From Oscillospiraceae bacterium (lineage in GTDB: Bacteria; Bacillota; Clostridia; Oscillospirales; Oscillospiraceae), in contig JAFQZI010000151.1 of the NCBI GenBank assembly GCA_017406005.1, positions 1 to 64,000 of the forward strand: a stretch of 64,000 nt of DNA. The letters run 5' to 3'. The position numbers were made by a program, and so were the translations under genes. A model generated the notes under the pieces. That model searched no databases, was not told the DNA's origin, and saw only the letters and a list, made by a program, of their open reading frames with translations. Position 1 is the first letter of the stretch. Each line of letters starts with the position of its first letter. Positions 1-64,000 of this stretch are shown here, one piece after another.

Positions 1-1046
1 GCATAAGCTGCCGGGAAACAGTTGTCTACAAACCACTTCAGGCTGTCCCCAACACAGTTCTGGCCGGATTCATATCCGTAAGTTCCGGGAATCACTCCGT
101 CCTCTACGATTCCGCCCACGCCGGGGACTTCCTTCTCTTCCGCGCCGAGCATGAGATGGCAGGTAGATGTTCCAAGGATCATCAGAAGATTTCCGGAATC
201 CGTCAATCCGACAGGGGGCATGGAAACATGCGCGTCAATGTTCGCCACCGCAACGGCAATTCCCTGCAGCAGCCCAGTCAACTCAGCACCTCTCGCATTG
301 AGAACACCCGCTTTTGTCCCGAGCGGATAGATATCCCGGGAGAGTTTTTCATCAATCACACGTTCAAACCCGGGTTTGAGGGATCTCAGGAAGTCTTCAG
401 ATGGATAACCATCCTCCTTTGACCAGAAAGCCTTATAGCCAGCCATTCCGAGAGAACGCTTCTCCTGGCCGGTGAGCTGATAGACAATCCAGTCACCGGC
501 TTCGATAAATTTAGCAGCCGCATCATACAGATCCGGTGCTTCCTCCATTGTTTCAAGCAGACGCGGGAACATCCAGGCCGGAGAAACTTTTCCGCCGTAC
601 CGTTTCAGAAATGTCTCTCCCCGCTCAATCGCCTTTTTCTCCATTTTCTCGGCATAGCTCTGCGTGCCGTGGTGCTTCCAGAGTTTTACCCATGCATGCG
701 GATTGTCCTGCCATTCCGGTTTCAGGCAAAGGGGTTCATACCGGTCGTCCACCGGAAGGTAGGTATTGCTTGTAAAGTCAATACCGATTCCGATCACATC
801 CTCCGGATTGATTCCGGAATACGCAACTGCCTGATGCACCACTATGGAAAGCCCGTCGAGATAATCCTGAGGATGCTGCAATGCCCAGTCAGGCGGAAGC
901 CGGCGGCCGTCGGGCAGGCTCTCTGACATAACGGCATGCGGATAGTCATAGACGGCGGATGCGAGTTCTGCGCCGTCTTTTACATCTGCCACAAGTGCGC
1001 GAACCGAGAGCGTTCCGTAGTCAACGCCGATTGCATATTTTGCCAT
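1..1046 (-). CDS. FGGY-family carbohydrate kinase, ribulokinase (AraB)-like, 3' end cut by window
   Basis: The start ATG is at 1044-1046 and the frame runs open off the left edge, giving about 348 N-terminal residues of a protein that usually has about 550. The N-terminus begins MAKYAIGVDYGTLSVRAL, the phosphate-binding DYGT motif of FGGY kinases, and continues with LPPDWALQHPQDYL, a stretch typical of AraB-type ribulokinases. An ILGTSTCH segment matches the second actin-like phosphate loop. Family members phosphorylate L-ribulose or other pentuloses and polyols in the cytoplasm. It is the last visible gene of the ABC transporter operon, 15 nt after a small membrane protein, so it probably phosphorylates the imported sugar or its isomer. 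The exact substrate cannot be told from the sequence. Confidence 0.85.
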   Translation of the reverse strand, partial: MAKYAIGVDYGTLSVRALVADVKDGAELASAVYDYPHAVMSESLPDGRRLPPDWALQHPQDYLDGLSIVVHQAVAYSGINPEDVIGIGIDFTSNTYLPVDDRYEPLCLKPEWQDNPHAWVKLWKHHGTQSYAEKMEKKAIERGETFLKRYGGKVSPAWMFPRLLETMEEAPDLYDAAAKFIEAGDWIVYQLTGQEKRSLGMAGYKAFWSKEDGYPSEDFLRSLKPGFERVIDEKLSRDIYPLGTKAGVLNARGAELTGLLQGIAVAVANIDAHVSMPPVGLTDSGNLLMILGTSTCHLMLGAEEKEVPGVGGIVEDGVIPGTYGYESGQNCVGDSLKWFVDNCFPAAY

Positions 1047-1061
1047 GATCTTTCTGCTCCG

Positions 1062-1364
1062 TTATTCAATGACTGCTGCTTTGGTAAAGAACAGCTTATA
1101 TCCATAAATCAGCACATTGGGAGCGAGGGCAATGATCCAGGACACCGTCTGATTTGCGTTTTTATCCATAATTCTGTATCCGGCAAAATATATATACAGC
1201 AGAAATGCACCCCAGCCTATGGCACGGCTGAGAAGATAAAATATAATTTTAGTAGCTTTCTTTTCCGAGGCAGGAAACACATCCATCAGCAATTCCTCAA
1301 TGAAATCGCGCAGAAGACGTCCACCCCAGACTGCCACAACAAGGATAACGATATTAATATTCAT
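1062..1364 (-). CDS. Small integral membrane protein of the ABC transporter operon (100 aa)
   Basis: Not assigned to a family with confidence. The 100-residue protein has a hydrophobic N-terminal helix (residues 1-14), an acidic/amphipathic stretch (18-30), and two further hydrophobic segments at about 40-62 and 76-92. It lies between a second membrane protein (21 nt upstream) and the FGGY kinase (15 nt downstream), so it belongs to the transporter operon. Rhizobial glycerol and polyol ABC transporters with two ATPases also carry a small accessory membrane protein of unknown role. A similar accessory role is an inference from position only. Confidence 0.7.
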   Translation of the reverse strand: MNINIVILVVAVWGGRLLRDFIEELLMDVFPASEKKATKIIFYLLSRAIGWGAFLLYIYFAGYRIMDKNANQTVSWIIALAPNVLIYGYKLFFTKAAVIE

Positions 1365-1385
1365 ATTCAGATCTCCTATTCAGGC

Positions 1386-1904
1386 TTAAATTGATGCGAT
1401 AACAGACAACAGGAGCCACGCGCTGGAAGCCAGAAAACAGACCAATGCAATTACCGCACATTTCCGGTAACTGACTTCGCTTTTTTCTCTCAGATAGAGC
1501 CAGAACAACGCTGCATATAGGAACTCATGACCGAAAAGCTGGATTTGTGACAGAACTCCGTACATACCGGAGTTTCGGATCAGGAAGAGCAATGCAGTCG
1601 CCAAAGCTTCCAGCAAAGCCATAAAGGAATGGATATGCCCCAGAAGGACACCGCTCTCCACAAACCCGCAATTGACCTTTCCGAAGTACAGAACAAGAAA
1701 TCCTTTAAACCAGTTCAGCAGCATAGAGAAAAACACCGTAAACAGTACGGCTGGGATATACATGCCGAAACTGCGGGTTCCCGGTTCAAATCCTTCTGCC
1801 GGATCTGCAAACGCGGAATAGAGAAGAAGTGCCAGCAGGGGAAGCTCACAGAGAATCCAGATGATCAGTTTTGCGGGATCCAGAAGCTTTTTAATACTTT
1901 TCAT
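1386..1904 (-). CDS. Predicted membrane protein, possible transporter accessory subunit (172 aa)
   Basis: About five hydrophobic segments are visible (roughly residues 12-32, 48-70, 85-110, 120-135, 148-170) with short polar loops and no signal peptide or enzyme motif. The start ATG shares its A with the TGA stop of the preceding ATPase gene (TGATG), which implies translational coupling to the transporter. I do not recognise the family. Its tight coupling to a MalK-type ATPase suggests an accessory membrane component of the same uptake system, or a stress or energy-sensing partner. Confidence 0.7.
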   Translation of the reverse strand: MKSIKKLLDPAKLIIWILCELPLLALLLYSAFADPAEGFEPGTRSFGMYIPAVLFTVFFSMLLNWFKGFLVLYFGKVNCGFVESGVLLGHIHSFMALLEALATALLFLIRNSGMYGVLSQIQLFGHEFLYAALFWLYLREKSEVSYRKCAVIALVCFLASSAWLLLSVIASI

Positions 1905-3031
1905 CAGGATCGAATCCGGTTGCCTGTTTCTATATCAAAGAGGTGCGTTTTCTCCGCATTCAGACGGAGTGATATAATGTCTCCCGGGTTGAAGTAAACC
2001 TGATCTGTCGTGGTAAGATTGAGAAGGTTTTCTCCTACACGAACACTGACACGACGTTCATCTCCCAGGTCTTCATAAATTGCAACAGGTATCGGCGTGC
2101 CGGAGTGTTCTCCTTCTCCCGCAATCAGCACATCCACAGGACGGACCCCAAGTGTAACCTGCATTCCGTCTTTCACTACATGATTGTATCTCTCCGGAAC
2201 CGGAACATGCAGATCGCTGCCTTCAAATGTGAACATATATCCGCCGGTCACACTTGTAATGGTAGATTTCAGCAGGTTCATAGGAGGCTCTCCGATAAAT
2301 CCCGCAACGAAAACATTGACAGGATCATCATACACTTCCAGAGGAGTACCGATCTGCTGCAGGCACCCGATATCCATTATGGCAATTCTGTCAGCAAGGG
2401 ACATTGCCTCCATCTGGTCATGCGTGACAATAATTGTGGTGCATTTAATCTCATGATGCATACGCTTGATTTCGTATCGAAGCTGCTGTCGCATCTTTCC
2501 GTCAAGGTGAGAGAGCGGTTCATCCAGAAGCAGCAGGCCTGGGCGGCGGACAAGCGCACGTGCTATATTGACACGCTGCTTCTGACCCCCGGAGAGCCCC
2601 AGCGGCTTCATGTTGAGAAGCTCATCCACCTTCATCAGTCCGGCTACCCGTTCTACGGACTCTTTAATCTCCTGCTCAGGAATATTACGGGCACGCATGT
2701 TGAATGCCAGGTTATCATAAACCGTAAGCGGCGGATAAAGGGCATAATCTTCAAAAGCAAGGCCGATATTGCGGTCTTTCGGATGCAGGTCATTAATCCG
2801 CACATCCCCAATATAAATATCGCCTGCCGTAATCTGTTCAAGACCGGCTATCATACGGAGGGTTGTACTCTTGCCACATCCTGACGGCCCCAAAATGCCA
2901 ATAAATTCACCATCTTTGCATTCGAAGGAAAGATCTTTCACCGCGAAATCATTTTTTACTTGCTTTTTAAACAGTTTCTTCTCGGTGTTGTCATAGCGTT
3001 TATATACATGCTCAAGCTTTAATACTGCCAT
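1904..3031 (-). CDS. ABC transporter ATP-binding protein, MalK/UgpC type (second of two)
   Basis: The protein has 375 residues, the usual length for CUT1-type sugar ATPases. It has Walker A GPSGCGKST at about 48-56, signature LSGGQKQR, Walker B LLLLDEP and the switch histidine in VTHDQMEAM, followed by the C-terminal OB-fold (TOBE) region. A short Lys-rich insert (about 15-28) separates the first two strands, which is unusual for MalK. It lies 16 nt downstream of another complete ATPase gene. Two different nucleotide-binding subunits in one operon suggest a heterodimeric motor, as in rhizobial GlpST and erythritol transporters. The substrate is probably a sugar or polyol. Confidence 0.92.
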   Translation of the reverse strand: MAVLKLEHVYKRYDNTEKKLFKKQVKNDFAVKDLSFECKDGEFIGILGPSGCGKSTTLRMIAGLEQITAGDIYIGDVRINDLHPKDRNIGLAFEDYALYPPLTVYDNLAFNMRARNIPEQEIKESVERVAGLMKVDELLNMKPLGLSGGQKQRVNIARALVRRPGLLLLDEPLSHLDGKMRQQLRYEIKRMHHEIKCTTIIVTHDQMEAMSLADRIAIMDIGCLQQIGTPLEVYDDPVNVFVAGFIGEPPMNLLKSTITSVTGGYMFTFEGSDLHVPVPERYNHVVKDGMQVTLGVRPVDVLIAGEGEHSGTPIPVAIYEDLGDERRVSVRVGENLLNLTTTDQVYFNPGDIISLRLNAEKTHLFDIETGNRIRS

Positions 3032-3047
3032 TTTTTCTTTCCTCCTT

Positions 3048-4190
3048 TCATGCTTTTCTCATATGGGCACTCAGGATTTCTTCCTTATTATGCCTTGTGA
3101 TGAACTGTTCCGTGCTTCTGTTGAAATACAGGGCATTATCATAGTTCATTTTAACGTAAATCTTGCTGTCAAGAGAAGCATGCACATCGTTCGGAGCCAC
3201 AATTCGCACCTGGCAGGTCTCCAGTTGTGCCGTCATAATGGTTTTATTCCCGATCGGTTCAAATGCATAGACAGTCCCGGGTATCCAGCCTTCTCCTCCG
3301 TCAAATGAGAATTGGATATCATTTCCGCGGATTCCGATATCCAGCCGATTGGTAGCGGAAGCTAAGATTTCCGCCTTTACATCTTCCGGAACTTCATAGT
3401 GAATTCCGTTGCCGGCATCGATGAACCCTTTCCCGTTTTCAGAAGAATATTCCGCAGGGATAATGTTGATTTCCGGTTCGCCGAAAAGCTTTGCAATAAA
3501 CTCACTTCCGGGCGTATAGTACATTTCCCGAGCTGTGCCCAGCTGGCGGATTCTGCCTTTATCCAAAACCGCAATGCGGTCTGCCAGAGACATGGCTTCC
3601 ATGTAGTCATGCGTGACATAGATGGTTGTAGTGTTAAAGGCTGACTGCATCTCTTTCAGCTCGGAGCGCATGGTATGTTTTAGCTTTGCATCCAGATGGG
3701 CAAGAGGCTCGTCCATCAGAAAGACATTCGGGTTCCTAACCAGGCAGCGCCCGATTGCAACACGCTGCCGCTGGCCATTGGAGAGTTGAGAGGGTCTGCG
3801 CTCATAAAGCATATCGATTCGCATCAGCTTGGAAATCTTATCGATCGCTTCTTTGATTTCAGCTTCGCTCTTCTTATAGAGCTTGGAACGCAGCGGGAAT
3901 GCCATGTTATCATAAACGCTCAGATGGGGATAAAGCGCATAGTTTTCAAACACCATAGACACATTGCGATCCTGCGGCTCAACAAGATTAACAATTTTGC
4001 CGTCAATCTTCACAAGGCCTTCCTGCGGAAATTCCACACCCGCAATGCATTTCAGGGTTGTAGTTTTGCCCGCGCCTGCCGGCCCAAAAAGGACAAAGAA
4101 TTCGTTATCAGCAATGTCAAGAGAGAGCTGGTCAATTGCCTTGATCCTGTCATACTGGCGTGTAACGCCTTCAAGCTGTATCCTTGCCAT
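3048..4190 (-). CDS. ABC transporter ATP-binding protein, MalK/UgpC type (first of two)
   Basis: The 380-residue ATPase has Walker A GPAGAGKTTT, a slightly variant signature LSNGQRQR, Walker B VFLMDEP, a D-loop AHLD and the switch histidine in VTHDYMEAM, followed by a regulatory C-terminal domain. Asn in place of the first Gly of the usual LSGGQ is seen directly and is conservative. It starts 12 nt after the stop of the MalG-like permease and is followed by a second, non-identical ATPase, so the pair probably forms a heterodimer on the cytoplasmic face of the permeases. It energises uptake of a sugar or polyol. Confidence 0.92.
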   Translation of the reverse strand: MARIQLEGVTRQYDRIKAIDQLSLDIADNEFFVLFGPAGAGKTTTLKCIAGVEFPQEGLVKIDGKIVNLVEPQDRNVSMVFENYALYPHLSVYDNMAFPLRSKLYKKSEAEIKEAIDKISKLMRIDMLYERRPSQLSNGQRQRVAIGRCLVRNPNVFLMDEPLAHLDAKLKHTMRSELKEMQSAFNTTTIYVTHDYMEAMSLADRIAVLDKGRIRQLGTAREMYYTPGSEFIAKLFGEPEINIIPAEYSSENGKGFIDAGNGIHYEVPEDVKAEILASATNRLDIGIRGNDIQFSFDGGEGWIPGTVYAFEPIGNKTIMTAQLETCQVRIVAPNDVHASLDSKIYVKMNYDNALYFNRSTEQFITRHNKEEILSAHMRKA

Positions 4191-4202
4191 ATGAATCCCC
4201 CC

Positions 4203-5069
4203 TTATCCCTTGACTGCGCCGAAGCTCAAGCCGCGGACAAGATGCTTCTGAATAAAGAGGCACGCAATGATTTCCGGGAGGATAGCGACAGTGGCAGCCA
4301 CAGCAACCTGTCCGTAATGGACGGAGTCGGATGCGATATAGCGGAGTGATGTGATGGTAATCGTCTGGACATTAAAGCCCGTCAGAATCAATGGGAATGT
4401 AAAGCTGTTCCACGCGTAGATGAACGCAAGAAGTGCCGAAGAGACGAGACCCGGCTTCACAAGCGGAACCAGGATCTTGAAGAAAATCTCGTACCACCGG
4501 TAACCGTCAAGCTGGGCTGCCTGCTCAATTTCCACGGAGACATCTTCAAAATAACCGCGGACAACCCAGATTAGCAACGGCATTGTGATGAGCTGGTAAA
4601 CCCAAATCAGGCCGAAGTAGGTATCATAGAGACCAATTTTCTGGAAAATCAGGAATACCGGCAGAATAACAAGAATCTCGGGAGCAAATTTGAAAGACAG
4701 AATCGTGAAAGCGATATCTTCTTTATTCTTGAAATTATATCTCGCGAGACCATAGGCTGCCGGAACACCGGCAACAACCGTCAGCAGGACGGCGCCGCCC
4801 GCAACAACAAGGTTCTGCAGAAATGCCTTAAAATAATCAGTTCCGATGAGAACTTCCTGATAGTTGGAAAGGGTCGGCGTAAAGCGGAAAACCGTGTTGT
4901 ACATTTCAGCATCACTTTTGAAAGTACAGGTTACCATCCAGATAATCGGGAAAAGAGCAAAAATGGCAAAGAAAATCAGAGCGAGATTGCTGCCGATCAC
5001 ACCCAAATGGTGACCAAGCTTCCGATACTTTGTTGAGCCCTGGGCTTTGAGAAGATCATTCTGTTCCAT
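4203..5069 (-). CDS. Carbohydrate ABC transporter permease, MalG/UgpE type
   Basis: The 288-residue inner-membrane protein has about six hydrophobic segments. The EAA loop for ATPase docking is visible as EIEQAAQLDGYRWYEIFFKI at about residues 178-197. The sequence begins with a short charged cytoplasmic tail, then a first membrane helix at about 30-50, as in MalG-type CUT1 permeases. It lies 16 nt downstream of the second permease gene and 12 nt upstream of the ATPase pair. Together with the neighbouring permease it should form the transmembrane channel of the importer. Confidence 0.92.
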   Translation of the reverse strand: MEQNDLLKAQGSTKYRKLGHHLGVIGSNLALIFFAIFALFPIIWMVTCTFKSDAEMYNTVFRFTPTLSNYQEVLIGTDYFKAFLQNLVVAGGAVLLTVVAGVPAAYGLARYNFKNKEDIAFTILSFKFAPEILVILPVFLIFQKIGLYDTYFGLIWVYQLITMPLLIWVVRGYFEDVSVEIEQAAQLDGYRWYEIFFKILVPLVKPGLVSSALLAFIYAWNSFTFPLILTGFNVQTITITSLRYIASDSVHYGQVAVAATVAILPEIIACLFIQKHLVRGLSFGAVKG

Positions 5070-5085
5070 AAAAGCAACCTCCTCC

Positions 5086-6018
5086 TTACTGTATTCCGGC
5101 AGCCTGTTTGGTAAGCTGCCGCTGCCGATTCACAATCAAACGGGCAGATACGTTGACGATGCTCCACAATATCAGCAAATATGGCAAAGCTTTTGCCAAG
5201 GACTGGTAGGTAAACCCTGTCAGATAGGCAGTCAACGATATATTCATCAACGTATCACCCGGCCCGCCCTTGGTCAGTGCAAAGATAATACCGAACTCCT
5301 GAAGAGCCGCCATCAGACGGAAAAGAAGGGCAATATACATAAAGGGTTTCAGCATCGGGAAGGTCAGTGTTTTAAAGGTAAACCACGCACCGGCCCCATC
5401 AACCTGGGCTGCCTCAAACGGAGATTTGGGCAGGGAGTTGATGCCCGCAGAGACAAGCAGAATAACAAACGGCATGTTGACCCACGTATCGATCAGAACG
5501 ACCGTAAACATTGCCGTCTTTTTGCTTGCCCCCCATGGGAAGTTGAACACCCCCAGAAGATTCAAAAACTTTTCAAGGACACCTACGCTGTTACTGGTCA
5601 TCAGTTGCCACACCAGAACGGCAATGGCGGGTGCGACCATCAGAGGGAAGGTGAAAAGGACCTTCAGAATACGGGTAAACCAGTTTTCTGCCTTCAGCAG
5701 GAATGCAACAACCGTACCCAATACCATCTGAACGCCTGTACAGTAGAACGCATAGCGAAGTGTAACGCTGAGCGCATGATAAAAATCCTTGCTGGAAAGC
5801 AAGGCTATCCAGTTTTTCAGAAAGACAAACTTTGTCGTCGGGAGTTTAAAGGAATAGTTGGTAAATGACAAGGCAATGGCAGTAACAAAGGGGATCAGAA
5901 TACCTATCAGGATAATCAGCCCCGGGAGAACAACATAATAAGGACGACGCCGGATCTTTGCAGGAATTTCGTTGTAGTTGATAGTACTCTGTGCGCCGTT
6001 CTTGTCAGGTGCGGCCAT
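5086..6018 (-). CDS. Carbohydrate ABC transporter permease, MalF/UgpA type
   Basis: A longer reading frame exists upstream, but the ATG at 6016-6018 has a G-rich Shine-Dalgarno (AAAGGGGGG) about 6 nt before it and gives a normal 310-residue permease beginning MAAPDKNG. Six hydrophobic segments are visible, with the EAA loop PFEAAQVDGAGAWFTFKTLT before the last two. It pairs with the MalG-type permease downstream. A strong hairpin lies between this gene and the binding-protein gene upstream, which fits the common pattern of lower expression of permeases than of binding protein. Confidence 0.92.
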   Translation of the reverse strand: MAAPDKNGAQSTINYNEIPAKIRRRPYYVVLPGLIILIGILIPFVTAIALSFTNYSFKLPTTKFVFLKNWIALLSSKDFYHALSVTLRYAFYCTGVQMVLGTVVAFLLKAENWFTRILKVLFTFPLMVAPAIAVLVWQLMTSNSVGVLEKFLNLLGVFNFPWGASKKTAMFTVVLIDTWVNMPFVILLVSAGINSLPKSPFEAAQVDGAGAWFTFKTLTFPMLKPFMYIALLFRLMAALQEFGIIFALTKGGPGDTLMNISLTAYLTGFTYQSLAKALPYLLILWSIVNVSARLIVNRQRQLTKQAAGIQ

Positions 6019-6057
6019 TAACAGCCCCCCTTTCACATGATAAACAGGATAATAAAG

Positions 6058-6086
6058 TGCGCCTGCCCTCAGGCAGGACAGGCGCA
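6058..6086 (-). terminator. Intercistronic hairpin after the binding-protein gene
   Basis: TGCGCCTG at 6058-6065 pairs perfectly with CAGGCGCA at 6079-6086, and a nested CCTGCC/GGCAGG pairing is also possible. It lies 37 nt after the binding-protein stop and has no strong T-run. It is therefore more likely a leaky terminator or 3'-end mRNA stabiliser than a full stop, setting the ratio of binding protein to permeases. Confidence 0.6.
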
Positions 6087-6122
6087 CAAATGATTTAGTT
6101 TTCTAAGAACAGGAATCCGGTA

Positions 6123-7493
6123 TTAATAGTCGGAAAGATCAATGTAATCAACAGCTTCGTTGACCTTTGCTGCCAGCTCTCTCATTGCCGCTCCGACATC
6201 GCCGCCATCAAGAACAAGATCCTGAAGCGTTGCTGCCCATTCAGTTGTGGTCACAAAGAATTCAGGCTGCGGAGTGAAGTAAATAGAGGTGGTGTCAATG
6301 GTCTTGTTGAAGGTGTCGATGTAGCCTTCATGCTGCTCCATCTTTGCGAGGAATGCAGGATCCTCCCAAACAGAAGTACGGATCGGGTCCATATTGTAGT
6401 TGTCAATGGAAGCATAGGAGCAGAACTCTTTGCTGGTGAAGTACTGCAGGAAGAGCCATGCAGCTTCTTTTGCATCAGAGTTTGCATTCATGCCCATGGA
6501 CCACGTCCAGTAGTTGGAGTAAACAGGATCGCCCGGTTGAGCTGTCGGCAGTGGAGCCCATGCAATGTTGCCGGCTTCTGCGGAAGCAGGCTTGCCGTCC
6601 TTCATCCAGTTCTGGGTTACGCCGTTGTTGTCAGCGTCGATCAGCATTGCTGCTTTGCCTGCGCCGAGGTCAGCACCGGCTTCATACCAGGTGTAGTTTG
6701 CCCAGGACGGTGCGCCGCCGCGTTTTACGAGGTCAACAAACCATTCCGTCATAGCAATGGCTTCAGGGCTGTCCAGCTTGGAGACCAGCTTGTCGCCTTC
6801 GATCTCAAAGTCTTTTGCACCGAATGCCGTGAAGAAGCTCATGTAGCCCGGGTGAATGGTACCCCAGTCACGGTGGCCACGAACTGCAAGGCCATAGGAG
6901 CCGGGGCCGTTCCACTCATTAAGAGCTTCAGAAACAGCAACGAGTTCATCATAAGTGGTAGGAACTTCCAGACCCTTCTCTTCAAATGCACGCTTGTTGT
7001 ATGCGAGGTTGTAGATTTCGAAGCAGAGAGGCAGACCAAGCTGAGCGCCGGTGCCGACCGGATGGCCGGGAACACCGTCCCACTTCAGAGCATTGACTGC
7101 AGACTGAACGAGGTCTTCAAAATCATAGCCCGGGAAGGTCTTGTCCAGATACGGGGTGAGGTCTTCCACATAGCCGGCTGCGGAGTAGTCCCACAGCTGG
7201 TAGGCGCCGGACATGAACAGGTCGATAGAGCCGGTGCGGCTGGAGAGAGCAGCAGAGACTTTGTCGAAGTAGTTTGCTTCCGGAGTCGTGCTGAGTTCAA
7301 CTTTAATACCGGTTTTCTCAGTGAACTCATCTACTTTTGCTGCGATGCAACTGGAGGTGGTGTGCTCAACAAGTGCGACCTGAATGGTTGTGCCTTCATA
7401 GGCTTTCCAGTCATAGTCACCTTCGGCAAATGCAACGACGCCGAATGACATTACCATTGCAAGAGCCAGAACGATTGCCAGGAATTTTTTCAT
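6123..7493 (-). CDS. Extracellular solute-binding protein of sugar/polyol ABC transporter
   Basis: The chosen ATG (7491-7493) follows an AAAGGATG Shine-Dalgarno and gives a 456-residue protein with a clear signal peptide: MKKF, a hydrophobic core, then AFA cleavage before about residue 24. There is no lipobox cysteine, so it is either released or held by its transporter, which is less common for Firmicutes binding proteins. The mature part resembles family 1 periplasmic binding proteins (DLFMSGAYQLWDYSAAGYVEDL, split for length, and a Trp-rich C-terminal lobe). It delivers substrate to the two permeases. It is the first gene of the operon with its own strong promoter. Confidence 0.9.
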   Translation of the reverse strand: MKKFLAIVLALAMVMSFGVVAFAEGDYDWKAYEGTTIQVALVEHTTSSCIAAKVDEFTEKTGIKVELSTTPEANYFDKVSAALSSRTGSIDLFMSGAYQLWDYSAAGYVEDLTPYLDKTFPGYDFEDLVQSAVNALKWDGVPGHPVGTGAQLGLPLCFEIYNLAYNKRAFEEKGLEVPTTYDELVAVSEALNEWNGPGSYGLAVRGHRDWGTIHPGYMSFFTAFGAKDFEIEGDKLVSKLDSPEAIAMTEWFVDLVKRGGAPSWANYTWYEAGADLGAGKAAMLIDADNNGVTQNWMKDGKPASAEAGNIAWAPLPTAQPGDPVYSNYWTWSMGMNANSDAKEAAWLFLQYFTSKEFCSYASIDNYNMDPIRTSVWEDPAFLAKMEQHEGYIDTFNKTIDTTSIYFTPQPEFFVTTTEWAATLQDLVLDGGDVGAAMRELAAKVNEAVDYIDLSDY

Positions 7494-7622
7494 GGTTTCC
7501 ATCCTTTCTTTTTTTGTGATTGTATTTTCTGCGGCGAACCGCAAATCACCAGAAAACTAAAGCAATTTAAACAAAAGCTCACGTTTATCTCTTTATAATT
7601 AAGAAGATTTTTGTGCAAAATT

Positions 7623-7651
7623 ATTATATCAGAATCATCTGAAAATTTCAA
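7623..7651 (-). promoter_or_regulatory. Sigma-A promoter of the ABC transporter operon
   Basis: On the minus strand TTGAAA (7646-7651), a 17-nt spacer and TATAAT (7623-7628) lie about 130 nt upstream of the binding-protein ATG. The match to consensus is nearly perfect. Confidence 0.8.
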
Positions 7652-7654
7652 TCC

Positions 7655-7668
7655 ATTTTTCGAAAAAT
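7655..7668. promoter_or_regulatory. Perfect 14-bp palindrome next to the -35 box, candidate operator
   Basis: ATTTTTCGAAAAAT is its own reverse complement and begins 3 bp upstream of the -35 hexamer of the transporter promoter. Its position suits a regulator site, but no dedicated regulator gene is visible beside it. Confidence 0.4.
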
Positions 7669-7674
7669 TTGATC

Positions 7675-8775
7675 TCAGTCGATCAAAATCTGCCTTTGCC
7701 AGCCGGCATCTATTCTTTTTTCAAGCGCTTCCAGAGAGGCAAGACCGCCAAGGGCATTATATGCCTCAACGCATGCTGCCCCTGCCGCCGCGGCAAGATT
7801 TACACATCGCTCCAGACCGTATCCCCGCAGCATCGAAGCAAGAAATGCTGCAATTGCTGTATCTCCCGCACCGGTTGCCGAGCGGACTTCTTCCGGAGCA
7901 AAGCTGGGAAGGAAGCCCATCCTGCCCTCCCACTGGTCTGCCGGGAGCTGAAGCTGCCTCACAAAACGGCTTTCAGTTTTGCAGGCATAGAAGATCCCCG
8001 CCGAACCGGTTTTCAAAAGCACACAGGATGCTCCCATGCCGAGCAACTCCCGAGCCATGCCCTGAAGCTCGGCAATATTCGTGAGCAGGCAAATGTCTCC
8101 TCCCTTTTCCACCATCTCTTCATAACGCTCCCTTCTGAGCATATAGCACAGCTCTTCAAAGCTCGGAACAAAGAGATCCACATACGGGAGAACCTTTTCC
8201 AATATTGCTTTCCAGTCAGCCTTTCCTGCCTCTGCAGACGGATCAACCGCCGCCATATCCAGAGATGTGATCACTCCGTTTTCCTTTGCTTTTTTCATGA
8301 TACTCAGGAGCTCTTCGCCCTCTTTCCAGAACATGCGCTTCATCAGCGGGGGATAACCGAAATGCAGCAGATCGATACCGGTGAGATCCTCTCCCGTGAT
8401 ATCTTCTTCTCCGAAGGCATCGTTTGCTCCCGGGCAGTGCAGAAAGCTTCTGTCAACACCGGGAGGCGCAATTACAACGGAATAGGATGTGGCGCACTGC
8501 GGATCCGTCTTGATTTTTTCCTTCACGCCGTAAGAGCGCACAGCCGAGCGGACAATATCCCCCAGATGGTCCTTCCCCACCTTGCCGAGAAGCGTCACAT
8601 CCGCTCCGAAAAAATGCATGGCAAGCCCCGTGTTTGCTACGACGCCTCCGGTATGAATATCGGCAGGGCCTACCACAAAAAGCTTGCCGGGATCCAGACG
8701 CAGGCTGCCCGCCTCCTGCGAAAAGACAGGTGTAATATCCAGACAGATATGCCCTGCCACGAGAACTTTTTTCAT
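7675..8775 (-). CDS. PfkB-family carbohydrate kinase (copy 1 of a duplicated pair)
   Basis: The 366-residue kinase has the family signature TGAGDTAIAAFL near the C-terminus, with the catalytic Asp in GAGD, and the N-terminal glycine-rich GGVVANTGLAMHFFGAD sugar-binding region. Family members phosphorylate ribose, fructose, nucleosides or sugar acids in the cytoplasm. It starts 16 nt after the acyl-ACP thioesterase stop, with a GGGAGG Shine-Dalgarno overlapping the end of that gene, so the two are co-transcribed. A paralogue of identical length, mostly identical in sequence, lies at 11271-12371. The substrate is unknown; proximity to the polyol transporter suggests a carbohydrate. Confidence 0.88.
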   Translation of the reverse strand: MKKVLVAGHICLDITPVFSQEAGSLRLDPGKLFVVGPADIHTGGVVANTGLAMHFFGADVTLLGKVGKDHLGDIVRSAVRSYGVKEKIKTDPQCATSYSVVIAPPGVDRSFLHCPGANDAFGEEDITGEDLTGIDLLHFGYPPLMKRMFWKEGEELLSIMKKAKENGVITSLDMAAVDPSAEAGKADWKAILEKVLPYVDLFVPSFEELCYMLRRERYEEMVEKGGDICLLTNIAELQGMARELLGMGASCVLLKTGSAGIFYACKTESRFVRQLQLPADQWEGRMGFLPSFAPEEVRSATGAGDTAIAAFLASMLRGYGLERCVNLAAAAGAACVEAYNALGGLASLEALEKRIDAGWQRQILID

Positions 8776-8791
8776 TATCTTAGCCTCCCGT

Positions 8792-9511
8792 TCAATTCTG
8801 TATTGAAGAAATCAGCTGAATGACGGTGCAAACCCGATCGCCGACACAGATGGAGAACAGCCAGCCGTTATTTGTGGCTGTCCGCCTGATCTCCGGCTGG
8901 GTACCTGCCTCCACAGGGGAAGAGTATATAATCCGAAAGGCGGAGAACGCATCTGCCCGATAAACATCTTCCGGAAGTGCTTCCATCGCAAACTCGATGT
9001 AACGCGTATTATGGACATGGCCGTTATAATCAATATCCCCTCTGCGCAAAATGATGGGCTGAACAAAATCAATCTTCACCGGAGCACGGAGCCGTGGTGC
9101 ATCAGACGGGAAAAGTGTTTCCTCTTCCGGTTCATAGGCCGCTGTGAGCTCCTCAGGAATGCGCAGGATTCTCATTGTTTTTCGATTGATCAGGGCATAT
9201 CTTCCGCATGCCCTGAAGAATTCATTTCCATCGTCATCCGTAACGAGAAAATTACGGGTCGATACCGCGCGGGAACCGCCATGAATCCAGGTTCTGACAT
9301 GGAGTTTCTGCCCTTCTTTGGGACGGTTTCTGATTTCGACACGCCAGTCCGCCAGCACCCATGCAGCATCCTCGCTCACGAACGTGTCATGCGCGATCAA
9401 CGTATGGTGCAGCGCAGTATCTTCAAGCATCTGCAGCATCACTTCAAGAGAAAGGAATCCGGAGCTGTTATAGTCATAAAACCGCGGCTCGTAGGTATTC
9501 TCAACAAACAT
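8792..9511 (-). CDS. Acyl-ACP thioesterase (FatA/FatB-like, bacterial type)
   Basis: The ATG at 9509-9511 is preceded by AAAGGAG at 8-nt spacing. A GTG 42 nt further upstream also has an AAAGGAG, but only 4 nt away. The 239-residue protein has the double-hotdog layout of bacterial acyl-ACP thioesterases. The second half carries DIDYNGHVHNTRY, the Asp-Asn-His cluster used for catalysis in this family. It releases fatty acids from acyl carrier protein and so sets chain length or free fatty acid supply. It is the first gene of a two-gene operon with PfkB kinase copy 1, an odd pairing with no obvious metabolic link. Confidence 0.85.
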   Translation of the reverse strand: MFVENTYEPRFYDYNSSGFLSLEVMLQMLEDTALHHTLIAHDTFVSEDAAWVLADWRVEIRNRPKEGQKLHVRTWIHGGSRAVSTRNFLVTDDDGNEFFRACGRYALINRKTMRILRIPEELTAAYEPEEETLFPSDAPRLRAPVKIDFVQPIILRRGDIDYNGHVHNTRYIEFAMEALPEDVYRADAFSAFRIIYSSPVEAGTQPEIRRTATNNGWLFSICVGDRVCTVIQLISSIQN

Positions 9512-9567
9512 GGCAAAAGCTCCTTTATCACATTCTTTTGATTTGAGAATCACATTTCTCCTTTGTT

Positions 9568-9596
9568 ATAATGCATTAAAAGTCTATGCCTGTCAA
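9568..9596 (-). promoter_or_regulatory. Probable promoter of the thioesterase-PfkB operon
   Basis: On the minus strand a perfect TTGACA (9591-9596) and a weaker CATTAT (9568-9573) are separated by 17 nt, about 57 nt upstream of the thioesterase ATG. Confidence 0.5.
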
Positions 9597-9636
9597 CAGG
9601 AATGTGGAACGGCAGTCATCGAACCAAGAATACTTC

Positions 9637-9665
9637 TTGCAACCGTTGAACAAGTGCGGTAAAAT
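9637..9665 (+). promoter_or_regulatory. Sigma-A promoter of the M24 peptidase gene
   Basis: TTGCAA (9637-9642), a 17-nt spacer and TAAAAT (9660-9665) lie 44 nt upstream of the ATG. Confidence 0.6.
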
Positions 9666-9708
9666 AATAAAAAGCTGTACAAACAGTTACCATAAGGAGG
9701 ACCCTGAC

Positions 9709-10788
9709 ATGCATATTGAAAGATCGAACAGAATTCTAAAAGAGTTGAAAGCACTCGGCGCGGATCAGCTGCTGATTACCGATCCGATGTCGATCTACTA
9801 TCTGACGGATGCATATGTACAACCCTTTGAGCGCTTTTTCGGGTTACTGCTTCGCTCTGACGGTCAGCACATTCTCTTCCTGAATCGGTTGTTTTTTGTA
9901 CCGCAGGAAACAGGAACGGAAAAGGTCTGGTATTCCGACACAGATCCGGTCATGGAAATCGTCGCACGGTATCTGGATGCTGCAAAACCTCTTGCAGTAG
10001 ACAAAGATCTGAAAGCCCGCCATCTGCTGCCTTTGATGGAAAGCCATGCTGCAGCAGGGTTTCTCAACGGCTCCCTGGCAGTAGACCGCACCAGAGGCAT
10101 CAAGGATGCTGAAGAGCAGAAAAAGATGATTGCCGCGTCTTTGATCAACGATGCTGCAATGGCACGTTTTAAAACGCTTGTTCATGAGGGCGTGACCGAA
10201 CAGGAGATCGCCGCTCAGATGCTGGACATTTACCGGGAGCTCGGGGCTGACGGCTACTCCTTTACTCCGCTGGTCGCTTTCGGAGCGAATGCGGCAGACC
10301 CGCACCACGAACCGGACAACACGATTGTAAAGCCGGGAGACTGTGTGCTTTTCGATGTCGGCTGTATCAAAGACGGATACTGCTCGGATATGACAAGAAC
10401 ATTCTTCTTCCGCGAAGCATCCGATCACTGCAGACACATTTACAATATCGTCCGCCGGGCCAATGAAGCTGCAGAAGCACTGATCCGCCCGGGGGTGCAG
10501 CTGAGCGAACTGGATGCCGCTGCGAGGGATCTGATTACTGCGGAGGGATACGGCCCGCAATTCAACCATCGCCTCGGACACTTTATCGGGCTGAGTGAGC
10601 ATGAGTTCGGCGATGTGTCCTCCGCTTCTGACTGGCAAGCGGAGCCCGGCATGATTTTCTCCATTGAGCCGGGCATTTATCTCAGCGGTGATACCGGCGT
10701 GCGGCTGGAAGACCTGGTGCTGGTGACAGAAGACGGTGTACAGATCCTCAACCGGTACCCGCACGAGCTGGAAATCATTGACGGGTGA
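9709..10788 (+). CDS. M24-family metallopeptidase, Xaa-Pro aminopeptidase/dipeptidase-like
   Basis: The ATG at 9709 has an ideal AAGGAGG 8 nt upstream, making a 359-residue protein. It has an N-terminal creatinase-like domain (1-125) and a C-terminal pita-bread domain. The five dinuclear metal ligands are visible: Asp in VLFDVG, Asp in CSDMTR, His in HRLGHFIGL, Glu in SIEPGIY and Glu in VRLEDLV. Such enzymes remove the N-terminal residue before proline or cleave X-Pro dipeptides, allowing use of proline-rich peptides. It is cytoplasmic, with no signal peptide, and appears monocistronic, with a promoter directly upstream. Confidence 0.9.
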   Translation: MHIERSNRILKELKALGADQLLITDPMSIYYLTDAYVQPFERFFGLLLRSDGQHILFLNRLFFVPQETGTEKVWYSDTDPVMEIVARYLDAAKPLAVDKDLKARHLLPLMESHAAAGFLNGSLAVDRTRGIKDAEEQKKMIAASLINDAAMARFKTLVHEGVTEQEIAAQMLDIYRELGADGYSFTPLVAFGANAADPHHEPDNTIVKPGDCVLFDVGCIKDGYCSDMTRTFFFREASDHCRHIYNIVRRANEAAEALIRPGVQLSELDAAARDLITAEGYGPQFNHRLGHFIGLSEHEFGDVSSASDWQAEPGMIFSIEPGIYLSGDTGVRLEDLVLVTEDGVQILNRYPHELEIIDG

Positions 10789-10872
10789 TTTGCAACCCTA
10801 TCCCTTTCAAAAAATCATCGCCTGCAGGAAAATAAGATCGAGAAAAAACAGCAAAAAACAAGTGAAAATCTG

Positions 10873-10901
10873 TTGGCATTTTCTGTCAGACGTGCTATGA
10901 T
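10873..10901 (+). promoter_or_regulatory. Sigma-A promoter of the ATP-cone gene
   Basis: TTGGCA (10873-10878), a 17-nt spacer and TATGAT (10896-10901) lie 41 nt upstream of the chosen ATG. Confidence 0.65.
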
Positions 10902-10942
10902 AAGAATACAACAAGCGAAACGATAAAATGGGAGGGACTTTT

Positions 10943-11203
10943 ATGAATATCACCAAGAAAAACGGCAGAGTTGTTCTTTATGACACAGAAAAAATCGTCA
11001 AAAGTATTTTGAAAGCCGGTGCAGATACGCCGGGAGAAGAAGTATCCAGACATCTGGCTTCCTATATCGCGGACGAAGTATTCAACACTCTCACAAAGGA
11101 TACCACTATCATCACCACAAAAGATGTGCGTGAATGTGTTTATGACAAGCTCTGTAAAATGGGGCTGCCGGAAACCGCAAAGAAGTATATAGAGTACGAA
11201 TAA
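10943..11203 (+). CDS. Stand-alone ATP-cone domain protein (86 aa)
   Basis: The start is the ATG at 10943, with GGAGGG about 7 nt upstream. The whole 86-residue protein reads as a single ATP-cone: the KKNGRVVLYDTEKIVKSI start and the later DVRECVYDKLCKMG helix match the N-terminal regulatory domains of anaerobic and class I ribonucleotide reductases and of NrdR. In those proteins the cone binds ATP or dATP and sets activity. Here there is no catalytic domain or NrdR zinc ribbon, and no reductase gene nearby. It may be a free nucleotide-sensing regulator. It has its own promoter and a strong terminator. Confidence 0.75.
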   Translation: MNITKKNGRVVLYDTEKIVKSILKAGADTPGEEVSRHLASYIADEVFNTLTKDTTIITTKDVRECVYDKLCKMGLPETAKKYIEYE

Positions 11204-11223
11204 TCCTCTATTAAGAAATTAGA

Positions 11224-11269
11224 AAAACAACTGCCTCTGCAACACTATTGCTGCAGAGGCAGTTGTTTT
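11224..11269. terminator. Strong bidirectional intrinsic terminator
   Basis: An 18-bp perfect stem (11224-11241 with 11252-11269, A-rich and T-rich at its ends) with a 10-nt loop separates the convergent ATP-cone and PfkB copy 2 genes and can stop transcription from both sides. Confidence 0.9.
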
Positions 11270-11270
11270 G

Positions 11271-12371
11271 TCAGCTAATCAGAGCCTGATGCTTCCAGCC
11301 GTTTTCAATTCTCTTTTCCAGTTCCTCCAACGACGAGAGGCCGCCGAGCGCACTGTATGCCTCAACACAGGCAGCTCCCGTGGCAGAGGCAAGCGTCACA
11401 CACTGCTCCAGGCTGTCTCCTCGCAGCATGGCGGTGAGAAATGCTGCAATGGCAGTATCTCCCGCACCCGTTGCAGAGCGGACCTCTTCCGGAGCAAAGC
11501 TCGGGACAAACCCTTCTTTCTCCTCCCACTGATCCGACGACAGGCCAAGCTGCCTGACAAAACGGCTGTCCTTTTTGCAGGCATAGCAGATCCCTGCCGA
11601 TCCGGCCTTCAGCATCACGCAGGATGCCCCCATGGCAAGTGCTTCCTCCGCCATGCTCTGAAGCTCCGCAACCGTTGTAAGCAGGCAAAGATCCCCGCCT
11701 TTTTTCACCAGTTCCTCATACCGCTCTCTTCTGAGCATAAAGCAAAGTTCCTCAAAGCTCGGAACAAAAAGATCGACAAACGGGAGAACCTTTTCCAGAA
11801 TGCCTTTCCAGCCCGCCTTTCCCGCTTCTGCGGAGGGGTCCACAGCCGCCAGATCCAGAGAGGTGATCACTCCGTTTTCATGCGCCTTTTTCATAATACG
11901 GAGCAGCTCCACCCCATCCTGCTGAAACATACGCTTCATCAGGGGCGGGTAGCCGAAATGCAGCAGGTCAATGCCTGCAAGATCCTCAGAGGTAATATCC
12001 TGTTCGGAAAAGGCGTCGTTCGCCCCCGGACAATGCAGAAACGTCCTGTCAACATCAGGCGGTGCTATGACAACCGTATACGAGGTCGCGCACTGATCAT
12101 CCGACTTGATTTTTTCCTTTGCACCGTAAGACTGCACCGCAGACCGGACAAGTTCTCCGAAGCGGTCATTCCCGACCTTCCCGAGGAGTGTTACATCCGC
12201 TCCAAAGAAATGCATGGCGAGCCCGGTATTCGCAACAGCCCCTCCGGTAGAAATAGCAGCCGGACCGACACCAAACAGTTTCCCAGGATCCAGGCTCACA
12301 TCTCCCGCTTCCCGGGAGAAGACCGGTGTGATATCCAGGCAGATATGCCCCGCTACCAGAACCTTTTTCAT
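11271..12371 (-). CDS. PfkB-family carbohydrate kinase (copy 2 of a duplicated pair)
   Basis: It is the same length (366 aa) as copy 1 and mostly identical to it, including GHICLDITPVFS at the start and TGAGDTAIAAFL near the end. Differences cluster in surface positions such as the region around residues 25-45 and the C-terminal 20 residues. The ATG at 12369-12371 matches the start of copy 1. A TTG three codons earlier has a slightly better placed GGAGG, so a 3-residue extension is possible. It is monocistronic with its own promoter. The pair is probably a recent gene duplication; the substrate is unknown. Confidence 0.88.
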   Translation of the reverse strand: MKKVLVAGHICLDITPVFSREAGDVSLDPGKLFGVGPAAISTGGAVANTGLAMHFFGADVTLLGKVGNDRFGELVRSAVQSYGAKEKIKSDDQCATSYTVVIAPPDVDRTFLHCPGANDAFSEQDITSEDLAGIDLLHFGYPPLMKRMFQQDGVELLRIMKKAHENGVITSLDLAAVDPSAEAGKAGWKGILEKVLPFVDLFVPSFEELCFMLRRERYEELVKKGGDLCLLTTVAELQSMAEEALAMGASCVMLKAGSAGICYACKKDSRFVRQLGLSSDQWEEKEGFVPSFAPEEVRSATGAGDTAIAAFLTAMLRGDSLEQCVTLASATGAACVEAYSALGGLSSLEELEKRIENGWKHQALIS

Positions 12372-12434
12372 TTCACGCAATCCTTATCCTCCTTTGCCTG
12401 ACACCCTGTCACAGGTTTTTCAAATCCTAACAAG

Positions 12435-12463
12435 ATTATAGCAAAATGAACCTGCTTTTTCCA
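12435..12463 (-). promoter_or_regulatory. Promoter of PfkB copy 2
   Basis: On the minus strand TGGAAA (12458-12463), a 17-nt spacer and a perfect TATAAT (12435-12440) lie 64 nt upstream of the ATG. Confidence 0.6.
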
Positions 12464-12487
12464 GTCTTTTAGATCTTTAAGGAAACG

Positions 12488-12531
12488 CTGAACAAATAAC
12501 GTTCCCAAGTTATTTCTTCCTGTTCAGTATT
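12488..12531 (-). terminator. Imperfect hairpin at the end of the acyl-CoA dehydrogenase gene
   Basis: CTGAACA and AAATAAC arms near 12488-12501 pair with GTTATTT and TGTTCAG near 12509-12527, with a 5-nt bulge, overlapping the stop codon. No clear T-run follows, so terminator strength is uncertain. Confidence 0.35.
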
Positions 12532-13672
12532 GTTCTCCCAAATTAGCATGATACAGTTTCCCGGATATAACGATCTGACACACTTCTGAACTTCCTTCTC
12601 CGATCGTCAGCATCTGAGCATCACGGAAGTAACGCTCAACATCGCTGTACTGCTGCATCCCTCTTGCGCCATGCACCTGCATTGCATTTTTACATACCTC
12701 ACAACACATCTCTGAGGTAAAAAGCTTTAGTGCTGCAACCTCCATCGTGACCTTTTCCTGTGCATCACACATTTCCGCCACATGGTAAAGGCTACTCCTT
12801 GCAACAAAGATTTTTTCATACATTTTTGCTACCGGGAATGAGATACCCTGATAGGATGACAGTGTGTGCCCATACCGTCCTGCCCGGCTCGTATATTGAA
12901 CAGCACACTCCATTGCCCCTTGAGCAATGCCTACTGCAAGAGCTGCCATATCCAGCCTGCCTTCATTCAGAAGAACTTTGATCAGCGGATACGCGTCATT
13001 TTCCTTTCCAATCAGGCATTCGGAAGAAACCTGGCAGTTTTGCATTTTCAGAGTGCCTACAGGTGAGTTGTTCATCCCTGTAATCATAATCCGACCATTC
13101 GTATCGAGGCCGGGAGCCGCAGCATCTACGTAATATAGGCTCACATCACGACTGCGCCCGGAGTTAGCGCTCCTCGCTGCAACAACATATCCTCCTGCAG
13201 CACCAAGGTTTGTAACCCAACATTTCTCACCATTCAAAACCCAGCCGTCTCCATCACGTCTGGCAATAGTATCAATCCCCAGTGCATCTGACCCTCCTCC
13301 TGCTTCCGACAGTGCAAATCCAAGCAGTAGGCTACCATTGAGGCATGCGGGGATGATTTTTTTCTTCAAGCTGTCAGTCCCATAAAGTGCTATCAGATTC
13401 ATGCACTGCACGTGCGGGCTCATACTGAGTGTCATGGAAGGCAGCCCACGAGCAATTTCCTCCAAAATGATCATGCTCTCTTTTGTGTTGTGTAAAGCTG
13501 TTTCCCGACGGTTGAAGTAGCTCAGATCGAGATACCCCAATTCACCCAAACGTGAAAACAGTGCTTTCGGGAACTGCCTGTTACTTTCGAGTTCTATTGC
13601 CTGAGGAAGCAGTTCTCTGTCGGCGAATTCTCGAACTTCCCGTCGAAGTATCTTTTCTTTCTCCTTCAGCAT
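12524..13672 (-). CDS. Acyl-CoA dehydrogenase (regulator-linked copy)
   Basis: The 382-residue flavoenzyme has the usual N-helical, beta-barrel and C-helical layout. FALSEAGGGSDALG corresponds to the FAD-contact strand, CWVTNLGAAGGYVV to the flavin-binding WITN region, and the catalytic glutamate is in IGEGSSEV near the C-terminus. It oxidises or reduces an acyl-CoA at the alpha-beta bond, passing electrons to ETF. It starts 3 nt after the stop of the YtoI-like regulator, so both are translated from one mRNA. It differs clearly from the divergent acyl-CoA dehydrogenase at 15326, so the two probably act on different or successive substrates. Confidence 0.9.
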   Translation of the reverse strand: MLKEKEKILRREVREFADRELLPQAIELESNRQFPKALFSRLGELGYLDLSYFNRRETALHNTKESMIILEEIARGLPSMTLSMSPHVQCMNLIALYGTDSLKKKIIPACLNGSLLLGFALSEAGGGSDALGIDTIARRDGDGWVLNGEKCWVTNLGAAGGYVVAARSANSGRSRDVSLYYVDAAAPGLDTNGRIMITGMNNSPVGTLKMQNCQVSSECLIGKENDAYPLIKVLLNEGRLDMAALAVGIAQGAMECAVQYTSRAGRYGHTLSSYQGISFPVAKMYEKIFVARSSLYHVAEMCDAQEKVTMEVAALKLFTSEMCCEVCKNAMQVHGARGMQQYSDVERYFRDAQMLTIGEGSSEVCQIVISGKLYHANLGEQY

Positions 13673-13675
13673 TGT

Positions 13676-14986
13676 TTACACCTCTTTCTCCTTTTGTGCC
13701 ATTACTACAAAAAATGCGCGCGAATAGCTTGTAGTGTCATCATTCAATTCAACCTCGAATGACAGCATGTTTTCGCTTCGTTCTTTCATTATACTGCTGA
13801 CAATCAGACTATCAGAAAAACAAACAGGGGATACACAAATAATACTGCTGCTGATAGGCTGATAAGATAAAAAACCAAGATCATGTAGGTGATGGTCAAT
13901 TGCGGAAAGCATCAAATCTGCTTCTATATGGCTGTTTTTCCCAGTCTCTGATTCCGGTAGTCTTATATGAAACACTGCTCTCATTTCATTTGAAAGGCTG
14001 CTATCAATTTCAAGTAGAAATCCAGCGCTTCCCTCTCTGGCCGGCTTCCTGACATACATATAATAACGAAGAAGATCACTTGCAGTGACAATACCAAGAA
14101 GTTTTTTCCCGTCTGACACAGCAGCAAAAGCTTTCCGATTTGTAACCAGCTTTTTTGCTGTTTTTTCCGGAGCCTCACTGAAATCAACGACAGGGAAATC
14201 CGGGGAATCCGCAAGAATTGACCGAAGTTTCTGCGAGGGAATCCCAGCGGCAGCCTTCCAGAGATCTATCCCTCCTAAGATTTCAAGATCATCATCCACA
14301 ATCGGATATTGCTTGGCAAAGCTGCTTTCCACATACAACTGCTGCCAGTCAGCAATAATATCATTGTAATACAGATAATCCGGAGTCTGCATCCAGTTGC
14401 CGATCTGATCAGTACCTGTGGATATTTCTGTTGTTTGAAACTCCTCAAGTAAGAGCTGAATAAGTGAAAAAGTGCTCAAGGGTGACGATAGGATAAAAGC
14501 TCCGTTTCTCTCGGCATTGCTCATCAAAGCCCAACTTGCTTTTACTCCGTCAGTAAGAAGCAGATTCGCACTTTTTGAAATGACAAATTCCTGTATCTCT
14601 TTCCTGTCCCCGCACAAGCAAATACACGAGGAAGGATCACTGTCTGCCATTTGATGTTCCAGATAATCCTTTGAGCCATCGCACACCAGGATTTGTCGGA
14701 TCATATGATCGATATTTTCTCTACCCGCTATTATACTGAGGCTAAGGTGATGAACAAGTTCTACAGCCTTAATGGCTGTACTGTATGGCATTTTTTCCGG
14801 CTCAACTCTTACCGTGCCCGCCTTTGGTTTTACGCGTACCATCCCTCGCGTCTCCGCTTCTTTAATTCCCTTATATGCGGTGCCCTCGCTTACCTGAAGA
14901 AGATCTGAAAGCTCCCTTACAGAAACTTTTTTTCCGACAGGCAACGATTCAATATGAGACAAAACAAGATCACTTTTAACAGAAAT
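13676..14986 (-). CDS. YtoI-like regulator: HTH + DRTGG + CBS pair + hotdog domain, probable ATT start
   Basis: Domains in order are a winged HTH (about 10-60, VSEGTAYKGIKEAETRG), a DRTGG-like domain (70-190), two CBS repeats (about 200-320) and a C-terminal hotdog fold (330-436). This is the layout of Bacillus YtoI. From memory, the N-terminus aligns residue by residue with YtoI only if translation begins at the ATT at 14984-14986, which has a GGGGGG Shine-Dalgarno 8 nt upstream. The first TTG (14962) has no ribosome site. The CBS and hotdog parts suggest sensing of an adenylate and an acyl-CoA. It lies 3 nt from an acyl-CoA dehydrogenase and divergent from a second cluster, so it probably controls both. 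Confidence 0.75.
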   Translation of the reverse strand: MSVKSDLVLSHIESLPVGKKVSVRELSDLLQVSEGTAYKGIKEAETRGMVRVKPKAGTVRVEPEKMPYSTAIKAVELVHHLSLSIIAGRENIDHMIRQILVCDGSKDYLEHQMADSDPSSCICLCGDRKEIQEFVISKSANLLLTDGVKASWALMSNAERNGAFILSSPLSTFSLIQLLLEEFQTTEISTGTDQIGNWMQTPDYLYYNDIIADWQQLYVESSFAKQYPIVDDDLEILGGIDLWKAAAGIPSQKLRSILADSPDFPVVDFSEAPEKTAKKLVTNRKAFAAVSDGKKLLGIVTASDLLRYYMYVRKPAREGSAGFLLEIDSSLSNEMRAVFHIRLPESETGKNSHIEADLMLSAIDHHLHDLGFLSYQPISSSIICVSPVCFSDSLIVSSIMKERSENMLSFEVELNDDTTSYSRAFFVVMAQKEKEV

Positions 14987-15325
14987 AACCTTCGCCCCCC
15001 TCTAAAAAATAATACAGTTTTGGACATATTGAAAACAGAATACGCAAACGCAGTAATTCTGTAATATAAATTATGATATAAAGAAAGCACAACTACTGAG
15101 TTTTCTGTGTCAGTCTGCTTTGATAATTGGTTATTTATCCAAAATAATCAAAAGCTGCATATAATCTGTTGACATCTGTACTATTATTCGGTAAAATTTA
15201 ACTATCTTATCTAATACTGATGTTGAAAGAATGCACCCAATTGCAATCTGTATTATAACAGAATGGTTGTAAATTGCAAGATATTTTTTCATCTGTATTA
15301 AAATTATTTTTTGGAGGTTACTAAG
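14987..15325. promoter_or_regulatory. Divergent control region with five TCTGTA-type repeats
   Basis: This 339-nt AT-rich stretch holds no credible gene. It contains the motif TCTGTA-N-TA at 15058, 15175, 15247 and 15292 on the plus strand and inverted at 15009-15018. The copy at 15247 is followed by an inverted ACAGA half, giving TCTGT-N6-ACAGA. These are candidate operators for the YtoI-like regulator encoded on the left. A strong plus-strand promoter (15169-15197) overlaps one copy. Confidence 0.5.
15169..15197 (+). promoter_or_regulatory. Sigma-A promoter of the acyl-CoA dehydrogenase-ETF-CoA transferase operon
   Basis: A perfect TTGACA (15169-15174), a 17-nt spacer and TAAAAT (15192-15197) are present. 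A TCTGTA repeat fills the start of the spacer, as expected for a repressor site. The leader is about 120 nt long. Confidence 0.75.
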
Positions 15326-16459
15326 ATGTTCAAATTCACAGAAGAGCAGCTGATGATCCGTGATATGGTCAGGGAGTTCACAGCAAATGAAATTGAGCCC
15401 AGAGACAGGGATATGGATGAAAACGGGTTTGACTTTGACCTGATCCCGAAACTCACCGAAGCCGGCCTTATGGCTATCCATCTTCCTGAAGAGTATGGTG
15501 GAGGCGGCGGCAATACCGTTATCAGCGAAATCGTTATCAATGAAATTGCAAAAGGCAGTGCATCTGTAGCACTTTTCCTCGATGCGCACTGGCTTGCCGC
15601 AGACATGATCCTTTATCATGGCACGGAAGAACAGAAAGCAAAGTATCTCCCGTTAGTGGCAGACGGCAAAGTGTTTGCATTCGGCCTTACAGAATCCAAT
15701 GCAGGTTCCGATGCTGCAGCTATCAAATCCGTAGCGGAAAAGCAGGCAGATGGAAGCTATATCCTTAACGGCGGAAAGGCCTGGATTACGAACTCCGGTA
15801 TTGCAGATTACTATCTGATTATGGCCAAGACTGATCCGGAAGCCGGCAACAAGGGTATTTCTGTTTTTGTCGTGCCAAAGGATGCAGAAGGTCTCACTGT
15901 CGGTAAGTTTGAAAAGAAGATGGGTATGCGTGGTACAGGTACCTGCGAACTGAGCTTTGACAACATCAGAATTCCGGCAGATGATCGTGTGGGTCCTGAA
16001 GGTCGCGGATTCATGATTGCCATGCAGGCGCTTGACGGAGCTCGTGTTTCCATCGGTTCCATTGCCTCCGGCTTGATGCAGCATGCAATGGAAAAGGCTG
16101 TTAAATATGCAAAAGAACGCACCACTTTCGGAAAGCCCATCTGCAAGTATCAGGCTGTCGGTTTCAAGTTTGCAGATATGGCAGCTAAAATCCATGCCAC
16201 CGACCTGATGATCTGGGATACGTGCCAGATGAAGGACGAAGGACAGCGTATTTCCGTGGAAGCTGCCGAGCTGAAACTGCTCTCCTCCCGCTGGGCATGC
16301 GAAGTCACCGATGACTGCATTCAGATTCATGGCGGTAATGGTTACAGCAGGGAATTTGATGTGGAGCGTTTCTACCGCGATGCAAAACTGCTTGAAATCG
16401 GGGAAGGCACCAGTGAAATCCTCCGCATGGTTATTTCCGGGTCGGTAATCGGAAGATAA
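15326..16459 (+). CDS. Acyl-CoA dehydrogenase, short-chain (butyryl-CoA dehydrogenase-like)
   Basis: The ATG at 15326 has TTGGAGG 8 nt upstream and opens a 377-residue protein. FGLTESNAGSDAAA and AWITNSGIADYYL are the FAD-contact strands, and IQIHGGNGYSREFDVERFYRDAK is split around the CoA site (given in parts here for position only: residues about 333-355). The catalytic Glu is in IGEGTSEI. The sequence resembles clostridial short-chain enzymes. It is the first gene of an operon with EtfB, EtfA and a CaiB-like CoA-transferase, so it probably reduces an enoyl-CoA (or oxidises its acyl-CoA) with electrons carried by the adjacent ETF. Confidence 0.92.
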   Translation: MFKFTEEQLMIRDMVREFTANEIEPRDRDMDENGFDFDLIPKLTEAGLMAIHLPEEYGGGGGNTVISEIVINEIAKGSASVALFLDAHWLAADMILYHGTEEQKAKYLPLVADGKVFAFGLTESNAGSDAAAIKSVAEKQADGSYILNGGKAWITNSGIADYYLIMAKTDPEAGNKGISVFVVPKDAEGLTVGKFEKKMGMRGTGTCELSFDNIRIPADDRVGPEGRGFMIAMQALDGARVSIGSIASGLMQHAMEKAVKYAKERTTFGKPICKYQAVGFKFADMAAKIHATDLMIWDTCQMKDEGQRISVEAAELKLLSSRWACEVTDDCIQIHGGNGYSREFDVERFYRDAKLLEIGEGTSEILRMVISGSVIGR

Positions 16460-16487
16460 AAGCAAACAAAAAGGAGATCTCTCACCA

Positions 16488-17273
16488 GTGAAAATATTGG
16501 TTTTTGTCAAACAGGTTCCTGATACCGACGACGTGAAGCTTGACCCCAAAACCGGTAACATCATGCGTGAAGGGGTAGCCAGCAAACTCAACCCTCTTGA
16601 TGCCAATGCTGTCGAGGCTGCTGTTCAGCTGAAAGAAAAGTACGGAGCAACAGTTTGTGCCGTCAGCATGGGTCCTCCTCAGGCGGAGGATGTGCTGAAA
16701 AAAGCACTCGCGCTAGGCTGTGATGAAGCATATCTTCTCTCTGACAGGGCTTTCGGTGGGGCGGATACATTGGCAACTTCTTATACTCTGGCAATGGCAG
16801 CAAAGAAAATTGGAGACTACGACCTTCTCCTGTTTGGTCGCCATGCCGTTGATGGGGATACAGCTCAGACAGGCCCTGCCACAGCAGCGCAACTCGGAAT
16901 ACCTCAAATTACCCTTGCCTCTTCTATCGATGTACAGGACGGGTGGGTAATCTGCGACCGTGTCCTGGAAGACTGTGCGCAGAAGGTTCGTGCGAAGCTT
17001 CCGGCGCTTGTCACAGTAACGGGTGAAATAAACACGCCTCGTTACGCCAAACCTATCAACATTATGAAAGCTCTGAAGAAACCACGCTTTGTGTGGAATG
17101 CTGAAGACCTTAACGCAGATAAGAGACAGACCGGAATTCCAGGTTCTCCCTCTTCCACCAAAGAAGTATTGGAACCTCCGAAACGCAATGCAAACACAAA
17201 ATACTTCTCCGGTTCCGCCGAGGAAATTGCTGCCCAGATTGCAGACATGCTGCATGATGAACACCTGATTTAA
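16488..17273 (+). CDS. etfB: Electron transfer flavoprotein beta subunit (FixA/EtfB)
   Basis: The start is the GTG at 16488, with AAGGAGAT upstream; no in-frame ATG would keep the conserved MKILVFVKQVPD N-terminus. The 261-residue protein has the EtfB signature region AAKKIGDYDLLLFGRHAVDGDTAQTG (residues about 104-129), which binds AMP in simple ETFs and FAD in bifurcating ones. It pairs with EtfA encoded 18 nt downstream and shuttles electrons between the acyl-CoA dehydrogenase and a ferredoxin or quinone partner. Whether it bifurcates cannot be settled by eye. Confidence 0.93.
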   Translation: MKILVFVKQVPDTDDVKLDPKTGNIMREGVASKLNPLDANAVEAAVQLKEKYGATVCAVSMGPPQAEDVLKKALALGCDEAYLLSDRAFGGADTLATSYTLAMAAKKIGDYDLLLFGRHAVDGDTAQTGPATAAQLGIPQITLASSIDVQDGWVICDRVLEDCAQKVRAKLPALVTVTGEINTPRYAKPINIMKALKKPRFVWNAEDLNADKRQTGIPGSPSSTKEVLEPPKRNANTKYFSGSAEEIAAQIADMLHDEHLI

Positions 17274-17291
17274 GGAGGCGAACATCTGATT

Positions 17292-18290
17292 ATGACAAAA
17301 GAAGAATATAAAGGCATATGGGTGTTTGCCGAACAGCAAAACGGCAAGCTCAACAATACTGTTCTTGAGATTCTCGCTAAAGCACAGGAACTCAAAGCAT
17401 ATAATCATGAGGAAATTATCGCTGTTCTTCTGGGGAAAAACGTATCAGCTCTTGCAGACACGCTCTTCACCTACGGAGCAGACAAGGTGATCCTCGCGGA
17501 AAATGATGCCCTTTCCTCATACAGTGCGAGACCTTATGAGACGGCGCTGACACAGCTTGCAAAAAAGCACAAACCCTCCATTATTCTCTATGGGGCGACA
17601 TCTCTCGGGCGTGATCTTGCTCCTCGCCTTATGGTGACGCTGAATACCGGCCTCACTGCAGATGCAATTGATCTTGGATTTGACAAAGATGGCGTCTTTT
17701 ACCAGACGACGCCTGCCTACGGGGGCAGTATTCTGGCACATATTGTCATTCTGGAAGCGCGCCCGCAGATGGCTACCGTACGTCCCATGATGTTTGAGCC
17801 AATCGAGCCACGAAATAATGCTGCCGGTGAAGTGATTGCAGAAACGGTAGATGTTGTCGCGGACGCTGACTATGAGGTGCTTTCCACAGCACCCAAGCAG
17901 GATACCGGCGATTCCATTGAAGCGGCTTCAGTCATTGTAGCCGGCGGCCGTGGCTTGAAAGAAGAATCGGATTTGGCACAACTGAAAGAACTGGCATCGC
18001 TGCTCGGTGGTCAGATTGCCGCGTCTCGTCCTCTGGTCGACAACAGTTGGCTTCCGCATGACAGGCAGATCGGCCAGAGCGGTGCATCTGTCAAACCAAA
18101 ATACATATTCAATATTGCGATTTCCGGTTCTGTCCAATATCAGGTTGGTATGCAGAATTCCGGCTGCATCATTTCTGTTAATCATACCAAAGGCGCTCCG
18201 ATTTTTGATATCTCGCACTATGGTGTCGTCGCAGATTATAAAACTGTAATACCCGCGCTGGTTGAAGAAATCAGGCGCAGAAAAAATTAA
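17292..18290 (+). CDS. etfA: Electron transfer flavoprotein alpha subunit (FixB/EtfA)
   Basis: The 332-residue protein has the Rossmann-like N-terminal domain and a C-terminal FAD domain. The FAD contacts are visible as RPLVDNSWLPHDRQIGQSG and KYIFNIAISGSVQYQVGM, followed by ISVNHTKGAPIFDISHYGVV. This is the complete length for EtfA; no N-terminal ferredoxin domain is present. The Shine-Dalgarno AAGGAGG overlaps the end of etfB, and the CaiB-like gene follows after 15 nt. With EtfB it forms the electron carrier for this acyl-CoA operon. Confidence 0.93.
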   Translation: MTKEEYKGIWVFAEQQNGKLNNTVLEILAKAQELKAYNHEEIIAVLLGKNVSALADTLFTYGADKVILAENDALSSYSARPYETALTQLAKKHKPSIILYGATSLGRDLAPRLMVTLNTGLTADAIDLGFDKDGVFYQTTPAYGGSILAHIVILEARPQMATVRPMMFEPIEPRNNAAGEVIAETVDVVADADYEVLSTAPKQDTGDSIEAASVIVAGGRGLKEESDLAQLKELASLLGGQIAASRPLVDNSWLPHDRQIGQSGASVKPKYIFNIAISGSVQYQVGMQNSGCIISVNHTKGAPIFDISHYGVVADYKTVIPALVEEIRRRKN

Positions 18291-18305
18291 ACAAGGAGAT
18301 TTATT

Positions 18306-19562
18306 ATGAGTGAAAGAAAATTCATCATTCCTGAATTTGGCCCATTTGCCGGTATGCGTGTTGTGTGCTCCGGCTCTCTGGTCGCCATGCCTTTTGCCGC
18401 TACCATGCTGGCTGATTTCGGAGCTGAAGTCATCCAGATTGAGCGCCCCGGTGTCGGAGACACGCTTCGCGGGCTGGCTCCCATGGCTACAGTTGGCGAC
18501 AAGAAAGTATCCACTGCCTGGGCACAAAACGCACGCAATAAACTTGCAATGGCGTTGGAACTCAATCTAAAGCATGAAGAAGTCAAGGAAATCTTCTATG
18601 GCCTGATCAAGGAAGCGGACATCTTCATGGAGAACATGGTTTGGCTCGAAAAGCTCGGTATCTATGATGAGGAACTGCTGAAGGTCAATCCGAAGCTTGT
18701 CATCGTTCATGTTTCCGGTATGGGTCACAAAGAATTCGGCGGCATTCCCAGCACCTGCAACCGTGCTTCCTACGATATGATCGGTCAGGCATTCTCCGGC
18801 TGGCTGTATCTGCAAGGTGATGCTGACAAGGATCCTTCCATCGCTAAACCTTATACGAATGACTATGTATCGGCTTTTGCCTGCCTGTTTGCTGCACTTG
18901 CCGGCTATACTTACGCTCAGAAGACCGGAATCGGACAGGTCGTAGATGTGGCACAGTTTGAAGCAATGGCACAGTATATGTGCGGTGTTTACACCACTTA
19001 TACTATGACTGGCAAGAATACCGAACGCACCGGCAACTATCAGCCAAACTTCCAGCCATATAATCTTTTCAAATCCAAAGATGGCTTCCTGGTTGCCATC
19101 GGGGCATTCGGCGCAGGCGTTTACAACCGCTGCATCCCTGCTATGGGCCTTGATGTCGAGTATTTTAATTTCAAAGACTGCTCTGCCGGCCCCGCGGCTG
19201 TTGCCTCCGAAAAGGGTCAGGAACTGAATCAGAAAGTGATTGAGTTCGCTGCTTCCCATAATGCTGCTGAGATTGAGAGCATTATGGAAGCCGCCCGTGT
19301 TCCGTGTGCGACTGTCAACACTGCAAAATCCGCTTATGAAAATGAACATTTCCGTTCCCGTGGCGACTGGGTAAAATATGAAGACCAGACTACCGGTGCT
19401 GAAATTGAAGCTTTCGGTATCGCTCCGAAGATGAGCAAAACACCTGGTCAGATCTGGCGCGGTGCCCCTTCAATGGGTCAGGATACCGAAGCAATCCTGA
19501 AAACCGTTCTCGGATACGATGATGCAAAGATTGCTGAACTGAAAGAGAAGAACCTCATCTAA
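18306..19562 (+). CDS. CaiB/BaiF-type CoA-transferase, close to carnitine CoA-transferase CaiB
   Basis: The 418-residue class III CoA-transferase moves CoA from an acyl-CoA donor to a free acid. The equivalent of the catalytic Asp169 of E. coli CaiB is D186 in KPYTNDYVSA. Compared from memory, the C-terminal PGQIWRGAPSMGQDTEAIL closely matches the corresponding PGQIWRG segment of E. coli CaiB. It sits behind acyl-CoA dehydrogenase, EtfB and EtfA, the same set as the caiA-fixAB-caiB carnitine system. A role with crotonobetaine, gamma-butyrobetaine or another small acid is therefore plausible. No carnitine transporter or ligase is in the window. A terminator follows. Confidence 0.85.
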   Translation: MSERKFIIPEFGPFAGMRVVCSGSLVAMPFAATMLADFGAEVIQIERPGVGDTLRGLAPMATVGDKKVSTAWAQNARNKLAMALELNLKHEEVKEIFYGLIKEADIFMENMVWLEKLGIYDEELLKVNPKLVIVHVSGMGHKEFGGIPSTCNRASYDMIGQAFSGWLYLQGDADKDPSIAKPYTNDYVSAFACLFAALAGYTYAQKTGIGQVVDVAQFEAMAQYMCGVYTTYTMTGKNTERTGNYQPNFQPYNLFKSKDGFLVAIGAFGAGVYNRCIPAMGLDVEYFNFKDCSAGPAAVASEKGQELNQKVIEFAASHNAAEIESIMEAARVPCATVNTAKSAYENEHFRSRGDWVKYEDQTTGAEIEAFGIAPKMSKTPGQIWRGAPSMGQDTEAILKTVLGYDDAKIAELKEKNLI

Positions 19563-19581
19563 ATCAGCCCTTGAAAGATTG

Positions 19582-19615
19582 GAACCCCTGACTGTTTTTG
19601 TCAGGGGTTCTTGTT
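19582..19615 (+). terminator. Intrinsic terminator of the acyl-CoA operon
   Basis: An 11-bp stem GAACCCCTGAC/GTCAGGGGTTC with a T-rich 7-nt loop is followed by TTGTT, 19 nt after the CoA-transferase stop. Confidence 0.88.
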
Positions 19616-19632
19616 ATAATGCCTTCGTTATA

Positions 19633-20709
19633 TTAAAGCTTTATTCTCTGGAGGATTGCTTCTGTCATTTCACTGCAGGAGAGTTCCGTGTCTCCCGGCC
19701 CGGCGATATCCCGCGTCCTGCATCCGTCGCTGAGTGCCTGATCTATAGCAACCTCAATGCAGTCTGCAGCCTCATTCTGGTTAAGCGAGTAGCGAAGCAT
19801 CATAGCGCCGGAAAGGATGGTGGCAATCGGGTTGCAACGCCCGGTACCGGCATATTTCGGAGCAGAGCCGTGGATCGGTTCGTAGAGGCCTCTCGTTCCG
19901 TCTCCCAGGGACGCTGACGCCAGCATGCCGATGGAACCGGTGAGCTGGCTCATCTCATCGGAAAGAATATCCCCGAACATATTTGATGTGACAATCACGT
20001 CGAACTGTGCCGGGTTGCGGATCAGCTGCTGGGCGGCGTTGTCCACGAACATATCTTCCACCGTGACGCCTTTGTATTCTTCCGCGACCCGGTGGACGGT
20101 CTCCCGCCAGAGGCGTGAAGACTCCAGCACATTGGCTTTGTCCACACTCGTCACCTTGCCGCTGCGCTTTTGTGCAGCCGCGCAGGCGACGCGTGCGATC
20201 CGCTCGATTTCCATGACGGAATAGCATTCCGTGTCGTACGCCTCCGGGCCGTATTTGCCGATTCTTCTGCCGCGTTCCCCAAAGTAGATCCCGCCTGTCA
20301 GTTCACGGACAATGACAAGATCAAAGCCGTTGGCAATCAGATCCGGACGGAGCATGCACTTATCCGCCAGTGCGGGATAGAGCCTGGCAGGGCGGAGATT
20401 TGTGTAAAGGCCGAGCGTGCTGCGGATTCCCAGAAGCCCTCTTTCCGGCCGGATGTTTGCAGGCAGATCGTCCCATTTCGGCCCGCCGACAGCTCCCAGC
20501 AACACGGAATCGGAGGCAAGGCATCCATCGATGGTTTCCTGCGGGAGAGGGACGCCGGTTTTATCAATGGCTGCGCCGCCGAGCAGATATTCATGAAAAT
20601 CAAACGTCAGCCCGAAAGCCTTTCCGGTTTTTTCCAGGACGGCCACTGCACTCTCCACGATTTCCGGGCCTATGCCGTCACCTTTGAGCAAAGCAATCCG
20701 ATATTCCAT
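19633..20709 (-). CDS. leuB: 3-isopropylmalate dehydrogenase
   Basis: The 358-residue protein catalyses the NAD-dependent oxidative decarboxylation of 3-isopropylmalate to 2-oxoisocaproate in leucine synthesis. Visible motifs are LKGDGIGPEI at the start, the substrate-binding RPERGLLGIRSTLGLYTNLRP region (given by its key Arg residues at about 85-105), the RELTGGIYFG loop and the metal-binding MFGDILSDE. GSAPKYAGTGRCNPIA provides the NAD site. It is the last gene of leuACDB, 6 nt after leuD, and converges on the acyl-CoA operon. Confidence 0.97.
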   Translation of the reverse strand: MEYRIALLKGDGIGPEIVESAVAVLEKTGKAFGLTFDFHEYLLGGAAIDKTGVPLPQETIDGCLASDSVLLGAVGGPKWDDLPANIRPERGLLGIRSTLGLYTNLRPARLYPALADKCMLRPDLIANGFDLVIVRELTGGIYFGERGRRIGKYGPEAYDTECYSVMEIERIARVACAAAQKRSGKVTSVDKANVLESSRLWRETVHRVAEEYKGVTVEDMFVDNAAQQLIRNPAQFDVIVTSNMFGDILSDEMSQLTGSIGMLASASLGDGTRGLYEPIHGSAPKYAGTGRCNPIATILSGAMMLRYSLNQNEAADCIEVAIDQALSDGCRTRDIAGPGDTELSCSEMTEAILQRIKL

Positions 20710-20715
20710 GATCTC

Positions 20716-21207
20716 TTATCCTTTCTGCCGGTCCTTCAGATAGGAGAGAAGGCCGCCGTGCGCAATGATGTTCTCGATAAAGGGCGGGAAGGCAACTGCC
20801 TGAAATTCTTTTCCCGTGGTTTCATCCCGAATCACCCCGGTGGAATAATCAACCGAGACGATATCTCCGTTCTGAATCGCCTCTGCAGCTTCCGGGCACT
20901 CCAGAATGGGGAACCCAATATTAATGGCGTTGCGATAAAAAATACGTGCAAAACTCGCAGCGATCACACAGGCTATCCCGCTCGCCTGAATGGCGACAGG
21001 CGCATGCTCACGCGAAGAACCGCAGCCGAAGTTCCAGCCGCCCACCATGATATCCCCGTCATGCGGAGAAACAGCAAAAGCCGGGTCGATGTCTTCCATG
21101 CAGTGCTTTGCCAATTCTTCAGGTGAGGGAGCATTCAGATAGCGTGCTGGAATAATAACATCCGTGTCGACATTGTTGCCGTATTTGAAAACTTTCCCGG
21201 TAACCAT
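20716..21207 (-). CDS. leuD: 3-isopropylmalate dehydratase small subunit
   Basis: The 163-residue swivel-domain subunit has the family motifs NVDTDVIIPARYL near the N-terminus and GCGSSREHAPVAI in the middle, which bind substrate. It pairs with LeuC to isomerise 2- to 3-isopropylmalate. The short length matches the LeuC/LeuD pair common in Clostridia and archaea. The Shine-Dalgarno GAGGA lies in the 3-nt gap with leuC, so translation is coupled. Confidence 0.97.
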   Translation of the reverse strand: MVTGKVFKYGNNVDTDVIIPARYLNAPSPEELAKHCMEDIDPAFAVSPHDGDIMVGGWNFGCGSSREHAPVAIQASGIACVIAASFARIFYRNAINIGFPILECPEAAEAIQNGDIVSVDYSTGVIRDETTGKEFQAVAFPPFIENIIAHGGLLSYLKDRQKG

Positions 21208-21210
21208 TGT

Positions 21211-22482
21211 TCATTCCTCCTCGTAAAGATCTGCCGGAGAGGCCAGGAACCCCCTGACCGCACTCGCTGCTGCAACAGCGGGAGAAGCAAGAATCACTTC
21301 GCTTTTTGTGTGCCCCATCCGTCCGACAAAGTTTCTGTTCGTGGTGGAAACAGCGCGCTCCCCTTCCGCAAGACATCCCATATGCCCGCCGAGGCATGGG
21401 CCGCATGTCGGCACGGAGAAAACACATCCGGCTTCCAGGAAGATTTCCGTGAGGCCTTCCCGCAGACATTGCAGACTGATCTCCTGCGTAGCGGGAATCA
21501 CAATACAGCGAATCCCCGCGGCAACCTTTTTGCCTTTCAATATCTGTGCCGCGCTGCGCATATCAGAGATGCGCCCGTTGGTGCAGGAGCCGATGACCAC
21601 CTGGTCAATGGGCATCCCCTTTACCTCGTCAATAACGCGGGTATTGGACGGAAGATGGGGCAGGGCTACGGTAGGCTTCAGCTCGCTGAGGTCGATTGTT
21701 ACCGTGGATTCGTATTCCGCATCGGGATCCGCTTCAAAAACTGCCCAGGGTCTGGTCACTCTCCCCTTAACATAGGCTCTAGTCCTGTCATCCACGGGGA
21801 AGATTCCGTTCTTGGCACCGGCTTCAATTGCCATGTTGGAAATCGTAAAGCGGTCATCCATCGAAAGCTCCGCAACGCCCGGGCCGGTGAATTCCAGAGA
21901 CCGGTACAATGCACCGTCTACCCCGATTTCCCCGATCAGGTGCAGAATCACATCTTTTCCGCTCACCCATTTGCCTGGCTTCCCTGTCAGCTCCACACGG
22001 ATTGCCGCTGGCACCTTGAACCAGTTCTCTCCTGACGCCATCCCGGCAGCCATGTCGGTTGACCCGACACCCGTGGAAAACGCACCCAACGCGCCGTAAG
22101 TACAGGTGTGGCTGTCGGCTCCGATAATCACTTCACCGGGAGCAACCAGACCTTTTTCCGGGAGAAGTGCATGCTCGATGCCAACCTGCCCCACATCGTA
22201 AAAATGCGTGATGGAAAAGCGCTTTGCAAATTCACGGGATGTCTTGCAAAGCTGTGCCGATTTGATATCCTTGCAGGGGGTATAGTGGTCAAGAAGGATG
22301 GCTATTTTATCCCTGTCGAAAATCTCCGTAAATCCGATATCATCAAAAACCTTTATGGCAACAGGCGTCGTCACATCGTTCCCCAATACAAGATCCAGCT
22401 TCGCCTCAATGAGATCCCCCGCTTTTACAGACGAAAGGCCAGCATGTGATGCGAGGATTTTCTGCGTCATCGTCATTCCCAT
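21211..22482 (-). CDS. leuC: 3-isopropylmalate dehydratase large subunit
   Basis: The 423-residue iron-sulfur subunit of isopropylmalate isomerase has the three cluster cysteines visible in VIGSCTNG and in [13 protein letters not shown] near the C-terminus. DHYTPCKDI and [13 protein letters not shown] are substrate and cluster neighbours. At about 420 residues it belongs to the shorter, homoaconitase-like LeuC group. It starts 3 nt after the leuA stop, and its Shine-Dalgarno lies inside the end of leuA. Two further in-frame ATGs follow the first within five codons, so the exact N-terminus could be 2-4 residues shorter. Confidence 0.97.
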
Positions 22483-22485
22483 GGA

Positions 22486-24021
22486 TTATGCCTCCTTTTT
22501 CCTTGTTGCAGCGCATAGCTTGTTGACCGCCATGATGTAGGCAACGATGCTCGCCTCCATGACATCGGTGGAAAGCCCTTTCCCGGTATAGGTCCTGCCC
22601 TCGGAAATGAGCTTTACTGTGACATCGCCGAGTGTATCTTTGCCCTGGGAGACCGAATGGATGTTATAAATATCAAAGGTATGCGGTGCAGGCTTCACAA
22701 TGTTGTCAATTGCACCGAAAGCTGCGTCAATCGGCCCGTCACCGAGGCATACATCTTCAAATTTCTCGCCGTCCTTTTCCAGGTTGATCGTACAGGTGGC
22801 AGTGGTAAAGTTAGAGGTATGCATGGAGAACCAGTTCAGCTTATATCCGTTCTCGTCCGCAACATCATCCGAACGGATACAGTGGTCCGCAATTGCTTCC
22901 AGGTCGGCATCCGTGATATTTTTTTTCTTGTCGCAGAGGTCTTTGAATTCTGCGAAGCAGGCGAGCAGTTCTTCCTGGCTGAGGCTGTAGCCAAGCTCCC
23001 GGAGCCTGTCTTCCACCGCGTGCTTGCCGGAGTGCTTGCCCAGAACAATATTGTTGGTCTGAATGCCCAGAGCTTCCGGCGTCATGATCTCATAAGTCTG
23101 CTTGTTCGCCAGAACCCCGTGCTGGTGGATGCCGGATTCGTGCGCAAAGGCGTTCCTGCCCACAATGGGCTTGTTGAGCGGAGCAGTCTGGCCGATGATG
23201 TTATAGACCGTCCTGCTGGCGCGGGAAATCTGCGTCGTATCAATACGCGTAGTAAACGGATAGAGTACAGGCCTTGTATGCATGGCCATGATCACTTCTT
23301 CCAGTGCCGTATTTCCGGCCCGCTCTCCAAGGCCGTTTATCGTGCACTCGATCTGCCTTGCACCGCCCAGTACCCCGGCAAGAGAGTTGGCTGTGGCGAG
23401 CCCGAGATCATTGTGGCAATGGACAGAGAAAATCGCCTTGTCACTGTCCGGCACCTTTTCCCGCAGGTAGGCAATCAGATCCCGCATCTCCGTCGGGGTT
23501 GTATAGCCGACAGTATCCGGAATATTCACCGTCGTCGCACCGGCACGGATCACAGCGTCCACAACCTTCACAAGAAAATCCCAGTCGGAACGCGTAGCAT
23601 CCTCCGCCGAAAACTCGATATCGGAACAGTATTGTTTCGCATGGGCGGTCATGGCAGCGGCAATTTCCAGAACCTGCTCCGGCGTCTTCTTGAGTTTATA
23701 CTCCATGTGCAGCGGGCTTGTAGCGAGGAAAAGATGGATACGGGGAGACACGGCTTCCTTCACAGCCTCCCAGGCTGTGTCGATATCCTTCTGGGTTGCC
23801 CGGGCAAGGGAGGCGACAGTGCAGTCCTTGACGGTTTCGGCAACAGTTTTAACCGATTCGAAATCGCCGGGGGATGAAATAGCGAATCCGGCCTCGATGA
23901 TATCCACCTTCATCCGCTCCAGACAGCGTGCTACCTCGATTTTCTCCTTGAGGTTCATAGAGCAGCCGGGTGACTGTTCTCCGTCACGAAGAGTGGTGTC
24001 GAATATGACGATCTGATCCAT
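22486..24021 (-). CDS. leuA: 2-isopropylmalate synthase
   Basis: This is the first enzyme of leucine synthesis, condensing acetyl-CoA with 2-oxoisovalerate. The ATG at 24019-24021 has AAGGAAG 8 nt upstream and yields 511 residues. Motifs are [13 protein letters not shown] at the N-terminus (metal and substrate), [16 protein letters not shown] (metal His pair) and [14 protein letters not shown] (family signature). The C-terminal LeuA regulatory domain (about 370-511), which binds leucine for feedback inhibition, is complete. It heads leuACDB behind a long leader with a Leu-rich peptide and an intrinsic terminator. Confidence 0.97.
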
Positions 24022-24085
24022 TTGCGATGCTTCCTTTCTTTCCTTTTCAAGCGGAATATGCAATTGCTTTTTTCTGCCGCAAAAT

Positions 24086-24121
24086 AAAAAACCGTGCGAT
24101 CCGAAAAGTCAGATCACACGG
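24086..24121 (-). terminator. Attenuator terminator in the leu leader
   Basis: On the minus strand CCGTGTGATC (24112-24121) pairs with GATCGCACGG (24092-24101), 10 bp with one G-U, followed by six Ts. It lies 70 nt before the leuA ATG and 72 nt after the leader-peptide stop, the position expected for attenuation. Confidence 0.85.
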
Positions 24122-24329
24122 TGACAGAAACCTGATAAAACCTGTACGGCAGCCCGTACAACATCTTTATCTCCGGTCTGTTCCAGCCAGACCTTATCTT
24201 CCAACCGTTTTCAGAGCATGACTTTTCGCGCTGTTCCTGCGATCGGTAAGTCGCAAAGAAGCAGCGCCCGTAAGCAACAGATGGCTCTGAACGGAATAAA
24301 CCATGGAAGTACCTCAAACTACTGAAGTT
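24092..24329 (-). promoter_or_regulatory. Structured leu operon leader RNA (attenuator)
   Basis: The RNA expected from the promoter at 24336 folds well by eye. CCGTT-CAGAGC pairs with GCTCTG-AA-AACGG across most of the leader-peptide gene. Inside lies GCGCTG/CAGCGC with a TGCGA/TCGCA tip. After the peptide stop come GGTCTG/CAGACC and TGTACGG/CCGTACA hairpins, then the terminator. GATCGCA in peptide codons 21-23 can also pair with TGTGATC of the terminator arm, a possible antiterminator. No T-box consensus sequence is present. Confidence 0.65.
24194..24304 (-). CDS. leuL: Leucine-rich leader peptide (36 aa) of the leu operon
   Basis: The ATG (24302-24304) has GAGG 7 nt upstream and opens a 36-codon frame ending TAA. 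The sequence begins MVYSVQSHLLLTG, with three consecutive Leu codons (CTG TTG CTT) at positions 9-11 and two more Leu at 17 and 19. This mirrors the run of Leu codons in the enterobacterial LeuL peptide. A ribosome stalled there for lack of charged tRNA-Leu would change folding of the downstream hairpins and let RNA polymerase read into leuA. The peptide itself probably has no other role. It lies between a strong promoter and the terminator. Confidence 0.72.
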   Translation of the reverse strand: MVYSVQSHLLLTGAASLRLTDRRNSAKSHALKTVGR

Positions 24330-24335
24330 GTCGCA

Positions 24336-24364
24336 ATCTTAACACGTGCAAAAATCAATGTCAA
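24336..24364 (-). promoter_or_regulatory. Promoter of the leu operon
   Basis: On the minus strand a perfect TTGACA (24359-24364), a 17-nt spacer and TAAGAT (24336-24341) place the transcript start near 24329, about 25 nt before the leader-peptide ATG. Confidence 0.8.
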
Positions 24365-24479
24365 TTGGCAAAAGCACGGTTTCTGTATTTTTATTCAAAA
24401 TCAATCAGAACTGATTTTCCTGTCAGCCTTTTTTTATGAATGTTGCCCGCATGGTATCCCGCATGCTTACAGTTTTTTC

Positions 24480-24508
24480 TTGCACGTTTTCTCTTCCTGC
24501 GGTATAGT
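24480..24508 (+). promoter_or_regulatory. Promoter of the esterase gene
   Basis: TTGCAC (24480-24485), a 17-nt spacer and TATAGT (24503-24508) lie 32 nt upstream of the ATG. The stretch between this promoter and the leu promoter (about 115 nt) shows nothing else. Confidence 0.6.
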
Positions 24509-24540
24509 TTGAACAGAGTATTGTAATAGGAGGAATCAGG

Positions 24541-25422
24541 ATGTCACTTGCAAGTATCATTTTTTGCGCGAATGCCAAACACAATGATCGTAAGCGCGAT
24601 GCCGGGCTGACGACGCCGGAAGATATCATCCGCTTTGACAACATTTCCTACGGCCCTCACGGAAAATGGAATCTGCTGGATGTTTACCGCCCGAAAGAAG
24701 CGCCGCGGGATCTGCCGGTCCTCGTCAGTGTCCACGGAGGCGGCTGGGTATACGGAGATAAGGAACTGTATCAGTATTACTGCATGAGCCTTGCCCAGCA
24801 GGGTTTTGCCGTTGTGAATTACACGTATCGCCTCGCACCGAAACACAAATTCCCCGCTTCTCTGGAAGATACCAACAACGTTTTCCGGTGGGTACTGAAT
24901 CATAAAGAACAGTACGGCTTCGATACAGACCACATCTTTGCCGTCGGCGACAGTGCCGGCGCGCATAATCTCGGCCTGTACTGCTGCATCTGCGCAGACC
25001 CCGACTACGCAGGAGCCTATTCGTTTTCTCCCCCGGCAGGCTTTCTGCCGACTGCAGTGGCCCTCAACTGCGGTGTCTATCAGATCAGAAAACAAAAGAA
25101 ACTGGATCTGACCTCTCAGCTGATGAAGGATCTTTTGCCGGGTAAAGGCTCCGAGGCTGAGTTGAAACAGATCAGTGTAATGGATCACCTGACACCGGCT
25201 TTCCCTCCGTGCTTCCTGATGACCTGTGAAGGAGACTTCCTTGCAGAAGCAGCGCCACCCATGGCAGAAGCGCTTCGTGCACTTGACGTACAGACGGAGT
25301 ACCGTTATTACGGGGATCCGGAACACGTTCTCGGGCATGTATTTCACTGCAATATGCGCCTACCGGAAGCACTGCAATGCAACCGGGACGAATGTGACTG
25401 GTTCAAGACATTCCTTTCCTGA
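24541..25422 (+). CDS. Alpha/beta hydrolase, HSL-type esterase
   Basis: The 293-residue protein has the hormone-sensitive-lipase layout: HGGG oxyanion motif at 65-68, nucleophile Ser138 in GDSAG, an acid in CEGDFL and the catalytic His in LGHVFH near the C-terminus. Enzymes of this group hydrolyse short-chain or aromatic esters in the cytoplasm. There is no signal peptide. The Shine-Dalgarno is TAGGAGG. It is monocistronic, with its own promoter, and ends in a hairpin shared with a convergent gene. The physiological ester is unknown. Confidence 0.88.
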   Translation: MSLASIIFCANAKHNDRKRDAGLTTPEDIIRFDNISYGPHGKWNLLDVYRPKEAPRDLPVLVSVHGGGWVYGDKELYQYYCMSLAQQGFAVVNYTYRLAPKHKFPASLEDTNNVFRWVLNHKEQYGFDTDHIFAVGDSAGAHNLGLYCCICADPDYAGAYSFSPPAGFLPTAVALNCGVYQIRKQKKLDLTSQLMKDLLPGKGSEAELKQISVMDHLTPAFPPCFLMTCEGDFLAEAAPPMAEALRALDVQTEYRYYGDPEHVLGHVFHCNMRLPEALQCNRDECDWFKTFLS

Positions 25423-25433
25423 TAAAAGGTTTC

Positions 25434-25464
25434 AGCCGGAAGAAGGATCAACCCTCTTCCGGCT
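25434..25464. terminator. Bidirectional hairpin between convergent genes
   Basis: A 10-bp perfect stem AGCCGGAAGA/TCTTCCGGCT with an 11-nt loop lies between the esterase stop and the stop of the small membrane protein. T-runs are weak on both sides. Confidence 0.65.
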
Positions 25465-25468
25465 ACTA

Positions 25469-25681
25469 TTATCCCTGTATGGAAGCCTGCTCAGGTTCTT
25501 TCGGCTGCCCTTCCTCAACAGCGTCCGGCAGCGGAGCTTCCACTGCTTTCTGTGCTGAAGCAGCCTTTTTCTCTTTTCTTTCCTTCAAGATCAGGACGAT
25601 ATTCGCCGTTGCAAGGCAGAAATAAACAATGGTAAGCGCAAGGCGAAGCCTCTGCTCAAAGATTACTTCCTGACGTGTCAT
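25469..25681 (-). CDS. Small single-pass membrane protein (70 aa)
   Basis: Not recognised. The ATG at 25679-25681 has AGAGG 7 nt upstream. The 70-residue product has one hydrophobic helix (about 14-34, ALTIVYFCLATANIVLIL), then a basic KERKEKK stop-transfer and an acidic, Pro/Ala/Glu-rich tail. It lies 20 nt downstream of a thioesterase gene and is probably co-transcribed with it. The function is unknown. Confidence 0.6.
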   Translation of the reverse strand: MTRQEVIFEQRLRLALTIVYFCLATANIVLILKERKEKKAASAQKAVEAPLPDAVEEGQPKEPEQASIQG

Positions 25682-25701
25682 ATCTGCACCTCTCAACTGT
25701 T

Positions 25702-26124
25702 TCAGGATTCCACTGCGACATTTGTAAAGATAAACGAGTATTCCGAAAGAAGGTTTCCGAAATCATCCGAAACCTCCGCATCAACAAAAAACAGCTTCCG
25801 CCCTGCTTTTTTGACGACGGCATGGCAGATCAGCTTTTTCGTGTCACGGTTTGCTCCCCGAAGGAAATTGACATTCCCGCTCACCGTAACGCCGTTGCCC
25901 CCTGCGCTCAGGAAAGCCATGCCGGCTGTAATATCTGCCAGATGGAACAAGAACCCTCCGTAAGGCAGGCCGTAGACATTCCGGTGCTGATCCGTAAGCG
26001 CCATTTCGCTGGAAGCCTTTCCCTCCTCAACGCCGGTAAAGAGAATCCCGAATTTATCCAGAATATCCTGCTGCCCGGCCCGGATAGCTTCTTCACTGAA
26101 TTGCGGAATATGCGGACTGTTCAT
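25702..26124 (-). CDS. PaaI-type hotdog thioesterase
   Basis: The 140-residue single-hotdog protein has the helix-start motif VYGLPYGGFLFHLADITAG, corresponding to the HGG-type motif of PaaI/YbgC acyl-CoA thioesterases, and the strand VSGNVNFLRGA. Family members hydrolyse short or aromatic acyl-CoAs, often clearing dead-end CoA esters. The start ATG at 26122-26124 is preceded by AGAGGG. It is the first gene of a two-gene unit with the small membrane protein. The substrate is unknown. Confidence 0.82.
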   Translation of the reverse strand: MNSPHIPQFSEEAIRAGQQDILDKFGILFTGVEEGKASSEMALTDQHRNVYGLPYGGFLFHLADITAGMAFLSAGGNGVTVSGNVNFLRGANRDTKKLICHAVVKKAGRKLFFVDAEVSDDFGNLLSEYSFIFTNVAVES

Positions 26125-26156
26125 TTCCCATTCCCTCTTTTTTATTCTTTCACATA

Positions 26157-26185
26157 TTTATACCACAACAGGCCGCTGATTTCCA
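26157..26185 (-). promoter_or_regulatory. Possible promoter of the thioesterase gene, overlapping a terminator
   Basis: On the minus strand TGGAAA (26180-26185) and TATAAA (26157-26162) are 17 nt apart. The -35 falls in the loop of the upstream gene's hairpin. Confidence 0.4.
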
Positions 26186-26193
26186 GCGGCCTG
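26169..26193 (-). terminator. Hairpin after the ParA/CooC-like ATPase gene
   Basis: A 10-bp perfect stem CAGGCCGCTG/CAGCGGCCTG with a 5-nt loop starts 11 nt after the ATPase stop. It is GC-rich with a weak T-run. Confidence 0.7.
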
Positions 26194-26203
26194 CGACAAC
26201 TAT

Positions 26204-26914
26204 TTATATTCCGCCGTCGGCAAAGTTTGCCCAGCTGCGGTGCATAAAGGTTTCAAGCGGGAGCGGTGTGCCGACAAAACGGTCTTCCAGGCCGGGCGTC
26301 ATCAGGAATTCATCCAGAAATTCCTTCCGGGCGGTCGTATACGCGACGGGAATCCCTGACTGCAGGCTCGCTTCCCGCAGAACAGGATAACCGGTACGCA
26401 GATCGTCAGCACTTGCAAGATCCTGCAGGTTGGAGTTGTGAATAAAGCCTGTGACCTTCATGCGGGCAAAGGCCTCCATTTCCTCTTTCAGCTTCAGGAT
26501 CTTCTCCGGTGTCTGCGACATCATGCGGCAGACATTGACAACGTCATACACTTCAACCTGCTCCGGGAGGAGACGGTCAAAATCCGTCCGATACCGTGCA
26601 AGAGAAAGCGCGCCCGCCGGATCCCCGCCGACGTCGAAGATCACAAGATCCCAGTCCTGATCGAAAGCGGAGCTGACCGCAGCAGGCATATTTGTCTGTG
26701 TAATGCCGCAGCCGGCAAACGTTGGTGAAATCAGGCCGATTTTCTTCTCCTGCAGAAGCTTTACCTGGTCGGACATGCGGAAATAGTCATTGATCCGGTC
26801 AAGGTCAATGACTTGGGTGTGTTTACCCTCCGCGCTTGCCTGCATGGCAAGGTTGAGGGCAATTTCCGTCTTTCCGGAACCATAATTTGCAATCAGAACA
26901 ATGATTTTTTTCAT
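26204..26914 (-). CDS. P-loop ATPase of the ParA/MinD/CooC superfamily
   Basis: The 236-residue protein begins MKKIIVLIANYGSGKTEIAL. The P-loop NYGSGKT replaces the deviant GKGGxGKT of classical MinD with a simpler form. VIDLDRIND holds the switch I acid and VIFDVGGDPAGA is the Walker B/switch II equivalent. No membrane-targeting helix is obvious. Relatives act in metal insertion (CooC, NifH-like), cell division or nucleotide-driven assembly. The gene is monocistronic and divergent from the pyruvate:ferredoxin oxidoreductase gene, so a role in its assembly or in a shared response is possible but unproven. Confidence 0.7.
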   Translation of the reverse strand: MKKIIVLIANYGSGKTEIALNLAMQASAEGKHTQVIDLDRINDYFRMSDQVKLLQEKKIGLISPTFAGCGITQTNMPAAVSSAFDQDWDLVIFDVGGDPAGALSLARYRTDFDRLLPEQVEVYDVVNVCRMMSQTPEKILKLKEEMEAFARMKVTGFIHNSNLQDLASADDLRTGYPVLREASLQSGIPVAYTTARKEFLDEFLMTPGLEDRFVGTPLPLETFMHRSWANFADGGI

Positions 26915-27028
26915 AGTTTCATTTCTTCAAAAACATGGCGATTTTTTCCATATTATACCGTAAATTCGCAAAGAAAGAAACACTATTTCCGTATGATTTT
27001 CATACGATTATCTATGCAGAAATAGCAA

Positions 27029-27057
27029 TTGACAACCATAAATTAAAAAGCTATAGT
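27029..27057 (+). promoter_or_regulatory. Strong promoter of the PFOR gene
   Basis: A perfect TTGACA (27029-27034), a 17-nt spacer and TATAGT (27052-27057) give a leader of about 75 nt. Confidence 0.75.
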
Positions 27058-27137
27058 TATCTCGAAAATTGGCTTTGCTGCACTTTACAACAAAACCTTG
27101 CTCGTTTACATAATATATGAAAACAGGAGGATTCCAA

Positions 27138-30100
27138 ATGGCAATGGTCAAAAAATCAATGGACGGTAACGAAGCCGCTGCGTATGCGAGCTATGCGTTT
27201 ACCGAAGTAGCAACTATTTATCCTATCACCCCTTCGAGCCCGATGGCAAATCACGTGGATGAATGGTCAGCCAACGGGAAAAAGAATTTATTCGGGACAT
27301 CCGTAAAACTGATGGAAATGCAGGCTGAAAGCGGCGCCTGCGGGGCGTTGCAGGGAGCTGCAGAAGCCGGAGCTCTGGCAACCACCTATACATCGGCACA
27401 GGGCCTGATGCTGATGATCCCTCCGATGTACCGTATCGCCGGTCTGCTGCTCCCTGCCGTTATGCATGTAGCTGCGCGAAGTGTCGCCACATCCACCGTG
27501 TCCATTTTCGGTGACCATCAGGATGTAATGGCCTGCCGACAGACCGGGTGGGCTCAGCTCGCCTCTTCCAGCGTGCAGGAATGCATGGATCTAGGAGCTG
27601 TGGCACATCTCTCAGCCATTAAAGGACATATTCCCGTGCAGCATTTTTTCGACGGCTTCCGTACCAGCCATGAGATTCAGAAGATCGACGTACTGGACTA
27701 TGACGAGCTGCGTGATTTGATTGACTATGTGGAACTGAGAAAATTCCGTGACCGCGCGCTCAACCCCGAGCACCCGACCATCCGCAACAGCGGTGAAAAT
27801 GACGATGTATTCTTCCAGCATCATGAGGCTTCCAACCCGTATTACATTGCCTTCCCCGGCATTGTAGAAGAATATATGAACAAAATGTCTGCTCTCACTG
27901 GGCGTGATTATAAGCTTTTCAATTATTACGGTGCCCCGGATGCAGACCGCGTTGTTATCGCAATGGGCTCAGTCTGTGAGGCAGCGCGTGAAATGGTAGA
28001 ATACCTTAATGCGAAGGGTGAAAAAGTCGGCTTTATCCAGGTCCACCTTTACCGCCCGTTCTCCATGAAGCATCTGCTTGCCGCTATCCCTTCAAGCTGC
28101 ACAGTGCTCACTACGCTCGACCGTACCAAGGAGCCCGGTGCACTCGGTGAGCCGCTTTATGAAGACGTCGGTTCCGCCATTCTGGAAGGCGGACGGACCG
28201 GTATCCGTCTGCTCGGCGGCCGCTACGGCCTCAGTTCAAAGGACACCACCCCTGCCCAGCTCAAAGCCGTATACGACAACATGAAGGGCGAACAGAAAAA
28301 TCACTTCACGGTGGGCATCGTCGATGACGTTACCAACACTTCCCTGCCTGTCGGTGAGAACATCGTCACAGCGGGCGAGAGCATCATCTCCTGCAAGTTC
28401 TGGGGGCTTGGATCTGACGGAACCGTCGGTGCAAACAAGAACTCTTGCAAAATCATCGGAGACAACACAGATCAGTATGTGCAGGCTTACTTCCAGTATG
28501 ATGCGAAAAAGTCCGGCGGGTTGACGAGAAGCCACCTGCGCTTCGGCCATGAGCCTATCCGCAGCACCTATTATGTAACGATGGCTGATTTTGTCGCCTG
28601 CCACAAGCAGAGCTACATGCACACCTTTGATATTGCCAATGAAGTAAAACCCGGCGGAACCTTCCTGCTCAATACACACTGGAAAGGTGAGGAGCTGGAA
28701 GCCAATCTCACCAACCGCACCAAACGTATTCTTGCACAGCGCAAGGTCAACTTCTATACAATCAATGCGACCGGCATCGCAGCAGAAATCGGCCTCGGCA
28801 ACCGCACCAGCACTGTGCTGCAGGCAGCCTTCTTTAAACTGTCCGGCGTTCTGCCGATCGACAAGGCGGAAGAATACATGAAGGCCGCCGCCGTCAAGAC
28901 CTTTTCCAAGAAGGGCGAAAAAATCGTCAACATGAACCTTGCAGCGATCGAGCGCGGTTTGACCGACGCAGTGAAGATCGAGATCCCCGAAAGCTGGGCT
29001 TCCCTTGAAGATGAAGTCCGCACCCCGGATAAAAAACTGCCGAAATACGTGCGTGAAATCCTGATTCCTATGGACAGGGCGGAAGGCGACCTGCTGCCTG
29101 TCAGCACCTTCAAAGACTATGCAGACGGGATTATGCCGATCGATGCCGCCCGCTTCGAGAAACGCGGTGTGGCAGACAATGTGCCTGTCTGGGATCCTTC
29201 CAAGTGCATCGGGTGTAACCGCTGTTCCCTCGTCTGCCCGCACGCAGCCATCCGCCCCTTCCTCTTCACAGAAACGGAAGCTGCCACAGCTCCTCTCAGC
29301 TGTGTAACCAAGAAAGCTGTTGGAAAGGGATTTGAAGCACTTCGTTACCGCATTCAGGTTGATCCTCTGGACTGCCAGGGCTGTGGAAGCTGCGCCAATG
29401 TCTGCCCGGCTAAGGAAAAAGCTCTCACCATGGTTCCACTGGAGACTCAGCTTGAAGAACAGAAAAACTGGGAGCACTGCCTGACACTCTCTGAGAAAGT
29501 GAACCCGATGACCCGCTTTTCTGCAAAGGGCAGCCAGTATGAACAGCCGCTTTATGAGTTTTCCGGAGCCTGCCCGGGCTGTGGTGAAACCCCGTATATC
29601 AAGCTGCTCACCCAGCTCTTTGGAGACCGGATGTATGCTGCCAATGCTACCGGCTGTTCCCAGGCTTACGGCTTCTTTGCCCCGACCTTCCCGCAGACAG
29701 TTACCAAACGCGGTTTCGGCCCAGCCTTCTCGAATTCCCTGTTTGAAAACAATGCGGAATTTGCTCTCGGCATCAGCCTTTCGGTAGACCAGCTTCGTGA
29801 GAAGACCAAGATGCATGCTCGTGCAGCCATTGACACCACGAAAGACCAGGTGCTGAAAGCAGCCCTTCAGGCATGGCTCGACCACGGTGATGAGAATGAA
29901 CATACCGTATACCTCTCCGATGCTGTTCGTGTGGCGCTCGCCAATACAGATGATAACAGTGAACATGTTGCCTATGTGAAACGCCGTCAGGATACACTGA
30001 CCAAGAAGGCTGTCTGGATGATCGGCGGTGATGGCTGGGCTTATGACATTGGCTTCGGCGGGCTGGATCACGTGATGGCTTCCGGGCTCGACCTCAATGT

Positions 30101-30689
30101 GCTGGTGCTCGACAACGAGCTCTATGCCAACACAGGCGGACAGTCCTCCAAAGCAACTCCTGTCGGAGCATCCGTACAGTTCGCTGCAGCGGGCAAGGGA
30201 ACTCCGAAGAAGGACCTCGGTCTGATTCTCTCCAACTATGGCTATGTGTATGTGGCACAGGTCAATCTCGGTGCCAACCCCGAGCACACCATTAAGTGCC
30301 TTAAGGAAGCAGCCGCTTACAAAGGCCCCTCCATCGTCATCGCTTATGCTCCATGCATCAATCATGGTGTAACGAGGGGCATGGGCAAAGCCATGGAAGA
30401 AGGCAAGGCAGCTACCGAATGCGGATTCTGGCCGCTCTTCCATTATAACCCGAACCATGAACAGGCCGGCAAGAACCCGTTTGTCCTCGATTCCGGTGAG
30501 CCGAACGGCAAGCTCCACGAGTTCATGATGGGTGAAAACCGCTTTGCCTCCCTGACACGCACCTTCCCCGAACGGGCAGAGATCCTCTTTGCAGAGGCGG
30601 AAGAATTTACTAAGCGTCGGTATGCCAAGTATAAACACCTGGCCGGCCAGGACTTTCCGGAAGGCCGCGCACAGGAGAGAATCATCTGA
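27138..30689 (+). CDS. nifJ: Pyruvate:ferredoxin (flavodoxin) oxidoreductase, single-chain
   Basis: The ATG at 27138 has CAGGAGG 7 nt upstream, making 1183 residues, the normal length of a homodimeric PFOR. It oxidises pyruvate to acetyl-CoA and CO2, reducing ferredoxin. The order is an N-terminal pyrimidine-binding domain I (VATIYPITPSSPMA), domain II, the CoA-binding region, a two-cluster ferredoxin domain (CIGCNRCSLVCP and CQGCGSCANVCP), then the thiamine diphosphate domain with the proximal cluster cysteines CPGCGETPY and the ThDP motif GGDGWAYDIGFGG...N. It is the central catabolic enzyme of this anaerobe. It is monocistronic with a strong promoter and terminator. Confidence 0.97.
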   Translation: MAMVKKSMDGNEAAAYASYAFTEVATIYPITPSSPMANHVDEWSANGKKNLFGTSVKLMEMQAESGACGALQGAAEAGALATTYTSAQGLMLMIPPMYRIAGLLLPAVMHVAARSVATSTVSIFGDHQDVMACRQTGWAQLASSSVQECMDLGAVAHLSAIKGHIPVQHFFDGFRTSHEIQKIDVLDYDELRDLIDYVELRKFRDRALNPEHPTIRNSGENDDVFFQHHEASNPYYIAFPGIVEEYMNKMSALTGRDYKLFNYYGAPDADRVVIAMGSVCEAAREMVEYLNAKGEKVGFIQVHLYRPFSMKHLLAAIPSSCTVLTTLDRTKEPGALGEPLYEDVGSAILEGGRTGIRLLGGRYGLSSKDTTPAQLKAVYDNMKGEQKNHFTVGIVDDVTNTSLPVGENIVTAGESIISCKFWGLGSDGTVGANKNSCKIIGDNTDQYVQAYFQYDAKKSGGLTRSHLRFGHEPIRSTYYVTMADFVACHKQSYMHTFDIANEVKPGGTFLLNTHWKGEELEANLTNRTKRILAQRKVNFYTINATGIAAEIGLGNRTSTVLQAAFFKLSGVLPIDKAEEYMKAAAVKTFSKKGEKIVNMNLAAIERGLTDAVKIEIPESWASLEDEVRTPDKKLPKYVREILIPMDRAEGDLLPVSTFKDYADGIMPIDAARFEKRGVADNVPVWDPSKCIGCNRCSLVCPHAAIRPFLFTETEAATAPLSCVTKKAVGKGFEALRYRIQVDPLDCQGCGSCANVCPAKEKALTMVPLETQLEEQKNWEHCLTLSEKVNPMTRFSAKGSQYEQPLYEFSGACPGCGETPYIKLLTQLFGDRMYAANATGCSQAYGFFAPTFPQTVTKRGFGPAFSNSLFENNAEFALGISLSVDQLREKTKMHARAAIDTTKDQVLKAALQAWLDHGDENEHTVYLSDAVRVALANTDDNSEHVAYVKRRQDTLTKKAVWMIGGDGWAYDIGFGGLDHVMASGLDLNVLVLDNELYANTGGQSSKATPVGASVQFAAAGKGTPKKDLGLILSNYGYVYVAQVNLGANPEHTIKCLKEAAAYKGPSIVIAYAPCINHGVTRGMGKAMEEGKAATECGFWPLFHYNPNHEQAGKNPFVLDSGEPNGKLHEFMMGENRFASLTRTFPERAEILFAEAEEFTKRRYAKYKHLAGQDFPEGRAQERII

Positions 30690-30737
30690 CTGCATTTGAT
30701 TCGGTTTTCAGCATAAGAAAATTGTAAAAGCAATTCG

Positions 30738-30776
30738 AAAAGGCAAATCTTATGATTTTCATAGGACTTGCCTTTT
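30738..30776 (+). terminator. Terminator of the PFOR gene
   Basis: AAAAGGCAA (30738-30746) pairs with TTGCCTTTT (30768-30776), and an inner ATGA/TCAT pairing closes the loop; the stem ends in a T-run. Confidence 0.75.
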
Positions 30777-30886
30777 CATGGGACATGATGTGTCTCATCC
30801 GCAAAACAGAGTATTTGCTCACTTTGTGTCCTGTTCTGAAACGAAAAACAGCAGTATGCTTTCGCCGGAAAGGAGGTCATCGGACT

Positions 30887-31396
30887 ATGGATATTGTGAA
30901 AATCGGAAAATTCCTTCAGGAACTTCGAAAAGAAAAAGGTCTCACACAGGAACAGCTTGCGGAGAAAATGAATGTCGCACGCAGAACGGTTTCACGCTGG
31001 GAGACGGGAAGTAACATGCCGGATCTGGATATTCTGATTGAGCTTGCGGATTATTACGAAGTTGACCTCCGTGAAATCTTATCCGGAGAAAGGAAAAGTG
31101 AGCATATGAACAAAGAATTAAAAGAAACCGTATTACAGGTTGCAGATTACAGCAACGAGGAGAAAGCCAGGCTGATGCGCAGAATACACTGGCTATTTAT
31201 TGCCGGTCTGATCGGGTTTGTCGCATTCATGGTAATTACAGCTCTGGGGCTGGATACTACCGAGCCTTATGAAAGTATAGGCAGCTTTGGTATCGGCATT
31301 GCATTCGGAATGCTTATTATCGGCGTAATCTTCACAAGCAGATATGCACCCAGAATCAGGGAATTCAAGCTGAGGTTACTTGGAAAATTGAAATAG
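30887..31396 (+). CDS. XRE-family HTH regulator with C-terminal membrane helices
   Basis: The ATG at 30887 follows AAAGGAGG. Residues 5-60 form a clear helix-turn-helix (LTQEQLAEKMNVARRTVSRW), a strong XRE-type DNA-binding domain. After a charged linker come two hydrophobic segments (about 98-118 and 130-152), placing the protein at the membrane. Such membrane-bound XRE proteins are common in Firmicutes as local or envelope-stress regulators. The target is unknown; neither neighbour is obviously linked. Confidence 0.82.
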   Translation: MDIVKIGKFLQELRKEKGLTQEQLAEKMNVARRTVSRWETGSNMPDLDILIELADYYEVDLREILSGERKSEHMNKELKETVLQVADYSNEEKARLMRRIHWLFIAGLIGFVAFMVITALGLDTTEPYESIGSFGIGIAFGMLIIGVIFTSRYAPRIREFKLRLLGKLK

Positions 31397-31438
31397 AACC
31401 GTTCACGAACAGCAGAGAACTAAAATGATTATATGCAG

Positions 31439-31454
31439 AGGCATTAAAATGCCT
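31439..31454. terminator. Small hairpin between the XRE and GNAT-YdeI genes
   Basis: AGGCATT-AA-AATGCCT is a 7-bp stem with a 2-nt loop and no T-run. It is a weak terminator at best. Confidence 0.35.
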
Positions 31455-31506
31455 TCGTTATTGCAGTCAACAGATATCACAAGGGCACTGCCTACCGGAG
31501 ATTAAG

Positions 31507-32589
31507 ATGGATGATCTGACTATCAGAAGGGCGAATGACGAGGAGATTCCGCAGATTATCACCATACAGACGGAAATCTTCTCCGGAGAACAGAATATTC
31601 CTGCAGAAATAATCGACTCGTTCCTGTCGAACCGGCCAATCTGCTGGGTTGCAGAGCAGAAGGGCACCATCATCGGCTCTATTGCTTCCTGGGAGGAAAA
31701 TGATGGGATCCACCTTGGAAGATTCGTCGTTCTTCCTCAATTCCGTGGGCAGAAGATCGGAACAAAGCTGCTGAACCATGCGGTCCTTGAACTCTTTAAC
31801 AGTAAGATTGAAATTATCTATATGGAGGCCCGGGACAGCACTGCAAGAATGGTCCGCGCTCTCGGAGGCAGGGATACGGGGAAACCATTCAACTTCTATC
31901 TCGGAAATGTCACTCCTATGGTGCTGGAGAAAAAAGCTTTCATGCGTGACGGGAACAGGAAGGAGGGTTTTGCCGTTGACAAATCAAAAAAATTCTGCTC
32001 TCGTGATCCGGGCCGGGCGGTGAAGAATATGGAAACGTTTTATACGAGTGAGAGAAGCGAATGGCGGAAATATCTTGCGGACCGTTTTGAAACATCAAAT
32101 GAAATCTGGTTCGTGTTCCCGACGAAAGCATCCGGAGAGAAAGGCCTTTCCTATAACGATGCTGTAGAAGAAGCTCTTTGCTTCGGTTGGATCGACGGCC
32201 GGGCGGGAACATTGGACGAAATGCATCAGATCCGGCGGTTTACGCCGCGGAGAAAAGGCAGCGGATATTCTCAGCCGAATATCGAACGTCTGATCTGGCT
32301 GGATGAACGCGGCCTGATCCACCCGAAGGTCAGGGAAACCGTTCTTCCTGTCATTCATGCTCCGTTTGAATTTCCGGAGGATATCATAGAGATTCTCCAA
32401 CAGGATAAAACTGTGTGGAAGAACTATACAGGCTTTTCGGAGCCCTACAAGCGTATCCGGATCGCCTATATTGAAGCTGCAAGAAAACGCCCGGATGAAT
32501 TTCAGAAGCGGATACACAGTTTTGTTGAGAAAACCCGCCGGAACAAACTGATCAAAGGATACGGCGGGATCGACAAGTATTATCAATAA
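31507..32589 (+). CDS. GNAT acetyltransferase fused to a YdeI/OmdA-like domain
   Basis: The 360-residue two-domain protein starts at an ATG with GGAG 6 nt upstream. Residues 1-150 are a GNAT fold, with the acetyl-CoA loop in PQFRGQKIGTKLL. From about 165 the sequence switches to the YdeI/OmdA family: EALCFGWIDGRAGTLD and IRRFTPRRKGSGYSQPN are its hallmark motifs. OmdA-family proteins are linked to resistance to bacteriocins or antimicrobial peptides. The frame is open throughout, so this is a real fusion and not a frameshift. It may modify and protect against a toxic small molecule; the substrate is unknown. Confidence 0.85.
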   Translation: MDDLTIRRANDEEIPQIITIQTEIFSGEQNIPAEIIDSFLSNRPICWVAEQKGTIIGSIASWEENDGIHLGRFVVLPQFRGQKIGTKLLNHAVLELFNSKIEIIYMEARDSTARMVRALGGRDTGKPFNFYLGNVTPMVLEKKAFMRDGNRKEGFAVDKSKKFCSRDPGRAVKNMETFYTSERSEWRKYLADRFETSNEIWFVFPTKASGEKGLSYNDAVEEALCFGWIDGRAGTLDEMHQIRRFTPRRKGSGYSQPNIERLIWLDERGLIHPKVRETVLPVIHAPFEFPEDIIEILQQDKTVWKNYTGFSEPYKRIRIAYIEAARKRPDEFQKRIHSFVEKTRRNKLIKGYGGIDKYYQ

Positions 32590-32618
32590 CACAAAAACCT
32601 TAAGACAAGAGAAAAGCG

Positions 32619-32659
32619 CCTGACTACCAATTGTATTTTTCGGCAGTCAGGGCTTTTTT
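32619..32659 (+). terminator. Intrinsic terminator after the GNAT-YdeI gene
   Basis: CCTGACT (32619-32625) pairs with AGTCAGG (32645-32651), followed by GC and six Ts. Confidence 0.75.
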
Positions 32660-32733
32660 CATCGCTTATCATTTTTATCGATCCGGACAACAGGAGTGCC
32701 CGCCGACAGAACCCATCAAAAGAAAACTGCAGT

Positions 32734-33624
32734 TTAATCCAGCACCGGGACGATTCCGCTGGAGTTCCCTTCTCCATAAGTTACAAAGATAAAATCCAGA
32801 AACCTTTGAACCGCCGCATTCGGTTCCGGGCGGTAGAATATGCCGTACGGCAGCAGAAATTCTTTTTCAAAGGGGATCGTAACAGCATTGATCAGGATAT
32901 CCTTCCAGCAGAGCGGGACAAGAAGCACATCCTTGCGGAAACCGGATTCCCACAAAGGATTCACTTCCGGCCCATTGTGGCAGATTATCGTGATCCCTGC
33001 CTGTTTCAGATATCTGATGATATCCAGAATCTCTTCGCTGCTTCCTTCATTGATAGTAAGCACTGTTTCGTCCTTCAGGTCCTCGCATGTGATGACCTTC
33101 TTCCCTGCCAACGGATGATTGTTCGCCACTGCAAAAGCAAACGGCACTTTGCAGATTTCATAGAATTCCCAATTTTTCACCCAGTCAACATTCCCGTGTA
33201 CGCTCTCAATCAGATCCGTCCGTTCCGGGATCCTGTGCCAGGCATCAATATTCAGCATCTGGATCTCACAATTCGTCTCATTTGCGGAAAACAGAACCCA
33301 GAGGTCGTAAAGAAGGCGGCATTTTTCCATAATGGAAGTCCCGATATAAATCGTCCGGTCTGCGGAACCTGCCAGCTGAATGTCCCTGTGGATTTCATCA
33401 TTCAGCTGATTTAACGTTTTGCCCTTCTGGAGAAGATACTCTCCTTCCGGCGTCAGCGTCACACCTTTTTTCCTTCGTATAAACAGTGTAACATTCAGCT
33501 CCGCTTCCAAGGTCTGAATCTGCTGAAGGACAGCACTGGGGGTTATATAAAGCAAAGCTGCCGCTTTGTTAAAGCTCCCAGTTTCACAGACTGCCAGAAA
33601 AGTTTTGAGATGCGGCCGCAGCAT
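32734..33624 (-). CDS. LysR-family transcriptional regulator of the divergent flavin reductase
   Basis: The 296-residue protein has a canonical LysR N-terminal winged HTH (LKTFLAVCETGSFNKAAALL, ITPSAVLQQIQTLE) and a two-lobe ligand-binding domain. It is divergent from a Tat-exported flavin reductase, and a perfect LysR-type dyad (TTATAC-N7-GTATAA) lies between the two promoters. It therefore very likely activates the reductase when its substrate is present and controls its own expression. Gut anaerobes often pair LysR regulators with single respiratory flavin reductases in this way. Confidence 0.92.
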   Translation of the reverse strand: MLRPHLKTFLAVCETGSFNKAAALLYITPSAVLQQIQTLEAELNVTLFIRRKKGVTLTPEGEYLLQKGKTLNQLNDEIHRDIQLAGSADRTIYIGTSIMEKCRLLYDLWVLFSANETNCEIQMLNIDAWHRIPERTDLIESVHGNVDWVKNWEFYEICKVPFAFAVANNHPLAGKKVITCEDLKDETVLTINEGSSEEILDIIRYLKQAGITIICHNGPEVNPLWESGFRKDVLLVPLCWKDILINAVTIPFEKEFLLPYGIFYRPEPNAAVQRFLDFIFVTYGEGNSSGIVPVLD

Positions 33625-33664
33625 AGGAAGTCACCTCACTCAGTATTAAGTAAAACTAAATATT

Positions 33665-33693
33665 ATTATAAGATATCCGGTATATTTTTTCAA
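33665..33693 (-). promoter_or_regulatory. Promoter of the LysR gene
   Basis: On the minus strand TTGAAA (33688-33693), a 17-nt spacer and TATAAT (33665-33670) are near-perfect. The same -35 base pairs read on the plus strand are TTTCAA, 17 nt from TATAGT (33711-33716), so the reductase promoter may share them. Confidence 0.7.
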
Positions 33694-33704
33694 CAGATTA
33701 TTCG

Positions 33705-33723
33705 TTATACTATAGTTGTATAA
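33705..33723. promoter_or_regulatory. LysR box between lysR and the flavin reductase
   Basis: TTATAC (33705-33710) and GTATAA (33718-33723) form an inverted repeat around 7 nt and fit the T-N11-A rule. The site overlaps the likely -10 of the reductase gene and sits just upstream of the lysR promoter. Confidence 0.65.
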
Positions 33724-33749
33724 AAATAATACTTACAGGAGGACTTATC

Positions 33750-35441
33750 ATGGCAAAAATGATTTCCCGTAGAGAATTCCTGAAAGGCACCGCAGCAGGC
33801 ACTGCTGCGATGACCGCCGCCGGCGTGCTGAGCGGGCTTGGCCTTACCGCATTTGCAGATGATGCAAAAGAGGAAAAGCTCGAGAGCAAATACTGCAACG
33901 GCTATGACAACGCTGCAGGCATCGGCATTGTGTCAGAACCTGATGTAACGGAAGACGCAGACGTTGTGGTTGTCGGTTCCGGTATCGCCGGATTCGTGGC
34001 TTCCATGATCACCAAGGAGCAGGGCCCGGATCTGAAAGTCGTCCTGCTTGAAAAGAACGGTTACTGGGGCGGCTCCACGCTGCTTGCCGAGTGCAACGGC
34101 CCCGCCACCCTCAAGACCCCGGAAGAGGCACGTGCCATCGCCGCTTCCCACATCAAGAGCACCAACTATATCGCTCACCCCATGCTGTGGTACGAACAGG
34201 CAATCGATGCCGGCTACAACTCCGCATGGCTCTTCGGCAAACACAGAGTCGGCTACTACCAGAATATGGGCCCGGCCTTCTACGAAGGCGGCAACGGCAC
34301 CAGCGCCATCAACAAGTATCTGGCTCCCGATGCGGAAGCTCTCGGCATTGACATGCGCAAAAATGCACGTGCAAAGGCTCTGGTCATGAAAGATGAATAC
34401 ACCTGCGCCGGCGTACAGTACATCAACAAAGACAAGCAGATCGTACAGATCAATGCAAAAGCAGTGATTCTCTGCACAGGCGGCATGTCCACCAACAAGG
34501 CTCTCCTTTCCTACTACACCTCCCAGGATCTCGAGAAGACCATTGGCTGGGGTGTCGGACAGGATGGTGACGGCCATCTGATGGTTGAGCAGTCCGCTCA
34601 CGGCCGTGCCAACCACCTGACGGTCTCCTCCATGTTTAACAACGTGGAAGGCTTTGCCTACGATTCTCCTCTCGGCGTTGCCTTAACGATGCAGTATTCC
34701 GACCTCTTTGTCAATGAAGACGGTATCCGATTCGCCGATGAATCCCAGGGCGACAATCTCGGCTCCTCGGAAGGCGGCAAACTGATCGAGACAGAAGGCT
34801 ATGTCTGGTCGCTTGTAGACCAGTCCATGATCGACAAGTATGAGCACGGCGGATGCACCCGTCACTACTCCGGATTCGCCGATGCCTGCGTCGGCGCAGA
34901 GCTGGAGCTCCGTCCTGAGCTTGAACAGATCCTGGCGGACGAGAAGTTCTCCGAAGTTGTCTTCCAGGCAGATACGATCGAAGAGCTGGCTGAAAAGATC
35001 GGCGTTGATCCTGCTACCCTTGCTGAGACCGTTGCCAACTACAACCACTATTGCGAAACAGGCGTGGATGAAGAATGGGGCAAGCCTGCCCAGTATCTGT
35101 GGGCCTGCGACAAGGCACCGTTCTACGCCATGCGCGTATCCTCCGGTATGCTGAACACCAATGGCGGCATCCGCATCAACCGGAATGCCCAGGTCGTCGA
35201 TTCCCGCTTCCGTCCCATCATCGGCCTCTATGCAGCAGGCGTCTGCACCTCCGGCTGGGACAACGAGCTCTACGGCGGCGGCTCCTGCCAGACCGTCGGC
35301 ATGTGGGCCGGTTCCAAGTCTGCACGTCACGCACTGGAGACCCTCTTCGGCATCCAAGTCGCTGAAGACTGGTACGGCGAGCTGCTCAACAATGAAGTAG
35401 ACGCAGCCCCCAGCGCAGCCAACATGAACAACAAAGGCTGA
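33750..35441 (+). CDS. Tat-exported FAD-dependent (fumarate reductase-like) flavoprotein
   Basis: The 563-residue protein has a twin-arginine signal (SRREFLKG at 6-13, hydrophobic core, AFA cleavage near 36), so it acts outside the membrane after folding with its flavin. The FAD-binding VVVGSGIAGFVAS and the C-terminal GGIRINRNAQVVD...GLYAAG motifs identify the fumarate reductase/urocanate reductase flavoprotein family. The covalent FMN-binding domain often fused to such reductases is absent, so electrons must come from a partner. The enzyme probably reduces an enoate-type substrate as an anaerobic electron acceptor. It is controlled by the divergent LysR regulator. Confidence 0.9.
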   Translation: MAKMISRREFLKGTAAGTAAMTAAGVLSGLGLTAFADDAKEEKLESKYCNGYDNAAGIGIVSEPDVTEDADVVVVGSGIAGFVASMITKEQGPDLKVVLLEKNGYWGGSTLLAECNGPATLKTPEEARAIAASHIKSTNYIAHPMLWYEQAIDAGYNSAWLFGKHRVGYYQNMGPAFYEGGNGTSAINKYLAPDAEALGIDMRKNARAKALVMKDEYTCAGVQYINKDKQIVQINAKAVILCTGGMSTNKALLSYYTSQDLEKTIGWGVGQDGDGHLMVEQSAHGRANHLTVSSMFNNVEGFAYDSPLGVALTMQYSDLFVNEDGIRFADESQGDNLGSSEGGKLIETEGYVWSLVDQSMIDKYEHGGCTRHYSGFADACVGAELELRPELEQILADEKFSEVVFQADTIEELAEKIGVDPATLAETVANYNHYCETGVDEEWGKPAQYLWACDKAPFYAMRVSSGMLNTNGGIRINRNAQVVDSRFRPIIGLYAAGVCTSGWDNELYGGGSCQTVGMWAGSKSARHALETLFGIQVAEDWYGELLNNEVDAAPSAANMNNKG

Positions 35442-35462
35442 TATAAGCTATTAAAACAGCAG

Positions 35463-35489
35463 CGGAGCGGTGAAAACCGCTCCGTTTTT
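35463..35489 (+). terminator. Terminator of the flavin reductase gene
   Basis: CGGAGCGG (35463-35470) pairs with CCGCTCCG (35477-35484), followed by TTTTT. The stem sequence closely matches the terminator after cysE (44346). Confidence 0.85.
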
Positions 35490-35937
35490 ATTCTTTGATG
35501 ACGGTAACCGTATCCCCGGCTTTGGCGTCTCCTTCTTCCAGAACAATGACGAAAATTCCTTCACGCGGCATAACACAGTCTCCGGCCTGTTGACGGATCG
35601 CGCAGTCAGCATGGCATTCCTTGCCGATCTGTGTAACCTCGCACAGCGCACTGCCAACCTTCAGCTTTGTGCCGATGGGGAACTTGTAAAGTATGATCCC
35701 TTCGCACAGGATATTTTCTGCAAATGCACCGGGAAAAAGCGGGATGCTGATCTTCTCCTGCAGTTTATCTACGCTCTCCTGCCCGAGCAGGCTGACCTGT
35801 CTATGCCAATTCCCGGCATGGGCGTCTCCGTCGATGCCATACTCTGGACGCAGATGAACACTATCGACCGGATGTTTCTGCTGCCCTTTTTTCTCGCTGA
35901 TGCAGACAGCTTTGATGATGGCGGTTTGATTGTCCAA
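35488..35937 (-). CDS. MOSC-domain protein
   Basis: The 149-residue protein is a single MOSC domain (molybdenum cofactor sulfurase C-terminal type). It has GIDGDAHAG near residue 35, FAENIL in the middle and the conserved Cys in IGKECHADCAI. MOSC domains bind molybdenum cofactor or transfer sulfur. Translation probably starts at the TTG at 35935-35937 behind a GGGGG Shine-Dalgarno; no in-frame ATG is available. It lies downstream of mnmA but has its own promoter with a dyad like that of metY, which places it in the sulfur-linked gene set. Confidence 0.8.
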   Translation of the reverse strand: MDNQTAIIKAVCISEKKGQQKHPVDSVHLRPEYGIDGDAHAGNWHRQVSLLGQESVDKLQEKISIPLFPGAFAENILCEGIILYKFPIGTKLKVGSALCEVTQIGKECHADCAIRQQAGDCVMPREGIFVIVLEEGDAKAGDTVTVIKE

Positions 35938-35950
35938 AAAAACACCCCCA

Positions 35951-35998
35951 TTATGCTAAACATAAACACATCAATCTAATATGTTTTATATAGCATAA
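35951..35998. promoter_or_regulatory. Nested dyads at the MOSC promoter
   Basis: TTATGCTA (35951-35958) and TAGCATAA (35991-35998) enclose an ATAAACA/TGTTTTAT dyad (35962-35968 and 35982-35989) that resembles the perfect dyad at the metY promoter. Either a repressor site or an RNA hairpin masking the GGGGG ribosome site would fit. Confidence 0.45.
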
Positions 35999-36013
35999 CA
36001 GGGGTTTTGTCAA
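35985..36013 (-). promoter_or_regulatory. Promoter of the MOSC gene
   Basis: On the minus strand TTGACA (36008-36013), a 17-nt spacer and TATAAA (35985-35990) match the design of the two Cys/Met leader promoters exactly. Confidence 0.75.
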
Positions 36014-36027
36014 TGTGTTTTCAATAA

Positions 36028-37119
36028 TCAGGATGTAAACTCTCCAGCACTGTCAATCGTGCCACCGCCGAGAACAAGATCACCGTCATAGAGTACAACT
36101 GCCTGACCGGGAGTAACAGCCCGCTGCGGCTGATCAAAAACAACCCTTACACGGGAATCTTCAAGCGGCTGAACAGTCGCAGGTTTTTCTGCCTGGCGGT
36201 AACGCGTCCTCGCCATAGCCCGGATCGATACATCCGGTCTCGGAACAGAGAGCCAGTTGAAATCCGAAGCGATCAGTTCGTGGCTGTAAAGAGCATTCTC
36301 CGGACCGACCGTTAAAGTATTGCGGGCCATATCCTTGGCTACGACATAAAGAGGCTGCTCCGCTGCAATGCCAAGCCCCCGGCGCTGGCCAATGGTATAG
36401 CGGATTGCACCGCGGTGCTGTCCGACCGCATGGCCCTCCAGATCAAGGATCTCCCCGTCCGGATAAGAATGCCCGGTCCAATGCTCCAGAAAAGCACCAT
36501 AGTCACCGTCTGGAATAAAACATATATCCTGGCTTTCGTGTTTCCTCGCATTGACGAGACCGGCCTTTTCTGCAAGAATCCGGACGTCTTCTTTGCGGTA
36601 ATCACCGAGGGGAAGCGTCAGACGGGAGAGCTGCTCCTGCGTAAGCATGTACAGAACATAGCTTTGATCTTTGCTGCTGTCTAACGCTTTACGCAGCTGC
36701 CAGCGGCCGCTTTTTTCATTTCTGGTGATCCGAGCATAGTGGCCGGTGACAAGAGTATCGCAGCCTTCCTGGCTTGCAAAATCCATGAGCGCTTCAAATT
36801 TCATATAGCGGTTGCAAGCTATACATGGATTCGGTGTCCGCCCATTTTCATACTCCTGTATAAAATCCTGAATAACAGCCTTTTCAAAAAGCCTGGAATA
36901 GCATTGAGACTCAAAGGGTATCCCCAGCTGACTGCATACGAATGCGGCATCTTCTTCATCCTCATCGCTGCAACAGCTTTTTTGACAGACCGGCGCCATA
37001 CCGGGATCCCGATAAAGCCGCATGGTTACTCCTGTACAATCATAATCCCTCTGCTTCATCAAGAGTGCGGCAACAGAACTGTCGACCCCTCCGCTCATGG
37101 CAATCATAGCTCGCATCAC
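36028..37119 (-). CDS. mnmA: tRNA-specific 2-thiouridylase MnmA
   Basis: The 363-residue enzyme adds the 2-thio group to the wobble uridine of tRNA Lys, Glu and Gln, using sulfur that originates from cysteine. PP-loop SGGVDSS at 9-15 binds ATP. The catalytic cysteines are C99 in NPCIACN and C200 in ESQDICFIPDG. The Cys-rich PVCQKSCC insert near 45 is typical of Firmicutes MnmA. The GTG at 37117-37119 has AAGGA 7 nt upstream; the next codon is ATG. It lies 18 nt downstream of the AGCS transporter and so falls under the Cys/Met leader attenuator. Confidence 0.95.
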   Translation of the reverse strand: MMRAMIAMSGGVDSSVAALLMKQRDYDCTGVTMRLYRDPGMAPVCQKSCCSDEDEEDAAFVCSQLGIPFESQCYSRLFEKAVIQDFIQEYENGRTPNPCIACNRYMKFEALMDFASQEGCDTLVTGHYARITRNEKSGRWQLRKALDSSKDQSYVLYMLTQEQLSRLTLPLGDYRKEDVRILAEKAGLVNARKHESQDICFIPDGDYGAFLEHWTGHSYPDGEILDLEGHAVGQHRGAIRYTIGQRRGLGIAAEQPLYVVAKDMARNTLTVGPENALYSHELIASDFNWLSVPRPDVSIRAMARTRYRQAEKPATVQPLEDSRVRVVFDQPQRAVTPGQAVVLYDGDLVLGGGTIDSAGEFTS

Positions 37120-37137
37120 AGCTTGTTCCTTCGTGAG

Positions 37138-38520
37138 TTAAATTCTGCTTTTATCATATTCCCTGAAGAAATCTCTTGTATCCTTGACCACCACGCTGCC
37201 GAAGAGGATCAGAGAGAACAGGTTCGGAATGGCCATAAGGCCGTTGCAGACATCCGCTGCATCCCAGAGGAGCTGTACGCTAATCAGCGCACCGGCGGAG
37301 GAGATGATCATGTGCAAGATACGATAAATCTTCACTTTATGTGCACCGAAAAGGAACGCAAATGCCGATTCGCCATAGGTATACCAGCCGAGAACTGTAG
37401 ACAGGCAGAAAAGAATCAGGGAAATCACGATCACAATCTGTCCTAGTCCACCCAGGTTTTGCCGAAAGGCAGTGGCAGCCAGCACTGTACCATCCGTGAC
37501 GCCGCTGTTCCAGACACCGCTGACCATTATGATAAGCGCTGTGAATGTGCAGATCACAAAGGTATCAAAAAAGACTTCGATAATGCCGTAAAGCGCCTGT
37601 TTGACCGGAACATCCACTTTAGCCGTGGCATGAACCATGGCTGAGGAACCGGTACCCGCTTCGTTGGAAAACACACCACGCTGAACCCCTCGCCGGATTG
37701 CTACGGCCATTGTGGCCCCCGCCAGCCCTCCGATCACTGCATCGCCGGTAAAGGCTGACTTCACGATGAACCACAGTGCCTGCGGGATCAGCGTGATGTT
37801 CATGATCAGGATTATCAGGCCAAATCCCAGATAGATGATTGCCATTATCGGTGTGAGGTACGTGGTAACATCGGCAATCTTTTTCACACCTCCGAAAATG
37901 ACCAGCCCATCAATGATAAGAATCAAAATTGCAATGACCCAGGGAATCACTATCGTATTTCCTATATATCCGCTGACGGCACTGCTGATGGTATTGACCT
38001 GCAGCGCACCGCAGGAGACGAAAGAAACAAAGACTGTAAATACAGCAAATGCACCGCCAAGGATCTTCGCAATGGTCTTCTGCTTCATGCCTTGCGTCAG
38101 AATGTACATGACGCCGCCGCGGAAGTTGCCTTCCTCGTCCTGTACACGATAGTGCATAGCGAGAGCAATTTCTGCAAATTTGGTGGCCATACCCCCTATC
38201 GCTGCGATCCACATCCAGAAGATCGCTCCGGGCCCGCCAACAGCGATCGCGTAAGCCACGCCGACAATGTTCCCGTTGCCCACACAGGAGGAGAGCGCCG
38301 TGGCCAATGCTTTATAAGATCGGATTTGCCCAATCCCGTCATCGGATTTCTTTTCTACATTGAGTACAACTTCCCGGAAGGCTGTTCCGAATCGGGTAAA
38401 CTGAATGCCGTGGAGGCGGATGGTAAAGTAGAGCCCTACGCCGAAGAATACGGCCAGCATGATGGGCCCAAACAGGAAAGTGCCTAAGTCTCCCAATACT
38501 TTTCCTATGATTGCTTCCAT
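37138..38520 (-). CDS. Sodium:amino-acid symporter, AGCS (alanine/glycine carrier) family
   Basis: The 460-residue membrane protein has about 11 hydrophobic segments. The family signature is visible as GPGAIFWMWIAAIGGMATKF and the GVFSNEAGTGSSAMVHATAK loop. AGCS proteins import alanine, glycine or related amino acids with sodium. The gene is preceded by a Cys/Met-rich leader peptide and a terminator, so its true substrate may be cysteine, cystine or methionine, or a precursor, rather than alanine; this is inferred from regulation only. It is co-transcribed with mnmA. Confidence 0.92.
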   Translation of the reverse strand: MEAIIGKVLGDLGTFLFGPIMLAVFFGVGLYFTIRLHGIQFTRFGTAFREVVLNVEKKSDDGIGQIRSYKALATALSSCVGNGNIVGVAYAIAVGGPGAIFWMWIAAIGGMATKFAEIALAMHYRVQDEEGNFRGGVMYILTQGMKQKTIAKILGGAFAVFTVFVSFVSCGALQVNTISSAVSGYIGNTIVIPWVIAILILIIDGLVIFGGVKKIADVTTYLTPIMAIIYLGFGLIILIMNITLIPQALWFIVKSAFTGDAVIGGLAGATMAVAIRRGVQRGVFSNEAGTGSSAMVHATAKVDVPVKQALYGIIEVFFDTFVICTFTALIIMVSGVWNSGVTDGTVLAATAFRQNLGGLGQIVIVISLILFCLSTVLGWYTYGESAFAFLFGAHKVKIYRILHMIISSAGALISVQLLWDAADVCNGLMAIPNLFSLILFGSVVVKDTRDFFREYDKSRI

Positions 38521-38537
38521 TTTTCTTTACTCCTTTA

Positions 38538-38573
38538 CAAAAAATATCGGGGGACTCAAATACGAGTCCCCCG
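38538..38573 (-). terminator. Attenuator terminator before the AGCS gene
   Basis: On the minus strand CGGGGGACTC and GAGTCCCCCG form a 10-bp perfect stem with a 6-nt loop, followed by a T-rich run, 18 nt before the AGCS ATG region. It is close in sequence to the metY attenuator stem. Confidence 0.9.
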
Positions 38574-38606
38574 GTTTGGCATCTCTGCCTATCCGCTATA
38601 AACCGG
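38571..38606 (-). promoter_or_regulatory. Candidate antiterminator in leader 1
   Basis: CCGGTTT (38600-38606, over the last peptide codons) pairs with AAACCGG (38571-38577) around a GGCA/TGCC hairpin. It overlaps the left arm of the terminator, so the two folds are mutually exclusive. A ribosome at the peptide stop would hide the first arm. Confidence 0.6.
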
Positions 38607-38715
38607 CAAAGACACTCGAAAGCATGGACTCGGAAAAACAGGCACAACGACACATGCACATATCCATGGACATGCGCATCATAGAGGAGTAGTTTTTCTC
38701 GAATACAGCTTTCAT
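38596..38715 (-). CDS. Cys/Met-rich leader peptide 1 (39 aa)
   Basis: The ATG at 38713-38715 follows AAGGGAG and opens a 39-codon frame. Residues 12-26 contain six Met and four Cys, with the core M-D-M-C-M-C-R-C-A-C. The peptide ends directly before the antiterminator/terminator switch of the AGCS-mnmA operon. This is the arrangement of ribosome-mediated attenuation: slow decoding of Cys (or Met) codons would favour the antiterminator and expression of the transporter and MnmA. A direct metal- or redox-binding role of the peptide is an alternative but would not explain the RNA switch. Confidence 0.72.
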   Translation of the reverse strand: MKAVFEKNYSSMMRMSMDMCMCRCACFSESMLSSVFAGL

Positions 38716-38729
38716 TTTTCTCCCTTTTA

Positions 38730-38750
38730 AACCTATTGACTTAGTAGGTT
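38730..38750. promoter_or_regulatory. Dyad between the AGCS leader and the CN-hydrolase gene
   Basis: AACCTA-N9-TAGGTT is an exact inverted repeat covering the start site of the AGCS transcript and the -35 of the divergent gene. It recalls Rrf2/CymR-type sites in general form. It is a candidate operator for both directions. Confidence 0.5.
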
Positions 38751-38764
38751 ATTCCGTTTATACT
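38736..38764 (+). promoter_or_regulatory. Promoter of the CN-hydrolase gene
   Basis: TTGACT (38736-38741), a 17-nt spacer and TATACT (38759-38764) lie 46 nt upstream of the ATG and overlap the divergent AGCS promoter. Confidence 0.7.
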
Positions 38765-38785
38765 ATATTTACTTCTTCTTGTCAA
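38757..38785 (-). promoter_or_regulatory. Promoter of the AGCS-mnmA leader
   Basis: On the minus strand TTGACA (38780-38785), a 17-nt spacer and TATAAA (38757-38762) give a transcript starting near 38750, inside the dyad. Confidence 0.8.
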
Positions 38786-38809
38786 GAAAAAATTTTTGAG
38801 GAGATTTCT

Positions 38810-39607
38810 ATGAAGATCGCACTGGCTCAAATGAAACTGTCTGAATACATCAATGAAAACTATGAAAAAACTCTCAAATTAATCCATAGGGCAGCGGATT
38901 ACGGCGTACAACTGGTTTGCTTTCCGGAGATCCAACTTTCTCCCTTTTTCCCGCAGTATGAGAAACAGGATGCTTCTCCGTGGGTCATTTCAATGGATAG
39001 TCCCTATCTTCGTGGGATCTGTAATGCGTGCAGAACGTCAAAGATATATGCCGCTCCGAATTTCTATGTGGAAGAGGCCGGTCGGCGTTACGACATGAGC
39101 CTGCTGATCAATGACAGCGGGACGGTCCTCGGCAAGCAGAAGATGGTCCACATCGCGCAGGCGGACTGTTTCTTTGAGCAGGATTATTACACACCATCCG
39201 AAGAAGGCTTTCAGGTTTTCGATACGCCGCTCGGAAAGATAGGAATCGTGGTCTGCTTTGATCGACACTACCCCGAGAGCGTACGCACCTCGGCACTCAA
39301 GGGGGCAGAGCTGATCCTGATCCCTACGGCCAACACGAAGGAAGAGCCTTCCGAATTGTTCCAATGGGAAATCAAGATACAAGCATTTCAGAGTAGCGTC
39401 AACATCGCCATGTGCAACCGTATCGGTCTTGAAGACAGAATGGATTTCTCCGGAGAATCCATCGTAGCGGATTTCAACGGAAACACGCTTGCCCTGGCAG
39501 ATGATCGAGAGCAACTGCTTTTTGCGGAGGTTGATTTGTCCGCGGCAAGACAAGCCAGAGAGCGAAAGCCCTATACCTCCCTTCGGCGGACGGACTTGTA
39601 CGTCTAA
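38810..39607 (+). CDS. Carbon-nitrogen hydrolase (nitrilase superfamily)
   Basis: The 265-residue amidase has the Glu-Lys-Cys triad visible as E40 (CFPEIQ), K111 (GKQKMVH) and C149 (IVVCFDRHYPE). This group includes N-carbamoylputrescine amidase, omega-amidase and beta-ureidopropionase. Omega-amidase acts in methionine salvage, which would suit the sulfur-linked neighbours, but the substrate cannot be settled by eye. GAGGAG precedes the ATG by 7 nt. The promoter overlaps that of the Cys/Met leader 1, so the two transcripts may be co-regulated. Confidence 0.88.
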   Translation: MKIALAQMKLSEYINENYEKTLKLIHRAADYGVQLVCFPEIQLSPFFPQYEKQDASPWVISMDSPYLRGICNACRTSKIYAAPNFYVEEAGRRYDMSLLINDSGTVLGKQKMVHIAQADCFFEQDYYTPSEEGFQVFDTPLGKIGIVVCFDRHYPESVRTSALKGAELILIPTANTKEEPSELFQWEIKIQAFQSSVNIAMCNRIGLEDRMDFSGESIVADFNGNTLALADDREQLLFAEVDLSAARQARERKPYTSLRRTDLYV

Positions 39608-39715
39608 TCCCTGTATGCAGACACTTTAAGTCTCATGAAGGGCAACGCTAAGAACATAGACAGAATGCTATCAGCGAAGAGAACGTGACCAAGAAAGATA
39701 AGGAGTAATGTAACT

Positions 39716-39934
39716 GTGAAATCTATTCTGATTAAGGATACTACGCGAGAAGAACGCGAGAAAATCGTCCATCAGGCACTCTGGGGAGCATGTGGCATTG
39801 ACTGCGAATTCTGCTCCGGTTGCGACAATCGCGGCGGCGGACGTATCGAGGGAATTTACCAGGCGTACATTGACGGTGAGAAAGAGATCCAGGAAATCAA
39901 CGAAGAATACCGCGCTCCGTTTGTAAGAGGATAA
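39716..39934 (+). CDS. Small Cys-motif protein (72 aa)
   Basis: The GTG at 39716 has AAGGAG 10 nt upstream. The 72-residue product begins with a charged helix (TREEREKIVHQAL), then CGIDCEFCSGCDN, four Cys in 11 residues, and an acidic C-terminal helix (YIDGEKEIQEINEEYR). I recall similar short proteins, with a Cys-containing centre and an ending like EINxEFRA, in Lachnospiraceae, without an assigned role. The cysteines could bind a metal. It lies between the CN-hydrolase gene and the second Cys/Met leader. Confidence 0.6.
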   Translation: MKSILIKDTTREEREKIVHQALWGACGIDCEFCSGCDNRGGGRIEGIYQAYIDGEKEIQEINEEYRAPFVRG

Positions 39935-39990
39935 GCACAAACAGGAACCCCTGCAAGGGATTCGGCGGATAAAAACTGCGAAAAAAACTG

Positions 39991-40019
39991 TTGACAAGGG
40001 TTTTCTTCTGTGGTATAAA
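39991..40019 (+). promoter_or_regulatory. Promoter of the metY-cysK-cysE leader
   Basis: TTGACA (39991-39996), a 17-nt spacer and TATAAA (40014-40019) repeat the design of leader 1 and MOSC promoters. Confidence 0.8.
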
Positions 40020-40041
40020 CATATCAACCTTCTATGTTTAT
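40015..40041. promoter_or_regulatory. Perfect 9-bp dyad at the metY promoter
   Basis: ATAAACATA (40015-40023) and TATGTTTAT (40033-40041) are exact reverse complements around 9 nt, starting within the -10 box. It is a strong candidate repressor site and resembles the dyad at the MOSC promoter. Confidence 0.65.
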
Positions 40042-40059
40042 TCTTTTTGGAGGACTGTT

Positions 40060-40140
40060 ATGTATAAGGCAAGCTTCATCTGCATGATGTGTTGTGACAT
40101 GCGCTGTGAGATGCGCGTGCGCTTTGCCATACCCATTTAA
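40060..40140 (+). CDS. Cys/Met-rich leader peptide 2 (26 aa)
   Basis: The ATG at 40060 has TTGGAGG 7 nt upstream and opens 26 codons ending TAA. Residues 8-18 read C-M-M-C-C-D-M-R-C-E-M, giving four Cys and four Met in 11 residues. The terminator starts 25 nt after the stop. GATCTCC just after the stop can pair with GGGGATC of the terminator arm, a possible antiterminator that a terminating ribosome would cover. The peptide is therefore most likely a sensor of charged tRNA-Cys (and perhaps tRNA-Met) controlling metY, cysK and cysE. Confidence 0.75.
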   Translation: MYKASFICMMCCDMRCEMRVRFAIPI

Positions 40141-40164
40141 GATCTCCGTTCATGATGGTCGTTC

Positions 40165-40196
40165 CCGGGGGATCCAATGGGTCCCCCGGATTTTTT
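40165..40196 (+). terminator. Attenuator terminator before metY
   Basis: CCGGGGGATCC (40165-40175) pairs with GGGTCCCCCGG (40179-40189), one T-G wobble, then six Ts. It lies 138 nt before the metY ATG. Confidence 0.9.
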
Positions 40197-40333
40197 GCTT
40201 TTGAGGTTGATTTAATGAAAAAATATTTCGAGCGACTGGTCCGTCACAATTATCGATTCGATCGAATGTGATTTCTTTCTTTCCAAACATCCAAAACCTA
40301 ATCCAAAATAAAATTAAGAAAGAGGTTACAACC

Positions 40334-41626
40334 ATGTCTAATTATAAATTTGAAACTCTGCAACTTCACGTAGGCCAGGAACAAGCCGATCCCACTACAG
40401 ATGCACGGGCAGTTCCAATTTATCAGACTACATCTTATGTTTTCCACAACTCCGCACATGCCGCAGCTCGTTTTGGCCTGACTGATGCGGGAAACATTTA
40501 TGGGCGTCTCACAAACTCCACACAGGAGGTACTGGAAAAACGCATCGCGGCACTTGAAGGCGGTGTAGGTGCTCTGGCTCTTGCTTCCGGCGCAGCAGCT
40601 GTGACTTATGTTATCGAAGCTCTCGCACAAAAAGGAGATCATATTGTTGCGCAGAAGACCATCTACGGCGGCAGCTACAATCTGCTGGCACATACTCTCC
40701 CTCTTTACGGGATCGAGACCACTTTTGTGGATGCCCATAATCTGGAAGAAGTGACAGCCGCTATTCAGCCCAACACCAAAGCAATTTATCTGGAAACTCT
40801 CGGCAATCCAAACTCTGACATTCCGGATATCGATGCCATCGCACAGATCGCTCATGCCCATCAGATTCCGCTGGCAGTTGACAACACCTTCGGTACACCC
40901 TATTTGATTCGCCCCATTGAACATGGTGCAGATATTGTACTTCACTCCGCAACTAAGTTTATTGGCGGGCACGGTACCACGCTGGGCGGTATCGTGGTGG
41001 ACTCCGGACAATTTGACTGGAAATCAAGCGGGAAGTTTGCCCCGATCGCAGATCCCAACCCCAGCTATCATGGCATTTCCTTTGTCGATGCGGCCGGTCC
41101 TGCTGCTTTTATCACCTACCTGAGGGCCATTCTTCTGCGGGACACCGGTGCGGCAATCTCCCCCTTCAATGCTTTCCTTCTTCTGCAGGGTGTAGAAACC
41201 CTGTCGCTCCGTCTGGATCGGCATGCAGAGAACACCAAAAAGGTCGTGGAATTTCTAGCCGGGCATCCGCAAGTGGAAAAGGTTAATCATCCCTCCCTAC
41301 CGGAGCATCCGGATCACGCCCTGTATCAGAAGTATTTTCCGAACGGCGGTGCTTCCATTTTTACTTTTGATATCAAAGGCTGTCAAAAAGAAGCACATGC
41401 CTTCATTGACGCGCTGGAGATTTTCTCTCTGCTGGCGAACGTTGCAGATGTGAAAAGCCTGGTCATCCACCCGGCAACAACCACACACTCACAGCTATCT
41501 ACGGAAGAACTGGAAGATCAGGGTATCCACTCCAACACCATTCGCCTTTCCATCGGTACTGAGCACATTGATGATATCATAGCCGACCTGGAAAAAGGGT
41601 TTGCAGCAGCGGCAAATATCGAATAA
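40334..41626 (+). CDS. metY: O-acetylhomoserine sulfhydrylase (aminocarboxypropyltransferase)
   Basis: The ATG at 40334 has AAAGAGG 8 nt upstream; the 430-residue length is that of MetY rather than shorter MetB/MetC. It is a PLP enzyme with the cofactor lysine K208 in HSATKFIGGHG and the Tyr/Arg phosphate site in IYGRLTNST. It makes homocysteine from O-acetylhomoserine and sulfide (some members make cysteine from O-acetylserine). It is the first enzyme gene after the Cys/Met attenuator and heads an operon with a B3/4 protein, cysK and cysE, so sulfide assimilation into both amino acids is grouped here. Confidence 0.93.
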   Translation: MSNYKFETLQLHVGQEQADPTTDARAVPIYQTTSYVFHNSAHAAARFGLTDAGNIYGRLTNSTQEVLEKRIAALEGGVGALALASGAAAVTYVIEALAQKGDHIVAQKTIYGGSYNLLAHTLPLYGIETTFVDAHNLEEVTAAIQPNTKAIYLETLGNPNSDIPDIDAIAQIAHAHQIPLAVDNTFGTPYLIRPIEHGADIVLHSATKFIGGHGTTLGGIVVDSGQFDWKSSGKFAPIADPNPSYHGISFVDAAGPAAFITYLRAILLRDTGAAISPFNAFLLLQGVETLSLRLDRHAENTKKVVEFLAGHPQVEKVNHPSLPEHPDHALYQKYFPNGGASIFTFDIKGCQKEAHAFIDALEIFSLLANVADVKSLVIHPATTTHSQLSTEELEDQGIHSNTIRLSIGTEHIDDIIADLEKGFAAAANIE

Positions 41627-41638
41627 CAGGAGGAAGCA

Positions 41639-42319
41639 ATGGATTTCTATGTAGAACAGGCTGTGTTGGATGCAGGAGTTAAAATTATTTTTGCCACGGT
41701 CTGCGGGTTAGACAATCACGGCGAGGATCCGGAATGGGCTGCTTATCGTGAAAAACGGCTGGCGGAGCTTTCAGAGGAATACTCCGAGCTGGATGTGCAC
41801 ACTGATCCGATCCTGGAGGGTTTCAACCTCCTGCATGACAAAACAGGTGTAAAGCGGCGCAAAAATATACCAGCCAGCGAGAATCTGATCAAACTGCTCA
41901 AAAAAAACCACGGCATGTTCTATATCAATCAGGCAGTGGATATCTACAACCTTATCTCCCTGGAGAGTAAACTTGCCCTCGGTGCGCACAACATTGATCA
42001 AGTCGAAGGTGATGTCACACTTCGTTTCACCGACGGCAGTGAGCGATTTGTCCCCATTGGTCAGACGGAACCTGTTCCGGTTGCTCCGCATGAGTACAGC
42101 TACTGCGACGATGCAAACGAGGTACTCTGCCGGCTGGAAATCCGACAGGTAGAAAAGACCAAGGTGGACGAATCTGCACAGAACATTTTTTACATTGTGC
42201 AGGGTAATGAGGCAACCCCTTATGAGCTGTTGTATGAAACTGCTTATAAAATCATTGATATGACGACAAAATACTGCGGAGGCGTCGGATCAGTTATCAC
42301 CCCAACTCTCCGTGCTTAA
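41639..42319 (+). CDS. Stand-alone B3/4 domain protein (tRNA-editing-like)
   Basis: The 226-residue protein has the B3/4 fold motif [20 protein letters not shown] and the strand pattern [18 protein letters not shown], as in the editing module of phenylalanyl-tRNA synthetase beta subunits. There is no synthetase catalytic domain. Free B3/4 proteins may hydrolyse mis-charged tRNAs or bind amino acids. Its place between metY and cysK, under a leader that reads Cys/Met tRNA charging, suggests a role in checking tRNA charged with cysteine, homocysteine or a related amino acid. This is an inference. The Shine-Dalgarno is CAGGAGG. Confidence 0.75.
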
Positions 42320-42333
42320 AGGAGCTGAATTCT

Positions 42334-42360
42334 ATGGTTCTTTTAACCAAACGATGTTGA
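42334..42360 (+). CDS. Possible 8-aa mini-leader ending in Cys, before cysK
   Basis: ATG at 42334, with AAAGGAG 9 nt upstream right after the B3/4 stop, opens the frame MVLLTKRC and stops. The last codon is Cys (TGT). It could be a translated spacer that holds a ribosome when Cys-tRNA is scarce, or chance. No clear terminator follows in the remaining 65 nt before cysK. Confidence 0.3.
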
Positions 42361-42425
42361 CCTTTCCTGAATACCGACTTTTTAAAAATGATGAAAAACA
42401 TATAAATAATCAGGAGGAAAACATC

Positions 42426-43358
42426 ATGTCTAACATTTATACATCCGCTGATCAGCTGATCGGAAAGACCCCGCTGCTGGAGCTCACGAATATAGAGAAA
42501 GAGGAAAGACTGGAAGCCACAATCCTCGCCAAACTGGAATACTTCAACCCCGCAGGATCCGTTAAGGACCGCATCGCCAAAGCTATGATTGACGACGCCG
42601 AGGCGAAAGGCCTGCTCAAAGAAGGCTCTGTCCTCATCGAGCCGACCTCCGGCAACACCGGCATCGGTCTTGCCTCTGTGGCGGCTGCGAGAGGCTATCG
42701 TATCATTATCGTCATGCCGGAAACCATGAGTGTAGAGCGCAGACAGCTGATGAAAGCTTACGGCGCAGAGCTGGTGCTCACTGAGGGTTCGAAGGGTATG
42801 AAAGGCGCTATCGCCAAAGCCGATGAGCTGGCAAAGGAAATCCCCAACGCCTTTATTCCCGGTCAATTTATTAATCCCGCCAACCCCGCCGTCCACAAAG
42901 CAACGACCGGGCCGGAGATCTGGGCAGACACCGACGGAAAGGTAGACATCTTTGTTGCCGGCGTTGGGACCGGAGGCACGATCACGGGTGTGGGCGAATA
43001 TCTCAAGGAGCAAAATCCTGCGGTTAAAGTTGTAGCGGTGGAGCCTGCCGGTTCGCCTGTCCTCTCTAAGGGCACAGCCGGTTCGCACAAGATTCAGGGC
43101 ATCGGCGCAGGTTTTGTCCCGGATGTTTTGAACACCACCGTGTATGATGAGATCATCGCTGTGGAGAACGAGGATGCTTTTGCGGCAGGAAGAAAGATCG
43201 GCCGCGCAGAAGGCGTACTGGTCGGAATCTCCTCCGGCGCTGCGGTCTGGGCCGCGATCCAGCTTGCCAGGCGCCCGGAAAACAAGGGCAAAACAATCGT
43301 CGCCCTTCTGCCGGATACCGGTGACCGCTACCTGTCAACACCGCTGTTTGCCGAGTAA
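42426..43358 (+). CDS. cysK: Cysteine synthase (O-acetylserine sulfhydrylase)
   Basis: The ATG at 42426 follows CAGGAGG by 8 nt and yields 310 residues, typical for CysK. The PLP lysine is K47 in [21 protein letters not shown] binds the amino-acid carboxylate and the phosphate loop is GTGGTITG. The enzyme makes cysteine from O-acetylserine and sulfide. Serine acetyltransferase, which supplies its substrate and may form the cysteine synthase complex with it, is encoded 3 nt downstream. Confidence 0.96.
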
Positions 43359-43361
43359 AAA

Positions 43362-44234
43362 ATGGACAACACGACGTCCCTTTTGATCCGGCATACCGTC
43401 CAGGCACTTGAAGATACCGCCGAGGATCGGCAACTTGACGATCGTCGCGGTCTGCGCCTGGAAGTGGAACGCCTGACCGATCTGCTGATCGACGTGCTCT
43501 TTCCCCGCTTTGCTTCATCCGAGACTTCAAGAGAAGCCCGTTTGGAACAGACTGTCGAGTTGTTGGAACATACGCTTGAAAGGATATCCTCTTCCCTCCG
43601 ATCGGAGGAAATTGTCCGCTCACTTCTTGAAAATCTTCCGGAGGTCGAACGGCAGCTGAAATCGGATCTGGTCGCTGCCTATCAGGGCGATCCCGCTGCA
43701 AAAAGCATCGATGAGGTCATTCTCTGTTATCCGGCTTTTACGGCCATCAGCACCTATCGTCTTGCCCACATCCTGTACCGGGAGAATGTACCTCTCCTGC
43801 CGCGCATGATGACGGAATATGCCCACCGCCTGACCGGGATCGACATTCATCCCGGGGCATCCATCGGCGATTCCTTCTTCATCGATCACGGGACCGGTGT
43901 GGTGATCAGAGAAACAACGACCATCGGCACAAATGTCAAGCTGTATCAGCACGTCACTCTGGGTGCCAAAAGCTTTGAAGTCGGAGAGGACGGAACACTC
44001 GTCAAGGGAATCAAGCGGCACCCGGACATTGGAGATCGTGTCGTCATCTATTCGGGTGCCACGATTCTGGGCGGAGAAACGCAGATCGGAAATGATTGCA
44101 TCATCGGCGGCAGCGTGTGGCTGACACATTCGATCCCTGCCGGAAAAATGGTTTTGGCCCGGGCGGCTGTAACGGATGCACCTCTTACGAAAGAACTAAT
44201 GACATGTCCCATTCTGGACTGCTCTATGCTTTGA
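43362..44234 (+). CDS. cysE: Serine O-acetyltransferase
   Basis: The 290-residue protein has an N-terminal helical region and a left-handed beta-helix of hexapeptide repeats from about 170, including GIDIHPGASIGDSFFIDHGTGVVI (split for position: residues about 158-181) with the catalytic His, and GGSVWLTHSIPAG. It acetylates serine for cysteine synthesis. The start ATG follows the cysK stop after 3 nt without its own Shine-Dalgarno, implying translational coupling. The C-terminus ends CPILDCSML, not the -Ile tail that inserts into CysK in many species, so complex formation is uncertain. Confidence 0.93.
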   Translation: MDNTTSLLIRHTVQALEDTAEDRQLDDRRGLRLEVERLTDLLIDVLFPRFASSETSREARLEQTVELLEHTLERISSSLRSEEIVRSLLENLPEVERQLKSDLVAAYQGDPAAKSIDEVILCYPAFTAISTYRLAHILYRENVPLLPRMMTEYAHRLTGIDIHPGASIGDSFFIDHGTGVVIRETTTIGTNVKLYQHVTLGAKSFEVGEDGTLVKGIKRHPDIGDRVVIYSGATILGGETQIGNDCIIGGSVWLTHSIPAGKMVLARAAVTDAPLTKELMTCPILDCSML

Positions 44235-44278
44235 GTCATATCGCAAATGGAGCATACTTCTTCCCCTTTTGACCAATA

Positions 44279-44315
44279 AATCCTCTGTATCGAACGGAAA
44301 ATGATACAGAGGATT
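44279..44315. other. 13-bp hairpin after cysE
   Basis: AATCCTCTGTATC (44279-44291) pairs perfectly with GATACAGAGGATT (44303-44315). There is no T-run, so it is probably an mRNA 3'-end stabiliser ahead of the true terminator. Confidence 0.6.
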
Positions 44316-44345
44316 GCCTTAGAGGGAAACATCCCAAAGGCAGCG

Positions 44346-44372
44346 GAGCGGTTCATCACCGCTCTGTTTTTT
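44346..44372 (+). terminator. Terminator of the metY-cysE operon
   Basis: GAGCGG (44346-44351) pairs with CCGCTC (44359-44364), followed by TG and six Ts. Confidence 0.85.
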
Positions 44373-44473
44373 ATATGTTTATACGCGGGAAGATTTGTTT
44401 TGTCATGCGGTTTTCATGGAAATCACCGCCAGTTGAACTTTCACAGAGGCTTCCTTATCCCTGTATTCTGTGG

Positions 44474-44479
44474 TATAAT
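44474..44479 (+). promoter_or_regulatory. Extended -10 promoter of the MFS gene
   Basis: TGG immediately followed by TATAAT forms an extended -10 element about 20-35 nt upstream of the possible starts. No good -35 is seen. The remainder of 44373-44470 shows no other feature. Confidence 0.55.
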
Positions 44480-44500
44480 CTTTCACAATAACGAGAAATT

Positions 44501-45652
44501 TTGGGGGGATGCAATATTCGGGAAAGACAATATCATGCCGGAATGGCTGCCTTTTTTCTAAATGGTATTTGCGCGATTTCTGCAGGGATTATTGTAAGCA
44601 TCCTGCATGACAGGTACCAGTTTAACTACGGATTCTCCGGCACACTGATTTCTATGATGAGCATCGGTAATATGGCTGCCCTCTTAGCTTCCGGAGTGCT
44701 CCCCGGTTTCATCGGAGAAAGAGATACAACCCTGCTGCTTTGCAGCGGTTATGCTCTGGGCTACCTGCTAATGGCTCTGACGGGAAGCCCTGCTGTACTG
44801 CTAACAGCATTCCTTCTTGCGGGACTTGCAAAAGGCTGCGGTGCAAACATATGCACAAATCTTGTAGGCAACAACACCGACAACAGACCAAAGGCAATGA
44901 TCCTCATGAACGCCTGGTTTGCCTTCGGAGCGCTGATCTGTCCCTTTCTGATCTCTCTGCTTCAGAAGCAGAATGAGCTTCTGCCGATGATCGGCATCAG
45001 TATTTCAGGATTATGCATGTGGATGACCTTCCTTTACGCACGAATACCGGGAAGAAGATTTGCGTCGGGTGTAAAGAAAAATAAAACTGAATACTCCTTC
45101 CTGAGAAGCGCGGCCTTTTGGATTCCAACCATGCTGCTGTTTTGCCAGAATGCTGCGGAATATACGGTAAACGGCTGGGTTGTCACTTATTATAAAAATG
45201 AGCAGATTCTGAACGGCACACTGGCAGCTTATACGATTACCGTACAGTGGGCATTGACGCTGATTGCCCGTTTGATACTGGCCTTTGGGGTGAAAATAAA
45301 CCGCCCCTACAAAGCTATGTCTATAATGGGCGTCGGGCTGACGTTCATGTATCTTTTGCTCCTGCAGATGCGAACCGCAATTCCGGCGCTGATTGCACTG
45401 GGACTTTTCTCTTTCTCTCTGGCGGGCATATATCCCCTTGCAGTCGCAAGTATCGGGGAAATGACAAGCTCAGCAAGCGTGGGTCTGATGCTGGCTTTCG
45501 GAGGAATCGGCGGAATCATCTTCCCGTGGATCGTCGGAATCGTTGCGGATGCGGCCGGCTTACGGAGCGGAATGACGATCAATCTGATTCCATGCGCCGG
45601 AATCATTTTTTTCCCGCTGCTTATTTCCTTTAAGAACGCTTCCCAAAGATAA
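44501..45652 (+). CDS. Major facilitator superfamily transporter
   Basis: The 12-helix protein (up to 383 aa) begins close to the first membrane helix (MAAFFLNGICAISAGIIVSI). The signature loop between helices 2 and 3 is GFIGERDTTLLL, and another charged loop follows helix 8. The start is unclear. TTG at 44501 lacks a ribosome site; ATT at 44516 has GGGGGG 7 nt upstream in the same frame; ATG at 44543 has none. The YtoI-like gene shows the same GGGGGG plus ATT pattern. The substrate is unknown; the gene follows the cysteine operon but has its own promoter. Confidence 0.82.
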   Translation: MGGCNIRERQYHAGMAAFFLNGICAISAGIIVSILHDRYQFNYGFSGTLISMMSIGNMAALLASGVLPGFIGERDTTLLLCSGYALGYLLMALTGSPAVLLTAFLLAGLAKGCGANICTNLVGNNTDNRPKAMILMNAWFAFGALICPFLISLLQKQNELLPMIGISISGLCMWMTFLYARIPGRRFASGVKKNKTEYSFLRSAAFWIPTMLLFCQNAAEYTVNGWVVTYYKNEQILNGTLAAYTITVQWALTLIARLILAFGVKINRPYKAMSIMGVGLTFMYLLLLQMRTAIPALIALGLFSFSLAGIYPLAVASIGEMTSSASVGLMLAFGGIGGIIFPWIVGIVADAAGLRSGMTINLIPCAGIIFFPLLISFKNASQR

Positions 45653-45746
45653 GGAAAGGATGGATTCATCGTAATTAGTCCGTCTGTATGCGTTGGGAAC
45701 CCATAACGGATACTCTCGATCAATAAGATTTAAGGAGGAGAAGAAA

Positions 45747-47501
45747 TTGGATATTCAGGATATCATCATCCTGTTGGGCGGCGTGGCACTGTTTTTGTTT
45801 GGCATGTCGCTGATGGGCGAGGGTTTGAAAAAAGTAGCCGGAAACAGAATGGAGCTGGTACTTTATCGCCTTTCCAGTACGCCCGTTCGTGGTGTTTTTC
45901 TGGGAACAGGCGTCACAGCCATCATTCAATCGAGCTCAGCCACCTCAGCCATGGTAGTCGGCTTTGTGAACTCCGGTATGATGAAGCTGTCCCAGGCTCT
46001 CCCTGTCATTGAAGGAGCATTGATCGGCACCAGCATCACCGGCTGGATCCTGTGTCTTTCCAGTCTGCAAGGCGCGGGATGGGTAACGATCCTGTCCGCT
46101 TCAACGCTCGCAGCCATTGTTGCCGTTGCAGGCATTATTCTTCGGATGTTTTCAAAAAAGCAGATCCGACGTCATGCCGGCGAGATCATGCTGGGATTTT
46201 CGGTTTTGATGTTTGGCATGCAGACAATGAGCGGTGCTGTAGAGCCCTTAAAGGAAAGCGCTACCTTCATTGAGCTTATGACCAGCTTCTCTCACCCGCT
46301 GATTGGCATCCTGGTTGCTGCAGTGTTTACTGCAATTCTACAGAGTGCTTCTGCTGCAATCGGTATTCTGCAGGCACTCAGCATGACCGGTGCAATCAGC
46401 TTTGCGGTTGCCTGGCCTATGATTCTGGGTATCGGCATCGGGTCTGCTGCTCCGGTGCTGCTGTCAGCAATCGGAGCGAAATCCGACGGTCGCCGTGTTG
46501 CGCTGTTGTTCCTTCTCATTGAGTTGATTGCCGCTACTGTTTTTGCTGTTCTTTACTATGGGGCGGATGCGTTGTTTCATTTTGGGTTCGGCAGCCTTGT
46601 CATGAACCCGGTTCTGATCGCTGCGATTAACACGGGCTTCCGTGTATTGAGCATTGCAATGATTCTCCCCTTCAACCGTGCCCTGATTGCTCTGACCGAG
46701 CGCCTGATCCGTACCAGTGAGGATGAAGCTCTGGCTAATGCATCGCTGGACCGTCTGGATGAACGTTTTCTTGCTCACCCGGCACTGGCTGTGGAGCAAA
46801 GCCGTCTGACTACGAATGACATGCTTGAAACCTCACGCCAGAATCTAATGGAAGCTCTCTCCCTGCTGGTCAATTACAGCGATGAAAGCTTTTCCGCTGT
46901 GGAAGCGCGTGAAGATCGCGTCGACCAGTATGAAGATAAGATCGGCAGTTATCTGGTGCGCCTGAACTCTATGGAACTCAGCCGTTCACAGAGTATTGAG
47001 GTCTCCAAAATTTTGCACACACTCAGCGACTTTGAACGTATCAGCGACCATGCAATGAATATCGCGGAGACCGCTCGGGAGATACATGAGAAGAAAATTC
47101 ACTTCTCTGAACAAGGCCAGATTGAATTGAACGTACTGCTGCAGGCAATCTACGAAGTCCTGCGCCTTTCCTTCAACGCTTTCTCCGCAAATGATACCAG
47201 CCTCGCCTTTCGTGTTGAACCGCTGGAGGAGCACATTGACGAGCTGTGTGACGAGATGAAGAATCACCATGTCGAGCGTCTGCAGACCGGTGTCTGCTCC
47301 ATCGACATCGGCTTTGTTTACAATGATCTGCTGACGAATCTCGAGCGTGTGGCTGACCACTGCTCAAACGTTGCTCTTGCCGTAATCGAGACAGAAGAGA
47401 ACACATTTGATGCACACGACTATGTGATCCGCGTGCGTGAACAGAGAGAGCACCATTTCGATACCTATTACAATGAATACTGCGAGAGATTTGTGATATA
47501 A
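45747..47501 (+). CDS. Na/Pi-cotransporter family protein (NptA/YjbB type) with PhoU-like tail
   Basis: The start is the TTG at 45747 with TAAGGAGG 8 nt upstream, making 584 residues. The membrane part (1-320) carries the two inverted repeats with QSSSATSAM and QSASAAIGI. The C-terminal third (about 350-560) is a helical PhoU-like domain. In this family the transporter exports or imports phosphate with sodium, and the PhoU domain controls it. Polyphosphate and CotH genes lie 5 kb away, so phosphate homeostasis may be a local theme. A terminator follows. Confidence 0.88.
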   Translation: MDIQDIIILLGGVALFLFGMSLMGEGLKKVAGNRMELVLYRLSSTPVRGVFLGTGVTAIIQSSSATSAMVVGFVNSGMMKLSQALPVIEGALIGTSITGWILCLSSLQGAGWVTILSASTLAAIVAVAGIILRMFSKKQIRRHAGEIMLGFSVLMFGMQTMSGAVEPLKESATFIELMTSFSHPLIGILVAAVFTAILQSASAAIGILQALSMTGAISFAVAWPMILGIGIGSAAPVLLSAIGAKSDGRRVALLFLLIELIAATVFAVLYYGADALFHFGFGSLVMNPVLIAAINTGFRVLSIAMILPFNRALIALTERLIRTSEDEALANASLDRLDERFLAHPALAVEQSRLTTNDMLETSRQNLMEALSLLVNYSDESFSAVEAREDRVDQYEDKIGSYLVRLNSMELSRSQSIEVSKILHTLSDFERISDHAMNIAETAREIHEKKIHFSEQGQIELNVLLQAIYEVLRLSFNAFSANDTSLAFRVEPLEEHIDELCDEMKNHHVERLQTGVCSIDIGFVYNDLLTNLERVADHCSNVALAVIETEENTFDAHDYVIRVREQREHHFDTYYNEYCERFVI

Positions 47502-47521
47502 CACGACACTCTCACGTTAAT

Positions 47522-47573
47522 AAAACTCCTGAAACAGCATTTGGTTACTTACCTTGTCTGCTTCAGGAGTTTT
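47522..47573. terminator. Bidirectional terminator
   Basis: A 12-bp stem AAAACTCCTGAA/TTCAGGAGTTTT with a 28-nt loop lies between the convergent NptA-like and ECF genes. Confidence 0.75.
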
Positions 47574-47601
47574 GCTGTTTTTTCCTTTTTTTCAGGTCAC
47601 T

Positions 47602-48135
47602 TCAACCGGCAGAATCTTCCGGGAAATAGCGGTGATACAGTTTGACGATGCCGCACTTCCAGCAGAGCAGAAGAGCAAAGACGGAGCCGACAGCTGTCTG
47701 CATCACCTGGAACGGGAATTTCGCAACCGCATAAGCCGGTGTGCTGTAAATATAGGCACGGCCGATCGTATATCCCGTAAAAGTGATAATCCAGCCCAGA
47801 ACCGCGCCGACGATAGAACCCCTTTCCTGATGCCGTGCGAAATACTTATGCACGCAGAGGGAAATCACAACAGCCTGCAGGCCATGCACTACAAGAGAGA
47901 CAAACATCGGTGCGGGATAAAAAAGCATATCGCCGATGAATGCACCGACCCCGCCTACCAGAAAGGCACTGAAAGGATCCAGCAGGACAGCTGCCGTGAC
48001 AATAATCACATCATTGAGATACATATGACCGCCGGGCACCGGGATGCTCAGCACACTGGTGCTCATAATAATATTCATTGCCATCAGCAGGGCTGTAATG
48101 GTCATTTTACGAACAGAAAACCGGCTTTCACTCAT
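47602..48135 (-). CDS. ECF transporter S component (substrate-binding membrane subunit)
   Basis: The ATG at 48133-48135 has GGAG 8 nt upstream, giving 177 residues with about six hydrophobic segments. The N-terminal VRKMTITALLMAMNIIM and the loop HMYLNDVIIVTAAVLLDP are typical of ECF-type S components, which bind a vitamin or metal and share a common energising module. The Ala motif for docking the T component is in the first helix. No ATPase or T subunit is nearby. No riboswitch was recognised upstream, so the substrate is unknown. Confidence 0.82.
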   Translation of the reverse strand: MSESRFSVRKMTITALLMAMNIIMSTSVLSIPVPGGHMYLNDVIIVTAAVLLDPFSAFLVGGVGAFIGDMLFYPAPMFVSLVVHGLQAVVISLCVHKYFARHQERGSIVGAVLGWIITFTGYTIGRAYIYSTPAYAVAKFPFQVMQTAVGSVFALLLCWKCGIVKLYHRYFPEDSAG

Positions 48136-48166
48136 CAAAACCACTCCTCTCTCTAAGAGCAGTTTG

Positions 48167-48195
48167 ATTATATACCTATTCTGGTCTTATTTCTA
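48167..48195 (-). promoter_or_regulatory. Promoter of the ECF S-component gene
   Basis: On the minus strand TAGAAA (48190-48195), a 17-nt spacer and a perfect TATAAT (48167-48172) lie 32 nt upstream of the ATG. Confidence 0.6.
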
Positions 48196-48222
48196 TAGCC
48201 AGTTTTACACTTTTTTATAAGG

Positions 48223-49431
48223 TCAGTTTGCTTCGCAGGGCAACTGAACATAAAAAGAATTCACACCGTTGCGGCTTTCTGCCCAGATCTTCCCCTTATG
48301 CGCCGTTACAATTCTTTCTGCAATTGCCAAACCCAGACCGTAACTGTGGTTCATGCTTCTGGCTTTATCCACCCGATAAAACCGGCGGAAGATCTTCTTC
48401 AGATCCTCAGCGCTGATTTCTTCCCCCTCATCCGATACCTCCAGAAGGGCGAAACGGCCTTTGCGGGAAAGCCTGACCGTTGTTACGGCATTTTCACGGC
48501 AATATTTCTGCGCATTGTCCAGCAGGATTTCCACCATCTGACGAAGCTTTGTCCCATCGCCGCGGACAAAGATACCATTCTCGATCTCCGGCTGCAAAGT
48601 GAGCCCCTTTTCAAAGAAAACCGCTTCAAAAAGCATAATCGAATCATTGACCGCATTGCTCCAGTCAACTCTCTGAAAAGTTTTTGTCTGTGCGGTGTCA
48701 TCTGCCCGGGTAAGCATCAGCATCTCTTCGATCAGCCCGCGCATCTGCTGCCCCATTGTCTGAATGGAAGAGGCAAAGCGGGCATGCTCTGCTTCCCCGT
48801 ATCCTCCGTTCTGGAGAAGTTCCGCATTGGTGAGGATAACGGTCAGCGGTGTTTTCAGCTCGTGCGAGGCATCCGCAACAAACTGCTTTTGTTGTTCCCA
48901 TGCCTGTGCCACAGGGCGCACCGCCCAGCCGGACAGCAGAATACTGACAACGAGGAACAGCCCCAGCCCTGCAAGCCCAATTAAAACGCAGCTTGTGATC
49001 AGGCCTTTCATAGCCCGCATTTCACTGGTGATGTCCGAGAAGACATAAACATTCTCTGACGGCCTCTCATGGCGCAGATAGCGCAGATGATAGGAATCTA
49101 TGGTCCCTGTCTCACCCTCTCCGGAATCCGCAGCCTCGATCAGCCCGTACAGCAGCTCTTCATCGGAAAGATCATAGTACCCGCCCACGCAGGAAAGGAT
49201 CTCCCCTTCCTTGCTCACGGTTATCCTGAAAAACGGCAGGTTCATATCCGATGAATCTGCCGGAAGAGCGGGAGTTCTCGGCCTAAGCGCGATCTCCCGC
49301 ATCATCTGGATGTTATCTCTTTCTATCTGCGCTCTGGTGAAAACGAGCACCAGCCCGAGCATCAACCCCAGCAGCACCAGAACGATCACCATGATGGTCA
49401 GGATAAATTTCAGCCGGAGCTTCCTGATCAT
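48223..49431 (-). CDS. Sensor histidine kinase
   Basis: The 402-residue kinase has two membrane helices (about 8-32 and 145-168) flanking a 110-residue extracellular sensor domain, then a HAMP-like linker. The phosphorylated histidine is H190 in FVADASHELKTPL. The N box (ILLDNAQKYC) and the G boxes (DEGEEIS, YGLGLAIAE) are present. It overlaps the response-regulator gene by 4 nt (ATGA). The operon carries CotH and VTC genes, so the signal is probably at the cell envelope. Candidate targets share TTTCAG repeats (see regulatory features). Confidence 0.94.
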   Translation of the reverse strand: MIRKLRLKFILTIMVIVLVLLGLMLGLVLVFTRAQIERDNIQMMREIALRPRTPALPADSSDMNLPFFRITVSKEGEILSCVGGYYDLSDEELLYGLIEAADSGEGETGTIDSYHLRYLRHERPSENVYVFSDITSEMRAMKGLITSCVLIGLAGLGLFLVVSILLSGWAVRPVAQAWEQQKQFVADASHELKTPLTVILTNAELLQNGGYGEAEHARFASSIQTMGQQMRGLIEEMLMLTRADDTAQTKTFQRVDWSNAVNDSIMLFEAVFFEKGLTLQPEIENGIFVRGDGTKLRQMVEILLDNAQKYCRENAVTTVRLSRKGRFALLEVSDEGEEISAEDLKKIFRRFYRVDKARSMNHSYGLGLAIAERIVTAHKGKIWAESRNGVNSFYVQLPCEAN

Positions 49432-50102
49432 GCTTCTTCAACCTCCAAATGGTAGCCCATGCGCCGGATTGCTGCAATGTTCAGATTGGAACCGATGCTG
49501 GCAAGTTTTTTCCTCAGAAATCCGACATAAACTTCCACATGGTTTTCCACCGCATTGGATTCCAGCCCCCAGATCCGGGAAAGGATAATCTCTTTGGAAA
49601 GGATCTGATCACGTGACTGCAACAAAAACCGCATGACGTCAAATTCTCTTGCCGAAAGCCGGATGCTCTTTTCTCCGCAGATCAGAAGCCCGGTGGAAAG
49701 ATCCAGCCTCGTATTGCCGTAGCAAAGCTCATCCACCTGATTCCCCTGTCTGCGGAGCAGTGCATTGATACAGGCCAGCAACTCACGGCTGTCAAACGGC
49801 TTCGTCAGATAATAATCCGCCCCCGCGTTCAGCCCCTGGATTCTGTCTTCCAGCTCGGATTTTGCCGTCAGCATCAGGATCGGTGTTGTGCAGCGCTTTG
49901 CCCTTACTCTCTGCGCAACTTCATAGCCGTTCAGCCCGGGCATCATTACATCCAGGATCAGCAGATCATAGATGCCGAGTTCTGCATATTCCTCTCCGCT
50001 TTCGCCGTCATAAACAGCTTCTGTTTCAAAGCCTTTCGAACGAAGCAGATATTCTATGGAATCCGCCAGTAGTTTTTCGTCTTCAATAATCAGAATCCGC
50101 AT
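49428..50102 (-). CDS. OmpR/PhoB-family response regulator
   Basis: The 224-residue regulator has receiver acids E7/D8, phosphoacceptor D51 in LILDVMMPG and the switch Lys in LTKPF, followed by a winged-helix DNA-binding domain (ILSRIWGLESNAVENHVEVYVG). It is cotranscribed with the kinase downstream and CotH upstream. OmpR-family proteins bind tandem 11-bp direct repeats. Such repeats lie exactly 10 nt before the -10 boxes of this operon, of the M23 peptidase and of the nitroreductase-like gene, so these are its likely targets. Confidence 0.94.
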   Translation of the reverse strand: MRILIIEDEKLLADSIEYLLRSKGFETEAVYDGESGEEYAELGIYDLLILDVMMPGLNGYEVAQRVRAKRCTTPILMLTAKSELEDRIQGLNAGADYYLTKPFDSRELLACINALLRRQGNQVDELCYGNTRLDLSTGLLICGEKSIRLSAREFDVMRFLLQSRDQILSKEIILSRIWGLESNAVENHVEVYVGFLRKKLASIGSNLNIAAIRRMGYHLEVEEA

Positions 50103-50122
50103 TTTTCATTTCCCTTCCTGCT

Positions 50123-52078
50123 TCATGCATAGCGTCTGAACCGCCATACAATCACCAGACCAACCATCAAAGTGAGAACCGATGCGCCGAGCAGGAGCCA
50201 AGCATCCCGGCTAACAGAAGAATTTCCGCCGGACATTCCGGGAAAGCCGCCGTTGCCGGGAGGCGAAAAGCTGCTTCCGCTTTCAGGCGATGAAAAGCTG
50301 CTGTTTTCGGACGGCGAAAAACTGCTGTCATCCGGAGGAGAAAAGTTGCTGTTATCCGGAGAAGAAAAGCTTCCTCCGCCACCGGGAGACGGGAAGCCAC
50401 TCCCTCCGCCGGGAAATCCGTTTTGCCCTTCGGAACCGGACCGGCCCGGCCGATCTCCTCCCGGACCGCCGCCGAAGCCTCCGCCGTTATTCATACTCCC
50501 CAAATCAGAAAGGTTGAGATTGGAAGCAGCAATCAGAGCAGAACTGTCTGCACTCTGCCCGTCATCTGTTGAGGGGATCGCTCCGTCGAGCTGACCGCGA
50601 ATGCTGTCAATTCTCAAAGAACAAAAACTGCGGAGTGTGTCCACACCTTGCTCAAATTCTTCATAGGTGCAGAAAGCCGTCGGATCCTTCTCCACATAAG
50701 GCGCAATCATTTCACGCGTCTCGTCGATCATTCCGATTATGTCAACCGAATCCAGAAATTCGGCAAACAGTTCATGGTACTGCTCCAGATATTCTTCGCT
50801 GTTGACAATCCAACCCCACATCGGGCGGTCATCGGCAGTGGCGGACAGAGGATCATCAATCGGGTCATTCACGGCATCCGTTGCATCTGCAGATCCCTGG
50901 AAGGAACCGAAAGCAAGATTGTAGTCCCAGGGGATCATGGCGAGGCGGCCATCTGCTTCGTGCAGATAGTAATTGTGAATCATGGAGCCCGTATAGCTGT
51001 CGCTGTTGACCGTAAAATTATGCACCACGAAATAACGTAGCACCTCATCCATATCCAGCACATCCTCCAGACCGGTTCCTTCGCTGAGCTGCTTCAGACT
51101 CCGGATCAGGCGGATTTTGTCCGCATAGGTTACACCTGTTTTCGCATTATTAAAAATGTTGGAATAGCTGTCAGGATCGTCGTCAGTATACTTCAATTTT
51201 ACATCGCTGCTTCCCATACCCATACCGCCGGGCATCTTGGGACGAGAAGAAGACGGAGGCATCTGAAATCCGGTACCCATCTCATCTGCTGAGGGCGGAG
51301 TGAGCGTTTCCGTTTGCTCGTCGGCTTTTTGAGGCTCAGCAGTTTCCTGTGTGTTTTCTGTATCCGACCGGCGCTTCCAGGGCATTCCCATATCTTCCCC
51401 GAACTCCTCCATGAAGTCATCCATGTTGAAGTTTTTGCCGTTGCCCGGTCCACCGCCGCCGAAGCTCATGGAGTCCGGCTTATACAGATCGCCGCTGCCG
51501 CCGTAAACACGCTGCATGAAGCTGTCTTCTACCGCTTCCACGGCAAGATATAGCCCCCAGTCTTCTCCGTTCACCGTAACCCAGGCATAAGAACAAAGAG
51601 GTGCATCTGCGCCGAATTCATCCATCATCCGATACGTCAGATAATCCTTCATGTAGGTGTTATCCTGAATCAGATTGTTCAGGCACAGCTTATCCAGGCC
51701 GTGATAGCTTTTTCCTCCGTCATACTGGTCAAACTCAATCTTAAAGCTGTAGCGACTGCTGCCCATAGTCGCCACCGAAGAAAGAGAAGTATTCCCTTTT
51801 CCGCGGATCGCGACATTCCTGACCGCTTCGTTGTCAATGATGACGGAACAGACCGTGTATTCCTCACTCGTCGCCGTTTCCAGAAATTCGTCCCAGTCAT
51901 CGATCACAATATTGATCGTATGGACTTTGGAAGTGTCAAACAGCGTATCTTCATAGCCCATAACACGCTCTGCATTCTCCACGCCAAGCGCGGATGCATT
52001 CATAAACAGAACCGTTATCAGCAGTGAGACAATGAGCACGGCAACGCAGATTTTATCAAAATTAGGATGCGTTGACAT
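50123..52078 (-). CDS. CotH-family surface protein kinase-like, membrane-anchored
   Basis: The 651-residue protein has an N-terminal membrane segment (about 9-29), a CotH domain (50-500) with the motif HNYYLHEADGRLAMIPWDYN, and a Gly/Pro/Ser-rich spacer (about 535-620) with repeats like SSFSPP and GGGG. A C-terminal membrane helix is followed by RRFRRYA. CotH proteins are atypical kinases that phosphorylate extracellular proteins such as spore coat proteins. Here the double anchor and flexible spacer suggest a kinase or scaffold at the outer membrane surface of the cell. It is grouped with VTC and DUF4956 genes, a recurrent neighbourhood. Confidence 0.9.
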   Translation of the reverse strand: MSTHPNFDKICVAVLIVSLLITVLFMNASALGVENAERVMGYEDTLFDTSKVHTINIVIDDWDEFLETATSEEYTVCSVIIDNEAVRNVAIRGKGNTSLSSVATMGSSRYSFKIEFDQYDGGKSYHGLDKLCLNNLIQDNTYMKDYLTYRMMDEFGADAPLCSYAWVTVNGEDWGLYLAVEAVEDSFMQRVYGGSGDLYKPDSMSFGGGGPGNGKNFNMDDFMEEFGEDMGMPWKRRSDTENTQETAEPQKADEQTETLTPPSADEMGTGFQMPPSSSRPKMPGGMGMGSSDVKLKYTDDDPDSYSNIFNNAKTGVTYADKIRLIRSLKQLSEGTGLEDVLDMDEVLRYFVVHNFTVNSDSYTGSMIHNYYLHEADGRLAMIPWDYNLAFGSFQGSADATDAVNDPIDDPLSATADDRPMWGWIVNSEEYLEQYHELFAEFLDSVDIIGMIDETREMIAPYVEKDPTAFCTYEEFEQGVDTLRSFCSLRIDSIRGQLDGAIPSTDDGQSADSSALIAASNLNLSDLGSMNNGGGFGGGPGGDRPGRSGSEGQNGFPGGGSGFPSPGGGGSFSSPDNSNFSPPDDSSFSPSENSSFSSPESGSSFSPPGNGGFPGMSGGNSSVSRDAWLLLGASVLTLMVGLVIVWRFRRYA

Positions 52079-52122
52079 ACCTATTAAGTTTCCTTTCTGT
52101 ACTTCCCTTTTGAGAAAAATGA

Positions 52123-52138
52123 CAGCCCGTCAGGGCTG
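52123..52138 (-). terminator. Weak terminator between DUF4956 and CotH genes
   Basis: CAGCCC/GGGCTG is a 6-bp stem with a 4-nt loop, followed on the minus strand by TCATTTTTCTC. It may lower expression of CotH and the two-component genes relative to the first two. Confidence 0.5.
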
Positions 52139-52150
52139 CCGGATAAAACC

Positions 52151-52822
52151 TTATCCCATGTAATCTCCGTTATAGCTGACCAGCACAGCGCTTTGTACGC
52201 CGTCCAGATCCGAGAGCTCATTGATAAAGTCGGTGTCGTCAGAGAACAGGCGGACCTCCAGATTCAGCTCCACAGAGCCTTTCTGCGCGCTCTTGCTCTT
52301 TACCGTGCAGCGCTTTGTCTTCTCTTTCAGATAGGCAAGCGCTTTCTCTTCACTCTCATGCCCATTGCAGGTCAGCACCACAATGTACGGGTTCGCCATA
52401 TCTTTGCGGTTGGCAAAAATCAGCAGGATGATACCGATCAGCACACTGCCGAACACTGCCAGAGGGATCATCCCCGCTGCCAGCACAATACCTGCTGCAA
52501 TCGCCCAGAAGAGGAAGGCAATGTCCAGCGGTTCCTTGATTGCCGTACGGAAACGGACAATGGACAAAGCACCAACCATACCGAGTGACAGCACCACGTT
52601 GGATGTCACAGCCAGGATCACCAGCGTCGTAATCATGGTGAGTGCCACGAGCGTTACCCCAAAGCTGGAGGAATACATCACGCCCGAATAGGTCTTCTTA
52701 TAGATGAAAAAGATAAACAGGCCAAGCCCGAATGCCAACACAAGTGCCAGCACCATATCGAAAATGCTGATGGACGATACATTGTCCAGAAAGCTGGATT
52801 TAAAAATGTCTCTGAATGTCAT
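52151..52822 (-). CDS. DUF4956 membrane protein
   Basis: The 223-residue protein has about four hydrophobic segments (26-42, 52-72, 78-92, 110-135) and a soluble C-terminal domain of about 80 residues. The motif SLGMVGALSIVRFRTAIKEP is characteristic of DUF4956. It is regularly encoded beside VTC and CotH genes. In yeast the VTC polymerase works with a membrane channel subunit (Vtc1); by position DUF4956 could play that part here, passing polyphosphate across the membrane. That is an inference. Confidence 0.85.
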   Translation of the reverse strand: MTFRDIFKSSFLDNVSSISIFDMVLALVLAFGLGLFIFFIYKKTYSGVMYSSSFGVTLVALTMITTLVILAVTSNVVLSLGMVGALSIVRFRTAIKEPLDIAFLFWAIAAGIVLAAGMIPLAVFGSVLIGIILLIFANRKDMANPYIVVLTCNGHESEEKALAYLKEKTKRCTVKSKSAQKGSVELNLEVRLFSDDTDFINELSDLDGVQSAVLVSYNGDYMG

Positions 52823-52837
52823 GATTCTTCTCCTGTC

Positions 52838-53518
52838 TTAACCATATATTCTGCACTGGGCATATTTTGAAAAAGCTGATTCTCTCCTGCCGGGGGTCTG
52901 CACCGCTGCACGGATGATCTCCGGCAGATATTCATCCCACTTGACTTCCAGAAGGATCGGGGAATCACCCGCGGGGACTGTGATACAGTCCGGATTTAAG
53001 AAATCCGTACAACTCATCCCCGTTCGGATATTATAATCAAAGGTAACCCTCACATTCCCCGGCCGGTAAATGAAGGGTTCCCGGGTATAGTCCACAATCG
53101 TCTTGGGCCGCAGCCGCTGATAACGCATTTTGCAGTAGAGTTCCTGCACCAGCGGCCTTCCGCTGTCCATCATCCAGTCCAGCTCCCCATCCACGATGGC
53201 CTGTGCCTCTTCTCTGGTCAGGGATGCGCTGTACTTGGTGCCGAGACCGTTGCGCTTTCCCTTTTTCTCCAGGTGGATCACTGAAGGGTCGCCGTTATAA
53301 TACCGGATACGGAACTTTTCCCGCATGTTCACTCCATCGACCTTTTCCCGCAGGGCTTTGTCGTCCGGATTGTCAAAGTAGAGGCTTCGGATGAGGTACT
53401 TCCCGCCGACAGCATGAGGATCCGGCTCCATAACGGCCCGCAGCCGCTGCCGGATCGTCAGCAGATCCAAGTAGTTCAGCTCGTGCTTCCATTCATGCCG
53501 GTAATGGATCTCTTCCAT
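52838..53518 (-). CDS. VTC-domain polyphosphate polymerase-like protein
   Basis: The ATG at 53516-53518 has AAAGGGGGAG 7 nt upstream and opens 226 residues. VTC motifs are visible: RHEWKHELN, the basic KFRIRYY and HLEKKG strands, KYSASLT, VDYTREPF and LLEVKWDEYLP. In yeast Vtc4 this fold makes polyphosphate from ATP inside a basic tunnel, and these Arg/Lys residues match its lining. It is the first gene of the operon VTC-DUF4956-CotH-RR-HK, with a response-regulator-type promoter. Confidence 0.88.
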   Translation of the reverse strand: MEEIHYRHEWKHELNYLDLLTIRQRLRAVMEPDPHAVGGKYLIRSLYFDNPDDKALREKVDGVNMREKFRIRYYNGDPSVIHLEKKGKRNGLGTKYSASLTREEAQAIVDGELDWMMDSGRPLVQELYCKMRYQRLRPKTIVDYTREPFIYRPGNVRVTFDYNIRTGMSCTDFLNPDCITVPAGDSPILLEVKWDEYLPEIIRAAVQTPGRRESAFSKYAQCRIYG

Positions 53519-53551
53519 CTGCACACTCCCCCTTTCGTTTTGCTGTGCCGT

Positions 53552-53607
53552 ATTTTACTTCTGAATTCTGAAAAGAAACTGAAAAAGAATATGAAAAGAT
53601 TTTGAAT
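53552..53607 (-). promoter_or_regulatory. Response-regulator promoter: 11-bp repeats before VTC operon
   Basis: Read on the plus strand, CTGAAAA/TATGAAAA-type repeats start at 53568, 53579, 53590 and, weaker, 53601, exactly 11 bp apart (TTTTCAG on the transcribed strand). The -10 TAAAAT is at 53552-53557, 10 nt from the first repeat. There is no -35. This is the classic layout of an OmpR-type activated promoter. Confidence 0.75.
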
Positions 53608-53668
53608 ATTACAAAAATTCAGATCCCCGGAACCCGGCTGACGTAATACAGAAAAACAGAAACTGATA

Positions 53669-54394
53669 TTACTGTTTCTTCTCTGCAAAAAACGGAACGG
53701 GAGACTCTTTAATCCATCTGACAGAAACAGATTGTATACCGGGCATGGATCGCACCGTTTCAAGAAAAGCGGTGATATCTTTATTGGTAGAAAGCGTAAT
53801 GTCGGCACGGTAACCTGATTCCGATGCACTGTCCATATGGATATGAAGATTCCTGATCATCATCCTCCTGTCTTTGCAGCCGCGGAGGACTTCATCCAGG
53901 GATGTCTTATCTCTGTACAGGAGCTCGATAACCATTTCCGGACGCTGCTTGATACGAAGCCCGAATCTCGCCAGAAAGGTTTCGGTAATCAGGACGAGAA
54001 GCGTCCCGAGGATCCCGCCTTCATAAAAGCCGCTTCCGATCGCAAGGCCTATGATACCGGTCGTCCAGAGCCCGGCGGCAGTCGTCAAACCCTTGATGGA
54101 CATTTTTTTGGTGACGATGATCGTCCCCATGCCGATAAAACCAAGGCCGGTTATAACCTGCCCGCTAAGGCGGGTAAGATCAGCCGGGAGATGAAGCCCG
54201 AGAACCAGATAATGGCCGGTAACCGCTGCCGTTGCACCGCTCAGGCAGACAAGAATATGTGTCCTGAAGCCGGCAGGCCGGTTCTTTGCAGATCGCTCCA
54301 AGCCGATCACCATTCCGCAGAGAACAGCGATCAGGAGCCGCACCAGCAGTGCCGTAAAATCCATTCCGCGTAAAGGATTAAATAATTCAAGCAT
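53669..54394 (-). CDS. MgtC/SapB-family membrane protein (copy 1)
   Basis: The 241-residue protein has four to five membrane helices with the MgtC motif RLLIAVLCGMVIGLERS, the conserved GFIGMGTI and KGLTTAAGLWTTGIIGLAIG, and a C-terminal ACT-like soluble domain (about 155-241). MgtC proteins affect growth at low magnesium and membrane potential or phosphate homeostasis. It lies 25 nt downstream of another MgtC-family gene and is probably co-transcribed with it. Confidence 0.9.
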   Translation of the reverse strand: MLELFNPLRGMDFTALLVRLLIAVLCGMVIGLERSAKNRPAGFRTHILVCLSGATAAVTGHYLVLGLHLPADLTRLSGQVITGLGFIGMGTIIVTKKMSIKGLTTAAGLWTTGIIGLAIGSGFYEGGILGTLLVLITETFLARFGLRIKQRPEMVIELLYRDKTSLDEVLRGCKDRRMMIRNLHIHMDSASESGYRADITLSTNKDITAFLETVRSMPGIQSVSVRWIKESPVPFFAEKKQ

Positions 54395-54419
54395 TTTTAC
54401 AGTTCCCTCATTCTTTCTC

Positions 54420-55142
54420 TCAGGATATGAGCTCCTGCACGGAGCTTACACATTCAAGCTCAGCTACCGAACTGAGCATAGCGGAATGAGAACTGTTGTC
54501 ACGGCTCATCTGAAGAACAAAAATGGCCGAAGCCGGTGAGCCGCTTACTTCCACATCGATATCAAATACTTTCGCGTCCTGCTTTTCAATCACAGCAGTA
54601 ATAGCTTCAAGATGTTCGACCGCATCAAACTCCACATTCAGTGTGATATTCCGCAGCCGCCGCTTAAAAAGAACTTCCAAAGGAGCCATCACATTTAGGA
54701 CTAGCACAATAAGAACGAGAACAAGAATTACACATTCATAAAAACCGGCTCCTGCAGCAAGGCTCATACAGACTGTAGCAAGCAATCCGGTTGCAGTGGT
54801 GAGGCCTTTCACCTGCTGATGTGCAACCTTTAAAATGGTGCCCGTTCCAAGGAATCCAATCCCTGTAATAGCCTGAGAAGCAAGCCTTGAGGCATCGAAC
54901 TTTTCACCTGCGATGGCAATATCTTCCGCCCAGGCACCATGGATCATTTCATATTCATACAGTGTCAGCAACACAGCAAGCACTGACCCGAGACTGATGA
55001 GCATATAAGTACGAAGCCCGGCAGCACAGTCATTTTTTGAACGGCCGTACCCGATCACCCCGCCGCACAAAAGTGCAAGCAGAAGACGGAGTATGATACC
55101 CGGGAACGTAATAGTCCGCAAAGGGTCTAAGAATGGGAGCAT
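54420..55142 (-). CDS. MgtC/SapB-family membrane protein (copy 2)
   Basis: The 240-residue paralogue of the next gene has RLLLALLCGGVIGYGR, GFLGTGTIL and KGLTTATGLLATVCMSLAAGAG. A longer second periplasmic loop (YEYEMIHGAWAED) distinguishes it. The soluble C-terminal domain is again ACT-like. Upstream (55143-55378, 236 nt) a TATAAT-like -10 is seen on the minus strand near 55249-55254, without a good -35. No magnesium riboswitch (M-box) motif was recognised. Confidence 0.9.
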   Translation of the reverse strand: MLPFLDPLRTITFPGIILRLLLALLCGGVIGYGRSKNDCAAGLRTYMLISLGSVLAVLLTLYEYEMIHGAWAEDIAIAGEKFDASRLASQAITGIGFLGTGTILKVAHQQVKGLTTATGLLATVCMSLAAGAGFYECVILVLVLIVLVLNVMAPLEVLFKRRLRNITLNVEFDAVEHLEAITAVIEKQDAKVFDIDVEVSGSPASAIFVLQMSRDNSSHSAMLSSVAELECVSSVQELIS

Positions 55143-55378
55143 AATCCAGTACCCTCCTGTTCAAACATCCTGTTCATGAGAAATCCCTGCAAATATCCAT
55201 TCAAACTCCCTGCTTCTGTCCTCTTCTGTCAGGAAATAACTACAGTGTATTATACTACTGAACATCCGGAAAAACCAGATTGAAAATTGCAGAGATGCTG
55301 TTGTTAACAAACCCACTCGGAATGGATGATGTTTGCAGAATCATTCTTCTCTGAAACAGAACGCAAAAGCTGCCTGCT

Positions 55379-56830
55379 TTATTCTTCTGTTTCTGTCTCT
55401 CCGTTTATACGCTCTGTCAGCTGATCTTTCAATTGTTCCACATCATACCGTGAAACAAAAACAGTGCTCTCCCCGTCAAGGGTTACAAGACAATAACTGC
55501 TGTCATAGGGATAGAAGACAAGTTCAAAGCGTGGATGCGTCTCACTTTCCTGCGTAAAAGTGAAAGAGATTTCAGGTGTTCGCTTTGCTTCTACCTCATC
55601 GGCAAATCCCGCAGAAACAAAGCTGCTAACCGTACGGAGAATATCTTCGATTTCCTTCTCTTCTCCATCAAGCAGATAAACAGTTTCCACGGTGGTTTCC
55701 TCTTCATCATCCGTCACTGCCCTGCTGACTTTTTCAAAACAGGCAGTCTGCCCCTCCACAGTTACTTCCACTCCTGTCAGAACGGAATAGTCCAGAAGGA
55801 TCACATCATCCGGACGAAGATCGTCATAATCCATATAAAGCAGATCATCGCTGAGAGAGGAACTGACAAGGTAAACCATCGATGATCCGGCAATCCGTGC
55901 GTAACATCCGCTATCTGCATAGTCTCCGATTTCAAGGACAAAGATCTTCTCTTCTTCGACTGTTTCATAAATGGGATCCCCATCATCCGCTTTCAGATTT
56001 GTTTCGACCTGAGTGCTCTGGGTATAGTGCATCTCCACCGTTGCAGCAGGATGATCCAACCCATACGAGGCTAGATTATCTGCATCGGCTTGATATTCTA
56101 CACAACTCTGCCACGCGAGATTGCGGATCTTGTCTGCAAATCCAGACGCAAGAGAATTGTCCAGAATCAGATACCCGTCTCCGTCCTTCAAAAACCATTC
56201 ATAGGAGTCGGTGTAAGCGATCCCGCTGTCTTCAATATGATCAATTTCATATTCCTGCACTTCCGAGGTAACAATCATCCGGTCAAGCTGCGACATGGAA
56301 GGGATGGATTCTTTCTGCACCAGATCATAAAGACCGGCAGAAAAGGCGTCTGCAAGAGCAGATGAGACAAGATACACTTTCCCGTCACCCATTGTGAGGT
56401 AGGAAAGCCCATCCATACTTTTTTCTGTTCCGATCTGAAAGACTGTTTTTTCCTGTGCCTGAACGGTAATGGTGCACTGCGGATTATCCAGCCCATATTG
56501 TGCCGGATCATCCGGCTTTTCGATTGTCAGTTCCGCATTGACGGAATCCAGCACCTTGACAAGGTTCTCCGCTTTTGTGGGGTTTACCGGGAAATTTTCG
56601 TCCTCTTCCCACATCCATTCATCATTCTTTTTACACAGCGTTATTGTTTCTCCGCCATATTCCCATGTAAGGGCTGTCAGTTTTTCCTCATCCAGTGTGT
56701 AGAGAAGTATACTGGTGTCCTCTTCCACATCCGTTGCAACTTCTGCTGTCATGTTTCTTGTCAGAATAGTCGCTCCAACAAGAAAGAGCAAAAAGACGAC
56801 CATCAAACCCAGCTTTTTTCCTCGTTTCAT
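55379..56830 (-). CDS. DUF4340-domain protein, GldG-associated
   Basis: The 483-residue protein has an N-terminal membrane helix (about 8-28) and a large extracellular region with beta-rich repeats, including the motif YLTMGDGKVYLVSSALADAF twice in variant form (residues about 150-170 and 310-330). DUF4340 proteins are typically the last gene of GldA/F/G-type ABC modules, as here. It overlaps the upstream GldG-like gene by 4 nt (ATGA). It is probably a membrane-bound accessory of the export complex; its molecular role is unknown. Confidence 0.85.
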   Translation of the reverse strand: MKRGKKLGLMVVFLLFLVGATILTRNMTAEVATDVEEDTSILLYTLDEEKLTALTWEYGGETITLCKKNDEWMWEEDENFPVNPTKAENLVKVLDSVNAELTIEKPDDPAQYGLDNPQCTITVQAQEKTVFQIGTEKSMDGLSYLTMGDGKVYLVSSALADAFSAGLYDLVQKESIPSMSQLDRMIVTSEVQEYEIDHIEDSGIAYTDSYEWFLKDGDGYLILDNSLASGFADKIRNLAWQSCVEYQADADNLASYGLDHPAATVEMHYTQSTQVETNLKADDGDPIYETVEEEKIFVLEIGDYADSGCYARIAGSSMVYLVSSSLSDDLLYMDYDDLRPDDVILLDYSVLTGVEVTVEGQTACFEKVSRAVTDDEEETTVETVYLLDGEEKEIEDILRTVSSFVSAGFADEVEAKRTPEISFTFTQESETHPRFELVFYPYDSSYCLVTLDGESTVFVSRYDVEQLKDQLTERINGETETEE

Positions 56831-58266
56831 CTGCGTTTCCTCCGAATCCAGATAATGATGCCCACCGCAAGGACAACTGCGGGAATCACAAATACCATCA
56901 GAGCAGTCAACCGTGCAATTGTGCTGCTGTCCATCGTGAGATATGAGTAACTGATGCTTTTTGCCCGGATGGAAATACTGTTCTCCTGCCGGCAGATTTC
57001 ATTCAGGCAATTAAGGAAGAAATCCTGATTACCGCCTGAAACCTGCAGATTTGCCTGATCCTGCAGCAGGGACGCTGAAGAGATCCACAGGATTTTGCTC
57101 TCTCCCTCTTCCGCAAGCAGCGCCAGGGCAAACGGGCCATCGATATCTCCGCTTTCCTTGTCATAACTTATCATGTTATATCCGTCTGTCTTACTGAACG
57201 CCCCGGATGATGTTGTGAGAAGTTCCGTAACTGTCAGGCTTTCGCGCTCTTCTTCATCTGCTGTAAGTCCATGGGCAATCGGAAGAATCACATAATAACC
57301 GTTTTCTCTGAGAGGCGAGGTAATGGTGTGGTAGTTCAGTTCCGGCAGGAGATAATACGGTACGCCGAAGGCATAATACTGCCGGTCAGTTTCCAGGATG
57401 ACCCCTTCTGTTTCCTGCATTCCGTATTCCGCCATCAAGGCATCAAGATTCGTCCTGCTGTCCCCTTCCACGGGATCAGTAATCAGGATAAGGCTTCCCC
57501 CGCTCTGAATATACTGTAAAAGGAGATCTTTCTCTTCTTCGGCAACATCTGTTTTCGGTGCGTTGATCAGAATGCAAGCCGCATCTTCCGGTACTGCATC
57601 CTCCGTCAGCAGGGAAAGCTCTTTCATTGTGATATTTTCTTTTTCTACGGCACTTTGAAATGATGATGACAAATCCTCTTCCCCATGCCCCGTAAGGGTA
57701 TAAATAATCGGAAGCTCTTCACTTGCCACATAGCTAATGGCAGAAGTGAGCGCATTTTCTCCCGCAAAGGAGACGTCGTACTTCCCGGTCATATAATAGG
57801 AAGAATAATCGTACTCATAAAAATCGTTTGCGCTGATATAGCTGCTTCGAAGATCCGACTCGACAACTATACTGTTGTTATAGACTCCGCCATCGGTATA
57901 CTGCTGAGCAAATGTCGGATAGACATCCGGATCCTTCTTTACTATACGGATCCGATCAGACAGGTCTTTGTACCGGGAGAGAAGTGTTTCCACCATGCTT
58001 TCTTCTTTTCCCTGCTGGACAATCCAGTAGATCGTGACATCCTGTTCCAATGAAGAAACGATGTTTTTCGTCTGTGCGGATAGTGAATACAGTTTGGAAT
58101 CTGTCATATCCAGCTGTGTCCAGCTTCCGGGCAGTGTTTCCACGAGGACATTGGCCATAATTGCAATCGCAAGCACCACTACGAGCGACAGGACACTATA
58201 TCCTCCGATACGAAAAGATTTTGTCCGAAAGGCAGAAGTGAGCTTTTTCCAGAATGAATTTTTCAT
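56827..58266 (-). CDS. GldG-like ABC-type transport auxiliary protein
   Basis: The ATG at 58264-58266 has GGAGGTG 9 nt upstream, giving 479 residues. It has an N-terminal membrane helix (about 25-45), a soluble domain with the GldG-type motif SKLYSLSAQTKNIVSSLEQD and a late GGSLILITDP, and a C-terminal membrane helix (about 450-470) with a short basic tail IRRKRR. In Bacteroidetes GldA, GldF and GldG form an ABC complex needed for gliding; in Firmicutes the same set is more general and its cargo is unknown. Four-nt overlaps on both sides indicate tight coupling. Confidence 0.85.
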   Translation of the reverse strand: MKNSFWKKLTSAFRTKSFRIGGYSVLSLVVVLAIAIMANVLVETLPGSWTQLDMTDSKLYSLSAQTKNIVSSLEQDVTIYWIVQQGKEESMVETLLSRYKDLSDRIRIVKKDPDVYPTFAQQYTDGGVYNNSIVVESDLRSSYISANDFYEYDYSSYYMTGKYDVSFAGENALTSAISYVASEELPIIYTLTGHGEEDLSSSFQSAVEKENITMKELSLLTEDAVPEDAACILINAPKTDVAEEEKDLLLQYIQSGGSLILITDPVEGDSRTNLDALMAEYGMQETEGVILETDRQYYAFGVPYYLLPELNYHTITSPLRENGYYVILPIAHGLTADEEERESLTVTELLTTSSGAFSKTDGYNMISYDKESGDIDGPFALALLAEEGESKILWISSASLLQDQANLQVSGGNQDFFLNCLNEICRQENSISIRAKSISYSYLTMDSSTIARLTALMVFVIPAVVLAVGIIIWIRRKRR

Positions 58267-59132
58267 GTTTCGCTCCACCTCCGCTTCTCGAGCGACTGCA
58301 CTGTCATATACAGGAAAACACCTGCGATAGACAGGAACAATACCAACGTGCGCAGATCAAGCACTCCTCCCGTCATGTCTTCAAAGCGTGCAAACAATGA
58401 AAGATTTTCCATAAGTGCCGGAACGAGCCCCGCATACTTATCCTGAAAAACGGTGTATGTGAACATGAGAACAGCAAGCAAGACCGCTGCCGTCAGCATT
58501 GCAGCAAGAGAGTTCTTTGTCATTCTTTCCGCTAAGATACTGAGCAGCAGGGCAGCAATCGTCAGCGTGAGCAGCGAGGAAAACGCTGTAGCAGACAGAA
58601 ATCCTGAAAGGCTGGAAAGGAAGTAATTGATCAGCAACAGCACAAAACAAAGCCCGGCAGCGACAGCCTGGCTTTCCGTCAGGGAAGAAATAAACATTCC
58701 CACTGCTATCAGCGCTGCGCCAAGGAGATAAAAGCCGAGCAGTGCACTGAATGCAGCCGGAAGATTCACATTGCCATAAGCAGAAAGCATCACCGGATAA
58801 GTGCCCATCACGAACACCGGGATCACAAATACTGTTAACATGGCAAAGTATTTTCCCAAGACAACATCTGTCATGCTGATCGGCAAGGAATACAGCAGGT
58901 TATCCGTTTTCTGACGTTTTTCTTCTGCGATGCTCCGCATTGTCAACACCGGAACAATGATCATAAATGTAAAAGACATATTGCTGAGCACATATTCAAA
59001 GCTCGCTATTCCGGAACGAATATTAATCGCCATCGTATAGATTCCCGCAAAGAGCAGCAGGAAAGCGATAAACACGCAGGCTGAAAGACTGGTAAACTGG
59101 GATAACAGCTCATGCCGATATACTGCTTTCAT
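58263..59132 (-). CDS. ABC-2 type permease, GldF-like
   Basis: The 289-residue protein has six hydrophobic segments. It starts with an amphipathic helix (AVYRHELLSQFTSLSA) and has SIAEEKRQKTDNLLYSLPIS, the typical ABC-2 coupling loop after helix 2. It works with the ATPase encoded just upstream (4-nt overlap) and the GldG-like protein downstream. The cargo, perhaps a surface polymer or protein, is unknown. Confidence 0.88.
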   Translation of the reverse strand: MKAVYRHELLSQFTSLSACVFIAFLLLFAGIYTMAINIRSGIASFEYVLSNMSFTFMIIVPVLTMRSIAEEKRQKTDNLLYSLPISMTDVVLGKYFAMLTVFVIPVFVMGTYPVMLSAYGNVNLPAAFSALLGFYLLGAALIAVGMFISSLTESQAVAAGLCFVLLLINYFLSSLSGFLSATAFSSLLTLTIAALLLSILAERMTKNSLAAMLTAAVLLAVLMFTYTVFQDKYAGLVPALMENLSLFARFEDMTGGVLDLRTLVLFLSIAGVFLYMTVQSLEKRRWSET

Positions 59133-60085
59133 TCTTTCACCTCCTCCACTGTTTCATCTTCTGAGGTAAGTTCAATAAAGATATCCTCCAAACTTCGTCT
59201 GGAGCGGTTCATCTGCACAATCGGCAACTTTGCATCAGCAAACAGGAAAAACAACTCCCGACACAGATTTCTGTCTCCTTCCGTAGTCTCGATACAAATT
59301 CTGCAGACCTCTCCTCCCTGTGGTTCAATTTTTATTTCGCACTTCTCCAGTCCATTCAGAATCTTTTGGATCTCTGTTTTCCCCGCCTCCACAAACAGTT
59401 CCACAGAACTTTTTTCTGTAAACAGGTTTTCCAGATCTTCAGGGGTCCCACTCGCGACGAGAGATCCTTTTGCCAGGATCAAAACGTTATTGCATACACT
59501 TTGTACCTCTGAAAGAATATGGCTGGAAAGGAGAACGGTATGCTCCCGTCCAAGATCCCGTATCAGACTGCGAATTTCCACGATCTGTTTCGGATCCAGC
59601 CCAACAGTTGGTTCATCCAGAATGATAATGTCAGGTTCACCGACCAAAGCCTGTGCTATACCAACACGCTGCTTATATCCTTTAGAAAGATTTTTAATCA
59701 AACGATCAGAAACATCTGCAATCTGTGTACGTTCTATCACCTTTGCAATCTGTTTCCGCCGCTCTGATTTCGGCACCTTTTTTGCTTCAGCAACAAACTC
59801 CAGATATTCTTTCGGCGTTCTGTCCAGATAAAGCGGCGGCTGTTCAGGCAGGTATCCGATCAGCTTTTTCGCCTGTTCCGCTTCCTCAAAAATGTCATAG
59901 CCTCCGATTTTAATCTCTCCGGATGTGGCCGCGAGGCACCCTGTTATCATATTCAAAGTGCTCGATTTTCCTGCTCCGTTCGGACCCAAAAATCCGTAAA
60001 TCCGACCCTTTTCTATCTTAAAAGAAAGATCTGTGACCGCCGGATGGTTACCATATAGCTTTGTCAAATGGCTTACTTCAATCAA
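59129..60085 (-). CDS. ABC transporter ATP-binding protein, GldA-like
   Basis: The 318-residue ATPase of the ABC-2 export type has Walker A GPNGAGKSS, signature LSKGYKQR, Walker B IIILDEPT and the switch His in LLSSHILSE. A C-terminal extension of about 90 residues is usual in GldA/CcmA relatives. It starts at TTG (60083-60085) behind GGGGGCG at about 7 nt. It heads the operon GldA-GldF-GldG-DUF4340. A 7-bp hairpin (60108-60129) lies between the likely promoter and the start. Confidence 0.92.
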   Translation of the reverse strand: MIEVSHLTKLYGNHPAVTDLSFKIEKGRIYGFLGPNGAGKSSTLNMITGCLAATSGEIKIGGYDIFEEAEQAKKLIGYLPEQPPLYLDRTPKEYLEFVAEAKKVPKSERRKQIAKVIERTQIADVSDRLIKNLSKGYKQRVGIAQALVGEPDIIILDEPTVGLDPKQIVEIRSLIRDLGREHTVLLSSHILSEVQSVCNNVLILAKGSLVASGTPEDLENLFTEKSSVELFVEAGKTEIQKILNGLEKCEIKIEPQGGEVCRICIETTEGDRNLCRELFFLFADAKLPIVQMNRSRRSLEDIFIELTSEDETVEEVKE

Positions 60086-60107
60086 TTGATCGCCCCCTTG
60101 ATGTATT

Positions 60108-60129
60108 GCACCTGTTTCCGGTCAGGTGC
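60108..60129 (-). promoter_or_regulatory. Hairpin just upstream of the GldA start
   Basis: GCACCTG and CAGGTGC form a 7-bp stem with an 8-nt loop, 22 nt upstream of the TTG start. There is no T-run, so an operator or translational control element is more likely than a terminator. Confidence 0.4.
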
Positions 60130-60215
60130 ATCTTTGTGCATCTTAGGATTGCATATTAAAAAGAACCTGAAAAATTTGTTAATTCTATATGAATTCTGTC
60201 ATCTGAATAAAAAAT

Positions 60216-60249
60216 AACAGGAGAAAGGCAAGCTGTCTTTTCTCCTGTT
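60216..60249 (-). terminator. Terminator of the nitroreductase-like gene
   Basis: AACAGGAGAAA (60216-60226) pairs with TTTCTCCTGTT (60239-60249) in an 11-bp stem, followed on the minus strand by a T-rich tract (TTATTTTTTATT). Confidence 0.88.
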
Positions 60250-60276
60250 CTATAGTATTTTTGAATAATGATCTTT

Positions 60277-60990
60277 TTATCCGATAATACTGGTTTTGCT
60301 CTCCAGCCCTTCTCTGACGGATGCGCTGCTTGTTGCATCTGCGGAAAGATCCGCTTTCCCGACCAGGAGTACGGCAACCGCTTTCATCTCGGGATCCACA
60401 CCGAACTTCTCGCAAAATTCATCGTGCTTCTCGCCGTTCAGCGCATTCGTGGGGGAAGAAACAACCTTTGCTCCGTAACCAAGCGATGCTGCTGCCAGAT
60501 ACATGTTCTGAACTGCCAGACCACAGTCAAAGCTCGGGTTCGGTGACATGCTTTTTTCATTCACATACACGAGAATTGCCAGGGGAGAATCTCCAACAGA
60601 CGCTTTAGCCCCTGTTGCCATCGGAGGCATGTCACCCTTGGGAGGCTCTTTTCCATCCATTTTCCCCGGTGCAGCGCCGGGTGCGCTACCTGGTGCTCCG
60701 CCCGGTGCGCCGAAAGGCATTCCTGAACCGGAAATCTCTTTCATGACTTCCTGATCGGTCAGTGCCACAAAGAACCACGGCTGCTGGTTGATTGCACTCT
60801 CCGCGGCAAGGCCTGCCTGCAGAATTGTCCGGATATCTTCTTCGGGAACTTTCTCGTCGGTAAATGCCTGTGTTGTCCCGACCGTCATGATCGTATCAAC
60901 TGTCGTTTCTGCAAAAGCAGCAGGGACAGCGCTGATCAACAGAGTTAAAACCAACGCAAGAACAGCAAATCTGTAAACTCCATTTTTCAT
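60277..60990 (-). CDS. Exported nitroreductase-family protein with Gly/Ala/Pro insert
   Basis: The ATG at 60988-60990 follows GGAGG at 10 nt. It gives 237 residues with a clear signal peptide (hydrophobic core LALVLTLLISAVPA, cleavage after AFA near 27), unusual for this normally cytoplasmic FMN family. The core has AINQQPWFFV, a flavin-contact motif, and DCGLAVQNMYLAAASLGYGA. A low-complexity insert, GAPGGAPGSAPGAAPG, interrupts the middle. It probably acts on the cell surface if a flavin is supplied outside, or binds flavin or a ligand without enzyme activity. Its promoter carries TTTCAG repeats of the two-component regulon. Confidence 0.8.
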   Translation of the reverse strand: MKNGVYRFAVLALVLTLLISAVPAAFAETTVDTIMTVGTTQAFTDEKVPEEDIRTILQAGLAAESAINQQPWFFVALTDQEVMKEISGSGMPFGAPGGAPGSAPGAAPGKMDGKEPPKGDMPPMATGAKASVGDSPLAILVYVNEKSMSPNPSFDCGLAVQNMYLAAASLGYGAKVVSSPTNALNGEKHDEFCEKFGVDPEMKAVAVLLVGKADLSADATSSASVREGLESKTSIIG

Positions 60991-61057
60991 TATAAACAAT
61001 CCTCCTCTTTTCATTCTTCCCAGGCATATTCCCCGGGAAAGATTCTGACAGAATGAC

Positions 61058-61090
61058 AATATAAGCCTTCTTGCTGAAATGATGCTGAAA
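61058..61090 (-). promoter_or_regulatory. Response-regulator promoter of the nitroreductase-like gene
   Basis: CTGAAA repeats start at 61074 and 61085 (plus strand), 11 bp apart. The -10 TATATT is at 61058-61063, exactly 10 nt from the first repeat, the same geometry as the VTC and M23 promoters. Confidence 0.65.
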
Positions 61091-61092
61091 AA

Positions 61093-62445
61093 CTAATAAT
61101 AAGAATGCGGATATCCTCCGATATAATTCATCGGATCTACTGTTGATCCGTTTACCCTGACTTCAAAGTGCAGATGCACGCCGTCCGCGCCATAAGTAGT
61201 ACCAGTATTTCCGACCCCACCGATTGTCTGTCCCTGTGAAACAGTGCTCCCCACTCCGACATACATGGAATTCAAATGCCCGTAAAGAGTAACAAGGCCG
61301 TTCCCGTGGTCGATCATAATGCAGTTCCCGTATCCGCCGGAATACTCTGCCATAATCACAGTCCCGCCATCCGCCGCTACAATGGGAGAGCCGGCACTCT
61401 GGTAGCCATCGATATCCACACCGGTATGGGATGTACCGGTACTTTCGCGGTACCCATAGGTACTCGTTATTACAGTATGCCCGGGGAACGGCCAAACAAA
61501 AGAGCCTGTTCCGCCTGCTGTGACTGTCGTTACCTGCCCGGTATAGGTATATTCTTCATACATTCCCGTCTCTTCATTATACTCTGTCACCGTTGTTGTT
61601 TGCTGTGCGGCAGCAGCCTGTGCCGCATAGTAATTTGCCAGGAACTGATCCACCGCTGCGCTGGCATTGGCTTCCGCCTGTTCAGCCGCGCGCTGTTCTT
61701 CTTCCGCCTGTTCTATCTTTTCCAGATATTCCTCAATAACGGCATCTGTTTCAGCGATCTGCTCTTCCAATTCAACTTTGTCAGCTTCGAGCCCTGATTT
61801 TATTGCTTCCTGTTCCGCCTTTTTTTCTTCACAGTCAGCCTTTACTTCACGGAATTCCTGCTCTACCCTCTGGTGTTCCTGTCGAGCTTCCTGCAGCTGA
61901 GCATAAAGTAAAACGTCCGACTCCATCACATTTCCATAGTCATCCACAGCTGAAAGCAAAGTGCTGTAAGAATCGGCATTCAGAAAAATTGCCAGAATGC
62001 TGTATTCGCCGTTTTCTTCCATTGCTCGCAGACGCGCCCTGTATCTTAAAAGCTGTTCTTCTTCCTTCTGCTGTGCTGCCTGAACCTCAATCATTTTATC
62101 TTCTATCTTTTTGTCATACTCCAGAATTCTGGCGAGGATCAGAGAAATCTGCTCCTCTGTCACAGCAAGCTCCTCGATACAGGCTTCCCGTCTCTCTTCA
62201 AAGACTATCTTTTTTTCGATAAAAGCTGCCTGCTCTTCCTTCAGGGTCTGTACTTTATTCTGAGCTGTAATACGTTTCTCTTTCGCTACATCTTTTTCTG
62301 AATTCAAAGCAGCAAGCTGCTCATCAAAACTGTCTGCCCAGGCAGCAAGCTGCAATGCTGATATAAAAACCGAAAGCAGAAGGAACACCGACAAAAACCG
62401 TGCCGGTCTTCTCCTGCTTTTTTGTTTGTTCGTTGTTCCAGCCAT
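61093..62445 (-). CDS. M23 (LytM) peptidoglycan hydrolase with coiled-coil, EnvC-like
   Basis: The 450-residue exported protein has a basic N-terminus, hydrophobic signal (about 15-36) and AWA cleavage, followed by a long coiled-coil (40-270, with EEQ and KKEEE repeats). The M23 domain is at the C-terminus, with zinc ligands HTGVDI and HLHFEV intact, so it should cut peptidoglycan cross-bridges. The layout matches EnvC/CwlO-type activators, whose coiled-coil is often controlled by an FtsEX ABC complex; none is in the window. The promoter carries TTTCAG repeats, linking it to the two-component system. Confidence 0.92.
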   Translation of the reverse strand: MAGTTNKQKSRRRPARFLSVFLLLSVFISALQLAAWADSFDEQLAALNSEKDVAKEKRITAQNKVQTLKEEQAAFIEKKIVFEERREACIEELAVTEEQISLILARILEYDKKIEDKMIEVQAAQQKEEEQLLRYRARLRAMEENGEYSILAIFLNADSYSTLLSAVDDYGNVMESDVLLYAQLQEARQEHQRVEQEFREVKADCEEKKAEQEAIKSGLEADKVELEEQIAETDAVIEEYLEKIEQAEEEQRAAEQAEANASAAVDQFLANYYAAQAAAAQQTTTVTEYNEETGMYEEYTYTGQVTTVTAGGTGSFVWPFPGHTVITSTYGYRESTGTSHTGVDIDGYQSAGSPIVAADGGTVIMAEYSGGYGNCIMIDHGNGLVTLYGHLNSMYVGVGSTVSQGQTIGGVGNTGTTYGADGVHLHFEVRVNGSTVDPMNYIGGYPHSYY

Positions 62446-62475
62446 TTTTTGCTCCTTTCCTGTCTTGCTGTGCCT

Positions 62476-62518
62476 TTTATATCACAGAAAGCTGAAAGGA
62501 TACTGAATATCACTGAAA
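62476..62518 (-). promoter_or_regulatory. Response-regulator promoter of the M23 peptidase gene
   Basis: CTGAAA (62492), CTGAAT (62503) and CTGAAA (62513) lie 11 and 10 bp apart (plus strand). The -10 TATAAA is at 62476-62481, 10 nt from the first repeat. The same layout precedes the VTC operon. Confidence 0.7.
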
Positions 62519-62552
62519 ACAATCTACTGTTTCCTGTTTCTGAATCACTTTT

Positions 62553-64000
62553 TTATGTTGTCAAACCGGCGATTTCCAGTTTGTCGTAATAGGAATACCA
62601 GACGGTATCCCCTTCCTTCAGGCCGGTAAGGATTTCAACCTGCAGGCCGTCTGAAAGGCCGGTTTCCACTTCGACAGGCTTGGAGAGCGTGCCTGTCCGT
62701 TCATTGTACGCGGTGTATACTGCTGATTTTCCGTTTTTTTCCGTCAATGCTTCCGAAGGAATCAGCAATACATTTTCTCTGCTGTCAATTGTGATATAAA
62801 CAGAGGCATTCATCCCGCCCAGCATCAAGCCTTCTTTTTCCATCTGGATCGTAGCACTGTATTTGGTGTTGCCTCCTTCATTGGCCGCTGTAGTATCAAC
62901 ATCAGAAATGATTCCCGTGAAGGAACGGCCCGTCAGAGCGTCCAATGTTACGGAGGCTTTCTGCCCCTCCTGAACAGAGAGGATATCCAGTTCGTCCACC
63001 GTAATGGTGACAGAGACGGTCTCCTGAGGGGTTATACTGAGGATCGTTGTGCCGGTAGTATCATACCGTTTGGCAGCCTGGGCCTCGGTAGTGTTCCCGT
63101 TTCCCGATATGCCTCCGCCTCCGGAGGCCATTCCACCCTTGTTCCCGCCGCTGCCGGAATCTTTTTTGCCGTCCTGGGACTCTTCCCCTTCTTTCTTTTC
63201 CCCGTTCTCAGATCCGTCCTTTGTTTTTCCGTTTTCATCTTTTGACGAATCGGATTTTGAATTATCATCCTTTCCGGAAGATCCCTGGCTGGAAGAAGGA
63301 TCATAGTCGTTGTGCCCGACGTATACCATCATAGCCAGATCTGTGCTGTCATAGGCAAAAAGATACACATCGCCGACTTCAATGTTTTTTCGCTGCCACT
63401 GTGATCCGTCCCACGTAAAAGCATAGGGATAGCTTGCGCTGTAAGATTGCGTCATGGTATCGGCAGAGGTTTCAACATAGCCTGTCTGGATATAGTCAAC
63501 AATCTCCGTGTCCCAGCCCTGCATCATGGCCGTAATACTGCCGTCACTGTTCACTCCCGTTACCATGCCGACACGGTTTCGGTATTCTCCTTCACCGTCT
63601 TCATAGGATAACAATTCCAGCTGATAGCCGTATCCGTTCGTGCTCAGCAGTTTCAGAATACTCTCGTCCACTCCTGAGACGCAGCCGTCACACGGCGCGG
63701 TGACTACACCGCTGTCATACATTCGGAAGAGTTCTGCAAGCACTTCTTCATATTCCCTGTGCTCTGCGGCAAGTGCCTCGTAACCGCCGTTTACCGGCGG
63801 CAAATCTATACGGAAGAGGATTACGCCGGCTTCCGCGATTTGCCCGTCATAAGCATAGACACCGTAAACCAGCCCCTCGGAAGCAAAGGCCTTCCATGCG
63901 CTATGCACATAGAGCAAACCGCTCCCCACAAAACGGCCATCCGCTGTTTTGACCTGAACGATTTCTCCGATTTTTCCATATTCATCGTCAATGGTGATTG
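62553..64000 (-). CDS. RND/HlyD-type efflux adaptor protein, 5' end beyond window
   Basis: The frame is open to the right edge; an internal GTG at 63927-63929 is not the start, because coding upstream of it continues (VQVKTADGRF). The visible ~480 residues have a beta-barrel and lipoyl-type part, an acidic/Ser-Gly linker (about 63110-63300 in the DNA) rich in D, E, K, S and G, then TPQETVSVTITVDELD and a C-terminal MacA-like domain. Such adaptors link an ABC or RND pump to the cell exterior. The linker is unusually long. It is transcribed towards the M23 gene, 107 nt away. Confidence 0.8.
   Translation of the reverse strand, partial: ITIDDEYGKIGEIVQVKTADGRFVGSGLLYVHSAWKAFASEGLVYGVYAYDGQIAEAGVILFRIDLPPVNGGYEALAAEHREYEEVLAELFRMYDSGVVTAPCDGCVSGVDESILKLLSTNGYGYQLELLSYEDGEGEYRNRVGMVTGVNSDGSITAMMQGWDTEIVDYIQTGYVETSADTMTQSYSASYPYAFTWDGSQWQRKNIEVGDVYLFAYDSTDLAMMVYVGHNDYDPSSSQGSSGKDDNSKSDSSKDENGKTKDGSENGEKKEGEESQDGKKDSGSGGNKGGMASGGGGISGNGNTTEAQAAKRYDTTGTTILSITPQETVSVTITVDELDILSVQEGQKASVTLDALTGRSFTGIISDVDTTAANEGGNTKYSATIQMEKEGLMLGGMNASVYITIDSRENVLLIPSEALTEKNGKSAVYTAYNERTGTLSKPVEVETGLSDGLQVEILTGLKEGDTVWYSYYDKLEIAGLTT

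Follow-up and report, generated by a model that had tools for sequence, protein, structure and literature searches.

Does the short, Cys/Met-rich ORF that stands ahead of the metY-B3/4-cysK-cysE genes of this Oscillospiraceae bacterium switch their transcription in response to amino-acid supply, or is control exerted elsewhere, e.g., at the promoter? The window (i.e., the whole 64,000-nt stretch analyzed, from an assembly of 3.5 Mb in 174 contigs) had received a preliminary description in which a 26-codon ORF with an ideal ribosome site, a TTGACA-17-TATAAA promoter and an 11-bp terminator stem with six Ts were read as amino-acid attenuation, with codons suited to the pathway downstream. These parts lie where that description had placed them (Table 1), the family assignments of metY, cysK and the cysE-like gene fit the match between codon content and pathway, and the attenuation reading itself is supported by codons, terminator, antiterminator complementarity and gene content. 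Absent from it were a second antiterminator block, a hairpin (P1) in codons 13–20 and a second short ORF; and, as it had called this leader the “second,” we located the “first” on the opposite strand, before a sodium:alanine symporter gene.

Table 1. Coordinates of the leader, its candidate control elements and the neighboring genes in the window.
Feature	Position	Strand	Basis
Promoter TTGACA-17-TATAAA (TTGACA 39991-39996, TATAAA 40014-40019, 17-nt spacer)	39991..40019	+	sequence; TTGACA-16..18-TATAAA ahead of 23/29 leaders
AAACAT...ATGTTT inverted repeat, candidate operator, overlaps then follows the -10 box	40017..40039	.	sequence
GGAGGA, ribosome-binding site of the leader; possible pairing with post-stop CUCC	40049..40054	+	
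Leader ORF MYKASFICMMCCDMRCEMRVRFAIPI, 26 codons (ATG 40060, TAA 40138-40140); putative control codons Cys8, Met9-10, Cys11-12, Met14, Cys16, Met18	40060..40140	+	
Hairpin P1 within codons 13-20 (arms 40098-40104, 40113-40119)	40098..40119	+	28-row alignment
Putative antiterminator 5' strand ACCCATT TAA GATCTCC	40131..40147	+	
Intrinsic terminator stem-loop; 40168-40182 doubles as putative antiterminator 3' strand	40165..40189	+	covariation
Terminator six-T tail	40191..40196	+	sequence
Second short ORF MKKYFERLVRHNYRFDRM and stop, with CGA-ATG-TGA (class B leader)	40215..40271	+	
metY, O-acetylhomoserine sulfhydrylase	40334..41626	+	TIGR01326 above cut-off
B3/4 domain protein	41639..42319	+	PF03483
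cysK, cysteine synthase A	42426..43358	+	TIGR01139 above cut-off
cysE-like serine O-acetyltransferase	43362..44234	+	TIGR01172 E 5e-46, below cut-off
“First” Cys/Met-rich leader MKAVFEKNYSSMMRMSMDMCMCRCACFSESMLSSVFAGL; has promoter-like boxes and a terminator of its own; precedes symporter gene	38596..38715	-	
Sodium:alanine symporter gene, downstream of the 38596-38715 (-) leader	37138-38520		

The promoter, ribosome site, leader, terminator and second short ORF all lie in the 399-nt stretch between an ORF at 39716-39934 and metY. That flanking ORF, just 5′ of the leader promoter, encodes 72 amino acids with a Cys cluster (ACGIDCEFCSGC) and had no Pfam match; in several relatives, a similar stretch with a CKGFGG end precedes the leader promoter. 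A TTGACA box with some TANNNN box was found upstream of 28 of the 29 leaders whose upstream DNA was read, and the window promoter is absent from our promoter scan because the scan accepts only T as the final base of the -10 box.

In the leader, 8 of 25 codons specify Cys or Met (window background: C 1.5%, M 2.6%), which for one chosen ORF, uncorrected for search, gives a binomial P of about 5e-6. The conserved leader family is the stronger evidence: of the 102 genomes of the window’s genus, 26 have leader DNA, four of them in two copies, which makes 30 places. The leader typically reads MRxASFNCMMCCDMRCEMRVRFAIPI. Twenty-eight of these places form our alignment (A5); L158, with the leader MNKAIFNCMMCCDMRCGIRVRFALPI, was omitted as failing the end pattern, and L194 as having no readable terminator. 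L183, which lacks a stop at codon 27, and L193, with TGG at position 1, were kept. Cys11, Cys12 and Cys16 are retained in 26, 26, and 25 of the 28, Met9, Met10, Met14 and Met18 in 26, 22, 22, and 25, and Pro25 in all. Both TGT and TGC occur at positions 11 and 12, and some Cys positions are Trp in relatives. With a ribosome site 6–11 nt 5′ of the start and conservation at the level of codons, the leader is probably translated.

Conservation extends to the genes that follow. At 28 of the 30 places the next gene is metY (9), cysK (12), B3/4 (2) or an amino-acid ABC transport gene (four permeases and one solute-binding protein), as typed by tblastn with the window’s proteins and those of two family-typed relatives; L167 and L188 themselves supplied the permease and solute-binding references. 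No next gene was reached by tblastn at L159 and L194. The preliminary description had conceded that its reading would fail if the leader were not conserved where metY is; this check left the reading standing. Among the 12 metY places with at least 92% identity, the leader lies within 420 nt in eight, and in one metY starts at the contig end. At the other three a different ORF ends right ahead of metY; one of these genomes (G383) carries a leader ~3.2 kb upstream on the metY contig, before a permease gene, and the other two carry leaders on different contigs. Farther afield, the two-ORF layout recurs at one metY of 81% identity (L208), where the Cys/Met-rich leader is a different one, MQKAYAVSMMMDMRCSMHMCCCMLS, and a metY at 80% in the same genus (L007) has a class C leader (see below) instead.

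Between leader and first gene stands the intrinsic terminator, with 11 pairs (9 of them G-C) followed by A and six Ts, and with -11.8 kcal/mol or better in 27 of 28 leaders (L159 is weak). P1 is paired in 99.5% of alignment cells, with two pairs changed on both sides. Over P1 and the terminator, 24 cells are changed on both sides (shuffled mean 8.8), 18 of them within the terminator, to which five of the seven both-side-changed pairs also belong, and the covariation score was reached by 0 of 500 shuffles. Judged from this alignment the terminator covaries, and P1 is a possible pause hairpin.

The pairing of GATCTCC, right after the stop codon, with the terminator arm had also been proposed, and it recurs here as one of two blocks: GATCTCC (40141-40147) with GGGGATC (40168-40174), and ACCCATT (40131-40137) with AATGGGT (40176-40182). 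In the resulting antiterminator, codons 24–26 and the post-stop CUCC pair with the terminator arm and loop. Its columns are 84–85% paired in the 28 rows, and its mean duplex energy is -18.7 kcal/mol vs. -11.2 for scrambled strands. Covariation with own as opposed to swapped partners was not significant (P = 0.14), and the score for P1 plus antiterminator was matched by 41 of 500 shuffles, i.e., only marginally above them. Given a complementarity above that of scrambled strands and bases shared with the terminator, the two structures are mutually exclusive. The locus has, then, a leader ORF with codons for the amino acids of the pathway, a terminator before the first gene and an antiterminator exclusive with it, as a ribosome-mediated attenuator has.

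Ribosome position was modeled with an assumed footprint that hides RNA to 12 nt past the first base of the A-site codon, and the antiterminator was counted as formed from six expected pairs upward. For a ribosome with its A site at Cys16, it formed in 0, 9, 24, 27, 26, and 22 of 28 leaders when the hairpin was short by 0, 2, 4, 6, 8, and 10 nt, respectively; with the ribosome at the stop codon it formed in 0 of 28 throughout, an inevitable outcome where the assumed footprint hides the strand. Scrambling the antiterminator strand left 40% of 560 controls passing this mark, with a mean of 5.5 pairs vs. 13.6. For the window leader with 4 nt missing, a stalled ribosome gave a terminator probability of 0.00, and a ribosome at the stop codon gave 0.63. 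Folded at full length, it gave the terminator at every ribosome position, as did L003, L086, and the symporter leader. In these models, ribosome position sways the fold of a partly transcribed terminator, as when RNA polymerase has yet to clear it, and leaves the window’s complete hairpin unaffected. Since the antiterminator forms in no leader with a complete hairpin and the window has no full-length switch, the mechanism, on these models, would have to be kinetic rather than a purely thermodynamic switch. Two leaders of another family (L063, L113) had full-length terminator probabilities of 0.02–0.57 with the A site in most of the Cys/Met-rich stretch.

On this pattern of conservation, complementarities and gene context we consider it probable that the leader acts by ribosome-mediated transcription attenuation, sensing charged tRNA-Cys and, as a likely second input, charged tRNA-Met; the Cys and Met inputs are inseparable by sequence. 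When Cys or Met is scarce, a ribosome would stall on uncharged tRNA at codons 8–18, perhaps with polymerase pausing at P1, so that the final stretch of the leader ORF would be free, as would the post-stop CUCC; the freed strand would pair with the terminator 5′ arm and loop ahead of hairpin completion, and RNA polymerase would continue into metY-B3/4-cysK-cysE. When Cys and Met are plentiful, the ribosome would reach the stop codon and cover the strand, and the terminator would form, a choice that we infer to be kinetic. More tentatively, if no ribosome has loaded, the CUCC might pair with the leader’s own ribosome-binding site, so that the terminator remains. Folded without a ribosome, the ribosome-site region pairs with the post-stop stretch in 25 of 28 leaders (at three or more expected pairs), and because 178 of 280 scrambled controls do so too, such a protective pairing is only suggestive.

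Inverted repeats lie just past the -10 boxes of both window leaders (38730-38760, 40017-40039) and recur in relatives; the one by the symporter leader reads AACCTA...TAGGTT. Several relatives have a candidate operator repeat resembling AACCTAATAGGT. We take these -10-box repeats to be candidate sites of an Rrf2/CymR-type repressor, and they suggest a layer of such repression. One Rrf2 gene scores above cut-off elsewhere in the genome (G000:C75). An unlikely alternative builds on this layer: the terminator would be fixed, merely ending or dampening transcription, with control at the promoter through the operator-like repeat. The occurrence of the repeat in many relatives, the Rrf2 gene and the very strong terminator of the complete fold are all consistent with it, but it leaves unexplained the conserved Cys codons, P1, the post-stop CUCC and the antiterminator complementarity, as well as a common design ahead of cysK, transporter and metY genes. 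Promoter repression and ribosome-mediated attenuation may also both be active together.

We regard as very improbable a stalling of the ribosome by the nascent peptide itself in response to a metabolite or drug. The peptide is conserved, with MRVRF or MRMRF near its end, and Arg-X-Arg marks macrolide-type leaders; yet the pair is not kept here, as Arg19 is retained in 24 of 28 leaders (His in four) and Arg21 in 20 (Cys in seven, Leu in one), and the drug-leader assignment was rejected on these counts. Sulfur metabolism genes lie downstream, and L063, L113, L208, and the symporter leader share the layout and the Cys/Met content but not the sequence. That the ORF encodes a functional small protein owning the terminator is hardly credible: conserved amino acids, a ribosome site and a promoter of its own would suit it, but NCBIfam gave no match to either window leader or to the one class B peptide searched, the terminator is complementary to the final codons of the ORF, and 28 of 30 places precede Cys/Met-type genes.

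The symporter leader is differently built, with an M-C-M-C-x-C core and a terminator. The Cys/Met-rich stretch and terminator are kept at L171 (the window itself) and at L172–L174, the start of L173 being ambiguous; these are the four viewed of nine loci, as the search pattern missed the other five.

Beyond the attenuator, two further leader classes (B and C) occur in Clostridia, and they have a common Arg(CGA)-Met pair. CGAATG is found within 450 nt in the upstream regions of 50 of 108 metY-like genes (80 public contigs and 28 further loci). Class B, to which the window’s second short ORF belongs, reads F-x-x-L-V-R-x-N-F-R-x-G-R-M and lies mostly directly 5′ of metY, sometimes of transporter genes; no terminator of its own was seen. 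In a peptide search of the same contigs and loci, the codon ahead of ATG is CGA in 21 of 23 class B ORFs (exceptions L044 and L079), and it is CGA in all 11 additional ORFs reached by way of leader A, while the other two Arg positions use all six Arg codons and CGA makes up 5.9% of Arg codons in the window’s large ORFs. The near-invariant CGA-ATG pair (40263-40268 in the window) is in both classes conserved at the level of codons. Around and beyond the class B stop, the window’s RNA is complementary to the metY ribosome site (-17.1 kcal/mol); across 57 rows, of which L008 is a false match, the mean unpaired fraction of the downstream ribosome site went from 0.38 to 0.51, with no consistent switch. 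Class B may possibly act through a slow CGA codon before AUG or as an arrest peptide.

Class C reads M-C-C-Arg-Met-x-x-Ser-Arg-Ala (DNA CGAATG-N5-CTCCCGGGCA), with Cys as the codon before CGA in 11 of 18 and a terminator in 27 of 31. It precedes metY, MetQ-like lipoproteins, amino-acid ABC permease and cystathionine-lyase-like genes (NCBIfam mostly below curated cut-offs) and, at L141, a cysK-like ORF fragment. When the A site is shifted from the codon before CGA to the second one after ATG, the terminator probability at full length rises from <0.3 to >0.6 in 22 of 27, vs. 7 of 135 with a scrambled pairing strand, in a set whose search pattern required TCCCGG and thus selects part of that strand. 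The attenuation that we read as kinetic in the window’s genus can in class C also be seen in the complete fold, which counts in favor of the reading. At L148 the class C ORF stops right after Arg-Met-Arg with pairing strand and terminator kept, which suggests that the ORF is required no further than Arg-Met.

In model searches with filters that lose weak matches, 33 of 291 genomes of the class had class B and 12 had class C at E 0.01, where the weakest include chance matches; in a phylum-wide sample of 398, at E 0.001, class B was found in 1 (the window’s own) and class C in 4. Three matches (L150, L151, L152; E 0.002–0.008) look like chance, with no short leader ORF seen. On a contig labeled Fibrobacter (L105), a mini ORF MRCRMCNQSKGGRA stands before metY; the contig may be mis-binned, or the spread may be wider. 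We put forward, as a doubtful proposal, that the three classes are related and form an undescribed sulfur amino-acid leader system of Clostridia, in which class B, its last Arg almost invariably the rare codon CGA, would be an arrest peptide and a second, translational checkpoint directly before metY, so that the window would have, in series, an attenuator sensing tRNA and an arrest leader sensing a metabolite. The Arg(CGA)-Met pair hints at a ribosome-stalling signal without known explanation.

How, then, does the attenuator relate to known systems? Rfam gave no gathering-score match in the window and 17 relatives, hence no T-box or SAM riboswitch match in the window. Canestrari, in 2020, reportedly dealt with leaderless polycysteine ORFs, to go by the title. 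The mycobacterial leaderless type was rejected for the window leader, which has a ribosome site and ~40 nt from -10 box to start. Mycobacterial polycysteine ORFs are termed translation attenuation (PMC13236596). Leader ORFs with Cys runs before cysteine genes in Actinobacteria share the placing of Cys codons ahead of such genes and differ in that conserved terminator hairpins are reported to be absent (PMC1262725). Attenuation is predicted for the uORFC-8-2 motif before cysS in Rhodobacterales, which likewise has tandem Cys codons, a hairpin holding them and a terminator-like U run; as described, it is set apart by its Alphaproteobacterial hosts and its tRNA synthetase gene (PMC8632094). Among Firmicutes, ribosome-mediated attenuation is described for the Leu case of Staphylococcus aureus ilv-leu (PMC5794164), and “regular” His leader peptides replace T-boxes (PMC2965389), the latter differing from our leader in amino acid and genes (hisS/hisZ). 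With ilv-leu and trp/his/leu-type attenuation the window leader shares codons for the regulated amino acid, an antiterminator opposed to a terminator and, as in S. aureus, a low-GC Gram-positive host; unlike ilv-leu, it has Cys/Met codons, an antiterminator strand formed by the last codons and the post-stop CUCC, and copies at several operons of one genus.

No Cys/Met leader attenuator in Clostridia was among the matches listed from open-licence PubMed Central papers, nor were the class A–C peptide strings found there, which is not proof of absence. While Cys-codon attenuation is already known as an idea, its Cys/Met version in Clostridia is apparently new. For Firmicutes, the papers cited report attenuation by leader peptides with few amino acids (His, branched-chain), and the many paralogous copies of the present leader lend themselves to easy testing. 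If true, a Cys/Met attenuator ahead of metY, cysK, and transporter operons would account for the control of sulfur amino-acid supply in these Clostridia.
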